From a virus: a stretch of DNA of 35,204 nt. The first letter of the stretch is position 1. Every line of letters begins with the position of its first letter. Location: the IMG/VR virus record IMGVR_UViG_3300030116_004711, positions 1-35,204 of that record. One strand, 5' to 3'. This document shows positions 1 to 35,204 of the stretch, piece by piece. The notes below the pieces were generated by a model that saw only the letters and a list, made by a program, of their open reading frames with translations, was not told the DNA's origin and searched no databases. Position numbers and translations under genes: made by a program.

Positions 1-67
1 TGAAAACATAGCAAAAGATAACGAATTATATTTTAAAAAATCAGAAGTGGAGATTGTAAATGACTGA
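1..67 (+). CDS. 3' end of an unidentified gene (partial)
   Basis: An open frame runs in from the left edge (codons from base 2) and stops with TGA at 65-67, giving 21 visible residues that are polar and charged. The TGA overlaps the next gene, whose ATG is at 60 (an ATGACTGA arrangement), as is usual for neighbours in this array. The frame could be chance, but the tight overlap and the GGAG just before base 60 fit an operon continuing from the left. No function can be assigned. Confidence 0.5.
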   Translation, partial: ENIAKDNELYFKKSEVEIVND

Positions 68-326
68 ATGGAAAACAGAAGTAATAATTAAGGAAACAGA
101 AAATATTGGCTATAGAGCAGAAGATTTATCTGAAATGTTGGCAAGGATAAGAAAATGTGCTGAATCAATAAATGGAGTAAATTTTGAAAATAGAGAAATA
201 TTATCAGAAATTAATAGATTATGCACATTAGGTATAGCTAAAGTATTGCCTGATTTAATGTTAAGTAACTTTAAACAAATCGCTATGATTAATCAAAAAT
301 TTAAAAAAGGAGAGATAGATGTATAG
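60..326 (+). CDS. hypothetical protein, 88 aa, helical
   Basis: This is a small soluble protein of unknown function, rich in Glu, Lys, Ile and Asn, with no membrane segment or recognised motif. Its composition predicts mostly alpha helix. The ATG at 60 has a GGAG about seven bases upstream. The 3' end overlaps the lipoprotein gene by eight bases, so the two are probably translationally coupled. It belongs to the rightward array of short genes at the left end, a typical place for early or accessory phage genes. Confidence 0.7.
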   Translation: MTEWKTEVIIKETENIGYRAEDLSEMLARIRKCAESINGVNFENREILSEINRLCTLGIAKVLPDLMLSNFKQIAMINQKFKKGEIDV

Positions 327-579
327 AACATATATTATGCTTTTTGTAGCAATGATTATTTTAGGTTTACTAATGCAAGGTTGTTCTGTAAAATGGCAAC
401 CAATAGTAGACCCTAGAGGAGGAGAAAACTATGCTGAAATAACCAGAGACATTCTTGAGTGCAAAGAACTTACTAAAGAAATATCTAATATATGTTGGGA
501 TAGTATGCTCAACTGTAATAAAAAAGATGAGGCACTTAAGACTTGTTTATCAAACAGAGGGCACTCAGTGTTAAATTAA
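319..579 (+). CDS. small lipoprotein with conserved cysteines
   Basis: An 86-aa predicted lipoprotein. Residues 1-20 form a hydrophobic signal segment ending in a lipobox (Leu-Met-Gln-Gly-Cys), with the lipidated Cys at 22 and Ser at +2, which would favour the outer membrane in a Gram-negative host. The mature part has four more cysteines (48, 59, 66, 76) and ends in a Cys-Leu-x-x-Arg-Gly pattern like small bacterial and phage surface lipoproteins. AAGGAG precedes the ATG. Possible roles are superinfection exclusion or an Rz1-like outer spanin; no Rz partner was seen and the gene lies away from holin and endolysin, so the spanin idea is weak. Confidence 0.75.
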   Translation: MYRTYIMLFVAMIILGLLMQGCSVKWQPIVDPRGGENYAEITRDILECKELTKEISNICWDSMLNCNKKDEALKTCLSNRGHSVLN

Positions 580-580
580 A

Positions 581-787
581 ATGTATGAAACAACAATTAG
601 AATACAAACTAAAAAAAGATTAAATAAGTCAGAAATTGAAAACTACTTGTTTGATAGATTAAGAGATAAAAATCTAAAATATAAAATAAATAAAATCAAA
701 CAGTTGGAAATAGCTGACTTCACAAAAAATTTTAATAAAAGGAAAAAAAATGGTAGTTCAACAGAACAAAAAAGAAGTTACAATTAA
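581..787 (+). CDS. hypothetical basic protein, 68 aa
   Basis: This is a Lys/Arg-rich protein of unknown function. Its ATG lies one base after the stop of the lipoprotein gene, with no strong ribosome binding site, so it probably depends on coupling. Its last 38 bases overlap the next gene in another frame. The N-terminal half has an alternating beta-like pattern followed by a helix, possibly a small ferredoxin-like fold, but this is only a composition-based guess. Confidence 0.55.
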   Translation: MYETTIRIQTKKRLNKSEIENYLFDRLRDKNLKYKINKIKQLEIADFTKNFNKRKKNGSSTEQKRSYN

Positions 788-917
788 ACTCAAAAAATTT
801 GAGTGGATTAAATTAAAGTTCTTATTTGATAATTTTAATATCTCTTATAATGAAGTAAAAGAATATTTAAGAGAAAAAAAAGATAATAAAAATTGGAGAT
901 TTGCAAATGATAAGTAA
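750..917 (+). CDS. hypothetical protein, 55 aa
   Basis: A short Lys/Asn-rich ORF from ATG 750 (AAAAGGA just upstream) to TAA 915-917. It overlaps the previous gene by 38 bases and the next by 11. It fills what would otherwise be a gap of more than 100 bases in a closely packed array, and its composition matches the neighbours, which supports it as coding. Residues from about 10 onward look amphipathic. No family is recognised and the role is unknown. Confidence 0.55.
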   Translation: MVVQQNKKEVTIKLKKFEWIKLKFLFDNFNISYNEVKEYLREKKDNKNWRFANDK

Positions 918-1095
918 CAAATTCATTGATGTTAGTAATAAACTTATAAAATTAAATAAAGCATTTTATAATGCTGAAGATTTAAGTTTTAAAAAAATAT
1001 GGCTAGATAAATGGAATGAAGTAGCCAAATCTACTAAATTTATAAAAGAGAGAAAATTTTTACTAGAGGTTAATGGTATAGCGAATGATAATTAA
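907..1095 (+). CDS. hypothetical protein, 62 aa
   Basis: A small helical, Lys/Asn-rich protein of unknown function. A TTG at 901 is in frame, but the ATG at 907 is preferred: GGAG at 895-898 then sits eight bases upstream, while it would be only two bases from the TTG. The 3' end overlaps the start of the helix-turn-helix gene at 1085, indicating coupling. The protein may work with that regulator, but nothing in the sequence shows it. Confidence 0.6.
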   Translation: MISNKFIDVSNKLIKLNKAFYNAEDLSFKKIWLDKWNEVAKSTKFIKERKFLLEVNGIANDN

Positions 1096-1267
1096 TAATG
1101 GCAAAGATTTTAAAAAGTGGCGAATAAGAAAAGGTTGGTCACAAAAAGAATTAGCAGAGAAGTTAGGCTATAATCAGAGGTTCTCTATATCACATATAGA
1201 AAATGGTTGCAAAAAGATGACTAAACAATTACAGATTTTATGTGAGTATATAGATAAAGATAAATGA
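1085..1267 (+). CDS. XRE-family helix-turn-helix DNA-binding protein
   Basis: A 60-aa protein that is almost entirely one Cro/C1-type helix-turn-helix domain (HTH_3): an Arg-Lys-Gly-Trp-Ser-Gln-Lys-Glu-Leu-Ala stretch at about 16-25 is the first helix of the motif, and Ile-Ser-x-Ile-Glu-Asn-Gly at about 35-41 is the recognition helix end. Proteins this short act as dimeric operator-binding repressors or activators. It overlaps the gene before it and, through ATGA at 1264-1267, the 2OG oxygenase after it. No divergent early promoter pair or integrase is present, so a lysogeny role is not supported. It may control early genes. Confidence 0.85.
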   Translation: MIINNGKDFKKWRIRKGWSQKELAEKLGYNQRFSISHIENGCKKMTKQLQILCEYIDKDK

Positions 1268-1842
1268 GCATAGCTATACCTCCAAAACTTGCTAATACTC
1301 ATGGAGTGCTTTGTGTAGATACATTATCAAAAGATGCTTGTAATAAGATAATAAATTTACACAAAGTATCTCATCATCTTAAAGGCAGAGTACAAGAACC
1401 AATATCTAAAGGTGCTGATTACAGAAAAATAGTATCTATTAGGCAGGTTGATTGTTGGGTAATAGATGAAAGCCACGAATGGATAGATCAATTATTAGTA
1501 GACAAAGCAGTAAGAGCAAATGAAACATTTGATTATAATATGGCAGGATTATTAGAAAGACCTCAACTGCTACGATACAATGCTCCCTCTATAGGATATG
1601 ATTGGCATACAGACATAGGCTCTGGAGATGCCTCAACAAGAAAAATATCCTGCTCTATATTATTAAATGACGAATTTAAGGGAGGCGACCTTGAATTTTT
1701 TAGTAGTGGTATACAGAAAATAGAGATGAATAAAGGCGATGTAGTATGCTTTAGTTCCTTTATGCCTCACAGAGTAACAAGGGTAGAGAAGGGTTTTAGG
1801 TGGGCATTGGTCTGTTGGTTTAGTGGCTCTCCATTCAAATAA
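1264..1842 (+). CDS. 2-oxoglutarate/Fe(II)-dependent oxygenase, prolyl-4-hydroxylase type
   Basis: A 192-aa double-stranded beta-helix dioxygenase, predicted to couple 2-oxoglutarate decarboxylation to substrate hydroxylation. The iron-binding triad is visible: His115 and Asp117 in a Trp-His-Thr-Asp motif and His169 in Met-Pro-His-Arg. Arg179 is placed to bind the 2-oxoglutarate 5-carboxylate, and the Gly-Gly-Asp-Leu motif near 140 is typical of PKHD/P4H enzymes. Length matches single-domain members. Such genes recur in marine phages with unknown substrate, either host or phage protein or a nucleic acid base. Its start overlaps the XRE gene stop. A link to DNA-base oxidation is possible given the candidate modification genes at the other edge, but it is not a recognisable TET/JBP enzyme. 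Confidence 0.88.
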   Translation: MSIAIPPKLANTHGVLCVDTLSKDACNKIINLHKVSHHLKGRVQEPISKGADYRKIVSIRQVDCWVIDESHEWIDQLLVDKAVRANETFDYNMAGLLERPQLLRYNAPSIGYDWHTDIGSGDASTRKISCSILLNDEFKGGDLEFFSSGIQKIEMNKGDVVCFSSFMPHRVTRVEKGFRWALVCWFSGSPFK

Positions 1843-1867
1843 TTTTTTTCAAAATACTTCATTTTAT

Positions 1868-1924
1868 TTGTTGTTTTTCTTATATATTAGACAATAATAG
1901 TTATAATTATAACTTACAAGGAGA
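1868..1924 (+). promoter_or_regulatory. conserved promoter/leader, copy 1
   Basis: This block has TTGTTG (1868-1873), 19 bases, then AATAATAG (1893-1900), then an AT-rich leader ending in TTACAAGGAGA. The same layout with identical 19-base spacing precedes the genes at 21180 and 29411. A perfect 16-base palindrome at 1899-1914 lies between the putative promoter and the ribosome binding site and could be an operator or a small hairpin. The downstream ATG is at 1933. The exact -10 element is uncertain. Confidence 0.7.
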
Positions 1925-1932
1925 ATGATTAA

Positions 1933-2184
1933 ATGTTTATATTAATAAGAAAATTAAAAGGCGAAAAAAATTGGAGGACTTCTGTCCACAATTATAATGG
2001 ATATTCAGTGCTTGTGTATTCAGATCACGCAACTGCTTTATCTGCATTAAAGGAAATGAGATATTTATTTCCTGATGTTGTGGCTCACATAGAGGATTAC
2101 AACTACTCTGACTACTCAGCTAAGATGGTTACTGGTAATTCAAGAACTCCAGTTTTTCTAGCAAGATTACAGGAGAGTGCATAG
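1933..2184 (+). CDS. hypothetical protein, 83 aa
   Basis: First gene behind promoter/leader copy 1, with AAGGAG about nine bases before the ATG. It is a compact soluble alpha/beta-looking protein with aromatic residues and no cysteines, signal or membrane segment. No family is recognised. Its strong leader, shared with two other + strand units, suggests high or timed expression. Its TAG overlaps the GTG start of the next gene. Confidence 0.75.
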   Translation: MFILIRKLKGEKNWRTSVHNYNGYSVLVYSDHATALSALKEMRYLFPDVVAHIEDYNYSDYSAKMVTGNSRTPVFLARLQESA

Positions 2185-2381
2185 TGTTAAGTAAAAAAAT
2201 GCAAATTAAATATAAAAGCAAAATTCAGAAAACCAAAAGAATAGTAAAAGAAGGATTAAAGATAAATCAGTCAAAAGATAGCATTATTCTTAAAATAGGT
2301 ATGCACCTTAATATGATGCCAATAAGTGCAGAGGCATTTTATAAACAAGCAGTCAATGAACTAGAAATGGAGAGTAAATAA
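2184..2381 (+). CDS. hypothetical basic protein, 65 aa (GTG start)
   Basis: A Lys-rich small protein. The GTG at 2184 overlaps the previous TAG and has AGGAG eight bases upstream, so it is preferred over the internal ATG at 2199. The N-terminal third is strongly basic and the rest is helical with several Met and Ile residues. Function is unknown. It is the middle member of a three-gene unit (1933-2734) and overlaps the next ATG through a shared base. Confidence 0.65.
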   Translation: MLSKKMQIKYKSKIQKTKRIVKEGLKINQSKDSIILKIGMHLNMMPISAEAFYKQAVNELEMESK

Positions 2382-2734
2382 TGTATTTAGGATTAACAAC
2401 AGACTTTATCAAGGCTAAAAAATTGCTTAAGATTAAAGATACTAGAACAGATGAATATACTGCAGTAAAAGTCTATTGCAGAAAAGCTAAAGATTGGATT
2501 AAACACACTCATTTGTGTTCTGACAAAAGAATATGGCAATTGCTATGGAGAGGTTTTTCTGTAGATGATGTTTACAAAATAGTAGTAGAGCAATATAGGT
2601 ATTGGGATATTCCTGAATATTGGGAAGAAAAAAAACAAGGAGTAGAGATGTCCTATAAGTTCACCTACGGAAAAGGCAGTAATAGATACAAGGACTACAA
2701 TCCTGTTAGTTACTTAAAGAATATACTCTCTTAA
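2381..2734 (+). CDS. hypothetical protein, 117 aa
   Basis: Last gene of the 1933-2734 unit; its ATG overlaps the preceding TAA. It is rich in Lys, Trp and Tyr, with a Trp/Tyr-dense stretch at about 65-90 and a basic N-terminal half, a composition seen in nucleic-acid-binding phage proteins, though no motif proves it. A hairpin terminator starts six bases after the stop, so the unit probably ends here, facing the lysis genes on the other strand. Confidence 0.75.
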   Translation: MYLGLTTDFIKAKKLLKIKDTRTDEYTAVKVYCRKAKDWIKHTHLCSDKRIWQLLWRGFSVDDVYKIVVEQYRYWDIPEYWEEKKQGVEMSYKFTYGKGSNRYKDYNPVSYLKNILS

Positions 2735-2739
2735 TACTC

Positions 2740-2780
2740 AATACCCCTAGAATCTTATTTAAATCGGTTTTAGGGGTATT
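2740..2780 (+). terminator. intrinsic terminator between convergent units
   Basis: AATACCCCTA (2740-2749) pairs perfectly with TAGGGGTATT (2771-2780). The stem can be extended inward by about five more pairs with wobbles, and TTTTCTATTGTTTTG follows on the + strand. It lies directly after the last rightward gene and next to the stop of the leftward holin gene, so it may also stop leftward transcription, although the minus-strand side has no clear U run. Confidence 0.85.
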
Positions 2781-2782
2781 TT

Positions 2783-3163
2783 CTATTGTTTTGTATCTGT
2801 TTTTTTACTCTTGTCAAAAGACCTCATTCCTGCAATACCCAACATACCAAATAATAAAGGCATCATTACAGACATATCTGCTTGAGGAATGATAATACCG
2901 AATCCTGCACAAATTGGGGAAATCATATAATTAATCGCTAGTGAAAGCCCACAAATCCAACCAATTAGAGGTCGCCAAGATGATTGAAACCAATTTCCTT
3001 GTGCCTCAGCTTTATTTACTTCTATTTGTTTTAAAGATAATTCTTGAGCGTGTCTTTCAGCCATAGTTGCAAGGTCATGTGCAAGTTGTGCCTGTTTGTC
3101 TTTATCTCTTACAAATTTACCTATTAATTTAGTTGCAGGTCCAATTAATGCAGTCAAAGCCAT
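2783..3163 (-). CDS. holin (GTA 3TM-type holin family)
   Basis: A 126-aa protein that fits the GTA_holin_3TM family, small membrane proteins that permeabilise the inner membrane so that endolysin reaches the cell wall. Residues 1-60 are amphipathic and charged. A Trp-Arg-Pro-Leu-Ile-Gly-Trp motif (63-69) leads into hydrophobic segments at about 65-93 and 97-114, followed by a Lys-rich tail. The TAATG overlap with the endolysin gene shows a two-gene lysis cassette at the end of the late transcript. The family match rests on the WRPxIGW motif and topology. Confidence 0.88.
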   Translation of the reverse strand: MALTALIGPATKLIGKFVRDKDKQAQLAHDLATMAERHAQELSLKQIEVNKAEAQGNWFQSSWRPLIGWICGLSLAINYMISPICAGFGIIIPQADMSVMMPLLFGMLGIAGMRSFDKSKKTDTKQ

Positions 3164-3627
3164 TATTTTCTCTCCCTATAATTTTTGCCATCAAATAAAA
3201 GATAATTACCTCTGTTTTTTTCTTTATTGTAAGAAACATGAACCCAACCAGATGTAGGCTCATCTTCCTTGTAAAACTCTAGTATTAATTGATCATAAGT
3301 AAGATTATTATGAATCCACTCTGCAAGCCTAAGATTATCTACACTAGGAATCTCTATGTCAGCTGCCTGTCCTTTACAATGTTGACTTTTAGAAGATGAT
3401 TTTAAAAGGGCATTCAATTCTAAATTTCTGTAACCAGAATTAGGAGAAAAAGGCACAGAAAAAAAATCTCTTACAGGTTGTAAGATATTAACTGATAACT
3501 GAACTAGATTTTCTATAATAATTTTATCTTCAGGAATGTTATTAATATTATTTCTAACAGCAGTTTGGCTTTTACACAATTCGCCTAAAGTAAAATTTTC
3601 TGATAACTTATAAGAATTATCAAACAT
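3163..3627 (-). CDS. M15-type peptidoglycan peptidase (endolysin)
   Basis: A 154-aa zinc peptidase of the D-Ala-D-Ala carboxypeptidase/L-Ala-D-Glu endopeptidase group (Peptidase_M15), predicted to cleave peptidoglycan cross-links at lysis. The zinc site is visible: His83 and Asp90 in a Ser-x-His-x-x-Gly-x-Ala-x-Asp motif, and His130 in Trp-Val-His-Val-Ser. Glu117 could be the catalytic base. The N-terminal part begins with the usual Asn-Phe-Thr-Leu-Gly-Glu segment. There is no signal peptide, so export would depend on the holin encoded next. TAATG overlaps link it to both neighbours. Confidence 0.9.
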   Translation of the reverse strand: MFDNSYKLSENFTLGELCKSQTAVRNNINNIPEDKIIIENLVQLSVNILQPVRDFFSVPFSPNSGYRNLELNALLKSSSKSQHCKGQAADIEIPSVDNLRLAEWIHNNLTYDQLILEFYKEDEPTSGWVHVSYNKEKNRGNYLLFDGKNYRERK

Positions 3628-4298
3628 TACTCTGGCATTCCATCAGGTACATCTGGAAAATTGTAAAGAGTTGCAGGAGTTTTTATAGTTCCATCAGAAT
3701 TATAAATAGGTGTAAGTAATGCAATAATTGCATCAAAATCACTAGCATTAGTTATTGCTGTTTCCATAGTGGTTGCAGAACTTCTAATACCACTTCTATA
3801 TGTTGCTACTGTTGAAGGTACATCTTCATCTGTGTCAGCTTTTCTTATAATCCATTTATCTGTTCTAGCTAAAAGACTAGACTGCATATCTCTAACTTTA
3901 TTTTTCAGTATTGTTTTTAAACCCTCTGTCACTATTTGATTTCCATTTCCATCTAACTTAGGGTCATTAGCACTTGTTCCGTCTGGTGCTTGGTTAGCAT
4001 CTATTTCACTTTTAGACCAAACTTCATTTACATCATCTAAGGCTTTTGCAGAGTAATTATAAGTTCTTTCTACTTGACTGTCTGTACTATTCCAAGCATA
4101 ACCCTCGCTAACACCACCATACAACTCTTGGTGAATTGGTCTATTATTCTTATCTATTACAGGATATATTCCAAAATCAGCTAATCTTGTATTATCTTTA
4201 AAAATTGTTTTTGGATACTGTGTACCAGAGGCATCTTTTAATATCTCTGGACTCCTATATATTTTTGTTACTTGATCATTTTCTATTTTTCCCCACAT
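3627..4298 (-). CDS. tail fibre assembly/chaperone-like protein
   Basis: A 223-aa protein directly after the appendage genes. Its C-terminal half (about 135-185) has Leu-Leu-Ala-Arg-Thr-Asp-Lys-Trp followed by a helical stretch with Tyr-Arg, resembling the C-terminal helices of phage tail fibre assembly/chaperone proteins (DUF4376-like), which help fold or attach fibres. The N-terminal half is beta-like and carries a hydroxy-rich linker. AGGAGGAAAT precedes the ATG. The position between the fibre and lysis genes supports the call; the precise family is not certain. Confidence 0.6.
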   Translation of the reverse strand: MWGKIENDQVTKIYRSPEILKDASGTQYPKTIFKDNTRLADFGIYPVIDKNNRPIHQELYGGVSEGYAWNSTDSQVERTYNYSAKALDDVNEVWSKSEIDANQAPDGTSANDPKLDGNGNQIVTEGLKTILKNKVRDMQSSLLARTDKWIIRKADTDEDVPSTVATYRSGIRSSATTMETAITNASDFDAIIALLTPIYNSDGTIKTPATLYNFPDVPDGMPE

Positions 4299-4306
4299 AT
4301 TTCCTC

Positions 4307-6067
4307 CTAAAAAGTATTGTTATATTTTGCTGGCACGTCTCCCCATGCTCCAAAAAGCCAAGTACCACTTGCATTTACTGTTGCATTTGATGTTCTTAAT
4401 TTAAAACCATTACCATAAATGTCTAAACCATAACTTGTATGGTCTGTTAAAGTCTCATCCCAAAATTGTTGTGCAGGTGAATTTGGTGGGTCATTATATC
4501 CACCACCTCTTACACCATCATAAAGAGTCCAAGGTGATACTGTATCCATTCCTTTGATAAATAAAAATCTGGGTCTGAAACCTGTGTACACATATGGTCC
4601 ATCATTATTTGCATTTCCTTCGAAACTTCCAAACTTACTATACCCTTCAACATCGTGCCAGATATAACTTATATAATTTGCAGTATTACCATTTATTTCT
4701 GCGTGAGAACCTAGACCAAATACTGAACTACTTATAGCTGATACATCCCATCTTTGTGTGCCCTCTGTAGTTAATGCTGCACTTGTATCTAAAAACATAA
4801 TTTTATTATCATCTTGTGTCATACTTTGATGCCATACTCCCCATTTTTGACTAGCACCTCTATTTTTAATAAATACTAAAGAAGGTTTTGCAGATAGCCC
4901 ATGTCCAAAAGTTGCACCATTAGTGCCATTTCCTGTATAAGAAACTATACTAAAACCTGCTTTTGTATTTGCTTGTACTGTAGAAGTTATTGTTCCATCT
5001 GTATTTGATGAGGTCACTCCCCCATTAGCACGAAAACACCAAGTTACAAAAGTTCTACTAGAATAATTTATATCTGTATTCCCATTACCCATAGACCAAC
5101 CATCAGTATCAAAAGAGGTTATTAAGTATGAGTATGTTGCCTCTGAACCACTTTGACTAGGATATAATTGTTTAGAACCTCCTCTTGTAGAATCATAAAC
5201 TTGTTGAACTGAGGCATAATTTCTAGCTTTTAAAAATATTAGGTCAGGTTTAAATCCTAATCCTGTAATAGATCGAGTACTTCCATTACCAGTATAAGTT
5301 AAAACATTCATTTGTTTAACAGGGTGGTCATCATCAGTTTGTGCAGGGTCTATGTCTGCTGATATAGGTAAATTAGCTGTACAACACGCTAAATAGCCTG
5401 AGGGAACAGAATACTTGAAGTCACCAAAGCCATTTCCATCTGCATTACTTCCTGCAGATAAAGCTCCACCAAAAGTAGAATCTTGTCCAAAATTACAAGT
5501 TACATCAAAATTACTCACAGTTCCTCCACTAGCTCCTACTGCTGCAAAATAGGTTAATGATGTGTCTATGCCTGTTGCTACAGTTCCTAAAGTAGAGCCA
5601 TTTCTGTAAATAACCCAAGTACCATTATCTAAATCTAAGGCAAAGCCTAACACATCTCCACTTGTGTGATCTGATAATCCTGCTGATGTATCTGTTGAAC
5701 CATTATGTCTAATTCCAGTTGCACTGCCATTAACGTGAGTAAAACTATATCCAGATAAAGTTGCAGAACTTCCATTACCTAAATCTTGACCATAAGTTCC
5801 ATCATCTACAGATTTACTGCACGTTGAATATGGTGCAAAACCAACACTCCAATCTCTAGCACCTGCAGGTGTACCACCACCAGACAAATAAACCTCCCAA
5901 TACCATTTACCAGTTTTCATTCCAAAATTACAAACTACTCCTCCGTTATAGTTTCCTGGTGATAAAGTGCTACCATCAAATTTTAAACCAGCTCCTGCAG
6001 GTGTAACTGTAGATGTAAGACTTTGTGCTTGAAAGTTTATTGTTGCAAAATTTCCACTACTTGGCAT
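4307..6067 (-). CDS. tail appendage protein with SPRY and DUF7483-like repeats
   Basis: A 586-aa beta-rich structural protein, probably part of the tail fibre or receptor-binding apparatus. Residues about 20-200 look like a SPRY/concanavalin-type domain (Gly-Lys-Trp-Tyr-Trp-Glu-Val, then Trp-Ser-Val-Gly-Phe). From about 250 to the end come three related units beginning with Tyr-Thr-Gly-Asn-Gly or a variant, followed by a Pro-x-Leu-hydrophobic-Ile-Lys-x-Arg pattern and a Tyr-Asp/Trp-His motif, typical of DUF7483 repeats in marine phages. It starts 20 bases after the LamG gene with its own AAAGGA site. In related phages these domains are often one polypeptide. Confidence 0.75.
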   Translation of the reverse strand: MPSSGNFATINFQAQSLTSTVTPAGAGLKFDGSTLSPGNYNGGVVCNFGMKTGKWYWEVYLSGGGTPAGARDWSVGFAPYSTCSKSVDDGTYGQDLGNGSSATLSGYSFTHVNGSATGIRHNGSTDTSAGLSDHTSGDVLGFALDLDNGTWVIYRNGSTLGTVATGIDTSLTYFAAVGASGGTVSNFDVTCNFGQDSTFGGALSAGSNADGNGFGDFKYSVPSGYLACCTANLPISADIDPAQTDDDHPVKQMNVLTYTGNGSTRSITGLGFKPDLIFLKARNYASVQQVYDSTRGGSKQLYPSQSGSEATYSYLITSFDTDGWSMGNGNTDINYSSRTFVTWCFRANGGVTSSNTDGTITSTVQANTKAGFSIVSYTGNGTNGATFGHGLSAKPSLVFIKNRGASQKWGVWHQSMTQDDNKIMFLDTSAALTTEGTQRWDVSAISSSVFGLGSHAEINGNTANYISYIWHDVEGYSKFGSFEGNANNDGPYVYTGFRPRFLFIKGMDTVSPWTLYDGVRGGGYNDPPNSPAQQFWDETLTDHTSYGLDIYGNGFKLRTSNATVNASGTWLFGAWGDVPAKYNNTF

Positions 6068-6087
6068 ATATAGTATTTCCTTTCATA

Positions 6088-6855
6088 TTAACTCCCAAAT
6101 GTTGGACTATCAAGAACTTGGTTACTTGCAGTTAGACCACTTGATGTAAAATCATTATTATTGCCTGAACTGTCATTACCTAAATCACTTGCATTTTCAA
6201 ATTTTAAATAAAAATCTTGACTTCCAAATGTAATACTTGCTGATGCATCTTTAGGAATCCACACACCATTTTTAAATTCACCAAATACTGTATGTGCTAA
6301 ATTTTGGTCATATATACCATACATTTCAGCAACATAACCATAAAAATTATGGCTACCTCCATTTGAAGAACCTACTTCTAAATTATTACCATTTTGAAAT
6401 ATCCCACTACTTCCTGCTGTATTGGAAGATAAACTTTGGTTAACTCCATTTACATAAATCGCTGCATTATTATCAGTTGTAGCTCTATAAATATGAAAAT
6501 GATACCATCCAGAAGTATCCCTATAAACTCCATCAGTTTCAATAGCACCATAAGATGAATAACGCATCGTATCATTACTACTATCAGCTCTTATTTGTAT
6601 TTGTCCACCACCTCCAGAATTACCTAAAATTACTTGTCTACCACCAGAATTAACTATTCCAGCTCTTTTTATCCAAAAACTTACTGTAAATTGAGTCTGT
6701 GCTGTAGCTCCAGATACAGCTTTGTACAAATATTGACTAGAAGTGCCATCTAGCCTTAACGATTGATCTATCTGGTAGGTATAAAAAGATGCTCCTCCAC
6801 CTCCAGAACCTTGTCCAGATGCTCCTGCTCTATTTGATGTGTTTAAAACTCCCAT
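6088..6855 (-). CDS. LamG/concanavalin-like tail appendage protein
   Basis: A 255-aa protein that is largely one LamG-type jelly roll: Arg-Leu-Asp-Gly near the start, Phe-Thr-Val-Ser-Phe-Trp-Ile-Lys in the middle and Ile-Tyr-Val-Asn-Gly-Val-Asn later, the standard landmarks of this lectin-like fold. A Gly-rich linker occupies residues 13-24. The end has the Asn-Asn-Asn-Asp-Phe-Thr segment that often joins LamG to following SPRY modules in marine phage fibres. Probable role: carbohydrate or surface binding at the tail tip. It starts at the stop of the preceding fibre gene. Confidence 0.78.
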   Translation of the reverse strand: MGVLNTSNRAGASGQGSGGGGASFYTYQIDQSLRLDGTSSQYLYKAVSGATAQTQFTVSFWIKRAGIVNSGGRQVILGNSGGGGQIQIRADSSNDTMRYSSYGAIETDGVYRDTSGWYHFHIYRATTDNNAAIYVNGVNQSLSSNTAGSSGIFQNGNNLEVGSSNGGSHNFYGYVAEMYGIYDQNLAHTVFGEFKNGVWIPKDASASITFGSQDFYLKFENASDLGNDSSGNNNDFTSSGLTASNQVLDSPTFGS

Positions 6856-7484
6856 TATGCGTAAGCCAAAGTTCCTACTATTTGAATTAAACTTGTTGTG
6901 TGTACAATATAATCTATTCTGTCTACGCTACTTGCTGCAGTTGATATAGTTATACCAGAACCTCCTGCTGTTTTAAATTTACTTCCAAAAGCTAAAGTTC
7001 TACTTCCTGTTCCATCTTGTACTACAAAAATAGAACCAGTTTGCCCTGCTACTAAATTACTTGGATTTGCTAAAGTATATGCACCAGAGTTATCACTTCC
7101 TAAAGTTCCATTACCTGCATTGTCAGATAAAAGAAAATGATTATTCAAAGAAAAGTCTGGTGTTATTGTTCCACCACTAGCAGAGTTTACTTGTGTTATA
7201 CTACCTCTTTGTGCTTTTGTAAAAGTTTGATTAGCGTCATTAAAAACAATATTAGCCGTATCTGCAGTTTGATCTATAGTTGCTATTGTTACCCAAGCGT
7301 CATTTGCTGAGTTTCTTAATTTTAAAATATTTGTTGAAGTATCAAACCACCATTGATAAGCATAAGTTGTACTAGGTGATGTTGCATTACTATTATTTGA
7401 TACTATTGCAGCTAATGCTGAATTTATGTCTGCTCTTACTGTTGCTCCGTCAGCATTTGCTATTACATAATCGTGTGTTGCCAT
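6855..7484 (-). CDS. tail fibre protein, marine-phage type
   Basis: A 209-aa Ser/Thr/Asn-rich protein. Its N-terminal region (about 5-70) with Val-Arg-Ala-Asp-Ile-Asn-x-Ala-Leu-Ala-Ala-Ile-Val and Gln-Trp-Trp-Phe-Asp-Thr-Ser is recognisable from tail-fibre genes of marine phages. The remainder predicts a beta-structured trimer-like shaft. It follows the tail tip gene with a good AAGGAG site and precedes two lectin-like proteins, so the three probably form the adhesion apparatus. No enzymatic motif was seen. Confidence 0.72.
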   Translation of the reverse strand: MATHDYVIANADGATVRADINSALAAIVSNNSNATSPSTTYAYQWWFDTSTNILKLRNSANDAWVTIATIDQTADTANIVFNDANQTFTKAQRGSITQVNSASGGTITPDFSLNNHFLLSDNAGNGTLGSDNSGAYTLANPSNLVAGQTGSIFVVQDGTGSRTLAFGSKFKTAGGSGITISTAASSVDRIDYIVHTTSLIQIVGTLAYA

Positions 7485-7493
7485 TCTTTCTCC

Positions 7494-10160
7494 TTATAAT
7501 GTGTTACTCGTTACCGATAAAGCAGAGCATCTAATATTATATGCAGGGTCATCTGTACTTAATTCTGCTTTAAATTTAAAATATCTGTTGTTTGCCTCCA
7601 CAGATTGAAATTCCTTAAATTCTATATAATCATTTGTTATTGTATCGAAATCACTCCAAGTGTCAATGTTTTGTGTTACTTCATCTATACTTCCAAATAC
7701 CCCATCAGAGCTTTCTGCAAAAAATACTTTTAAATTGCCTACTGCAGCATCTCCTGTGTTATCAAAAGATACCCAAGTATCAATATTTTCAAATCTTTGG
7801 TCGAATAAATCATTTATATTTAAAATATTAACAGTAGCACTAGCTTGTAATCTAACTCTAGTAACAGAGCCTTTATCTATTTGATTTGCAAAAATATATG
7901 TTCCAGAGGTATTCAATCCACCTAAAAAGTTAAAATCAGATATACTATCAAAATTAGTAACTTGATCTAATGTAGTAGAGGAATTTAATTGTAAATTACC
8001 ACTATCAACAGTTAGATTTGTTTTAGTTCCAGAGAATGATGGGCTTTCAGTAACAGTTACAGTATTTTGAAAAGCTAAAACTGTAGCACCTGTAGTTACT
8101 ACTGTTGAGGCAGTTGCACAATAATGACCAGAACTATCAAAAAATTTTGCTAAATAAGTTCCTACTCTTAAAGGAACTACTACTGAGGTGGCATTACCTG
8201 CAATTGTATCATCTACAAGAGTAGAGCCATTCCAAGTCGCACCACTTGTTGCAGGACTATATCTTATTTCAATACCACCTCCTAAAATAACATCTAAATC
8301 AGTTGATTTATTCCAAACTAGAAAATTAAGACCTGCAGTTGGTTGAGAATTTAAGCCTGTCATATTTGAAGGAGGAGCAGATAAACCAGATAAAGAAACA
8401 GTCGTAGAGACAAAATCAGATGTAATCCCTATTGAAGTTACTGCCCTTACCCTTACATCATAGACTCCTGAAGGTAAATCTAATATAGTAAATTTAGTTG
8501 CAGGATTGTTACCTGCAGAGGTAAAAGCACTTTCTGTAGTTAATTTAAATTCAGTTTCATAGCCTGTTACTCTAGCATCTACTGATGCAGTAAAAGAAAT
8601 GTCTAAACTAGACGCTAATCTTGAGTTATCTCTTGCCACGACTAAATTTTCTACTGCTGATAAATTAGTTGGAGGAGATACTACAAAGGCATTTGGTAAA
8701 GTAGTATTAGGAGCATCTGCTAAAACCTGTTCTTCGGTGGTAGACCAAGAATAAGCAGTTGCTGAATATTCTACTAAAGTCATTCTCACCTGCACTCCAT
8801 TACTTCCAGAATCAAAACTCCAAGATGATACTCTAAATACTTTTTCACTCCACCCATATCTGGAGTTCGTTATTTTTACTAAATCGTTATTGTCTAACGC
8901 AAATGCAGTACATTTAAAAGTTCCACTTACTGTTAAAGGCTGTCTAGCAAGATACAATTGTATTTTAGCAATTCTTTGTGCCATAGTTTGTGATGTAGTA
9001 AAAGGTAAATCAAAATCTCTAAATATTACCTCACCATTATCTTCTGTTACAAAAGTTGAAGGACTTAAAGATGGGAAGTCTGTTTGCTCCCATTCAGTAT
9101 CTTCTGATAAAAACTTTCCTTTGATTGAATTGAAATTATCTTTTCTTGATAATCTTGCTTGTGTAGTTAATTCCCCTATAACATCATTTTCATCTAATGT
9201 AATAGTAGCAGTTGAAGTACTAGCTGCAAACATTTTAAACTGACCATTAGAATAAGTTAAAACACCAGACATAGAAGTTAGAATATCATTTATATTTTGT
9301 CTAGGAGTTACTCCTGTATCAATCATACCATCGGCTGTGTACCTTGTTTCTGTGCCTCCACTTGCTAACGCTTGTGTTTCATCACAAATGTTAGCTGCTG
9401 TGGTTATTGATGAGGTATTTATTTTTGTACTAGACATATTCATACCTAATGAATCAGTCATATAATCCCTCAAAATCAAAGCAGGATTCCTTGAATAAGC
9501 TGTAGTTCCTGTTCTTGGGTCAAATATCTTTTTACCCTCGATGACACAAGCAAATTGAGGAATACCACTCCATAAATCCCTATTAAATCTAAATCTAAGA
9601 TATACATAAGCAATACCAGATAATTTATGGTCGCTTGTCCATAATCCTCCAGATTCAGAAATTAAAGTAGCATTAGCATTTTGTGTAGTAGTTCCAGTAG
9701 CTTTTTGAATTCTTACAAAAGAGGTAGTTCCATCATAATAAGGAGTATTTGCATCATTAACATTACCATCAGCATCTAGTTGACTAGGTAAAATTTTATT
9801 TCCATTTATATAATATTCCTGAAAACTATTTATTTCATGTGATGCAGACAAAACAATCATGTGCAAAAAAACATTTTCTGTAGAGCCATCAGCAGTAGAT
9901 TCTAAAAACACTATTGGACCACCCACTCTTATTTTACCATAAACTATTTTTCTAGTAGTTATTGCCTGTCTAAATGATTGTTTTCTATCAGTTTCTGATA
10001 AATTATTAAAAGGTTCTAAGTCTGGTACTTTAGGCTTTGGAGCAAGTTTGATTGAGGCATAAGTTAGAGCTGCTGCTCCAATCGCTGCATATATATTTCC
10101 ACCACTTGTAACAAAAGCTATTGCTCCAGAAACTAATGATTGTACTACATCTCCACCCAT
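7494..10160 (-). CDS. tail tip/central hub protein, J-like
   Basis: An 888-aa protein counterpart of lambda J and the GTA gp15 hub. It forms the distal tail tip, contacts the receptor and opens the path for DNA. It starts with a hydrophobic segment, then an Arg-Lys-Ile-Val-Tyr-Gly-Lys-Ile-Arg-Val-Gly-Gly motif (about 70-82) typical of tail-tip J proteins. Two fibronectin-III-like modules lie at roughly 500-680, then a beta-rich C-terminal part. The start is set at the ATG at 10160, which forms TAATG with the preceding gene and has GGAG six bases upstream, instead of the in-frame TTG at 10172. It follows the NlpC/P60-like gene, as in GTA and lambda (K-I-J). Confidence 0.85.
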   Translation of the reverse strand: MGGDVVQSLVSGAIAFVTSGGNIYAAIGAAALTYASIKLAPKPKVPDLEPFNNLSETDRKQSFRQAITTRKIVYGKIRVGGPIVFLESTADGSTENVFLHMIVLSASHEINSFQEYYINGNKILPSQLDADGNVNDANTPYYDGTTSFVRIQKATGTTTQNANATLISESGGLWTSDHKLSGIAYVYLRFRFNRDLWSGIPQFACVIEGKKIFDPRTGTTAYSRNPALILRDYMTDSLGMNMSSTKINTSSITTAANICDETQALASGGTETRYTADGMIDTGVTPRQNINDILTSMSGVLTYSNGQFKMFAASTSTATITLDENDVIGELTTQARLSRKDNFNSIKGKFLSEDTEWEQTDFPSLSPSTFVTEDNGEVIFRDFDLPFTTSQTMAQRIAKIQLYLARQPLTVSGTFKCTAFALDNNDLVKITNSRYGWSEKVFRVSSWSFDSGSNGVQVRMTLVEYSATAYSWSTTEEQVLADAPNTTLPNAFVVSPPTNLSAVENLVVARDNSRLASSLDISFTASVDARVTGYETEFKLTTESAFTSAGNNPATKFTILDLPSGVYDVRVRAVTSIGITSDFVSTTVSLSGLSAPPSNMTGLNSQPTAGLNFLVWNKSTDLDVILGGGIEIRYSPATSGATWNGSTLVDDTIAGNATSVVVPLRVGTYLAKFFDSSGHYCATASTVVTTGATVLAFQNTVTVTESPSFSGTKTNLTVDSGNLQLNSSTTLDQVTNFDSISDFNFLGGLNTSGTYIFANQIDKGSVTRVRLQASATVNILNINDLFDQRFENIDTWVSFDNTGDAAVGNLKVFFAESSDGVFGSIDEVTQNIDTWSDFDTITNDYIEFKEFQSVEANNRYFKFKAELSTDDPAYNIRCSALSVTSNTL

Positions 10161-10609
10161 TAAACTCTCCAAGCCATTTGTAAATTTTCTCTTGGTATAT
10201 CTTCATATCCTTCGCTCATAACAAATCTTCCAAAACCCTCACACATAATGCCAACAGTAAATCCACTATTAATCATTTTATTCACCATACTAATTTCATC
10301 AGAATTAAATCCTACAATATCTCCTCTTTGAGCTAAATTAATATGTATTCTTTCGAACTCTTTATCAAAGAAATTAATTATATATTCATTAAGATTACTG
10401 CCTTTGATATTGTTTTTTTTAAATAACTTAATGCATTGATGCAGACTTGAGTATTTATCTTTAAATTTATCGTACAAATTGCTGTTGGTATATTTGCTAA
10501 TACATTCCAATACAAACATTCCGCAGTCTGTTTTACCTCTTTCAAATTTTCTAGGTTTTTCTATTTCAGTTTGATAAGGTATTTGCCAATTGTTTATCCT
10601 CTTCCCCAT
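10160..10609 (-). CDS. tail-associated cysteine peptidase-like protein (NlpC/P60/DUF6950-like)
   Basis: A 149-aa protein in the place of GTA gp14 and lambda K. Cys29 in Lys-Thr-Asp-Cys-Gly-Met-Phe has the setting of an NlpC/P60 catalytic cysteine, and Gln-Arg-Gly-Asp-Ile-Val-Gly (about 94-100) matches the conserved core strand. Such proteins locally open the peptidoglycan during DNA entry. A catalytic histidine is not certain: His90 lies close to, but not in, the classical position. The start overlaps the DUF2163 gene by 16 bases; the end overlaps the J-like gene. An alternative is an inactive structural homologue. Confidence 0.72.
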   Translation of the reverse strand: MGKRINNWQIPYQTEIEKPRKFERGKTDCGMFVLECISKYTNSNLYDKFKDKYSSLHQCIKLFKKNNIKGSNLNEYIINFFDKEFERIHINLAQRGDIVGFNSDEISMVNKMINSGFTVGIMCEGFGRFVMSEGYEDIPRENLQMAWRV

Positions 10610-11547
10610 ATGACCTCATCATCTTGTAGTGCTGCTACATATTCCAAACCTTTATCATTGGGAAAATCTATCTTTTGATCTTCTGGAGTGTACCTTCGAG
10701 TATTAGGTTTTTCTAAAGCTATTAATTGATTCTCACAATTAACGGATATATTTGCTTTACCTCCACTATCAGTTAACCTCATCACATCCATAAATCCATC
10801 AAATATTGTGTAAGTATCTGACACAATAATTGAACTATAACCTACAACGCTCCCACCCATACCAGAATGGATATGGCAAAAATAATACAAGTTTGCAGGA
10901 AAAGAACCTTCTGCAGGAACAGTAAACTTCAATTGCCTTTTTGTAGCTGCATTATAATTAGTAGTATTTTTATAATCTGTTTCACTAACTGCTACATCAT
11001 CTAAAAAATAAGTAACACCTGTGTTGTAAGTGCTACCTCCTGCATGGTGTCCATCACTTGTAGTAGATAACAAAAATGGATGTCCACTTACAGAGGAATC
11101 TGAAGTATCGAATATATATTTATTTCCATACTTTACATCTATGTCTGCTTGTTGTCCATTTTCAATAAAATACTTATTACCACCAGATGTAGACTCTACT
11201 GTTACTTTGAATGATGTTTCTTGATCTGGGTCTGGTGCTACAAAACCTACTTTAGCTTTGAATGGTCTTCCAGTATAAGGCTCTGCTAAAGCAATAGAAA
11301 GCAAAGAAGAATCCAATCCATTTAATTGGCAAGAAAAACCATTTGCTCTAGTTTCTAAAGTTTCAGTTACACTGCTGATGTCCAATAAATTACCTGCTCC
11401 TGCATAAGTGACCCCTGCATAGGTAAGGCTACCATAACCACTCCAAAGATTGACTGCACCAGAAGAAAAGGTTGCCTCAATGAATACTGCAATCTTAACT
11501 TTATTTGATCTTGCTTGTGCTCTATATGCTGCTGAGGTAGTTCTCAT
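10594..11547 (-). CDS. DUF2163-type tail hub protein with cupredoxin-like insertion
   Basis: A 317-aa protein. Residues 1-111 and about 244-317 form the DUF2163/GTA gp13 hub protein, with Tyr-Thr-Gly-Arg-Pro-Phe, then Ile-Phe-Asp-Gly-Phe-Met-Asp and Thr-Arg-Arg-Tyr-Thr-Pro-Glu-Asp-Gln. Between them lies an inserted domain of about 130 residues with cupredoxin features: His156 (Ser-Gly-His-Pro-Phe) and a C-terminal ligand loop Cys224-x2-His227-x2-Met230 followed by Gly-Gly, the ligand order and loop spacing of amicyanin-type blue copper sites. The ATGA overlap with the distal tail gene and overlap with the peptidase gene place it in the GTA-like tail-tip operon. Metal binding is untested. Confidence 0.82.
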   Translation of the reverse strand: MRTTSAAYRAQARSNKVKIAVFIEATFSSGAVNLWSGYGSLTYAGVTYAGAGNLLDISSVTETLETRANGFSCQLNGLDSSLLSIALAEPYTGRPFKAKVGFVAPDPDQETSFKVTVESTSGGNKYFIENGQQADIDVKYGNKYIFDTSDSSVSGHPFLLSTTSDGHHAGGSTYNTGVTYFLDDVAVSETDYKNTTNYNAATKRQLKFTVPAEGSFPANLYYFCHIHSGMGGSVVGYSSIIVSDTYTIFDGFMDVMRLTDSGGKANISVNCENQLIALEKPNTRRYTPEDQKIDFPNDKGLEYVAALQDDEVIWGRG

Positions 11548-12176
11548 ACATCAATTACCTCTCTTGCAGAAAAAGAAATGCCATAAGTTGACGCTTGATT
11601 TGCATTCCATTCTACTACATTTGTAGCTAATCTAAATACACCTTTTGTATTTGCTACTGTTATAGCTGTATTATTAGCAGGAGAAACTCTTAATGCAGGT
11701 TCTATTGAAAGAGTAAAGTTTCCACTACTATCAGAATTTGAGTCTGCTACTACCATGTGCAATCTTTGTGTTGAACCACTACCTATTTGTATATAATCTC
11801 CTGCTTTTAAATAACCTGTTTGACTATTAGGAGCACCATCACAAATTAAAGTATTTCCTGTTTGGTCTGCTCCATTAACTAAAGGAGTTCCTGCAGAAGT
11901 TCCTGCAGTTCCCAAAGCAGTTTTAGCATCAAAATCACCTACATAAAAACTTCCGTATTGTCCTCTTAAACTAACTAAAAAAGATACAAACTCTCTGGCA
12001 GTTGCAGTTCTCATTGGAGGCATGGTTATATCTACTTCCCAATATTCACCAGTATATTGATAAACTTGTTGTTGCCCTGTGTAAATACTTTCATTTACGC
12101 CAACTATTCTATTCAATCTAAAGTTAGTATCTCTAGGAGCAATAGTAGTTGGAAATGTTACTGGATATGTCGTCAT
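11544..12176 (-). CDS. distal tail protein (GTA gp12-like)
   Basis: A 210-aa protein directly after the tape measure gene, in the position of GTA gp12 and lambda M/L. It has a long beta-sandwich pattern: Tyr-Trp-Glu-Val-Asp-Ile-Thr-Met-Pro-Pro-Met-Arg near 47-57, Gly-Gln-Tyr-Gly-Ser-Phe near 72-77, a central Gly-Tyr-Leu-Lys-Ala-Gly-Asp-Tyr-Ile-Gln-Ile-Gly segment and Tyr-Gly-Ile-Ser-Phe near the end, all familiar from phage distal tail proteins of this type. It probably forms the ring joining tube and tip. ATGA overlaps join it to both neighbours. Confidence 0.78.
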   Translation of the reverse strand: MTTYPVTFPTTIAPRDTNFRLNRIVGVNESIYTGQQQVYQYTGEYWEVDITMPPMRTATAREFVSFLVSLRGQYGSFYVGDFDAKTALGTAGTSAGTPLVNGADQTGNTLICDGAPNSQTGYLKAGDYIQIGSGSTQRLHMVVADSNSDSSGNFTLSIEPALRVSPANNTAITVANTKGVFRLATNVVEWNANQASTYGISFSAREVIDV

Positions 12177-14317
12177 TTGAATACATCTGCCATTCTGCCA
12201 CCTCTTTCTTTTGCATCTATAACTGCATCTACTGATTGTTGTTTTATAGTAGGCATTAATTGTAATATTTCACTTCTTACAGTTTGTGCGACACCTACAT
12301 CAAAATTTAATGTTTGATTTACTGTTACACCCCCACTTCCAGATACTTTTCTGGACTGTGCATTACTCATAATTGAGCCTGAAGTATTAGGAACAAATAG
12401 TTCTGGACCACGCTCACCTACTACATAAGGACTTCTGCTGTGTACTCCTGTTGCTCCTGTTTGTGCAAACCCATAAGAAGGAGTAGGAGCACCACCCCCA
12501 CTACCTCCACTACCTCCACCAAATAAATTACCTATAGAGGAAAACATACCACCTCCTCCACCCATTCCTGCAATTGATCTTGTAATTAATGCTTGCATCT
12601 GTACTTTAATAAATTGTGCTATTATATCTCTTACAATACCTTTTAGAGAATCTCTAAAACCCTTCCAACCTTCACCCATGTGCATTAAGCTATCTGCCAT
12701 AGTTGTAGATAAAGAATCCATAGTTCTATTTAACCCTTCCATTAAAATACCACCTGCCTCTGTAGATTCAAATATTTTAATATTTAATCTAGCTAATGCC
12801 TCATTATATTGATCAGTAGTAATCGTGCCACCCTCTAATGCCTCTTTTAATGTTTGCATCTCTGTAGAAAAATCTTGGTTTGCCATACCTAATTCTCTTA
12901 ACAAATCTAATTGTTCTTTTTCTTTTTGCACTTGTAGTAAGGCTTGTTCTTGTTGTAATTTTGATGCCTCAATCTCATCTTCCATTTGTTGCTGTAATGC
13001 TTGTCTTAATCTAGTTTCTTCTACTAGAAATGAGAGTTGCTCTTCATTTGTACCTTGATGCTCTTTTCTCAGCCTCATTATTTCTAAATCTGCCTCACTT
13101 GCTCCTCTCATTTGAGCCTCTAATAATTGATTTTCAAATCTAACGTCTTCAATAGATTTTTTTAAATCTTCATTAGCTTTGATTTGCGATTTAGTTAAAG
13201 TTTCTGTTTTAGGCTGTGTTTCATCTACTTTCTTTTGATTGACTTCATTTCTACCTAATCTGGTTCTTTCATCTTCTATTTGTTTTATAAGTTTAGATAA
13301 AGCATTTGCTCTAGTTTGTAATTCAAATAATCTTGTTTCACCCTCACTAGTCACATTACCAAATAATACTAAATCATCACCTACACCATCTGAAACATCA
13401 CCAAGTTTGGACATTTCTGTAGTTACATCTGCTAGTTCATCTTTTAATTTTTGTAATCTTATTTCTCCAATTTTATCTCCAACCAAACCAAGTTTAATAA
13501 GAAAATCATTTGCTGCTGTTGCTGCATCTATCAACCTATTTTGTATGCTTGACAATAAAGGCATAAATATTTGTCCTAAACTATTCATTAATTCATCAGT
13601 AGCTGCTTTCAAAGCCTTTTGTCTATTAGCAAAACTATCTGCAGTTCTCGCTGCATCTCCATGAGCATCTGTTGTTCCTGCTAGTATCAAATTAAGTCTA
13701 GCTTGTACTTTCTCTGCATTACTTACCTCATCTTTGGCTTTTGTTATCCCCATTCTGAAAAGTTCTTGTTCCAATGTTGCCTCTGTAATCACAATACCAA
13801 ATCTTCTAACAGTTTCGTGATTACCCACCAAAGCACTTTGAAATGCTCTCATAGTATCAACATCAGATGCATTATTAAAAGATGCTACATCTGTAGCTAA
13901 CTTTGTTAATTGTACTGACAATTGAGATGCCTCGCCTCTAGCAAAACCTAGTGGAACAAAAGTGTCCTGAATGCTAGATGCCATACCTTCTAATTCAAAT
14001 CTTGACCTACCTACTTCATCTGCAAAAACAGATAGTTGCCTTCTGACATCACCTGCAAAAGCACCAAAAACTACCGAAGATTTTGCCTGCATTTCCTCAA
14101 TGTCGGCTGCAAAATTAACTGCTGCAATTGCTCCTCTTCCAAGCTCTCTTACAATTACTGCACCTGCAACTACCTTTACAACACGACCTAGCTTTCTAAA
14201 GCTATTACTCATATTTTCAGTTGATTGTTTGGTATTTCTTTCTACTTCTTTTAAAGACCTTTTTAGGTCTTTCATATCAGCAGTTATTCTAACCTGTAAT
14301 GTATCTACAGTTGCCAT
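12173..14317 (-). CDS. tail length tape measure protein
   Basis: A 714-aa protein that sets tail length and is ejected with DNA. The N-terminus (about 1-45) is the usual Val-Arg-Ile-Thr-Ala-Asp-Met-Lys-Asp-Leu coiled-coil start. Residues 45-300 form the conserved phage tail TMP core with small hydrophobic helices. Residues about 290-480 are long charged coiled coils, and the C-terminal part is Gly-rich (about 590-620) followed by a conserved Tyr-Val-Val-Gly-Glu-Arg-Gly-Pro-Glu-Leu motif. At about 1.5 angstrom per residue a tail of roughly 100 nm is expected. The ATG overlaps the TAA of the -1-frame chaperone extension. Confidence 0.92.
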   Translation of the reverse strand: MATVDTLQVRITADMKDLKRSLKEVERNTKQSTENMSNSFRKLGRVVKVVAGAVIVRELGRGAIAAVNFAADIEEMQAKSSVVFGAFAGDVRRQLSVFADEVGRSRFELEGMASSIQDTFVPLGFARGEASQLSVQLTKLATDVASFNNASDVDTMRAFQSALVGNHETVRRFGIVITEATLEQELFRMGITKAKDEVSNAEKVQARLNLILAGTTDAHGDAARTADSFANRQKALKAATDELMNSLGQIFMPLLSSIQNRLIDAATAANDFLIKLGLVGDKIGEIRLQKLKDELADVTTEMSKLGDVSDGVGDDLVLFGNVTSEGETRLFELQTRANALSKLIKQIEDERTRLGRNEVNQKKVDETQPKTETLTKSQIKANEDLKKSIEDVRFENQLLEAQMRGASEADLEIMRLRKEHQGTNEEQLSFLVEETRLRQALQQQMEDEIEASKLQQEQALLQVQKEKEQLDLLRELGMANQDFSTEMQTLKEALEGGTITTDQYNEALARLNIKIFESTEAGGILMEGLNRTMDSLSTTMADSLMHMGEGWKGFRDSLKGIVRDIIAQFIKVQMQALITRSIAGMGGGGGMFSSIGNLFGGGSGGSGGGAPTPSYGFAQTGATGVHSRSPYVVGERGPELFVPNTSGSIMSNAQSRKVSGSGGVTVNQTLNFDVGVAQTVRSEILQLMPTIKQQSVDAVIDAKERGGRMADVFK

Positions 14318-14532
14318 TAATCTGGATATACCTCCATTAATTCTTTGAGCTCATCTTTTGTCATTGACTTTGGTTTCTTACCTCCATGAAATTCTCTAAA
14401 ACCATCTATAGCTAGATTCAATTCAGAAAGACTTAGATTCCAAAATGTATCAGGACTCATACCCATCATTCCTATACCGATTTGTATATACCTGTGCCAA
14501 TCTAATCGGTCTGATTTGACACTTCCTCCTGC
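14317..14532 (-). CDS. rcc01693-like tail chaperone domain, made by -1 frameshift
   Basis: An open frame of 71 codons in the -1 frame relative to the gp10-like gene, beginning right after the slippery site and ending with TAA at 14317-14319. Its sequence matches the small GTA rcc01693/phage tail assembly chaperone family: Asp-Trp-His-Arg-Tyr-x-Gln-Ile-Gly, then Met-Ser-Pro-Asp-Thr-Phe-Trp-Asn-Leu-Ser-x-x-Glu-Leu. The conserved start precedes any ATG in this frame and no ribosome binding site fits, so translation by frameshift from the upstream gene is the best explanation; the fusion would be 181 aa. The TAATG overlap with the tape measure gene fits the lambda G/GT arrangement. Confidence 0.8.
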   Translation of the reverse strand, partial: AGGSVKSDRLDWHRYIQIGIGMMGMSPDTFWNLSLSELNLAIDGFREFHGGKKPKSMTKDELKELMEVYPD

Positions 14533-14861
14533 TTTTTTTCATCTTCTTGCTGTTCCCCTCCTGTAATGGTATTAGTGAGAATTAAACTACAAGCCCTCAT
14601 AGACTCTATCATACCTGCTTCAAATAATATATCGCCTACTTCTTTTTGTTGGATATTATTTCCCCCACCTCTTATGGCAGTGGTCATTATAGTCAAAATA
14701 TCAGTCATAGAAATATTACTACTCATTAAATCATTAGCTAATTTAAGAATAGGCTTTCCTGTTGACTGTTCTATTCTCATAATACCATCAAGAGTTAATC
14801 TAGTATTATAATCAGTCTTGTTTAGTTTTACCTTTAGTTCTCCTCTGAACTTGTTTGTCAT
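14502..14861 (-). CDS. tail assembly chaperone, GTA gp10-like
   Basis: A 119-aa protein resembling GTA gp10 (a lambda G analogue): Arg-Gly-Glu-Leu-x-Val-x-Leu at 5-12, a Leu-Thr-Leu-Asp-Gly-Ile-Met-Arg-Ile-Glu-x-Ser-Thr-Gly-Lys stretch at about 22-36 and Ala-Ile-Arg-Gly-Gly-Gly near 62-67. It binds the tape measure protein during tail assembly. The C-terminal 20 residues are a Glu/Gln/Lys-rich linker that contains the frameshift site, so this is the unshifted product. GGAGG lies eight bases before the ATG, inside the end of the previous gene, which it overlaps by 50 bases. Confidence 0.85.
   Translation of the reverse strand: MTNKFRGELKVKLNKTDYNTRLTLDGIMRIEQSTGKPILKLANDLMSSNISMTDILTIMTTAIRGGGNNIQQKEVGDILFEAGMIESMRACSLILTNTITGGEQQEDEKKQEEVSNQTD
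14532..14538 (-). other. programmed -1 ribosomal frameshift site (A AAA AAG)
   Basis: On the minus strand the zero-frame codons GAA AAA AAG contain the heptamer A AAA AAG, the same as the E. coli dnaX slip site. The -1 frame has a TGA just upstream and is then open for 71 codons into the second chaperone domain. Purine-rich AGGAGGGGA lies about 15 bases upstream and could act as a stimulatory internal Shine-Dalgarno. A stimulatory downstream structure was not identified. Confidence 0.82.
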
Positions 14862-15057
14862 CTTCTACCTCCAATTGCAAAATTTCATTTCTGTTACCAA
14901 CATTAGTTATGTTTATCACTTTTTTTGTTTTTTCGCCAATGGAAACGACACTATTATCAGAAAAAGAATCCATAAAAGGTATTTCTATCATATTACCATC
15001 AATGTCGCCTTTAATAGTTTCCCCATCAATGGTAATATCAATTTTTTCCCAAGCCAT
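14812..15057 (-). CDS. hypothetical tail-module protein, 81 aa
   Basis: A small acidic protein with a Lys/Arg-rich C-terminus, lying between the tail tube gene and the gp10-like chaperone gene. The N-terminal 60 residues look like an all-beta domain. It overlaps the following gene by 50 bases. AGGTGATTAA precedes the ATG. No family is recognised. Its position suggests a role in tail tube completion or a small tail accessory protein. Confidence 0.7.
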   Translation of the reverse strand: MAWEKIDITIDGETIKGDIDGNMIEIPFMDSFSDNSVVSIGEKTKKVINITNVGNRNEILQLEVEDDKQVQRRTKGKTKQD

Positions 15058-15065
15058 TTAATCAC

Positions 15066-15479
15066 CTATACAGTTGCAAAAGTTATTGCTCCGTTACTCT
15101 CGAAAGTAAATGAATATGTTACTTCGCCATTATATTCACCTGCATATTCTAAAGTAGTAAGCATAAAAGAACCAGTATAAGTTCCAAAGTCTGGTACTAA
15201 AAATTGATAGTTTGATAAAGTAGAAGAATCAAACTTACCTTCTAGAGTTGTTTCTGATGCACTATCTGTAAAAACACCTGAACCAGATATTGTCATACTA
15301 TTTACACCTCCTTGTGCAAGTATTGCTCTTGCTCTACCACTATCTTTATTTGTTATATCAACCATTTCATCATTCATTGATATAGATGTTGAACGCATAC
15401 CACCGATAGTCGTGAATACTTCTGGTGAAGCACCATCTCCTATTTTCATTAGTAATGCAGAACCTTTTTGAGCAGCCAT
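15066..15479 (-). CDS. major tail tube protein (GTA gp9/TP901-1 type)
   Basis: A 137-aa protein of the phage major tail protein group. The landmarks are Gly-Ser-Ala-Leu-Leu-Met-Lys-Ile-Gly-Asp-Gly near 6-16, Ser-Thr-Ser-Ile-Ser-Met-Asn-Asp-Glu near 30-38, Val-Asp-Ile-Thr-Asn-Lys-Asp-Ser-Gly near 40-48 and a Ser-Gly-Ser-Gly-Val-Phe segment near 85-90. It forms the hexameric rings of the flexible tail. It has a strong AAAGGAGGT site, fitting a highly expressed gene, and follows the DUF3168 gene as in GTA. Confidence is high from motifs and order. Confidence 0.9.
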   Translation of the reverse strand: MAAQKGSALLMKIGDGASPEVFTTIGGMRSTSISMNDEMVDITNKDSGRARAILAQGGVNSMTISGSGVFTDSASETTLEGKFDSSTLSNYQFLVPDFGTYTGSFMLTTLEYAGEYNGEVTYSFTFESNGAITFATV

Positions 15480-15494
15480 AATTTACCTCCTTTG

Positions 15495-15893
15495 TTAATC
15501 AGTTATATATGCTCTAAAACGCATGATGCCATGTCTTATGACACCATCCCCCTCTATAATCTGAGTCGTGAACTCACATCTCAAATTAATTAGATTTGCT
15601 CCTGATACTATCAGAGCCTGTTCGTGCAGTAAAGTGTAGACTCTCTGCATAATTTGTTTCACTTCCTTAAAACCCCTATAATTACTAAAAACGTCAATCT
15701 GAAATATATATGACCTAGCATCTGTTCCCTTCATTCCATCATCATTAGTTGTAGCTGAACCTATTTGAACTACAGGTAGAGTAGTATCATCAGGCACACT
15801 GTCAAAAACTCCTGTAACTAAACCTCCTAGAGTGGAGTCTCCATTTAATGTAGAATACAATGTTTCTTGTAAAGGAAAAGAATGTAGACTCAT
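15495..15893 (-). CDS. DUF3168 tail completion protein (GTA gp8-like)
   Basis: A 132-aa member of the DUF3168 family: an N-terminal helix (Leu-Gln-Glu-Thr-Leu-Tyr-Ser-Thr-Leu), then Val-Phe-Asp-Ser-Val-Pro, Leu-Pro-Val-Val-Gln-Ile-Gly and Ile-Asp-Val-Phe-Ser strands. These proteins cap the head-proximal end of the tail tube (tail terminator role, like lambda U). The ATGA overlap with the previous gene and position just before the tail tube gene agree with the GTA order. Confidence 0.85.
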   Translation of the reverse strand: MSLHSFPLQETLYSTLNGDSTLGGLVTGVFDSVPDDTTLPVVQIGSATTNDDGMKGTDARSYIFQIDVFSNYRGFKEVKQIMQRVYTLLHEQALIVSGANLINLRCEFTTQIIEGDGVIRHGIMRFRAYITD

Positions 15894-16198
15894 ATCATAA
15901 CCCTTGCCACATTCATATCTTTACTAACTATTCTTCCTATGATTTCGTGTTTATTTAAATCATAAGATTCTTTCTTAATTGCTGAAGACACTATCATTTT
16001 ATCAGAATTACAACCACCTATAACATAATCACCTATTTCAAAAGAATTTTCTATTATCAAGGAATAAACTCCTTCAGACATTACTCTTGCAGGTTTACTA
16101 TCCTCTACTACGACAAATACCTTACAATCCTCATAGTGATCTATTAAATCGCCTTGAGAATTAAATGCCATAATCTTATAATTTACTTTCTTTTCCAT
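15890..16198 (-). CDS. hypothetical head-tail module protein, 102 aa
   Basis: A soluble beta-rich protein inserted between the HK97 gp10-like and DUF3168 genes, where GTA has no equivalent. It contains a Val-Phe-Val-Val-Val stretch and a Gly-Asp-Tyr-Val-Ile-Gly-Gly turn but no recognised motif. AAAGGA is close to the ATG. It ends in ATGA with the DUF3168 start. It may be a minor connector or neck accessory. Confidence 0.65.
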   Translation of the reverse strand: MEKKVNYKIMAFNSQGDLIDHYEDCKVFVVVEDSKPARVMSEGVYSLIIENSFEIGDYVIGGCNSDKMIVSSAIKKESYDLNKHEIIGRIVSKDMNVARVMI

Positions 16199-16254
16199 AT
16201 TCCTTTAATCTTATCTTTTATATACTTTAACATATTTTTAATTTTTTTTATCAT
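16183..16254 (-). CDS. 23-aa basic amphipathic peptide
   Basis: A very short ORF with a strong GGAGGG six bases before its ATG, the ATG overlapping the stop of the HK97 gp10-like gene (ATGA) and the 3' end overlapping the next gene by 16 bases. The product is nine Lys and one Arg with spaced Ile, Leu, Met and Trp, giving an amphipathic cationic helix. It could be a real micropeptide or only a coupling device that carries ribosomes to the next gene. No family is known. Confidence 0.4.
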   Translation of the reverse strand: MIKKIKNMLKYIKDKIKGIWKRK

Positions 16255-16694
16255 TTTAATCCCTCCTTTATTCCTTTTTTAAGTTGTTCAGAGTATTTTT
16301 TTCTATTTTTTTCGGCTGCAGGTTGCATAAAAGGTCTTGCTCCCATCTTGATTGTGCCAAATTCTAGAAACTGGCTATAATCAGCATTACTTATTACACT
16401 TCCTCCTAATCCATTAACATCTATTTTAAGATATATTTGGTTTGCTAAAAATCCAGTATCTCCTGCAGGAGCATCTCCCACCTCAGATATTTTAATTGTT
16501 CTTGTAGGATTATATCTAGTAACTGTTTTACCTTTTCTAGCATTTTGACTTATGCTAGTAACAGCATCATTTCTAATAGCATTAGCTATTAAATTAACAG
16601 TTCTAACAACATTTTTATTAATCTGTGAACCTTGCTTATTTAGTTTGTTTTCAAAGTCTTTTTGATTGATTGCTTTAAGTGTGATTCCTGCCAT
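16251..16694 (-). CDS. head-tail joining protein, HK97 gp10-like
   Basis: A 147-aa protein of the HK97-gp10_like family, which sits at the neck between the capsid connector and the tail. The diagnostic C-terminal motif is visible: Tyr-Ser-Gln-Phe-Leu-Glu-Phe-Gly-Thr then Ala-Arg-Pro-Phe-Met-Gln-Pro-Ala, followed by a basic tail. The N-terminal half is helical. It lies after the head-tail adaptor gene and before the tail genes, as expected. Confidence 0.9.
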   Translation of the reverse strand: MAGITLKAINQKDFENKLNKQGSQINKNVVRTVNLIANAIRNDAVTSISQNARKGKTVTRYNPTRTIKISEVGDAPAGDTGFLANQIYLKIDVNGLGGSVISNADYSQFLEFGTIKMGARPFMQPAAEKNRKKYSEQLKKGIKEGLK

Positions 16695-16697
16695 ATA

Positions 16698-17069
16698 TTA
16701 TACATCCTCGTTAGTGCCTTCAGTACATCTAAATAGTAACCATCTATCTCTCTCTTGTATAGTTAAAACATATTTTACAGATAAAATTCTGTTAGTACCA
16801 AAATCATTCCAATATATTCTCATCTGTCCACCATTAGCAGTGTAATTAATATTACTATAAAATCTTGTATAAACATCGTGTGTTAGTTTGTGTTCTACTC
16901 TACCTGCATCGTATGGATTATCACCACTAACAGGCATAACATTAGCAAATACAGTCCTAGTTGTTCCCCAAGAGGTAGTAAAACCTCCTCCAGAGTCTGT
17001 AGACTTTGTTCTACTTTGTAATTGTACTGAATATCTTAAATTACCTAAATTTACTGACTTTTTTGGCAT
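16698..17069 (-). CDS. head-tail adaptor (SPP1 gp16-like)
   Basis: A 123-aa protein of the phage head-tail joining family. The visible signature is Leu-Arg-Tyr-Ser-Val-Gln-Leu-Gln-Ser-Arg near 10-19, Asp-Ser-Gly-Gly-Gly-Phe at 25-30, then a Trp-x-Thr-x-x-x-Val-Phe-Ala-Asn-Val stretch, and an Asp-Arg-Trp-Leu near the end. It forms a ring that extends the connector and closes the DNA channel. Its start overlaps the connector stop (TGATG). Confidence 0.87.
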   Translation of the reverse strand: MPKKSVNLGNLRYSVQLQSRTKSTDSGGGFTTSWGTTRTVFANVMPVSGDNPYDAGRVEHKLTHDVYTRFYSNINYTANGGQMRIYWNDFGTNRILSVKYVLTIQERDRWLLFRCTEGTNEDV

Positions 17070-17731
17070 CAGCTAAACCCTATACCAAATCTCCTTACTG
17101 CAAATGGTCTTAGTAAAGATTGTAATACACCAGACACAGGATTTGCAGTTTCGCCTTTAATGATAGGCTCAGGATTTTCAAAATAATGCACTGCCAAGCT
17201 AATAATCGCCTGTCTAATGGCTATAGGTACATTCCCTGATGCACTACCATATCCTGCCACATAAGTTATTTCCATAGAGTTAGCCACTCTTAGCATTTCT
17301 CCCCAAACTTGCCCTGTTCTTAATACTACTCTTCCTATATCACTAGCAGTGTCTACATAATACACAGAAGTGGATAAAGTAGTAGCAGTATCGCTATCAT
17401 TAAAAGTTTTTATGTGTGTAACAGAAACTAATGGAGGCTGTGGCAAATATATATTTCTAGCTATTTTAGTCATATAAGGAGCAGTAACTAACCCCTCTAC
17501 ATTAGGTAAATTATCATCTTCGTAAGGCAAAGCATCTAAGGAAAGTTTGAGTGTTCTATTTATTAAAGACCTTCCAAGATAATCCTCTACTATTTGAGTA
17601 GCTGTTGCTCTTGCTGTACTTATTAGATTATCGTGTGTAGAGTCGCTTGTAGGTATTCTCAAAGCTCTTTTGACTTCATTATCCTCGATAGGCTCTGCTG
17701 ATGCAGGTGTAACTACAGTAACTCCACTCAT
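17069..17731 (-). CDS. head-tail connector protein (HK97 gp6/GTA gp6 type)
   Basis: A 220-aa member of the phage head-tail connector family that attaches below the portal. The N-terminal helical part has Glu-Val-Lys-Arg-Ala-Leu-Arg-Ile and a Leu-Ile-Ser-Thr-Ala-Arg-Ala-x-Ala-x-x-x-Val-Glu helix (about 35-50). A C-terminal Val-Pro-x-x-Ile-Arg-Gln-Ala-Ile-Ile-Ser-Leu-Ala helix followed by Tyr-Phe-Glu-Asn is typical. It is longer than HK97 gp6 because of a central beta domain, as in GTA. Confidence 0.85.
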   Translation of the reverse strand: MSGVTVVTPASAEPIEDNEVKRALRIPTSDSTHDNLISTARATATQIVEDYLGRSLINRTLKLSLDALPYEDDNLPNVEGLVTAPYMTKIARNIYLPQPPLVSVTHIKTFNDSDTATTLSTSVYYVDTASDIGRVVLRTGQVWGEMLRVANSMEITYVAGYGSASGNVPIAIRQAIISLAVHYFENPEPIIKGETANPVSGVLQSLLRPFAVRRFGIGFS

Positions 17732-17735
17732 TTAA

Positions 17736-17969
17736 TTAGCCCTTCTTTGTTTTTTTCTTTGGCTTTTCTTCTTTAGTTTCTTTTGGCTTTACTACCTTTT
17801 TTTCTATTTTACCTATTTCTTCAGCCCAACCTTCATTAATAAAAACTTGTGCTATACCCTTTTGCCAATCTTCAGTCATGTCGTAAGTAACTCCTGCCTC
17901 ATAGGTCATACTTACACTTCCAATACTGTTTGCCATGCCTGCAGAATCTTTAATCATCTTTATCTTCAT
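17736..17969 (-). CDS. hypothetical protein, 77 aa, Lys-rich tail
   Basis: A small protein in the head module. Residues 1-50 look like a compact domain with Gly-Val-Thr-Tyr-Asp-Met and Asn-Glu-Gly-Trp-Ala-Glu, as in small head-associated proteins that follow capsid genes in many phages. The last 25 residues are mostly Lys, Glu and Pro. AGAGAGG lies eight bases before the ATG. It overlaps the previous gene by 20 bases. Confidence 0.7.
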   Translation of the reverse strand: MKIKMIKDSAGMANSIGSVSMTYEAGVTYDMTEDWQKGIAQVFINEGWAEEIGKIEKKVVKPKETKEEKPKKKTKKG

Positions 17970-18174
17970 AATTGTACCTCTCTTGTTCTAATTCACTAAT
18001 GATTCTTACTGAACCATCATTGTCTGCACCTAATCTTATCTCTTCTTTATCTATCATTTGATGAACTGTATCTTTTGCCACTTCTATTTGTTCATCTCTG
18101 ATAAACTCTAATTCTTCCTCTACTTCTTTTACTCTTTTTCTTAATGCTATTATCTCTTTATGAACATCAAGCAT
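17950..18174 (-). CDS. hypothetical coiled-coil protein, 74 aa
   Basis: A highly charged protein whose residues 3-50 make a continuous coiled-coil helix (heptads of Ile, Leu and Val in a Glu/Lys background), ending in an acidic tail. It lies between the decoration-type gene and the connector genes. AAAGGAG lies five bases from the ATG, partly in the stem of the hairpin at 18184-18208. It may be a small scaffolding-like or head-accessory protein, but no family was recognised. Confidence 0.68.
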   Translation of the reverse strand: MLDVHKEIIALRKRVKEVEEELEFIRDEQIEVAKDTVHQMIDKEEIRLGADNDGSVRIISELEQERYNYEDKDD

Positions 18175-18183
18175 TTAAACTCC

Positions 18184-18208
18184 TTTGGGGAGAATTAATC
18201 CCCCCAAA
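18184..18208 (-). promoter_or_regulatory. hairpin upstream of the 74-aa gene
   Basis: TTTGGGGAGA (18184-18193) can pair with TCCCCCCAAA (18199-18208) with one mismatch and a five-base loop. It lies between the decoration-type gene and the 74-aa gene. On the transcribed (minus) strand no U run follows, and the stem runs into the AAAGGAG site of the next gene. A role in mRNA stabilisation of the capsid transcript or in lowering downstream translation is more plausible than termination. Confidence 0.5.
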
Positions 18209-18223
18209 AAAGTTAAACAATTG

Positions 18224-18685
18224 TTATCCAGTTGGAGAACCATCGTTGCCACCAGAATCTGGCTTATGAATTGGGCTTGTTAGTCCAACTACTCCATGTG
18301 GAGTACCATTAGTATGAGTTCCAGTTTTTGTAACTGCGACTCTTACATATCTCTCTGGACCAATATATCCAATTTTATAAGCTGCATCGTCTTCGGCTGC
18401 TGCATCTACAGTAGCAAAAATACCAGAACTATCAACTGTTCCATAAGTTACTCTTTTAGTGTCTGTAACTGCTGAAAAAGTTGAATTGTCTGATGAGTCT
18501 TGCAAAATGTAATCCCATTTAACTGTTGAACTTAATGTATCACCACTCTCACCAACATTTACTATTATCATAGCACCATTGTCAAATTGAGTGTCTAATC
18601 CATTTGAGTTTGCAGTAGCAGTTAAAGTTGCAGGGTCTAATAACTGTGTAACAGTTAGATTATTCGCTAAATCTTTTTTTGACAT
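18224..18685 (-). CDS. head decoration-like protein
   Basis: A 153-aa all-beta protein directly downstream of the capsid gene. Residues about 8-25 (Asn-Asn-Leu-Thr-Val-Thr-Gln-Leu-Leu-Asp-Pro-Ala-Thr-Leu-Thr-Ala), a Gly-Asp-Thr-Leu-Ser segment near 48-52 and Gly-Pro-Glu-Arg-Tyr-Val-Arg-Val near 109-116 resemble a widespread family of small proteins encoded next to major capsid genes and assumed to decorate or stabilise the head. The end is a Gly/Pro/Asp-rich tail. AGAGGAGA precedes the ATG. The function is inferred from position. Confidence 0.68.
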   Translation of the reverse strand: MSKKDLANNLTVTQLLDPATLTATANSNGLDTQFDNGAMIIVNVGESGDTLSSTVKWDYILQDSSDNSTFSAVTDTKRVTYGTVDSSGIFATVDAAAEDDAAYKIGYIGPERYVRVAVTKTGTHTNGTPHGVVGLTSPIHKPDSGGNDGSPTG

Positions 18686-18697
18686 ATTCTATCTCCT

Positions 18698-19933
18698 CTA
18701 CGCTGATACTGTTTGAGTTCTGATAGCCTCAGCTAATACAACCTGTCCACCGACTCTTTTTCTAGCAAGATATCTAATAGTACCTGTAGACGCCTGAGTA
18801 AATGGGTCTCTTAAGATTGATAAGTTGATTCTATCCACAATGACATATGCTCTTGAGAAATCTCCAAAAGCAATAGGCTTATTTCCTGCTCCTACATCAG
18901 GCATATCAGTAGCCTCTACATAAGGCTGACCTAATATAGTATTAGGAACACCTGTCTGTAAGCTAAATCCTGCTTGAAATACATAAGAGCCACCTGTACC
19001 TGTATTTAACTGTCTGATTTTGCCTAAAGTACCTCTGTTGAACATAAAAGTACCATTTCTAGCATAATCTGTTTTTACAGCTGAATATAGGTCAATAAGA
19101 CCATTAATAGTCAGAGCAGCACCTGCACCTGAGTTAGTAGTACCTACTGACGCATTAGTTAAAAAACCCTCTGGCTGACCTTGAGCAGTACCATTAACAA
19201 ATGAAGTGCCTTCAGCTTTTGCAAACTGGGTAGCAAATTCACTTGATAATTCTGACTCCATGTCAAAAACTGGATCTTCAACATCTTGCTCTGAAATATC
19301 TACTAAAGCATATAATTCGTGAGCAGCGATTTCTTCCATACCATAAGTTAAGCCTGTTGACTCACTTCTAGTACCCACTTCTGATACCCACTGTGCTGAA
19401 AAAGTGCCAGTTCTTGAAGGCATCTGTATACTTCTTTGTGTAGTACTTCTTACTCTAGCAGCAGCTCTAACAGGAGATAGTTCAGTTACCTTTTTGATTA
19501 TCTCTCTGACATACTCTGGAGGTGCTAAGTAACCACCACCTGTATCATTAGAAACAGTTAGAACCTTCTTTTCCATCTCGTCTAAAGACTCTTTACCTTT
19601 TCTTAGATACTTATCGTATGCTAATGCTTTCTCATCAATTTCTGGTGTACTAAAACCAGAATTTGGTCTTTTCATCATTGTTTCTAAATTAGAAACTTTA
19701 TCTGCGACCTGTTTTTGTTCAAGATGAATCTTAGTAGCCTTTTGGTTTACTTCTTCCCATTTATCTAGTGTAGATTCAATTTTCTTTATTTTTTCTTCAA
19801 CAAGTGGGTCTACAGAGCCTTTTTTTTCAAGTTCTGCAATCTTTGCATCGTTAGTGCTTTTGAATTCTTCAAATGCCTTCCCCATGCCTTCAATGCATTC
19901 CTTGAGTTCAGTTTGAGTAATATTTTCACTCAT
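18698..19933 (-). CDS. major capsid protein, HK97 fold
   Basis: A 411-aa HK97-type major capsid protein (phage_cap_E/HK97 group, as GTA gp5). Residues 1-90 are a coiled-coil delta domain that acts as internal scaffold and is normally removed by the prohead protease; the mature domain begins near Asp-Thr-Gly-Gly-Gly-Tyr-Leu-Ala-Pro (about 130-138). Typical core motifs follow: Ile-Gln-Met-Pro-Ser-Arg, Trp-Val-Ser-Glu, Pro-Glu-Gly-Phe-Leu-Thr-Asn and Ile-Ala-Phe-Gly-Asp-Phe-Ser. The AAGGAGAG site lies in the end of the protease gene, which overlaps by ATGA. The exact cleavage site cannot be read from sequence. Confidence 0.95.
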   Translation of the reverse strand: MSENITQTELKECIEGMGKAFEEFKSTNDAKIAELEKKGSVDPLVEEKIKKIESTLDKWEEVNQKATKIHLEQKQVADKVSNLETMMKRPNSGFSTPEIDEKALAYDKYLRKGKESLDEMEKKVLTVSNDTGGGYLAPPEYVREIIKKVTELSPVRAAARVRSTTQRSIQMPSRTGTFSAQWVSEVGTRSESTGLTYGMEEIAAHELYALVDISEQDVEDPVFDMESELSSEFATQFAKAEGTSFVNGTAQGQPEGFLTNASVGTTNSGAGAALTINGLIDLYSAVKTDYARNGTFMFNRGTLGKIRQLNTGTGGSYVFQAGFSLQTGVPNTILGQPYVEATDMPDVGAGNKPIAFGDFSRAYVIVDRINLSILRDPFTQASTGTIRYLARKRVGGQVVLAEAIRTQTVSA

Positions 19934-21042
19934 ATCTTCTCTCCTTTTTTAGTTGACAATATATTTATTACATTTTGAAGAGATGTAACTAACTCACCAC
20001 TATTGTCTTGTTTCCCATCATCCCAATGTTTCACCAGACTACTATAGACTGCTTTAGAGGCAATCTTCGATTCGGTTCTGGAAAGCCCTCCTGCATCTCG
20101 CAGTACCTTTTCCCATTCCCTGATAGTTCGCTCACTAGCCTTAACCCCTGTTACTGTTGCTTTAGGGTTCATAGGAAAAGTGACCAAGCTAATTTCCATT
20201 AGGTCAACCTCTTTGAGGTATCTTTTACGACCTCTTTTATCATAATGTTGCATTTTAGGGTCTGCTTTGTATCCAATACTTAAACCATCTAATGCACCCA
20301 TTTTCATTAATTCGTATGCCTCTTTACCAAGTTGAGTGCCTAATGCTAGGCGACCTCTAACTTTTAATCCTTTAGAATCTTCTTCTATCTCTTCAAAGAC
20401 CCCTATTGGCATTTTAGTATCATGTTGAAAGAGCATTTTTACATTTTTTGGCTTTTTTCTATATAAAGACCTTTTGAAAGCACCCTCCATCACTACATCA
20501 TTTCCTAAATCTTTATTTCCAAATATAGAGCCATAGCCTTCAAATTCACCTTTACGCTCATCTTCATCGTGATATGTTTTTAATTCACAATTAAATTGCA
20601 GTGTTTTAGTTTCAGATTTATCTTCCTCTTCCATATCATATTCTGGCTTGTATTTTAGAGGAGATTCCATGTCATCATTAAATAATTTACTCATATTTTC
20701 ATAATACCCATTTATTTTGTTAATAATACCTTCCCTATCGCCTTCTGGTAAGTCTACTCCACCTCTTGCTCCACTTACTGCACCTGCAGCAGCGAATATG
20801 CCTCTAGGGATTGCTACAAGCCGATTATTTACCACATCTGCTATTGGTAACTTGTATGCTCCGAAGTTATCAGCATTTTCTGACTCAAAAAAGAGAAATG
20901 CTTTTCTATATTCAGTACTAGGTGAATCTTCACTGTTTGTGAAGGCTCTTACTCTGGCGATTGCAGAGTCTGAATCCCACTCCCTATCTCTATCATCTAG
21001 TATAGGTAAAGTTCCTCTAGTTACTGTTTTACTATCGACCAT
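19930..21042 (-). CDS. prohead protease (HK97 type) with N-terminal extra domain
   Basis: A 370-aa protein, about twice the usual 180-200 aa. Residues about 150-300 are the U35 serine protease that trims the capsid delta domain: Phe-Glu-Gly-Tyr-Gly-Ser-Ile-Phe, His207 in Leu-Phe-Gln-His-Asp with Pro-Ile-Gly after it, Ser255 in Gly-Leu-Ser-Ile-Gly-Tyr, and Glu-Ile-Ser-Leu-Val-Thr-Phe-Pro. Residues 18-118 are a separate domain (Tyr-Arg-Lys-Ala-Phe-Leu-Phe near 45-51, Pro-Arg-Gly-Ile-Phe-Ala-Ala-Ala-Gly, Gly-Ala-Arg-Gly-Gly-Val) known from phage head proteins. A coupled ATGA leads to the capsid gene. Confidence 0.9.
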   Translation of the reverse strand: MVDSKTVTRGTLPILDDRDREWDSDSAIARVRAFTNSEDSPSTEYRKAFLFFESENADNFGAYKLPIADVVNNRLVAIPRGIFAAAGAVSGARGGVDLPEGDREGIINKINGYYENMSKLFNDDMESPLKYKPEYDMEEEDKSETKTLQFNCELKTYHDEDERKGEFEGYGSIFGNKDLGNDVVMEGAFKRSLYRKKPKNVKMLFQHDTKMPIGVFEEIEEDSKGLKVRGRLALGTQLGKEAYELMKMGALDGLSIGYKADPKMQHYDKRGRKRYLKEVDLMEISLVTFPMNPKATVTGVKASERTIREWEKVLRDAGGLSRTESKIASKAVYSSLVKHWDDGKQDNSGELVTSLQNVINILSTKKGEKI

Positions 21043-21113
21043 ATTACCCTAATTACTGTATTTAACAGTGTTTTACATTATATGCAAGTTTTTTTCAATA
21101 TTTATACAATATA

Positions 21114-21170
21114 TTGTTGTTTTTTGGTATTTATGCGTAATAATAGTTACAATTATAACTTACAAGGAGA
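21114..21170 (+). promoter_or_regulatory. conserved promoter/leader, copy 2
   Basis: TTGTTG (21114-21119), 19 bases, AATAATAG (21139-21146), then a 16-base near-palindrome at 21145-21160 differing at one base from copy 1, then TTACAAGGAGA. The unit start ATG is at 21180. The element reads rightward, against the surrounding late genes, and lies in the gap between the leftward protease gene and this cassette. The leftward protease transcript may also begin in this gap. Confidence 0.7.
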
Positions 21171-21179
21171 TAAATAAAT

Positions 21180-21767
21180 ATGGAAACAAAAATCGGAAAA
21201 ATGGTAAAAGACTTGGAAAAGGCTCTTGCTCCTACTGATACTATTTATATTGATAGATTAGTAGAATATTATGAGGCTAGACATAAGGCTATGAGAGATT
21301 ATCAAGAACAAAATCGTAGAACTACAATAGCTGATGATTATATGTATTATAGAGAATTGCACGCAGTTTCTGGTGGTAAAACTCTTTATAATCAACTTCA
21401 ATATGAGCCTGCACCTTACTATGCTAGTCAAGACAAAAACTCTTCAGAGTATGACCCTACAAAACCTCTTTTTGGTTATGATGAAAATGGTCGTAACGAT
21501 AGTGTTAAAAACTTGGCAATTAAGAATGCTAAAAGAACTCTTAAAGCTAGAAATTTCAGACTTGCTTTTAAACTTAAAAAAGAAGAAGTTACAGAAATTC
21601 TTGATTCTCAAGTTAAATATACTACTGATGGGTTTCACGGCACTTATAAAGTAAACACCAACAATGGTCCAAAGACTATCAAATTGGAAACGATTGTTGC
21701 AGGTGGTTACAATATTCAATGTGCTCACTACAGAACACTTATTAATTTTTTAAAGGAGGTGGCGTAA
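21180..21767 (+). CDS. hypothetical protein, 195 aa, inserted + strand gene
   Basis: An unrecognised soluble protein. Residues 1-45 are helical and charged, with an aromatic Tyr/Lys-rich middle (about 55-105), and a C-terminal half with Lys-Lys-Glu-Glu-Val-Thr-Glu-Ile-Leu and several beta segments. No signal, membrane segment or cysteine cluster was seen. It lies in an opposite-strand pocket inside the head genes, with its own conserved promoter and terminator, an arrangement typical of a moron. Its codons look like those of its neighbours. Function is unknown; regulation by the shared leader suggests it is co-expressed with the 1933 and 29411 units. Confidence 0.8.
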   Translation: METKIGKMVKDLEKALAPTDTIYIDRLVEYYEARHKAMRDYQEQNRRTTIADDYMYYRELHAVSGGKTLYNQLQYEPAPYYASQDKNSSEYDPTKPLFGYDENGRNDSVKNLAIKNAKRTLKARNFRLAFKLKKEEVTEILDSQVKYTTDGFHGTYKVNTNNGPKTIKLETIVAGGYNIQCAHYRTLINFLKEVA

Positions 21768-21776
21768 GCCACTTCC
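21755..21776 (+). promoter_or_regulatory. intercistronic hairpin with GNRA-type loop
   Basis: GGAGGTGGC (21755-21763) pairs with GCCACTTCC (21768-21776), nine pairs with one G-U, closing a GTAA tetraloop. The TAA stop of the 195-aa gene is inside the loop. The left arm contains a perfect Shine-Dalgarno that has no start codon at usable distance; the right arm is like an anti-Shine-Dalgarno. The next gene has its own AAGGAG further on. A role in coupling or mRNA processing is possible. Confidence 0.6.
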
Positions 21777-21790
21777 GTAAGGAGAACAAT

Positions 21791-22063
21791 ATGTTAAGCG
21801 AATGTCAAAATATAGAAATAAATGCAGAGAAATACTTTGCTAAATTAAAAGTGCCTACTTGGGCTAGAGATTATTCATTTAGTTATACTGGTGATGAAAT
21901 GTTAGAATTAAAGATAGTTTATGGTAGTGCTTTACATAACTGGATTAGAGATAAAGAAGAGTACGACACTCAAAGAATAATAGATATTTTTGGATATGGT
22001 TATGAATGTTATTATTCTTGGGAGTGGGTAGACACTAATACTATTACTTTATACAGAATTTAG
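21791..22063 (+). CDS. hypothetical protein, 90 aa
   Basis: Second gene of the inserted cassette, starting 23 bases after the first with AAGGAG about seven bases before the ATG. It is acidic and aromatic: Trp-Ala-Arg-Asp-Tyr-Ser-Phe-Ser-Tyr near 23-31 and Tyr-Tyr-Ser-Trp-Glu-Trp near 76-81. It predicts a small alpha/beta domain. No family is recognised. Coexpression with the 195-aa gene suggests a pair, such as an effector with its partner, but this is only inferred from the arrangement. Confidence 0.72.
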   Translation: MLSECQNIEINAEKYFAKLKVPTWARDYSFSYTGDEMLELKIVYGSALHNWIRDKEEYDTQRIIDIFGYGYECYYSWEWVDTNTITLYRI

Positions 22064-22084
22064 GTATTACAAGTATAATGAATT

Positions 22085-22112
22085 AAAGAGGGTTAATCGC
22101 CCTCTTTTTTTT
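22085..22112 (+). terminator. intrinsic terminator of the inserted cassette
   Basis: AAAGAGGG (22085-22092) pairs with CCCTCTTT (22100-22107) around a seven-base loop, followed by a T run to 22112. It is a classical rho-independent terminator for the rightward pair of genes and sits at the stop of the leftward gene at 22111, isolating the cassette from the late operon. Confidence 0.9.
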
Positions 22113-22308
22113 AATCTATTTTACTATCTATGTTTTCTATCTTTTCTTTTATTACTGCTATGTCTATAGCCATCTGGTTCATATCTACTACTTTACTTTC
22201 CAAGTCTGTTACTCTAGTAGTTAAAGAGCCATAAGCAACTCCTACCCCTACTACTACTGCAATCACTGTAATAATTGTTTCTATTTTTATATTCATTTTC
22301 TTTAACAT
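22111..22308 (-). CDS. small membrane protein with coiled coil, 65 aa
   Basis: A single predicted transmembrane segment at about 9-27 (Ile/Val/Gly-rich) followed by an amphipathic coiled-coil tail that would face the periplasm or cytoplasm. An upstream in-frame start would give 89 aa, but the ATG at 22308 is preferred because it forms a TAATG overlap with the preceding gene and avoids a 72-base overlap. A holin-like or morphogenesis role is possible; no family is recognised. Confidence 0.7.
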   Translation of the reverse strand: MLKKMNIKIETIITVIAVVVGVGVAYGSLTTRVTDLESKVVDMNQMAIDIAVIKEKIENIDSKID

Positions 22309-22769
22309 TAACCTAAACTCAACAGATATTTTATATAGTAATAACCAAACAATCCTACAGCTATTGCCAGACAAATGCAAATTGTAATCTGTTGCTTTAG
22401 CCTTTTTATTCTAATTTCTTCTTCTACTCGTTCCATTTCTAACTTTCTTTGTCTTGCTATCTCTGCTTGTAGCCTCTCCCATTGTCCTGCTTTACCATAG
22501 ATCATAAATATTTCTCTTAGCTTTGCTCTAGCCTCTGCTACCTCTTCTTTTTTAAAGAATTCATCTATAGCATTAGCCTCTACTCCCCCAAACTTAGAAA
22601 AGAATGAGTTTTTCTTAGCCTTTGCTCCTGCTTGTAGTTCAGCCTCTGCTTTTGCATACTTAGAGATTGGACCAGATAATGAACTTAAATCTTTACCTGC
22701 CTGTATTGCACTTGATATTGCTGAACTTGCAGCCGAAACTGCAGCGAATGCACTCATTGGGTCTATCAT
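22308..22769 (-). CDS. putative virion-associated protein with C-terminal membrane segment
   Basis: A 153-aa protein with an Ala/Ser-rich amphipathic N-terminus (1-35), a long charged helical middle, and a C-terminal hydrophobic segment at about 128-148. Similar proteins starting with Met-Ile/Leu-Asp-Pro-x-Ser/Thr-Ala are found in marine phages without an assigned function. AGGAG lies five bases before the ATG. It precedes the small membrane protein, and the pair probably interact at the membrane or in the virion interior. Confidence 0.72.
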   Translation of the reverse strand: MIDPMSAFAAVSAASSAISSAIQAGKDLSSLSGPISKYAKAEAELQAGAKAKKNSFFSKFGGVEANAIDEFFKKEEVAEARAKLREIFMIYGKAGQWERLQAEIARQRKLEMERVEEEIRIKRLKQQITICICLAIAVGLFGYYYIKYLLSLG

Positions 22770-22796
22770 AATAACTCCTGTATAACATATATAATA

Positions 22797-23108
22797 TTAA
22801 AAGGAAACTGCTATCTCATTTCCTTCATCGTCAAAAGTTCTAGGGATTTTGTAAAATTGAGTCCAATCTTCAGAAGTCACTCTTGTATTATTTTCTATCG
22901 CCCTATTTACCATTTCTAAATACCTTAATCTTAATTGAGAATGTCTAACACCTTTAAAGCCATTAGTTTTATTAAAGTGCCAATCCTCTAAATCTCTGTA
23001 AGCAACACTTTTAAATGTTTCTATATACTTTATATTAATGCTCTTTACTTCATTGTCCATAAAGCTACTGTTTATACTTTCCTTGATTGCGTCAACTATT
23101 AAGCTCAT
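22797..23108 (-). CDS. hypothetical protein, 103 aa
   Basis: A soluble helical protein with a Lys/Asp/Trp-rich centre (His-Ser-Gln-Leu-Arg-Leu-Arg near 58-64). Of two nearby starts, the second ATG (at 23108) has GAGAGG seven bases upstream, while for the first it is only one base away. It overlaps the end of the MuF gene. No family is recognised. The position after MuF fits a small head-accessory protein. Confidence 0.65.
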   Translation of the reverse strand: MSLIVDAIKESINSSFMDNEVKSINIKYIETFKSVAYRDLEDWHFNKTNGFKGVRHSQLRLRYLEMVNRAIENNTRVTSEDWTQFYKIPRTFDDEGNEIAVSF

Positions 23109-25098
23109 TAACATACCTCTCTAATTCATCTATTACTTCATCAAAACCTTTTGTAGTATTAGGTGCAAACTTTTTATATATATTAAAATAAATTTCTCTT
23201 ATCTCATCATCAGCACCTGCAATAGCCATATAATTTGCAAAAGCCTCTGTGCTATTTCCAGAACCTAAACCTCTACCTATTCTACCAAATTTTACATAAT
23301 ATGATAATCCATGACCATATCCCACTTTTTCATTTGTGATTGCACCTAGATAATCAGCAAAAGTATTTAAGTACTCTCTTCTTTTTATATATTCACTTGC
23401 TGAATCGCCTCCTCCAAACTTACCTTTTCTGAGTGCTAATTGCTGTAATTTATCTATTTCTAAAAAAATATTTCTAGTGTGTTTACTACCTCCTACTCCA
23501 AAAGTACCTTTTTGATTGTAATATCTTAGAAACATCAACCTTCTATAAGTGTCTGACTGTGCTAAAAAACTAGTATTTTTCAAAGTATCTAATATTTCAT
23601 CTACAGTGTTTATTTTATTTCCCCCTATAATCTGTAATAACTCTTTTTTTGTAAATAATTTTCCATCTTGCAGGGCATAATCTATATCTTTTTTAGTAAG
23701 CCTTTTTGTTTTTCTTAAAGGACTATCCAAATCCAGAACAAATCCTCCTTTATTCATTTCTTTGGATACAAATTCATTAAGTAAAGTAAAGTTTTTACTG
23801 GTACTTTTTAATTCTGGGTGTTTTACTCTTAATAATGCTTTATCTGTATTTATTTCATCAACATAATTAGCTGAATATATTAACTCTGTGCTACCTTCTC
23901 TGCCAGAGAATCTTTCTTGATCTAATCTTCTTTTATTGTAATCAACATCTGGTTTCTGTCTGTTTTTGGGTAATATTCTACCTATTTGATAATCCATAAC
24001 ATGACCATATTCGTGTCTAAAAGTATTTTGTCCTGTTAATTCTTTAGTATTGTAATCAGACATATTTATTACAGCATTACCTTGTAATCTACCTCTTGTG
24101 TAATTTACAGCACCTCCTGTAATGGTTGCATAAGCTGTTTGTGTACTATCTTGATATATTCTTGAAGTGGCAGGAAATAAATTTACAATATTTCTTATTC
24201 TTAAAGGTGCATTACTTAAAGATGCCTCCATAAATGCTTTTTCTTCAGGGATTGTATCTCCATAACCATAAAATCTTTTCTTTGGCATTCTTGTTGTTGA
24301 TGTAGCAGTAGGAGAGTCATAGACTGTTGTTTCCTCCTCTAAATATAAAGTGGTGCACCTACAGTTAATAACATTCTTAGCACCTCCTCTAGGGTCGCCT
24401 GTATATTTCATTGGCATACCACCTACTATAAAATCATCTTCCATACCTACTTCTTTACCATTCGCCTCAGAATGTATGTTTCTTACTCTGTCATCTGTAT
24501 TAGCTACCCATCTTTTTTTAAGAACTATTCCTGTATTAGCTAAATCAGTAGCCATCTCGTGATTAGCAAATGTTGATGCACTATGCACCTCTGTTCTAGC
24601 GATAACCGATGCTCTTGCTCTACTGAATTGTGGTTTGAAAGTATTTTCTATATTTCTAGCTACTTGTTGCTCCCCAAGACCTTCTCTAGCTGATTTTGAT
24701 ATTATATCTTGTATTCTTCTTCTTGTAGTGTCGTCTATTGCTGTGATTCTTGAACTACCTTGAGTAAATATAAATTTATCAAGCATACCTTGTATTCTGG
24801 CATCTTCTAATTTTTTAGCATAATACTTTTCAAATCTCTCTGAAAATTCTTTTAAAACACTAAAATAAAAAGGCATTAATGTGCTTTCAACCAAAGTTCT
24901 AGTTTTTGTTAAATATAAGTCTAATCCTGTTTTACCATTAGTAGTGTATTTTTCAGAGGCATTTGTTCCTATTTCATTGAACATTATAATTAATCGCCTA
25001 ATCAAAGACCTCTCGAAGTTTAATCTTATACGATTAACTTCTCGCCACTCTTTTCTAGCATTTACAAATCTAGTTTGTTTAAGCTGTAAATTAGGCAT
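23092..25098 (-). CDS. MuF-type head protein with metalloprotease-like C-terminal domain
   Basis: A 668-aa protein following the portal gene by TAATG overlap. Residues about 95-252 form the phage Mu F-like head morphogenesis domain: Ala-Arg-Thr-Glu-Val-His-Ser-Ala (167-174), Arg-Trp-Val-Ala-Asn-Thr-Asp-Asp-Arg-Val-Arg (196-206), Gly-Asp-Pro-Arg-Gly-Gly-Ala and Ile-Asn-Cys-Arg-Cys (244-248). The C-terminal 400 residues carry a zincin motif, His362-Glu363-Tyr-Gly-His366, in an Arg-His-Glu-Tyr-Gly-His-Val-Met-Asp context, and Glu618 in a Ser-Thr-Glu-Ala-Phe-Ala-Asn-Tyr helix could be the third metal ligand (gluzincin type). MuF proteins with enzymatic C-termini are known as phage-carried polymorphic effectors. 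Substrate unknown. Confidence 0.88.
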   Translation of the reverse strand: MPNLQLKQTRFVNARKEWREVNRIRLNFERSLIRRLIIMFNEIGTNASEKYTTNGKTGLDLYLTKTRTLVESTLMPFYFSVLKEFSERFEKYYAKKLEDARIQGMLDKFIFTQGSSRITAIDDTTRRRIQDIISKSAREGLGEQQVARNIENTFKPQFSRARASVIARTEVHSASTFANHEMATDLANTGIVLKKRWVANTDDRVRNIHSEANGKEVGMEDDFIVGGMPMKYTGDPRGGAKNVINCRCTTLYLEEETTVYDSPTATSTTRMPKKRFYGYGDTIPEEKAFMEASLSNAPLRIRNIVNLFPATSRIYQDSTQTAYATITGGAVNYTRGRLQGNAVINMSDYNTKELTGQNTFRHEYGHVMDYQIGRILPKNRQKPDVDYNKRRLDQERFSGREGSTELIYSANYVDEINTDKALLRVKHPELKSTSKNFTLLNEFVSKEMNKGGFVLDLDSPLRKTKRLTKKDIDYALQDGKLFTKKELLQIIGGNKINTVDEILDTLKNTSFLAQSDTYRRLMFLRYYNQKGTFGVGGSKHTRNIFLEIDKLQQLALRKGKFGGGDSASEYIKRREYLNTFADYLGAITNEKVGYGHGLSYYVKFGRIGRGLGSGNSTEAFANYMAIAGADDEIREIYFNIYKKFAPNTTKGFDEVIDELERYVNELNS

Positions 25099-27446
25099 TA
25101 TCTAGTAGATAGTGGGTGATCTTTTGGTAGTAAATCTCTATCAAATTGTCCACTTCTGAATCTTCCTCTTCTGACTGCATAAAGGAAAGCATTAACTCTT
25201 GCTATACCCCATTGTTCTGGACCAAGAACTGTTCTTCTTACGCTTTCTGGATTTGTGCGATAAGCACCTACCCCTCTTCTAAAGACTGCCTCTAACATTC
25301 TTGAGTTAACTCTTTTACCTTTATCATCTCCGTATTTATCATTGTGTTCTGTTACTTTATTTTTAATAGTTTCAGCCATTCTGCCAGATAGTTTTTTCAT
25401 ATCCTCTTCTTCTTCATCTATATCAACATAACCACCTGTAACATACTTATTTTCTTCCATCTCTGTAAGTATTTCTGCTCTTTTCTTTGTAGACCAAGAG
25501 AATCCTGCATCACCTCCCCATAAAGCCCAAGCAATCCTTCCATTTGAGGGATATCCTTTTTCACCTCTGTTAAATCCTTCTGCTTGTTTATCTACTTCGT
25601 GTCGACTAAAGAAAGCAAACATTCTTCTTACTGTAGATATAGAAAGATTATCTCTTCTAACTAACTGCCTTGCTCTAGCTAAACCTACTGCTGTACCTCC
25701 TCTGCCAAACTCTTCTCTCCAATCTAATCCTCTTTGTGCTTCATCTGCCATACCTTCTGTTGGTGTTGTATTTATGTCACTTAATGCTTTATTGTTACCT
25801 GTTTCCCTTAAATAGATAGCGTGAGAAGAACAAGGCATATATAGGTTTCCATCAGGAGTTCTTAAGGTGTGTGTTCCTTCGCAACCTATTTGCTCTGCTC
25901 TTGCTCTTGCCTCTCCTACTGTATCAAATATATCATCGCCTTCTCCCATTCTAGGGTCAGGTGGTTGCTTTAATTGTTCTCCTGTAATTCTTTCATAATC
26001 TGCATGACTACCACAAGGCATATAGATTGTGCCATTACCTGTATCGTGTGAATGTATACCTGTGCAACCTAATTCATCTGCTCTAGCTTGTGCCTCTGAT
26101 TCTGTTGTAAATACATCTTTTCTAACTTCTCTTTTAATATTAAAGTATTCTTCAGCTATTTTCTCTGCATCATCACCTGTTAAAGGTTGTGGTGGATTAG
26201 GTGTTGGATTACCAAGAGGGAATAAGTTTGAAGGGATATAAACCTCATCTCCACCACTTATGGGCTCAAGATTTAATCTTTCTCTAGCCTCATTTCTTGT
26301 AAGCACTCCCTCATTAACTGCTCTAAGTATGTTATCAGTAATCATTCTTCTTCTTTCAGTAATAGCAGGAATGCCATCAATATCATATTTTAATGTTAAA
26401 TCATCGCCAAACATTGGCACAAGCCATTCATTCAAATCAGACTCTATGTGTTGCAACAATGGTATAATAGTTTCTTCATACAAAGCTAATCTTGCCTCTG
26501 CCATATTTGCATAAGTTTGTGCATCAGGTATACCTACTAACTGTGCAGGAACACCGAATGTTAAAGCAATATCTCTTGCAGACATATTTTTCATAGTAGA
26601 AAAGTCCATTTCTTTTGGTGATAATCCCATTTCTTTGTAATCAAAGTCGCCTTCCAATATCATAGTTCTTCCAGAGTTTTCACTACCTTCAAATCTCTGT
26701 CTTAAGTCTACTCTTAGTTGTTCTCTTTGTGCATCTGTTAAAGTAGTCATAGCACCTATTTCATCTTTAGGTCTGTATATTACTGCTCCTGAAGGTCTTG
26801 CTCCATTAACTAATAAATGAGCATTATGTCTGTTTGTTAAATTATGTTGGTCAATATCTGTAGCACTAGGCATTATAGGAGATAATCCTAAATGGTCATC
26901 TAATGGGTGAAATGTTTTTATGTGTTTTAATTCTGATTTACCATTTAATTGATCTACTGGGTAGATTGCTTTTATTTTACCATCAATAACATACCTGTAT
27001 TCCTCTGGGTAATAACCATCACTTGTTTTTATCTGTATTCTGTCTGGTCTTAAAGTATGCAATTCTTTAGGTTCTTGCCCTTCTTCGCCTATACTTAATA
27101 AATAACTATTACCTGCTAATAGTAGGTAAGAATAAACATCTCTAAAGTACTCACTCTGTGAACAAGTAGGATTAGGTCTTTGCAGCAGAGTTAATATTGG
27201 GTGTTCTTCCAAAGGCTGTTCTCCTCTCATTAAAACAAACTTTACTGAACAAGCACCATTTGCAATCTCATTTACGCATCTGAACGCTACTGCATTTTCT
27301 ACATAACCTTCTTTTGCCAAGTCTGCATAAGAGTCTTTTTTAGTTCGATTGTTATATCCTGTTTGATGATAAGATACTACTGGCTGTCCGTAGCCACTAT
27401 ATTGTTTAGATGAAAATAAAGATTTCCATGCCTCTCTAAATCCCAT
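25098..27446 (-). CDS. portal protein (HK97 type) with long multidomain C-terminus
   Basis: A 782-aa protein starting at ATG 27446 (GGAGGG seven bases before, TAATG with TerL); an in-frame start 57 bases upstream has no such site. Residues 1-430 are the HK97/GTA gp3-type portal, the dodecameric DNA gate. Beyond it: residues 444-489 and 505-550 are two similar units, each C-x3-H-x12-C-x2-H (C461/H465/C478/H481 and C522/H526/C539/H542), likely metal-binding; residues 586-651 have Arg-Arg-Met-x-x-Phe-Phe-x-Arg-His-Glu and Gly-Arg-Ile-Ala-Trp-x-Leu-Trp-Gly-Gly; residues 712-779 have Phe-Arg-Arg-Gly-Val-Gly-Ala-Tyr-Arg-Thr-Asn-Pro, modules I know from other phage head proteins. A typical portal is 400-480 aa. 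Confidence 0.9.
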   Translation of the reverse strand: MGFREAWKSLFSSKQYSGYGQPVVSYHQTGYNNRTKKDSYADLAKEGYVENAVAFRCVNEIANGACSVKFVLMRGEQPLEEHPILTLLQRPNPTCSQSEYFRDVYSYLLLAGNSYLLSIGEEGQEPKELHTLRPDRIQIKTSDGYYPEEYRYVIDGKIKAIYPVDQLNGKSELKHIKTFHPLDDHLGLSPIMPSATDIDQHNLTNRHNAHLLVNGARPSGAVIYRPKDEIGAMTTLTDAQREQLRVDLRQRFEGSENSGRTMILEGDFDYKEMGLSPKEMDFSTMKNMSARDIALTFGVPAQLVGIPDAQTYANMAEARLALYEETIIPLLQHIESDLNEWLVPMFGDDLTLKYDIDGIPAITERRRMITDNILRAVNEGVLTRNEARERLNLEPISGGDEVYIPSNLFPLGNPTPNPPQPLTGDDAEKIAEEYFNIKREVRKDVFTTESEAQARADELGCTGIHSHDTGNGTIYMPCGSHADYERITGEQLKQPPDPRMGEGDDIFDTVGEARARAEQIGCEGTHTLRTPDGNLYMPCSSHAIYLRETGNNKALSDINTTPTEGMADEAQRGLDWREEFGRGGTAVGLARARQLVRRDNLSISTVRRMFAFFSRHEVDKQAEGFNRGEKGYPSNGRIAWALWGGDAGFSWSTKKRAEILTEMEENKYVTGGYVDIDEEEEDMKKLSGRMAETIKNKVTEHNDKYGDDKGKRVNSRMLEAVFRRGVGAYRTNPESVRRTVLGPEQWGIARVNAFLYAVRRGRFRSGQFDRDLLPKDHPLSTR

Positions 27447-28771
27447 TATGTTACCCTCCACATTGGTGTTCTTGATGATGAACTTAAATCTGTTAAAGCC
27501 CAAACTAAAGCATCTAGTCTATCAGGCGATTTTTTACTATGTCCATTATAACTGCACATTTGGTCTTCTAATTGTTTAAAAATGCCACAATGAGATACTT
27601 TCTTTTGTTCGTATAAAGCTGAAATAGGCTCTGCTCTTAATATCTTACCTCTGGTGGCAGTTACTGATTTGTATTTTACTGTTGTATCTATACTTCTGAT
27701 TAATCTTCCTACCAAGTCTCCACCATTGTTTGTTTCTGCTATTAGCATATTTGCCTTGTGTCTATAATAAGCATTAATTGCAATCCTACCCCAATTATCT
27801 GCAGTATGTTTACCTGATAAATCTTCCAATATATAGAACCTATCGTCAACACCTCTTCCTGCAACCACAATACCAGTTTCATCTGAATTTTCGTTTGCTG
27901 TTACTGCAGGGTCTATTCCTACAACTATCCTACTCATTTCTGGTACTGTATCTACCCTTGTAGCATCAATTTGCGAATATGTCCACAACGCACCTTCAAA
28001 ATCCTCTAATATTTCTGCATAAAGTTCCTGTCTACCTAATCTTGTTCCTTCATATCGCTCTCTAAATAAATCCAATGCTGAATCTGCTAAATTATCTTTA
28101 TTTTCAAATGTATTACCCTGTACTAACAATACATCTTTTCTATCCATTAAACTTTTAATTATATTTGTTGGTCTAGGAGTGGTAGTTATTAGAGTCTGTG
28201 GTCTTTGCCCTAAACGCATACCAAACTGTAGTTGGTCGAATGCATCTGGGTATCTCCAACTAGCTAACTCATCACACCAAGCCCTGTGATATTGACTTCC
28301 TCTGAATCTATCAGGCTCAGATGCTGAAAATCCCATTATTTTAGAACCATTAAATAATTCAATCTCTGAGGTTGATTTGTTGTAACTATTTAATCCATCT
28401 TTATAGCATTCGTGTGGAATATTGTTTACTATACCAGATACACCCTCAAAACAGACTCTTCTTAAATCACCACTTGTAGGTGCTACGACTGCACACCTTA
28501 CATTAGGGTGCATAAGAGCATATAAGATAATATCCATAGCACCTGTTCTAGTTTTACCCCAACCTCTTCCTGCTAGAATAAGCCATATATTCCAATCGCC
28601 TCTTCTTTTAAGCTGTTTACTTCTGGCTGTTTTATACCAGTTATTGTATAGTTTTATCGTCTGTTTCTGACTTTCTGTAGGCAAGTTCGTCAATGACCTG
28701 CAGAATTTCTCTGAACTCATCCCCCATGTTGACATCGACTTTGAGTCCATCTCCTGTATGCTCTGTTTCAA
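27446..28771 (-). CDS. terminase large subunit (TerL)
   Basis: Packaging motor ATPase plus nuclease, 441 aa if the TTG at 28771 is used. Walker A is Ala-Gly-Arg-Gly-Trp-Gly-Lys-Thr (67-74), Walker B His-Arg-Ala-Trp-Cys-Asp-Glu (162-168) and the coupling motif Leu-Ile-Thr-Thr-Thr-Pro near 194-199. The RNase H-like nuclease has Asp287 (Val-Val-Gly-Ile-Asp), Glu346 and Asp420. It is a GTA gp2/Terminase_6 relative. The start is uncertain: the TTG has AAGGA six bases upstream but the gene then overlaps TerS by 131 bases; ATGs at 28729 and 28714 are alternatives. Confidence 0.93.
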   Translation of the reverse strand: MKQSIQEMDSKSMSTWGMSSEKFCRSLTNLPTESQKQTIKLYNNWYKTARSKQLKRRGDWNIWLILAGRGWGKTRTGAMDIILYALMHPNVRCAVVAPTSGDLRRVCFEGVSGIVNNIPHECYKDGLNSYNKSTSEIELFNGSKIMGFSASEPDRFRGSQYHRAWCDELASWRYPDAFDQLQFGMRLGQRPQTLITTTPRPTNIIKSLMDRKDVLLVQGNTFENKDNLADSALDLFRERYEGTRLGRQELYAEILEDFEGALWTYSQIDATRVDTVPEMSRIVVGIDPAVTANENSDETGIVVAGRGVDDRFYILEDLSGKHTADNWGRIAINAYYRHKANMLIAETNNGGDLVGRLIRSIDTTVKYKSVTATRGKILRAEPISALYEQKKVSHCGIFKQLEDQMCSYNGHSKKSPDRLDALVWALTDLSSSSRTPMWRVT

Positions 28772-29054
28772 TTTTATCCTTCCATCCTGCTCTATTCTTT
28801 AAATAAAATATCATTGCTCCTAGATTTCCTCCTCTAGCAGCTGTAAATAATGCATTTGTTATACTAGCAACTCCTTTATCCCTTCCCCTTTTTATAGCCT
28901 CTGAAAACTCTGGAAACTCCTGTTGCTTTTCATATAGAGTAGATTCACCCATTCCCAATACATTAGCTATTTGAGATACTGTTAAACCTTGAGCAGCTAG
29001 TGCCTCTGCTCTCTTACATAATTCTTTTGTTATTTGTTTTTTAGGTCTTGCCAT
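28641..29054 (-). CDS. terminase small subunit-like protein
   Basis: A 137-aa protein preceding TerL. Residues about 10-40 are a helix-turn-helix (Ala-Gln-Gly-Leu-Thr-Val-Ser-Gln-Ile-Ala and Gly-Met-Gly-Glu-Ser-Thr-Leu-Tyr), used to recognise the packaging site. Then a Phe-Xaa-Glu-Ala-Ile-Lys-Arg-Gly-Arg-Asp-Lys-Gly helix and Phe-Tyr-Leu-Lys-Asn-Arg-Ala-Gly-Trp-Lys-Asp-Lys motif follow, which are common in TerS-type proteins. The start at 29054 has GGGAG seven bases upstream; the longer frame from 29132 lacks this and overlaps the previous gene by 90 bases. Confidence 0.85.
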   Translation of the reverse strand: MARPKKQITKELCKRAEALAAQGLTVSQIANVLGMGESTLYEKQQEFPEFSEAIKRGRDKGVASITNALFTAARGGNLGAMIFYLKNRAGWKDKIETEHTGDGLKVDVNMGDEFREILQVIDELAYRKSETDDKTIQ

Positions 29055-29226
29055 GTTTTTTCTCCCATTCCTCCTTATATTTTTGATTATATCTATAGCC
29101 CTCAACTGTTGAATTACAATTTGAACATACAAAAAAATCTCTTATGTCAAACTCCTCGTTATCCTCTATATCTGATGAGCTACTATGTATCATTTGACCT
29201 GCATCACAATATGGACAGTCTATCAT
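29041..29226 (-). CDS. zinc-ribbon protein, 61 aa
   Basis: Four cysteines in two pairs (Cys4-x2-Cys7 and Cys34-x2-Cys37) make a classical zinc ribbon, with an acidic stretch between and a Lys/Tyr/Trp-rich C-terminal helix. Such small proteins bind nucleic acids or RNA polymerase, so a role as a regulator is possible, but the fold alone does not specify it. It is joined by overlaps to the small basic protein (TAATG) and to TerS (14 bases) and lies at the start of the late module. Confidence 0.8.
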   Translation of the reverse strand: MIDCPYCDAGQMIHSSSSDIEDNEEFDIRDFFVCSNCNSTVEGYRYNQKYKEEWEKKHGKT

Positions 29227-29333
29227 TATCGCCTCCCTTGACCTCTATAAGTTTTTTTATCCTTTTTAGAATGTCTTCCCCTCCTTTTTCTAGGTTTAGT
29301 CTTAATATGATTATGCTGTATTTTCTTTGCCAT
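29226..29333 (-). CDS. 35-aa highly basic protein, marine-phage type
   Basis: A short ORF, ATG at 29331-29333 and TAA at 29226-29228 overlapping the zinc-ribbon start. About half of its residues are Lys, Arg or His, with Lys-Pro-Arg-Lys-Arg-Arg-Gly-Arg-His in the centre and Tyr-Arg-Gly-Gln-Gly-Arg at the end. Small proteins with this same ending are familiar from pelagiphages and other marine phages, function unknown. It is likely nucleic-acid-binding. It is first in the late leftward unit, next to the divergent promoter region. Confidence 0.8.
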   Translation of the reverse strand: MAKKIQHNHIKTKPRKRRGRHSKKDKKTYRGQGRR

Positions 29334-29347
29334 TGCTATACATAATT

Positions 29348-29404
29348 TTGTTGTCTATTTATATATATAACCAATAATAGAGAATAAGTAAATATTACAA
29401 GGAG
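29348..29404 (+). promoter_or_regulatory. conserved promoter/leader, copy 3
   Basis: TTGTTG (29348-29353), 19 bases, AATAATAG (29373-29380), then a diverged spacer without the palindrome of copies 1 and 2, then TTACAAGGAG ending at 29404. The DUF932 ATG is at 29411. The gap between the leftward late unit and this unit is under 80 bases, so divergent promoters must overlap here. Confidence 0.68.
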
Positions 29405-29410
29405 AAAATT

Positions 29411-30412
29411 ATGATTTATACAAACTATGAAGACCTAAGAAAAGCAGTAGACATTAAAGCTAATGTCAGAGAAGACCAAGTAATCAATAGTAGAGAATTT
29501 ACTATGAATAATAACCTAAATGGTAATTTATCTGGTGAGGAGTATGGTTTATCAAATACTTTTCATTCTCATTTAGCACATAGACTAAGAATACCAAAGT
29601 CTTATTATGATAGAATTAGAAAAGACCAACCTGAATTATTAGCTAATTCTGTAAATGCTTTAAATGATAATAAGAATAGATTATTCAGATTTTATAAAAA
29701 TGAAGGCAAGACTGAAATAAGAGGTATGCTTTCTGACAGATATAAGATTATGGATAATAAAGAACTACTAGATTATTTAGAGCCACACTTTGAAAGTAAA
29801 AAGATGGTTCTTTTAGAGGGTCAGTTAGATGATTCTTATATGAGTTTAAAAGTTAGATTTCCTGATTTAAAAGGTCAGCCAAAACAAGGTGATACTTGTT
29901 ATGGTGGTATCTATCTTAGAAATTCAGAGGTTGGATTATCTTCCTTAACATTTCAAACATTAGTATATAGATTAGTTTGCACCAATGGTTTGATGTTACC
30001 TAAAGCTGATTCTTTTCAAAACAGTTTTCATTTAGGTAAAAGGAATGAAATAGGTATTAGACCTAATTACATCATCCCAGATGTAGTATGCAATCAAATT
30101 GATGAAAGTATTACTAAACTAAATAATAAAACTGATTTCATAGATAATATTGAAAGATTAAAGTTAGCTACAAGGACTCCTGTTTCTAAATTAGATTTTG
30201 ATAAAGTAAAATCAGAATATACTCTAAATGATAAAGAAATGGAAATATTTGAATTAGAATACAATAAGGAAAAAGATGGTAGCCTTTATGGTGTAATTCA
30301 AGCATTTACTGGTACTGGTAGAGCAATGAGAAATAGCAGAACTCTTTATCTTGAAAAGACTGGAGGCGATTTACTAACAAATCGTTCTTTAGTAGAAAAA
30401 CTTGTAGCTTAA
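29411..30412 (+). CDS. DUF932 family protein
   Basis: A 333-aa member of DUF932 (phage/plasmid-like protein), common on phages and plasmids and of unknown function; suggested roles involve replication or protection from host defence, without proof. The hallmark Arg-Leu-Val-Cys-Thr-Asn-Gly-Leu sits near 186-193, preceded by Leu-Ser-Asp-Arg-Tyr-Lys-Ile-Met-Asp-Asn (about 105-114), with a helical C-terminus ending in Leu-Thr-Asn-Arg-Ser. AAGGAGAAAATT precedes the ATG behind promoter copy 3. Its TAA overlaps the next ATG. Confidence 0.87.
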   Translation: MIYTNYEDLRKAVDIKANVREDQVINSREFTMNNNLNGNLSGEEYGLSNTFHSHLAHRLRIPKSYYDRIRKDQPELLANSVNALNDNKNRLFRFYKNEGKTEIRGMLSDRYKIMDNKELLDYLEPHFESKKMVLLEGQLDDSYMSLKVRFPDLKGQPKQGDTCYGGIYLRNSEVGLSSLTFQTLVYRLVCTNGLMLPKADSFQNSFHLGKRNEIGIRPNYIIPDVVCNQIDESITKLNNKTDFIDNIERLKLATRTPVSKLDFDKVKSEYTLNDKEMEIFELEYNKEKDGSLYGVIQAFTGTGRAMRNSRTLYLEKTGGDLLTNRSLVEKLVA

Positions 30413-30624
30413 TGATTCAATTATCTGAAAAAGATAAAAAAATTATTTCAACTCTAGTGTCTGAATATCAAAAGGCACTAGAGTTACAAGGCTATTGCGG
30501 TGATGAATTGTTTGATCAGCTTTGTATCAAATCTGATGAACTTGCAGACAAATACAAAATAGATAGAGATACTTTCTGGTATTTCTTTTTTAATTATAAC
30601 GATTTCCCTAAATCTCTAAACTAA
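30412..30624 (+). CDS. hypothetical acidic protein, 70 aa
   Basis: A small helical protein with alternating charged residues and an aromatic C-terminal Phe-Trp-Tyr-Phe-Phe-Phe-Asn-Tyr stretch. The ATG overlaps the DUF932 stop (TAATG), so it is co-translated. It ends on the stop of the converging primase-helicase gene (CTAA shared). No family is recognised; it may assist the DUF932 protein. Confidence 0.68.
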   Translation: MIQLSEKDKKIISTLVSEYQKALELQGYCGDELFDQLCIKSDELADKYKIDRDTFWYFFFNYNDFPKSLN

Positions 30625-32387
30625 TCTTTATTATACCATTTATCTTCATTTGAAGATTTACTATTAATTGGAGCAACATCTATCTCTACTTCTTTATAGA
30701 CTTTTGTTGAAGTATTGTATTGGAATGAGGTCTGTCCTATTTCTCCATATAATCCTTGCTCCCTAACTTTCTTTGTATAAACAATAGTTTCACCACTATC
30801 AAAATCCCTATGCACACATAAACCTACATCTGCCATATTATGCCAATGTGCTGATCCAGATATGTCATACATACTAGGAACTGGGTATGTTCCATCATTA
30901 TTCCTATGCATTTTAGATGGGTGTGCAACTATCCATACTGAAACATTGTGTGTTCTAGCAAATCTTTTACATGAGGCGATAATATCTTTAATGTATTCAT
31001 CCTCTCTTTTTTTGCCTCTTTTATCTGTATCTATTTCATTATATGGGTCTATTACAATACCATTTATTCCATTTTTAATTACTGAAACTCTAGCTTTATC
31101 TAATATCCAATCTATTGTAGGTCTTTGCTCTCTACTCTCTAAAAAGAAAAAATGATTGTTAATATACTTCATAGCTGTAATCAGTTCTTGCTCTGACATT
31201 TTTCTTGCAGCTCCTTCATTGAATGGTAATTCAAGGTATTTTTCTGCTAATCTAGTAAGATGTCTTGGAGTAGAATGTTCTGGTGAAAAAATGGCAAACT
31301 TCCAATTATGTAATTTACTAGCATTCATTAATATTTGATCTAGAAAATTAGATTTTCCATGATTAGGAATACCTGTAACTACTGTAAATATACCTTGCAT
31401 TAATTTATAAGTCTGATCTAGTAACTTATATCCTGTAGTTAAAGGCTTTTCTTCTTTGCCATAATATAAATCCATTACTTGATTAATGTAATCATTAGCC
31501 TTGTATAGTCCATCAATAGGATATGGCACTGCCTTATTAACGAAATACTCTATTGTGTCTTTTGCTCCGTATACTAATGCATCACTAGCATCTTTAATTT
31601 CTATATCACCTCCGATAGTACCCCAATTAAGTCTAGAGCATCTATCTTTACCAAACCTATGTGCTAATTCTAATGCAAGAGCATTTCCTGCATCGTCATT
31701 ATCAGTTGCTATGATTATTGCCTGTTCCTGTGCTAGTTCTTCAGCGTGTACTTTTAATGCCTCAAATCTTGCATCATCTTCTTTGTATTTTGCCTCTTTA
31801 GGTGCACCATCTGGTAAACTTACTACTTTTCTATATCCACATTCATAAAAAGATAATACATCTAATTCTCCCTCTACTATTATTAATGGTTCATCAGTTT
31901 CTTCATGCTTTAATGAATCAATATTATACAGTGTTCTTTGTGCATCTTTTGTTTGTCTAAATTCTTTGTCAATACTTCTGTATTTATAATTTACTTCTTT
32001 GCCATCATAAATATATGGGAATATAGCTGTTTCTTTAACTTGACCATTGAATTTTAATTTATCAAAAGTTATTTTAAAATAATTTAATGTTTCATTACTA
32101 ATTTTTCTGTTTATAAAAAATTGTTCATATTTAGTGTCCATTGGTTTTTTCTCTACTGTTTTAGGCACTGCATATAACTTTCTACTAGAATATGGATAGT
32201 AATGTTGCTTTGCAAAATTAGGAGAATAACCACCTTGATCTCCACAATGATGACAGTGCCAGACATAACTTTGGTCTGATTCAACTGTAACTGATAAGCA
32301 TTTATCTAACTTATTTTTTCTAGTATGGCTACATTTAGGACATTGGATTTTATTATTTCCAATTCTTAATCTTGATACATTTATCAT
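30621..32387 (-). CDS. primase-helicase (T7 gp4-type)
   Basis: A 588-aa replicative primase-helicase. Residues 16-48 are a zinc-binding primase domain (Cys16-x2-Cys19 and Cys45-x2-Cys48). TOPRIM is at about 165-240, with Glu-Gly-Glu-Leu-Asp (172-176) and Thr-Asp-Asn-Asp-Asp-Ala-Gly (228-234). The DnaB-like RecA ATPase has Walker A Gly-Ile-Pro-Asn-His-Gly-Lys-Ser (339-346), Ser-Pro-Glu-His near 368, Walker B Ile-Val-Ile-Asp-Pro-Tyr (444-449) and a Val-Ala-His-Pro sensor (487-490). It unwinds DNA and makes primers at the phage fork. It converges with the DUF932 pair with overlapping stops. DNA polymerase is not in the window. Confidence 0.93.
   Translation of the reverse strand: MINVSRLRIGNNKIQCPKCSHTRKNKLDKCLSVTVESDQSYVWHCHHCGDQGGYSPNFAKQHYYPYSSRKLYAVPKTVEKKPMDTKYEQFFINRKISNETLNYFKITFDKLKFNGQVKETAIFPYIYDGKEVNYKYRSIDKEFRQTKDAQRTLYNIDSLKHEETDEPLIIVEGELDVLSFYECGYRKVVSLPDGAPKEAKYKEDDARFEALKVHAEELAQEQAIIIATDNDDAGNALALELAHRFGKDRCSRLNWGTIGGDIEIKDASDALVYGAKDTIEYFVNKAVPYPIDGLYKANDYINQVMDLYYGKEEKPLTTGYKLLDQTYKLMQGIFTVVTGIPNHGKSNFLDQILMNASKLHNWKFAIFSPEHSTPRHLTRLAEKYLELPFNEGAARKMSEQELITAMKYINNHFFFLESREQRPTIDWILDKARVSVIKNGINGIVIDPYNEIDTDKRGKKREDEYIKDIIASCKRFARTHNVSVWIVAHPSKMHRNNDGTYPVPSMYDISGSAHWHNMADVGLCVHRDFDSGETIVYTKKVREQGLYGEIGQTSFQYNTSTKVYKEVEIDVAPINSKSSNEDKWYNKD
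30642..30657 (+). terminator. possible weak terminator for the DUF932 unit
   Basis: ATCTTC (30642-30647) and GAAGAT (30652-30657) form a six-pair stem with an ATTT loop, about 18 bases after the stop of the 70-aa gene and inside the converging helicase gene. The AT-rich stem has no long T run, so termination would be weak. Confidence 0.3.
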
Positions 32388-32493
32388 AAATACATTATCT
32401 TACATTGATTACAATTAAACAATAATTACTTTCATTGATTTATAAAATATGCTATTTTAGGTTTCCCTATATTTTTGGTTGGTGGCTATTAAT

Positions 32494-32787
32494 TTAGCCA
32501 TCGCCTTTCAAATGATTGGTGTTTAAATATTGTTCCCATTTTTTTTTATTAAATTTCTTACGAATATATAAAGTAATTTCAGAGCGATAATAACAGGCAA
32601 AGAAAGTATAAATACCACCACAAATAGCAAAAATATAGCCATTAGTCCAAATAGTAATGGCAATAACACTAATAGCTGTAAATACATCAGCAATGAACAT
32701 ATCCTTTTTTAATATCCAGTTTATCATAATTGCTACTATGCCATAAACAAAAACTGGTAAATTTAATAAAAGTAAAAAATCTATCAT
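32494..32787 (-). CDS. multi-pass membrane protein, 97 aa
   Basis: Three predicted hydrophobic segments (about 2-25, 31-48 and 49-66) and a Lys-rich C-terminal tail, so a small inner-membrane protein with a basic cytoplasmic end. No family is recognised. It is coupled by ATGA to the preceding gene. It could be an exclusion, holin-like or host takeover factor. A short hairpin (32483-32500) lies at its stop but is not followed by a T run. Confidence 0.7.
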   Translation of the reverse strand: MIDFLLLLNLPVFVYGIVAIMINWILKKDMFIADVFTAISVIAITIWTNGYIFAICGGIYTFFACYYRSEITLYIRKKFNKKKWEQYLNTNHLKGDG

Positions 32788-33128
32788 TTTATAATAACAA
32801 CTCCTTCTTCTTTTTTTCTTTTAATCTTTTTCTTTTCTTTAATATTTTGTTTTAATTCTACTTTATATACTATATCAGGTGGTGCTACAAAGTATGCATA
32901 AATACTGTGATAAAATATTTTAAAACATTTTTGTTTATGTAATCCCCATCTAAAATCCACTGCATGATCTTGAATTACTAATTTCATAAATACATAGTTT
33001 TCTCTATCCTCTTGTTCTGTAAAACACCATATATTTTTAGCATTTAAAACTAATGCATAAGGATTATTGCCATGTAATTTTTTCCATTTGATATGTTTAT
33101 CAAAATCAATTACTTTTTTGACATCCAT
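32784..33128 (-). CDS. hypothetical protein, 114 aa, basic tail
   Basis: A soluble protein with a structured beta-rich body (about 1-90, containing an Ile-Trp-Cys-Phe near 33-36 and Phe-Arg-Trp-Gly-Leu near 59-63) and a Lys/Glu-rich C-terminal tail of about 20 residues. GGAG lies about ten bases before the ATG, inside the previous gene, which it overlaps by 19 bases. Function unknown. Confidence 0.65.
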   Translation of the reverse strand: MDVKKVIDFDKHIKWKKLHGNNPYALVLNAKNIWCFTEQEDRENYVFMKLVIQDHAVDFRWGLHKQKCFKIFYHSIYAYFVAPPDIVYKVELKQNIKEKKKIKRKKEEGVVIIK

Positions 33129-33439
33129 GCTGTTGCTCCCATATAAGCACCAACAATACCTGCTCCTGAAATGTAAAATAAATTACTTATATCGCTTAAA
33201 GCCTCTATTCTTTCTATAGTAGTAAAAGGCATAAACATCATAGCAGTAAACAGTGCCATTCCTACCAAAGTAAAAGTAGCCATTCTTCTTTGTGCTCTGT
33301 TTTTTCTTAAATCATTTTCTAAAAGTTTAATTTCTTTCATATGCTCTAACTCCTCGTCAGATACAACTCCATCATTATCCATATCATATTGAGCATAATT
33401 AGAATTTTTTTGTAATTTTTTTTGTGTTTTTTTTCTCAT
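33110..33439 (-). CDS. EF-hand membrane protein, 109 aa
   Basis: The N-terminal soluble part has a canonical EF-hand calcium loop: Asp19-x-Asp21-x-Asp23-Gly24-x-Val26 with Glu30 in the twelfth position. A charged helix follows, then two hydrophobic segments at about 54-72 and 86-106. Small EF-hand membrane proteins of this kind occur in marine phages without known function. It might sense calcium or bind the lipid head groups. ATGA and overlaps join it to its neighbours. Confidence 0.8.
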   Translation of the reverse strand: MRKKTQKKLQKNSNYAQYDMDNDGVVSDEELEHMKEIKLLENDLRKNRAQRRMATFTLVGMALFTAMMFMPFTTIERIEALSDISNLFYISGAGIVGAYMGATAWMSKK

Positions 33440-33744
33440 TTAATATTTCCTAAACATTGTTTTTTTAAAGGACAATTATTTAAACTTTGTATAAAAATAC
33501 TTTTTGTACCATCGCTATGCTCATAATAACACAAAGTCCTGTTTTCTTCATTTACAAAATGTATAAGTTTACAATCTTCTACATTCTCATTAAATTCTTT
33601 CATCTTTTCTTTAATACTATAATCGTGTGTGCCTTCATTCATACAAACAAACCAATCTGTCATAATATAATCGCATAAGCTATTTGCTATCGGTATAGGG
33701 TTATACAACACAGATGTTAAAGCTATTTTGATAAGATAATCCAT
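33436..33744 (-). CDS. hypothetical Cys-containing protein, 102 aa
   Basis: The N-terminus (about 3-25) is hydrophobic and may be a signal or anchor segment. The remainder has several cysteines (Cys24, Cys34, Cys58, Cys72 and two near the end) and charged segments, suggesting disulfides in the periplasm. No strong ribosome binding site is visible. No family is recognised. It follows the kinase gene by six bases. Confidence 0.62.
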   Translation of the reverse strand: MDYLIKIALTSVLYNPIPIANSLCDYIMTDWFVCMNEGTHDYSIKEKMKEFNENVEDCKLIHFVNEENRTLCYYEHSDGTKSIFIQSLNNCPLKKQCLGNIK

Positions 33745-33750
33745 AATTAT

Positions 33751-34281
33751 TTATATAACATTAACTATTTTTTTTATAGTTGCAAAATTTTTATCTAGTT
33801 CATCTTGATTATCATTATTTAAAAAAATAATTTTTCTTTTAAAATTTAATTTACAAATATTATTTATTTTCGTATTTCTACCTTTTATGAATCTCTCTGA
33901 TTGGTTGTCTTGTCTGTCTATATGTCTTTGTTCTGTATGATTACTTTTAATAATAATTGTATTTAAACTGCTCCACTGATCTAAATATTCTAAAATACTA
34001 GATGTAAACAATCTATCGCCCTCAAATAAAATATTATACTTATATTGTTTTTGTATTAACTTTTTGAAATCATTGTGAACTGCCATAGATAGTAAATCTG
34101 TTCCTTCGAATACTTTATTTTGTCCATATTTTCCCACAATCATCAAATTAATATCCTTATTATGATGCCCTTGCACTAAACCAAATTTGAAGTTTTGCCA
34201 AGTATTGTATTCTTTGAAAAATTTTCTTACTAATGTAGATTTACCTACTGCAGGCAAACCACCTATTGCTAAACTTATCAT
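33751..34281 (-). CDS. P-loop kinase, candidate 5-hydroxymethyl-dU DNA kinase
   Basis: A 176-aa P-loop NTPase with Walker A Gly8-Leu-Pro-Ala-Val-Gly13-Lys14-Ser15-Thr and a probable second motif Leu-Phe-Glu-Gly-Asp-Arg-Leu-Phe near 84-91. The Arg/Gln-rich C-terminal region (about 118-140) resembles the lid of small nucleotide kinases. It overlaps the transferase-like gene by ATGA. In thymidine-hypermodifying phages a 5-HMUDK kinase activates 5-hydroxymethyl-uracil in DNA with a pyrophosphate group, and kinases lie beside amino acid:DNA transferases. The specific role is inferred from context; a general nucleotide kinase is the alternative. Confidence 0.72.
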   Translation of the reverse strand: MISLAIGGLPAVGKSTLVRKFFKEYNTWQNFKFGLVQGHHNKDINLMIVGKYGQNKVFEGTDLLSMAVHNDFKKLIQKQYKYNILFEGDRLFTSSILEYLDQWSSLNTIIIKSNHTEQRHIDRQDNQSERFIKGRNTKINNICKLNFKRKIIFLNNDNQDELDKNFATIKKIVNVI

Positions 34282-35204
34282 ATTGCCAACTCCTGATGAT
34301 TAAAATGACCATTATCTAAAAAAAAGTTATATTTATCTTTGTCTATGTTTTTTGATGTGTATAATTTTTTATTTAAACATTCTTCTCTGCCTTGCCAAAA
34401 AACATTCCAGTCTATACCAGTCCAGTTGTCCTGTTCTACTTTCTTGATTTCCTCTGCTTGTCTGTCTAAATAATATCCTAAATACCTACCTCTTGTTCTT
34501 CTAAAAATTTTTTTAAAACTACAAAGCACAGTTTCCATCTCATAAAAATTACTTTTCTTATATTGATTAATATTTTGTAGAATATTTTTACTTTTATGCT
34601 CTAATATGCTATACTGTTTATTAGTCAATTTTGCATTAATTAAAGAGTCTTGACCTAAAGCATATAACAGACCATTCCTATGACTTTTGCTACCAGAATA
34701 ATCATTTAATTTTAAAGTGTTAGGTTCTAGTTTTATATTTGCACAACTATGTAAAGTTTGCATATAAAACCAAGTGCTATATCTACCAAACTTGTATAAA
34801 TTATTTTTTATTTCACTCCAAACTATTTCAAAATTATTTTCAGGGTAAGAATTAAATTTTTCAAGCTGTAATTTACTAGGGTTAAAAGATTCTATCCATT
34901 TTTTATAACTTAAAAATTGTTGTGGTAAATATCCTTTATTATACTTTGTATCAGTTTGGTATCTTAGCCTACTATAATTTGCATCATTCCATTCTTTTAA
35001 TCTATCATAATCTACTAACTCAAAATCTGGAAACTCATTCCAAATTATCCAAGCTGTAGGTAAATAATAAGTTGTACCATACAAAAAACATATCCAAAGT
35101 TTTTGTTCCGTATTATGCTCAAATCTATCAAATAAATAATTAAGTAAATAAATACTAGGGTCGCAATCGTTGTACTTGATACTCCACTTGTACCAATCCT
35201 CGAA
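34278..35204 (-). CDS. amino acid:DNA transferase-like protein (5' end missing)
   Basis: The reading frame is open to the window edge (308 visible residues), so the TTG at 35084 is internal and the true start lies outside. Motifs that I associate with the amino acid:DNA transferase (ADDT) family described with thymidine hypermodification are visible: Tyr-Gly-Thr-Thr-Tyr and Trp-Asn-Glu-Phe-Pro-Asp near the left part, a Phe-Gly-Arg-Tyr-Ser-Thr-Trp-Phe-Tyr-Met segment, Gly-Ser-Lys-Ser-His-Arg-Asn-Gly-Leu-Leu-Tyr-Ala-Leu-Gly and Glu-x-Val-Leu-Cys-Ser-Phe then Arg-Gly-Arg-Tyr-Leu-Gly-Tyr-Tyr. Such enzymes attach an amino acid to pyrophosphorylated hydroxymethyl-uracil in DNA. ATGA joins it to the kinase gene. 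The family call comes from memory of conserved motifs and needs checking. Confidence 0.65.
   Translation of the reverse strand, partial: FEDWYKWSIKYNDCDPSIYLLNYLFDRFEHNTEQKLWICFLYGTTYYLPTAWIIWNEFPDFELVDYDRLKEWNDANYSRLRYQTDTKYNKGYLPQQFLSYKKWIESFNPSKLQLEKFNSYPENNFEIVWSEIKNNLYKFGRYSTWFYMQTLHSCANIKLEPNTLKLNDYSGSKSHRNGLLYALGQDSLINAKLTNKQYSILEHKSKNILQNINQYKKSNFYEMETVLCSFKKIFRRTRGRYLGYYLDRQAEEIKKVEQDNWTGIDWNVFWQGREECLNKKLYTSKNIDKDKYNFFLDNGHFNHQELAI

Follow-up and report, generated by a model that had tools for sequence, protein, structure and literature searches.

Two kinds of phage base hypermodification come closest to the locus reported here. In the classical route, 5hmdU is present in the nucleotide pool, a 5hmdU DNA kinase then acts and transferases follow; amino acid:DNA transferase (ADDT) and kinase homologues serve this route in M6, ViI and PhiW-14, and M6 and the Kuttervirus, which carry a divergent thymidylate synthase (TS) homologue, make 5hmdU as a nucleotide (PMC6449724). 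Kinase activity on 5hmdU DNA has been demonstrated (PMC7653180). The second kind, TET-based cytosine hypermodification of the phage Melnitz type, relies on a TET/JBP dioxygenase accompanied by tailoring genes. The phage TETs tested to date are reported to act on 5mC (Burke 2021, as cited in PMC12730594). Beyond phages, kinetoplastid base J, made by JBP1/2 and a glucosyltransferase, shares with the lineage described below the proposed first step, TET/JBP hydroxylation of thymine in DNA, and differs from it in being tailored by glucosylation instead of by a kinase and amino acid transfer.

We analysed a 35,204-nucleotide stretch of viral DNA (IMG/VR record IMGVR_UViG_3300030116_004711, positions 1 to 35,204; hereafter the window), at the right edge of which lie two genes that are members of a viral pathway attaching an amino acid to the virus's own DNA bases (Table 1). 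A first-pass annotation had proposed that these genes, a P-loop kinase and an ADDT-like transferase, hypermodify thymidine supplied through a dUMP hydroxymethylase. Its biochemical class and both of its gene families are upheld by what follows, and base hypermodification is strongly supported; the dUMP hydroxymethylase route is not, and thymine is the likely base by inference from the evidence assembled below.

Table 1. Features towards the right end of the window (coordinates are those of the window).
Feature	Position	Strand	Remarks
Replication gene	30621-32387		Toprim and DnaB_C
P-loop kinase gene, predicted 5-hydroxymethylpyrimidine DNA kinase	33751-34281	-	176 aa, ATG start; PHROG 800
Kinase Walker B-like motif, EGDR	34012-34023	-	E87, G88, D89 and R90 invariant in 36 relatives
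Kinase Walker A motif, GGLPAVGKST	34234-34263	-	G8, P10, G13, K14 and T16 invariant in 36 relatives
ATGA shared by the ADDT stop and the kinase start	34278-34281	-	Translational coupling
ADDT gene, amino acid:DNA transferase	34278-35204	-	308 codons in the window; 5' end beyond the window edge

The ADDT frame is open from the window edge to its stop, and its product matches Pfam PF18724 over most of the domain (E 9.4e-21; 75 bits against a curated cut-off of 26.2; profile positions 11-229 of 232) as well as PHROG 3271 (E 3.6e-45), the family that also holds the Kuttervirus ADDT. The profile search that had been suggested for this gene bears out its reported resemblance to the ADDT family, at a level far beyond chance, and the frame does run off the edge. 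A full-length copy with 99% identity on another contig (L079, 2870-3832) encodes 320 aa, so the window copy is short of only approximately the first 12 codons. Searches of solved-structure sequences with the ADDT, as a single sequence or as a profile, returned no match, and a profile scan of genome contigs found one MAG fragment and no clear prophage. When Kuttervirus, M6 and PhiW-14 were searched with a profile of the window-type ADDT, the Kuttervirus protein was the only ADDT found. The predicted activity of the window protein is transfer of an amino acid to a phosphorylated 5-hydroxymethyl base in DNA.

The coupling of the two genes by a four-base ATGA overlap, noted from the sequence at the outset, is present; the naming of the kinase as the first gene holds for the map only, because transcription, which runs along the minus strand, reaches the ADDT before the kinase. 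The Walker A motif seen in the kinase is perfect. The assignment of this protein to the HMUDK type stands in one respect and fails in another: it matches PHROG 800 (E 3.5e-12), the family of the M6, PhiW-14 and Kuttervirus kinases (E 2e-39, 7.1e-46 and 1.3e-67, respectively), but does not match the Pfam profile HMUDK_HMUD1 (PF18748) at any E-value up to 1. M6 gp54 matches PF18748 at 7.7e-18, and the PhiW-14 kinase, like that of the window, leaves it unmatched. Conversely, the best hits of a window-type kinase profile in M6, PhiW-14 and Kuttervirus are exactly their PHROG 800 kinases, at weak E-values (2e-4 to 1e-3). The grouping of the window kinase with the 5-hmdU DNA kinases through PHROG 800 is supported at the sequence level, and its predicted activity is phosphorylation of a 5-hydroxymethyl base in DNA. 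The ViI-like Kutterviruses, M6 and PhiW-14 resemble the window in combining a PHROG 800 DNA kinase, acting after formation of a hydroxymethyl pyrimidine, with a transferase of the ADDT family.

Pfam gives the window kinase only weak, generic AAA matches (25 of 36 relatives match PF18751, P-loop Nucleotide Kinase3, at best 2.1e-13), solved-structure sequence searches return generic P-loop matches only, and the best PDB matches of its AlphaFold model (pLDDT 91.5) are NMP kinases. Both the generic Pfam matches and the modeled NMP-kinase-type fold would suit an ordinary nucleotide kinase that supplies precursors and is unconnected with ADDT function. We consider this very improbable, however, given that the kinase-ADDT linkage is near-invariant (of the 81 ADDT-set sequences, 79 carry a same-cluster kinase), that PHROG 800 membership is shared with 5-hmdU DNA kinases, and that the kinase accompanies TET genes in Melnitz and in actinophages too. 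PHROG 800 bears the name 'terminase small subunit', which we regard as wrong because M6 gp54 and the PhiW-14 kinase both belong to this family. Public records likewise give this name to 5-hmdU DNA kinases of M6 (NC_007809, 41685-42248) and PhiW-14 (NC_013697, 31347-32132) and to the kinase of Cr30 (NC_025422), so automated annotation will mislabel the window kinase.

A dUMP hydroxymethylase had been expected past the right edge of the window. Contig L079, which shares 10.9 kb of collinear sequence with the window at 96% nucleotide identity and extends 2.9 kb further, does carry a hydroxyl-making enzyme there, but it is a TET/JBP 2-oxoglutarate (2OG) dioxygenase (Tet_JBP, PF12851, E 3.7e-21). 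On one strand and tightly packed, L079 encodes ParB_N, Tet_JBP, a class II glutamine amidotransferase (GATase), a weakly GNAT-like protein, ADDT and kinase. The TET gene next to the ADDT covers the hydroxyl-making step without a TS homologue. Of 31 relative records, 30 contain PF12851, the sole exception being the window itself, which is cut at the edge, and all 31 contain a kinase homologue. Across 81 sequences the recurrent order is (ParB)-TET-GATase-[amidoligase]-GNAT-ADDT-kinase; when counts are restricted to the 46 loci whose sequence extends more than 4.5 kb beyond the ADDT on its upstream side, 45 have TET, 46 GATase and 44 kinase, and the terminases and neighbours of these phages differ. 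One group with this operon order carries T4-like replication genes; in T4-like relatives a conserved 284 aa gene that follows the kinase (L071, 2544-3398, and relatives; cluster c20) is possibly glycosyltransferase-like, with weak Pfam matches.

Taken together, these observations are best explained if the window pair is the downstream half of a ParB-TET-GATase-amidoligase-GNAT-ADDT-kinase hypermodification operon acting on thymine in DNA, a reading drawn from sequence comparison to which we assign a probability of roughly 0.65. The first enzyme of the pathway is probably a TET/JBP-type oxygenase that acts on thymine in DNA, not one that makes a nucleotide, and bases that are already part of the DNA are the most likely site of modification. 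The identities, order and linkage of the genes, and the lack of a TS-type hydroxymethylase or C5-methyltransferase (C5-MTase) in the records searched, can be read directly from the sequences.

The window lineage is distinguished from M6 and Kuttervirus by the TET/JBP oxygenase near its ADDT and by the lack of a TS-type enzyme in the records searched: PF00303 exceeded its cut-off in 0 of 31 relative records, including records of 53.8, 63.9 and 166.8 kb, although most of the 31 are fragments. A sub-threshold match in one record (G010; 13.1 bits over 64 positions) was taken as chance. The cytosine C5-MTase profile PF00145 was likewise without a match in the 31 records, most of them fragments, so a methyltransferase or hydroxymethylase could sit off the contig and its absence from the window lineage is provisional, complete isolates excepted. 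In the classical pathway a dUMP hydroxymethylase encoded off the sequenced fragments would supply 5-hmdUTP, and TET would have another role. ADDT and kinase homologues do serve that pathway elsewhere, as described above, but the PF00303 result, the linkage of TET to 45 of 46 loci and the nature of the only PF00303 protein of Cr30, discussed below, render it improbable for the window lineage.

Thymine hydroxylation itself was inferred from the missing C5-MTase and a residue of the TET base pocket. In the TET of the window lineage the iron ligands, the 2OG arginine and the stacking tyrosine (H212, D214, H263, R276 and Y282) are invariant, and its membership of the TET/JBP family is seen in the PF12851 profile match, the HxD...H motif, the 2OG arginine and the aromatic residue at +6. 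Its AlphaFold model (pLDDT 90.3) aligns with human TET2 (Z 21.1, rmsd 3.5, 261 residues) and with NgTET1 (Z 19), compared with Z values of 14 or less for AlkB/FTO relatives; solved-structure sequence searches with a single TET sequence or a profile gave no match. A tree of phage TETs splits into groups separated by long branches. Eight residues after the 2OG arginine of the phage enzymes, and thus at R284 of the L079 TET, lies the position that we take, from the TET2 motif, to be that of TET2 His1904. This position is Arg in 135 of 135 alignable members of the window clade and Asp in 80 of 80 members of the MTase-linked Melnitz-type clade, a contrast between two deep clades only, which amounts to one or two evolutionary events and not to 200 independent ones. 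Melnitz-type TET loci have a C5-MTase beside the TET gene in 74 of 80 cases, and those lacking one on the fragment retain the Asp; unlike these, none of 80 ADDT loci and none of 67 further window-clade TET loci contained a Melnitz-type C5-MTase by tblastn. As a hydrogen-bond donor Arg would suit thymine O4, and Asp, an acceptor, cytosine N4, which makes the Arg that replaces His1904 a candidate thymine-selecting residue.

The same comparison bears on a cytosine version of the pathway, in which TET would oxidize 5mC put in place by a methyltransferase of the host or by an unlinked one of the phage, and the kinase and ADDT would build an amino-acid derivative of 5hmC. The 5mC activity described for known phage TETs speaks for it, as does the homologous kinase that adjoins a C5-MTase and TET in Melnitz; since the kinase family occurs in that company, the kinase alone does not imply thymine. 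We nevertheless judge the cytosine version unlikely, because PF00145 is absent from the 31 relative records and from ten complete TET-phage genomes, because the base-pocket Asp of the MTase-linked clade is replaced by Arg in the window clade, and because dependence on host 5mC would yield sparse modification at best. In Melnitz itself (L119, 4010-8090) a C5-MTase, a TET, a 427 aa protein and a window-type kinase stand in a row in a genome without ADDT, likely a cytosine pathway that shares the window-type kinase.

The ten complete genomes are those of Cr30, HTVC112P, P12024L, DLP6, C48C1, S-CBWM1, Serendipitous, Prairie, Ottawa and LittleMunchkin, and none has a PF00145 match. The nine other than Cr30 have no PF00303 match either. 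At the position of TET2 His1904 six of the ten have Arg, and four actinophages, whose TETs are without a C5-MTase, have Leu or Ile. The cultured Caulobacter phage Cr30 resembles the window lineage in having TET, ADDT and kinase and no C5-MTase in its complete genome; its one TS is canonical-looking, matching PF00303 at 6.7e-112, whereas the divergent enzymes of Kuttervirus and M6 match at 1e-14 to 4e-18. Unlike the window lineage, Cr30 has these genes spread over approximately 9 kb, with a TET-associated-glycosyltransferase-like gene and an inositol-1-phosphate synthase between them, and a GATase/GNAT module was not identified beside its ADDT. As Cr30 is cultured and combines TET, ADDT and kinase without a C5-MTase, it makes the thymine proposal testable.

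Several cultured-phage TET/JBP genes carry the label 'SNF2 DNA repair protein' or 'queuine tRNA-ribosyltransferase' (KF301602, 59353-60681; NC_048106, 3729-5165; KU682439, 27179-28525; MN698246, 7599-8507; NC_051587, 813-1730). Kinase-like genes near ParB-TET in Serendipitous (L283, 3088-3654), Ottawa (L285, 4567-5109) and LittleMunchkin (L286, 2503-3048), genomes without C5-MTase, match the window-type kinase profile at E 1e-16 to 1e-18. Other MTase-free TETs lie beside glycosyltransferase or sugar-nucleotide genes (Prairie L284, 3782-6053; P12024L L279, 6911-8539; S-CBWM1 L282, 3729-7139), neighbours that suggest glycosylated and not amino-acid-modified bases. Many window-clade TET loci yielded no ADDT, and on the TET tree the ADDT label switches approximately ten to twelve times, partly owing to truncated loci. 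This patchiness suggests that ParB-TET is the older core, to which amino acid transfer was added as one of several tailorings.

Elsewhere in the window, a further 2OG-Fe(II) oxygenase, from a different family (PF13640, 8.5e-15), lies at 1264-1842, at the opposite end from the ADDT-kinase pair, and a DUF932 protein (2e-6) is encoded on the opposite strand at 29411-30412, between the replication gene and the packaging genes. The window terminase is less than 50% identical to terminases of diverse phages, no phage record matched the right-hand portion of the window at the DNA level, and a tRNA search found none.

For the operon acting on thymine in DNA we envisage the following course, in which the succession of the steps, the use of an amino acid and the protection of the DNA are putative. 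Normal thymine-containing DNA would be made, and the TET/JBP dioxygenase, perhaps with the ParB-like protein as its guide, would hydroxylate the thymine 5-methyl group in DNA to give 5-hydroxymethyluracil. The P-loop kinase would then phosphorylate the hydroxymethyl group, and an amino acid would displace the phosphate through the action of ADDT. Tailoring of the amino acid by glutaminase and amidoligase, and by GNAT, could add an amide or acyl group. The invariant catalytic-type residues of the GATase (Cys2, Arg70, Asn92-Gly93), together with Amidoligase_2 (PF12224) matches in 11 of 15 members (best 2.1e-8), point to a later amidation of the amino acid carboxylate in some relatives; we put this forward as conjecture, together with acylation of the amine by GNAT. 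To depart from the classical route in this way, the window lineage would need only to obtain the hydroxyl differently, through in situ TET oxidation. The outcome would be virion DNA shielded from host nucleases, and resistance to restriction may reasonably be expected by analogy with M6, ViI and PhiW-14 (PMC6449724).

That the upstream enzyme is other than the one predicted is an informative difference within a known biochemical class. We lean, if only slightly, toward a widespread phage lineage in which thymine is modified with an amino acid after replication, through TET/JBP hydroxylation of thymine, a kinase-ADDT finish and Arg as a candidate selector. Iyer et al. 2013 reportedly discussed phage TET/JBP specificity and gene clusters and may have predicted the thymine idea earlier, and we make no claim of priority. 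If the proposal is true, thymidine hypermodification at the nucleotide level and modification initiated in DNA by TET, treated so far as separate, would become joined. The specificity for thymine versus 5mC could be addressed both at a single residue and in a cultured isolate, Cr30, and bacterial viruses would provide a thymine hydroxylase that could be set against JBP and might serve to write 5hmU into DNA.
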